DNA from: a bacterium
GTDB taxonomy: Bacteria > JALSQH01
Reading direction: 5' to 3'
Assembly: GCA_026985515.1 (NCBI GenBank)
Contig: JALSQH010000239.1
Coordinates: forward strand, 1-6,903
Length of the DNA stretch: 6,903 nucleotides
Numbering within the stretch: the first letter of the stretch is position 1; each line of letters starts with the position of its first letter. Shown here in pieces: positions 1 to 6,903 of the stretch. Made by a program: the position numbers and the translations under genes. The notes below the pieces were generated by a model. That model ran no database searches. It was given only the letters and a program-made list of their open reading frames with translations, and was not told the DNA's origin.

Positions 1-2
1 AT

Positions 3-794
3 GAGAGAATAAAAAAGGGAAAAGAACCAGCAGGGAAAATTATTGTATCTGCCCGGCAGGAGAGCAACTTTATAATTATAGACATTGAAGATGATGGAAG
101 AGGAATTGATGTTGAATCAGTTTATCAAACAGCTATTGAAAAGGGACTTATTGAAAGGGGGAAACGGCCGCCTGACAGAGAGATAATAAATCTTATTTTT
201 GCACCCGGTTTCAGTACCAGGAAAGTTGCAACAACTACTTCTGGCAGGGGTGTGGGGCTTGAGGTGGTGGCGGAAGTTATTTCATCTCTTGGAGGTTCAA
301 TAGAAGTTAACACGGCTCCAGATGTGGGAACCACTTTTACAATAAAGATTCCTTTGACACTTGCCATCATAACTGCACTGATGGTGCAGGTGCATGATGA
401 ATTGTACGCTATACCAACATCCGCTGTACTTGAATCAATAAAAATCAGGAAAAGTGATATCAGGATTGTGAGAGGGAAAACTGTTTTTCTCCTGAGAGGA
501 AGTGTTATTCCTCTGGTTTTCCTGAGTGAAATCGTTGATCTTCCTCTTTCAGCAAATGACGAAATATATGTGGTGATTGTGGGGAAAAATGATCAGAAAC
601 TGGGATTGGGGGTTGAAAGACTTGTGGGACAGCAGGAAATTGTGATTAAGTCTCTTGATGAAACAATAGATTCTCCAATCATAGCTGGAGCTACCATTCT
701 GGGTAATGGAAGGGTGGTTCTTATTCTGGATATAACTGCTATTCTTTCTGAAACTGAAGATACAAGGAGCTCAAATGTATACAGAATTCTATAA
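3..794 (+). CDS. cheA: CheA chemotaxis histidine kinase, C-terminal part (5' end outside window)
   Basis: Partial gene: the open frame is already running at base 3 and gives 263 residues before TAA at 792-794. CheA autophosphorylates under receptor control and passes phosphate to response regulators; it acts at the cytoplasmic face of receptor arrays. Visible are the end of the P4 ATP-binding domain and the whole P5 regulatory domain. The P4 part starts just after the expected N-box, with ERIKKGK (residues 1-7), then the G1 box DDGRGID (30-36), an F-box FAPGFSTR (66-73), the G2 box GRGVGLEVV (81-89) and GTTF (109-112) before the last P4 strand. Residues from about 116 to 255 form the CheW-like P5 domain that binds CheW and receptors. 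All ATP-binding boxes in view are intact, so the kinase looks active. The Hpt and dimerisation domains lie upstream of the window. Its last 20 bases overlap the next gene. Confidence 0.96.
   Translation, partial: ERIKKGKEPAGKIIVSARQESNFIIIDIEDDGRGIDVESVYQTAIEKGLIERGKRPPDREIINLIFAPGFSTRKVATTTSGRGVGLEVVAEVISSLGGSIEVNTAPDVGTTFTIKIPLTLAIITALMVQVHDELYAIPTSAVLESIKIRKSDIRIVRGKTVFLLRGSVIPLVFLSEIVDLPLSANDEIYVVIVGKNDQKLGLGVERLVGQQEIVIKSLDETIDSPIIAGATILGNGRVVLILDITAILSETEDTRSSNVYRIL
764..769 (+). promoter_or_regulatory. Ribosome binding site for the AAA+ ATPase gene, inside the cheA end
   Basis: AAGGAG lies 5 bases before the ATG at 775 and within the last codons of cheA. It supports 775 as the true start even though this overlaps cheA by 20 bases. 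Confidence 0.7.
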
Positions 795-1581
795 ATTGAA
801 GATGCCCGCATTCAGAAAAACTCCTGATCCTGAATTTTTCTTCTGGACCGAACAGTATGAGGAGGCATATACTAGATTGCAATACGCGGTTGAGGAAAAG
901 GAGCTTGCTCTTCTGACTGGCGAAATTGGCACAGGTAAAACTCTTCTTGTAAGAACTTTAATGGACAGGTTAAATGAGGATGAATATGACATTGCCCTTA
1001 TTCTTAATCCTCAACTCTCCCCTACCCAGTTTGTGAAAGCGGTGGCAAGGGAATTTAAAGTCGATTCTCCAGCATATTTTAAATCTGATCTCTATATTCA
1101 GATTCAGGAGTTTTTATTTGAAAAATATGAGGAAGATGTGAATCCCATACTGATAATAGATGAAGCACAGCTTATACCTTCAAAGAAAGTTTTTGACGAA
1201 ATAAGAGTGTTGTCCAATTTCCAGATGGATGATGAAAATCTTATAGGGATAATAATGGTTGGTCAGCCTGAAATTGTGAGGAGACTAAAACACAGGGCGT
1301 ACAAACCTTTTACGCAGCGTATAGGAGTTGAATACCATCTTTCACCCCTCTCTGAAAAAGAGGTGAAAAGCTATATAAAATTTCGGCTTGAGAAAGCAGG
1401 AGCAAAATGGGAAATTTTCACCGATAAGGCTATAGAAAAAATTTACGAATTATCGGGTGGTATACCCCGTGTGATTAATCACATTGCCACACAGGCTCTT
1501 CTGGAGGGTGCAGCAAGGGAGAAAAAAGTCATTGATGAAACTATCATAGAAGAGGTTTCGAAAAGTATGAGGTTTCTCTGA
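775..1581 (+). CDS. ExeA/GspA-type AAA+ ATPase in a chemosensory operon
   Basis: A 268-residue P-loop ATPase of the ExeA/GspA/MshM branch of AAA+ proteins. The N-terminus has the family signature: an aromatic start (MYTEFYKL), a DPEFFFW segment at 18-24, then Walker A GEIGTGKT (49-56). Walker B is ILIIDEAQ (125-132), with the DEAQ form usual in this family. Sensor 1 is around MVGQPEI (161-167), a probable arginine finger is R182 in QRI, and the sensor 2 region is SGGIPRVIN (227-235). All ATPase elements are intact. Classical ExeA carries a transmembrane helix and a peptidoglycan-binding domain after the ATPase; this protein ends right after the AAA+ lid and has no visible membrane segment, so it should be cytoplasmic. 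The start is backed by AAGGAG 5 bases upstream. It overlaps cheA by 20 bases and the cheW-like gene by one base (TGATG), implying coupled translation. Its job here is unknown; ATP-driven assembly or positioning of the array is an inference. TniB/IstB-type transposition ATPases are a less likely reading. Confidence 0.9.
   Translation: MYTEFYKLKMPAFRKTPDPEFFFWTEQYEEAYTRLQYAVEEKELALLTGEIGTGKTLLVRTLMDRLNEDEYDIALILNPQLSPTQFVKAVAREFKVDSPAYFKSDLYIQIQEFLFEKYEEDVNPILIIDEAQLIPSKKVFDEIRVLSNFQMDDENLIGIIMVGQPEIVRRLKHRAYKPFTQRIGVEYHLSPLSEKEVKSYIKFRLEKAGAKWEIFTDKAIEKIYELSGGIPRVINHIATQALLEGAAREKKVIDETIIEEVSKSMRFL
1569..1572 (+). promoter_or_regulatory. Ribosome binding site for the CheW-like gene
   Basis: GAGG sits 8 bases before the ATG at 1581, inside the last codons of the ATPase gene. 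With the TGATG stop/start overlap it supports this start, and therefore inclusion of the long charged N-terminal tail in the protein. Confidence 0.55.
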
Positions 1582-2300
1582 TGGGCAGATTTTCAGAGTT
1601 AAGGAGAAAGGCTAAAAAGAAAAAAACAGAGATTGAAGAAAAAGAAGAAAAAAAAGAAAAGGGCGAACAGGAAACTTCTAAAAAAGAGGTTAAATCACCC
1701 CCAACAGAAATAAAAACATCCGGTAAAATTGAACTTCCCCCTTCCGGTCTCGCAGAAGATATTCTGCAGCTGGTGGAATCAGGAGAACCTGTAACTGTAC
1801 CTGAAGAACCTCCCGAGATACTGGAAGAACCAATTCATTTTGAAGAAGCTCTCATTCAGATGGTGGTCTTTTCCATAGGAGAGGAGGTTTATGGAATTGA
1901 TATCTACAATGTCAGGGAAATCATCAATCCCGTTGAAATTATTCGGGTACCAAGGAGCAGTAAGAGCTTGATAGGCGTTATAAATTTAAGAGGGAATGTA
2001 ATTCCCGTCTTTGATTTTCGAATCATGTTTAACATCCCTTCAGATGAAAAGACAACTTACGAAAAATTTATTGTGGTTGAAGTTACCGAACACCTTGTTG
2101 CATTCATGGTTGACAGAATATTTTCTGTTTCCAAAGTTCCCATTGAAGAGATTGAACCTGCTCCTCCCCAGCTGAGACTTGGCATTGATAGTGAATTTAT
2201 TTCTGGTCTTGCTAAAATAGATGGTAAAGTCGTAGCAATTATTGAGGTTGATAAGTTAGTTAAATCAATAAAAACAAAAGGGGGCAAAACCTATGAATAA
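1581..2300 (+). CDS. cheW: CheW-family coupling protein with long charged N-terminal extension
   Basis: A 239-residue protein in two parts. Residues 1 to about 88 are low in complexity and probably disordered: a Lys/Glu-rich stretch (1-38), then a Pro/Glu-rich linker (39-86) containing a small hydrophobic patch, [11 protein letters not shown] (58-68), that could be a short binding helix. Residues from about 90 to 230 are a complete CheW domain, with the signature strand-turn [14 protein letters not shown] (134-147), including NLRG, and a second half ending in [11 protein letters not shown] (217-227). CheW links MCPs to the CheA P5 domain. Ordinary CheW proteins are about 150-170 residues, so the tail is extra. 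The gene overlaps the ATPase gene by one base and the MCP gene by 8. Its position directly after the AAA+ gene suggests, but does not prove, that the tail contacts that ATPase. The domain call is firm; whether it is a canonical CheW or a specialised adaptor is open. Confidence 0.92.
2279..2284 (+). promoter_or_regulatory. Ribosome binding site for the MCP gene
   Basis: AGGGGG ends 8 bases before the ATG at 2293, inside the 3' end of the CheW-like gene. It supports the 8-base overlap start, which also places the first transmembrane helix correctly near the N-terminus. Confidence 0.65.
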
Positions 2301-4278
2301 GCTAAAATTGAACTCAATAAAATTTAAGGTTGTCCTTTATGGTACTTTATCACTGATAGTAGTAGGGATAATTTTAGGTTACACCTCTGCCAGGAGGGCG
2401 AGGAACATTTTGAAAGAAGAATTGATAGAAAGAGGTGCCTCACTTGCGAGAAACATCGCTTACAGTTCAAGATATGGAATTGTTCTTGAAGATCCAGTCA
2501 TTCTTGGAAATGTGATAAAGGGGGTTTCGTCTGAGAGAGATCTTGCATATGTTTTGATCCTGAATAAAGATAAGAAACCCCTGGCCAAGTTTTTTAAAGA
2601 CCCTACCCTTGAAAAACCTGTGCTGGATTCTCTGAAGAACATAAAAAAGGTCTCTGGACTTGTTCACAGGACAATTACGATAAATGGGAAAGATTATCTT
2701 GATTTTCAAATGCCTGTTTATGGCGAAAGCAGTGAGCAGGTAGACGAGGTTCTCGGTGATCTTCTTGCAAACAAACAGCAACCCCAGGGGGAGAAACAAT
2801 CAAAAAAATGGGGAATTTTGAAACTTGGGTTTTCCCTTGCCACTCTTGAAAGGAAAACGTCCAATATAACTCTGAGCTCGTTTTTGATCAGTTTATTAAT
2901 CACTTTTATTCTCATAGGCATTCTTTACTATGTTATAAGAAGAACTCTGAAACCAATTGATAATATTGTGGGTATTGCTCAGAAAATGTCAGAAGGTGAT
3001 CTTACTCAGCATATAGAGATAGAGTCTGATGATGAAATAGGTACGATAGGAAGAGTATTCAATGTCATTGCAGAAAATCTCAATGAAATGCTGATGGAGG
3101 TGAAAAGCGCAAGTGAAAAGGTAACCAATGAATCAGAGAGAATCCTTATAAGCGCCCAGGAAGTTTTGAAGGGATCTCAGATTCAGGCTGAGTCGGCAGA
3201 GGAAACTTCATCTTCCATGGAGGAGATAGCAGCTCAGATAATGACTGTTGCGGCAAATACTGAAAGATTATCAGCAAATGTCTCAAATACTTCTTCCGCA
3301 ATCGAAGAAATGGGAGCAAGCATAGAGCAGGTTTCAAAAAACGCTCTGGAATTATCGAGCTCAGTTGACCAGGTTTCATCCTCTGTTGAGGAAATGATTG
3401 CATCTATTGTTGAAGTCGCAGCAAATGTGGAACAGGCAGATAAACTGGGTCAGGAAACTGCGAGGGAAGCAGAAAACAGCGGTGATGCAATCCTGAAAAC
3501 TCTTGAAGGTATGAAAAAGGTTTCCGAGGCAATGGATGATACAGCCAGGATGATTCAGGCCCTCGGTGAAAGATCTTCAGAGATTGGAAAAATTCTGGAG
3601 GTTATTGAGGAGATTGCAGATCAGACCAACCTTCTTGCTCTGAATGCAGCAATTGAGGCTGCAAGAGCTGGTGAAGCAGGAAGAGGTTTTGCTGTGGTGG
3701 CTGATGAAATAAGAAAACTTGCTGAAAGGTCGGTTCAGGCAACTAAGGAGATTGGAGAAGTCATAAGAGAAGTTCAAAAGGAAACAAATCTTGCAGTTAA
3801 TGCAGCAGAAGCTGGACGGCAGGAAACACATGAAAGTATCAAAATGTCTGACACAGCCATAGAAGCTATTAAAAGAATTCAGGAGATGGTCAGAAAGACT
3901 TCAGAAATAATGAGAGAAATAGCAATTGCCACATCAAACCAGAAGAAAGCCACTGAATATGTCAGCAAAGCCATTGAGAGAATGAATGAATTGACAAGAC
4001 AGGTTAAACAGGCCACCGAAGAACAGGCCAAGAGCAGTTCTCAGATCATAAAGGCTGTGGAGGAGATGAAGAGACAGACAGAGGAGGTTGCCATAGCTAC
4101 CCAGGAGGAAAAAAGAGGAGCTGAGATGGTACTCAATGCCATTGAAAACATCAGCAGTATTGCACAGGAGAATCTGAAGGCAATGGAAGGAATGCTGAAC
4201 ATTGCAAAGGATCTTTCTCAGCAGGCTGAAAATCTTATGGGATTGATACAGAAATTTAAGCTGGAAGAAAATGAGTGA
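2293..4278 (+). CDS. Transmembrane methyl-accepting chemotaxis protein (chemoreceptor)
   Basis: A complete 661-residue MCP. Domains in order: short basic N-terminus; transmembrane helix 1 (about 12-30); periplasmic sensor region (about 31-192), which resembles Cache/CHASE8-like domains (weak call) and has a Gln/Lys-rich insert near 160-172; transmembrane helix 2 (about 194-215); HAMP (about 216-268, with LKPI and SDDEIG landmarks); then a very long coiled-coil hairpin. The conserved signalling tip runs about 436-480, with [29 protein letters not shown] and RKLAERS. Each arm is about 193 residues, longer than in E. coli Tsr-type receptors, owing to three 28-residue repeats per arm (listed separately). 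Methylation-site-like SSxxEExx(A/S) patterns occur at E310/E311, E338/E339 and E366/E367. The protein ends in KLEENE, so it lacks the NWETF-type pentapeptide that tethers CheR in enteric receptors. It is followed by an 8-base overlap with the HEAT gene. Ligand unknown. Confidence 0.96.
3178..3429 (+). repeat. Three 28-residue tandem protein repeats in the N-terminal arm of the MCP
   Basis: MCP residues 296-323, 324-351 and 352-379 align without gaps. The core in each unit is a small Ser/Ala pair, two residues, EE, then a hydrophobic residue: [11 protein letters not shown] (306-316), [11 protein letters not shown] (334-344) and [11 protein letters not shown] (362-372). Spacing is exactly 28 residues, or four heptads, so coiled-coil phase is kept. 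The units have diverged at the DNA level, so the duplication is old. Confidence 0.8.
3919..4170 (+). repeat. Three 28-residue tandem protein repeats in the C-terminal arm of the MCP
   Basis: MCP residues 543-570, 571-598 and 599-626 align without gaps: [22 protein letters not shown] and [11 protein letters not shown] open the units, and [16 protein letters not shown] and VLNAIENI follow at the same offset. Taking the hairpin tip as about residue 461, this block lies opposite the N-arm repeat block, so the two arms appear to have been lengthened in step. Confidence 0.75.
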
Positions 4279-6529
4279 TCTGGTAACAGAGTTTAAGAAG
4301 CTGAATCTAAATGGGAAACTTGAGAAGATAAAAAATCTTGAGCTCGAGGAACTTGAGTCAAACCTGGAGGAAATACTGGACATTCTTCCCCAGGAACACT
4401 GGCTTGTTAGAAGCAAACTCATAGACAAGTTATCACATTTGCCTGAGACAAAAATTATCCCCCTTCTCATATCCTACCTCAAGCCGGGAAGTGAACTTTC
4501 AAATATAAGAAACGCAGCAATGGAGGTACTTGTAAAATTTGGTAAAAAAGCGGTCCCTTATCTTGTTGAACTGCTCAATAATCCAAATCCAGATATCAGG
4601 CTTTATGGAGTGGTTACACTCGGAGAAATTGCGGATCCCTCATCTGTGGACCATCTGAAAAAACTGGCTTATGACACAGATGAAAATGTGGCACAGGCTG
4701 CCATAGAAGCACTGGGCAAAGTTAATTCTCCCGATGTGGTGCCTTTTCTCATCTCTCTGCTCAACGAGGATTTCTGGCTTCAGTACCCAGCAGTTATGGT
4801 TCTTGGAAAACTAAAAGATCCGACAGCAATCGAACCTTTAAAGAGGTTATTGAGTGACGAGATGCTGAAGTTTGCAGTGATAGAAGCTCTTGGAAATATT
4901 GGTGGAAGTGAGGCAATACAGGTTCTTGTAGAAACTCTGGAAAAAGAAAAGGATGTTGTATCAATTCAGGAGCTTCTCAAGGCATTGATTAAAATCATCG
5001 AGAATGATGGTCTCTCAGAAGTGGAGCTTGAGAATTTTCTACCTGAAGAAAAAATTGTATCACTCGGAGCAAGAAAAGAGCTACATGAAGCTGTGGACGC
5101 CCTTTTGAATAGCAGTGACCCTGATGAGAAAAATGCTGGAATAAAGCTATGCGGATTTTTCAGATTAACTTCGTGTATTGAGAAACTTCTTCTTTTTCTC
5201 GAAAATGATTTTTTCCAGGAATCCTCCTATCAGGCTTTAAAAAAGTATCCACATTCCATTATTGAAGATATTAAAGGAATAATGGGTCACCCAAACAAGT
5301 TTGTGAGAAGATATGTGGTGAAATTGATGACTGAAAAGGGGTCACCCATTGAAGATGTTGTCGTTTTCATGACCGATCCCGAAAGCATTGTGAGATCTGA
5401 ACTGGCAAATCAGCTTCTCCTTTATGGAAAAGAGGCGGTACCATATCTGTTTGAAATGTTGCATGACCCTGATGAATCTGTCAGAAATACAGCTTTTGTT
5501 CAGTTACTCTCATTTGAAACTGAGGATATTAAATCTTACCTGATTAAAATTGTCAGGGACAGAATGTTTTACCAGGATACTCTCCCCTATTTTATCAATC
5601 TTTCTTCTGAATTTCATATCCACGAACTCCTTGAAGATTTTAAAGAAATTTTTAATTCCTCTGAAAGCAGAAGTTTGAAAATTGATTTGCTGAAAGCCAT
5701 AATTGAAATCGACAGAGAAAAGGGGTTAAAGTATCTTTCTGATCTCACCAGGAATCTAACAAAAGATGAATTGATAAAACTATTTTCCTCTCTTTCTGGG
5801 AAGGTAAGCGATGAATATCTCCCTCTGCTGAGTTCTCTTTTAGAATCTGATGATGAAGAAATAAAGTTCAATACATATCTCGTGATTGCATCGATAAAGA
5901 GTAAAAAAGCTCTTTCAATTTTAATAGATGCTCTGTCAGAAGAGAACCTTCAGTTGAAGGTGTTTATAGCTTCTCTCATTTCAGATTTTAACGAAAAAAT
6001 TGCAGAAGTTCACAGGGAAAGGCTATTTTCAATAATAAATTCTCTTTTGAAGACGGACAACTATGATCTCCAGAGAGAAATAATTAAAATCCTTGAAAAA
6101 TTTTACAGTGAAAAAAGCACCCTCGAAATAGTAAAGAAATTTTTAAGATCTCCTCACTGGAGTGTGAGGCTGCAGAGTTTAATTTTTTTGAAGAAGCTGG
6201 ATGAAGAGGATCTGATTTCTCATGATATTATTGAGGCACTTTCTGAACTCGTTAGAAAAGAAAGTGATCCCCTTGTCTTTGAGATGTTGATGGAAATTCT
6301 TAAGGAAAAAAATATAAGAGGTTCACTGGATGTTGTCATCTCTATATTTCCCGAACTTCCAGATCCCCTTAAAGAGACAGCTTCAAAGTACCTTGCCGAT
6401 CTGAGGGCAGACAACCCCGATTATGTTATGAAAATTGCAAGGAGTCTACCCTTTGCTTACCGTAAAATAATTGAAGAGAAATTTGGAGAAGAAACAAATA
6501 TGGATGGTGCGGAAAAATGGATGGATTAA
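4271..6529 (+). CDS. HEAT-repeat alpha-solenoid protein between MCP and cheR
   Basis: A 752-residue soluble protein with no signal peptide, membrane helix or catalytic motif that I can see. After a charged helical leader (1-40), HEAT-type helix pairs with a period near 31 residues are clear from about 44 to 225. Examples are [22 protein letters not shown] (79-102), [18 protein letters not shown] (106-123), [13 protein letters not shown] (139-151), and [22 protein letters not shown] (202-223). The middle (about 230-360) is more degenerate. Good units return at 369-415 ([25 protein letters not shown]) and 513-680 (including [15 protein letters not shown], 629-643). Such solenoids serve as protein-binding scaffolds; some were annotated as PBS-lyase HEAT-like, but a bilin lyase role has no support here. 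The start overlaps the MCP stop by 8 bases, with only a weak GGAAG 3 bases upstream, which suggests translational coupling. The 3' end overlaps the likely cheR start. A role in organising receptor, kinase or CheR is inferred from context only. Confidence 0.88.
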
Positions 6530-6903
6530 AACCCCTGCAAATTGAAATGAATGATATTGAATTCAGGCTGATAAGGGACCTCATCCATGAAAAGTCTGGA
6601 ATCTTTTTGAACGATTCTAAAAAGGATGTGCTGCAATCGAGGTTATTATCAAGGCTTGTAGCTTTAAATCTCAAGAGTTTTGAAGAGTATTACCTTTATT
6701 TAAAATTCAGTCCTGGGAGGGAGCGGGAATTTAAAAAGATGATAAGCCTGATTACCAATAACGAAACATATTTTTTCAGGGAAAAATATCAACTTGAAGA
6801 TCTGGTTGAAATTATTTTGCCGGAGCTTGCAGCAGAAAAAGAGGGGAAACCCATTAAAATTCTCAGTGCAGGTTGCAGTTCAGGTGAAGAGCCATATTCC
6901 ATC
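6517..6903 (+). CDS. cheR: CheR MCP-glutamate methyltransferase, N-terminal part (3' end outside window)
   Basis: Partial gene, 129 residues in view, open to the window edge. CheR transfers methyl groups from S-adenosylmethionine to receptor glutamates for adaptation. Residues about 5-75 form the helical CheR N-terminal domain (EFRLIRDLIHEKSGIFL, 15-31; then QSRLLSRL, 40-47). The family motif TNNETYFFRE is at 80-89, and the SAM-binding motif I, ILSAGCSSGEEPYSI, at 115-129 is cut by the edge. The key residues seen are intact. The ATG at 6517 is preferred because it adds LKPLQIE ahead of the domain, as CheR proteins usually have about 10-15 residues there, and overlaps the HEAT gene by 13 bases like the other junctions. 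An in-frame ATG at 6547 is the alternative; neither has a strong ribosome binding site. The function suits the MCP two genes upstream. Confidence 0.94.
   Translation, partial: MDGLKPLQIEMNDIEFRLIRDLIHEKSGIFLNDSKKDVLQSRLLSRLVALNLKSFEEYYLYLKFSPGREREFKKMISLITNNETYFFREKYQLEDLVEIILPELAAEKEGKPIKILSAGCSSGEEPYSI

Follow-up and report, generated by a model that had tools for sequence, protein, structure and literature searches.

The window analysed here is one whole contig (C239) of 6,903 nucleotides, part of a 2.4 Mb draft genome whose phylum is represented by two genomes in the collection. It carries a partial, operon-like run of chemosensory genes on the forward strand, encoding the C-terminal part of CheA, an AAA ATPase, CheW, a methyl-accepting chemotaxis protein (MCP), a HEAT-repeat protein and CheR. 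The features are as follows.

3..794, + strand: CheA, C-terminal part (HATPase and CheW-like domains, Pfam), truncated at the contig end
775..1581, + strand: AAA ATPase (Pfam AAA_22), 56% identical to its counterpart in the genome's second chemosensory cluster
1581..2300, + strand: CheW (Pfam)
2293..4278, + strand: MCP of 661 aa, with membrane anchor and sensor, HAMP, and a hairpin of 28+28 heptads (56H) (open reading frame, Pfam, length against Tsr)
2932..3087, + strand: HAMP domain, residues 214-265 (Pfam PF00672, E 1.9e-13), with anchor Glu248 (DEIG)
3178..3261, + strand: N-arm unit 1 (296-323), membrane-proximal, conserved cap unit, 17.8/28 identity to N unit 1 of 72H receptors
3262..3345, + strand: N-arm unit 2 (324-351), from shuffle tests and unit comparison
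3304..3309, + strand: candidate methylation pair E338/E339 in unit 2 (strict motif scan)
3346..3429, + strand: N-arm unit 3 (352-379), from shuffle tests and unit comparison
3388..3393, + strand: candidate methylation pair E366/E367 in unit 3, exactly 28 residues further (strict motif scan)
3655..3690, + strand: hairpin tip, residues 455-466, with tip Glu E461 equivalent to Tsr E391
3919..4002, + strand: C-arm unit 1 (543-570), tip-proximal, opposite N unit 3 (shuffle tests)
4003..4086, + strand: C-arm unit 2 (571-598), opposite N unit 2 (shuffle tests)
4087..4170, + strand: C-arm unit 3 (599-626), membrane-proximal, opposite N unit 1, conserved cap, 18/28 identity to C unit 5 of 72H receptors
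4255..4257, + strand: terminal Phe655, 194 residues past the tip Glu (Tsr F515: 124)
4271..6529, + strand: HEAT-repeat protein of 752 aa (Pfam HEAT_2, E 4.3e-61), recurring in the clusters of relatives
6517..6903, + strand: CheR methyltransferase (Pfam CheR_N and CheR), truncated at the contig end

The MCP combines a signalling domain (MCPsignal, residues 386-568; PF00015, E 2e-52) with the conserved tip, which identifies it as a chemoreceptor. A single-sequence structure model of residues 193-661, of moderate confidence (pLDDT 79, pTM 0.55), has long helices on both sides of the tip in an antiparallel helical hairpin, and its matches in the PDB are chemoreceptors. Several neighbours have features of their own. 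The AAA ATPase lies between cheA and cheW, occupies the same place in the second cluster of the genome (L128), and is also found in two Nitrospirota clusters (L151 and L154). The N-terminal extension of CheW includes a low-complexity 9-base repeat, rich in Lys and Glu, at window positions 1614-1660. The HEAT-repeat protein turns up again among the chemosensory genes of Nitrospirota, Dadabacteria and a Myxococcota-assigned bin, and in the second cluster of the same genome; in the stretches fetched it stands beside the window receptor and beside L014/L148, L140, L142 and L144-L147.

Receptor length was measured from the HAMP Glu to the tip Glu and from the tip Glu to the terminal Phe, with Tsr of E. 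coli MG1655 taken as 36H; tips in relatives were located by HMM anchors. Tsr spans 143 residues from Glu248 to Glu391 and 124 from there to Phe515, and the window receptor 213 and 194, so that each arm is longer by exactly 70 residues (10 heptads) and the receptor is 56H by length. The first-pass annotation, counting by hand, had arrived at about 55 heptads and had suggested that this does not fit a receptor class cleanly; the correct count is 56 (28+28, relative to Tsr = 36H), and the suggestion holds by length. The twelve classes listed in MiST 3.0 are 64H, 58H, 52H, 48H, 44H, 42H, 40H, 38H, 36H, 34H, 28H and 24H; 56H is absent from them when length is reckoned against Tsr = 36H, and the listed 58H may use a different boundary. 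Applied to other receptors, the same ruler gave 38H, 40H, 44H, 52H, 60H, 64H, 72H and 80H, with HAMP-to-tip distances in exact steps: 143 (Tsr, 36H), 150, 157, 171, 199, 213, 227, 241, 269 and 297 residues.

Three gapless units of 28 residues had been proposed in each arm (296-379 and 543-626), facing each other across the hairpin. Both proposals are borne out at those coordinates, as the blocks, counted from E461, occupy -165..-82 and +82..+165, mirror-symmetric to the residue. For each arm, repetition was scored by comparing its three units two by two and adding up the BLOSUM values, against shuffles within the block that kept heptad register. The N arm scored 146 (shuffles 100.8 +/- 13.0; 6 of 5000 as good) and the C arm 142 (67.3 +/- 14.9; 0 of 5000), a signal above general heptad background. 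Permutation of whole heptads did as well in 8 of 5000 trials for the N arm and in 0 of 5000 for the C arm, and shuffles across the whole arm with a free start in 0 of 3000 for each. The repeats are nonetheless faint, with identity between units of 9-13/28 in the N arm and 7-10/28 in the C arm, and a search of the MCP gene for a repeat at the DNA level found none; for both reasons the repeats are old.

An initial scan of named genomes returned no close relatives; a second, using an N-arm alignment, returned 26 loci. The 56H length is common to 13 further receptors, which come from at least eight genomes and several phyla; sharers include G049 (Dadabacteria), G349, G241 (Cloacimonetes), G133, G270, L140, L141 and L143. 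Long receptors of other lengths fall on the same scale. The number of units per arm is three in 56H, four in 64H, five in 72H (Nitrospirota) and six in 80H, that is, H = 32 + 8k. Relatives thus differ in steps of precisely four heptads, taken by the two arms together, in keeping with the annotation's idea of a balanced gain of four heptads at a time. The 64H paralogue in the same genome and three other 64H receptors are longer than the window receptor by a net 28 residues per arm, and in the 72H receptors five units can be clearly made out in each arm. In 67 of the 72 receptors between 36H and 80H, the terminal Phe stands at the mirror position, tip + (N arm - 19). It occurs at heptad offsets of -7 to -28 in 0-3 of 73 and never at +7 to +28, so that the two arms match each other in length to the residue. 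Offsets of half a unit (52H, 60H) and of a single heptad (38H) also exist, so 28 residues is not the sole step. The 80H receptors (L065, L067, L136, L137), present in six of the seven genomes of one class, go beyond the published upper end of the class list at 64H. No description of a ladder of paired 28-residue modules was found in the open-licence papers searched.

A tree built on the central 164 columns places six 56H and five Nitrospirota 72H receptors in one clade (support 96/98). Its 56H members are the window receptor, Dadabacteria J088, those of a Myxococcota-assigned bin and a Desulfobacteraceae bin, and those of two unassigned bins; the 72H receptors form a single clade inside or beside them. 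Receptors of the clade adjoin CheA or CheW genes in the stretches fetched. The 56H receptors of G133/G270 and G241 lie elsewhere in the tree, and a single 56H origin was not rejected by test. A separate 64H clade (99/91) contains the 64H paralogue of the window's own genome, which disposes of recent loss from that paralogue as the source of the window receptor. The window receptor is thus not a 64H receptor, being one unit pair shorter and outside that clade; with its 213- and 194-residue arms of three units each, it belongs to the 56H length group. The Nitrospirota 72H receptors (L142, L144-L147) also carry a Cys-rich tail after the C arm (NCWDxxHC...CPAY...RCWLI...WCKG...CMHC), possibly metal binding.

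Comparison of units across classes points to where modules were added. When 56H receptors are set against 72H receptors, the first N units correspond to each other (score 85, against 45-53 for the other units), as do the last C units (92, against 51 or less), while the remaining units match ambiguously. Since the cap units match one to one, the membrane-proximal pair is conserved, and the two extra pairs occupy interior positions of both arms. Gain is clearest not in the window gene but in the Nitrospirota 72H sister group. Likeness is greater between units that hold the same position in different proteins (about 47-50) than among the several units of a single protein (about 35-39), and the array is therefore older than the spread of the family.

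The genome has a second, syntenic cluster, arranged CheA-AAA-CheW-CheW-MCP-(686-aa MCP-like frame)-HEAT-CheR, whose receptor is 64H, one unit pair taller than that of the window; other 64H receptors and one 44H receptor are also encoded. Two MCP-like proteins of the genome (L005, L007) have arms of about 64H length and degenerate tips (ISSHAEEE, IAASSENY), and perhaps bind CheA/CheW abnormally. Each paired heptad contributes about 10.5 A; the listed classes range from 12 to 32 paired heptads, and longer ones exist but are rare (PMC6628036). The expectation that height changes with unit number is supported on this basis, at about 42 A per unit pair (PMC6628036). Stalks would measure about 294 A in 56H and about 336 A in 64H receptors; the heights of the two arrays in the genome would then be about 42 A apart, and the arrays would stay separate.

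The best explanation, to which we assign a probability of about 0.7 for the whole, paired modules and array height included, is that the window encodes a membrane chemoreceptor whose CheA/CheW-binding tip is ordinary and whose four-helix-bundle stalk, unusually long (56H), is modular, has arms matched in length and sets array height. The stalk is made of 28-residue (four-heptad) modules paired across the hairpin, N1 with C3, N2 with C2 and N3 with C1. Changes in its coding sequence would each have added or removed a single paired module, since only balanced change of whole modules would keep the heptad register and the local pattern of small residues and Glu. Module number would set the distance from membrane to baseplate, at about 4.2 nm per pair. 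The 56H and 64H receptors may then form two arrays separated by height, each with its own CheA/CheW, though the other 64H receptors and the 44H receptor of the genome speak against this; some modules might, more weakly, bear methylation sites for the adjacent CheR.

One alternative needs no modules. The 28-residue pattern could simply reflect, at a local scale, conserved coiled-coil motifs (SSxxEExxAS, EQxxGSxQIxxAIExM), with lengths arising from arbitrary indels of heptad pairs of the kind described before. The occurrence of 52H, 60H and 38H agrees with this, and the greater likeness of same-position units across proteins than of units within one is expected if position-specific function dominates. 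We consider it unlikely, however, since in class averages lag 28 exceeds lags 14, 21, 35 and 42 in both arms of 56H, 64H, 72H and 80H receptors, most clearly in the C arm (in 72H, 1.09 against -0.16 to 0.22 at lags 7, 14, 21, 35 and 42), and is not prominent in 44H receptors. The 64H, 72H and 80H receptors, moreover, exceed 56H by integral units per arm, and the interior units of 72H are visibly repeated, with 13-17/28 identity in the N arm of one protein. A recent triplication in the window gene, from a shorter ancestor, would account for three units per arm and their mirror placement, and the wording of the annotation points to a gain of this kind. That reading is very improbable and the gain is not private: the equal length of 13 further receptors, the lack of a DNA repeat and the low identity between units all argue against it, and no relative with two units per arm was seen among those compared. 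What the window holds is a genuine and widespread feature, a known family of receptors appearing in a new length.

A further possibility is that modules mainly multiply methylation sites, giving a longer adaptation ladder with height as a by-product. A strict motif scan that recovers Tsr 297/304/311/493 found just two motifs in the window receptor, the Glu pairs E338/339 and E366/367, with a near match at E310/311; N-arm motifs in 56H and 64H receptors fall at two main phases modulo 28, and the operon includes CheR, all of which would suit such a role. It is nevertheless decidedly unlikely, as strict motifs average 1.6-2 per protein from 56H to 80H whatever the number of units, and many units have none. 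Motif number tracking module number was rejected on the same count.

Taken beyond the window, the modular reading would make long chemoreceptors (56H, 64H, 72H and 80H) a discrete ladder, H = 32 + 8k, of paired modules gained and lost together, whose number acts as an evolvable ruler of array height that separates parallel arrays in one cell; we put this generalization forward tentatively, at somewhat less than even chance. Alignment of the hairpin needs equal lengthening of two separated stretches of one gene, and receptors with 3, 4, 5 and 6 matched pairs make this long-standing puzzle of balanced indels directly testable. They also form a series well suited to asking whether the length of a receptor by itself separates chemosensory arrays.

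That heptads are inserted or deleted in balance is in itself well established, and is embodied in the heptad classes. The window receptor shares with the class signalling domains (24H-64H; scheme of Alexander and Zhulin, MiST 3.0) a hairpin four-helix bundle, an invariant tip and heptad gain or loss balanced between the arms. It differs in that 56H is not among the twelve classes, and its 72H and 80H relatives exceed the list; the scheme is extended by these three lengths. Tsr of E. coli (36H) and TM1143 of Thermotoga (PDB 2CH7), the best matches of solved structure, have the tip and signalling core in common with it, but each arm of Tsr is 70 residues shorter. Receptors of 44H length show no such 28-residue array. 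The 64H receptors, including that of its own genome (L002) and many relatives, have the same 28-residue modules, and the 64H cluster of the genome likewise encodes CheA, AAA, CheW, HEAT and CheR; they are set apart by four units per arm, by a tip that is mostly IAAQAGEH rather than EAARAGE, and by their separate clade.
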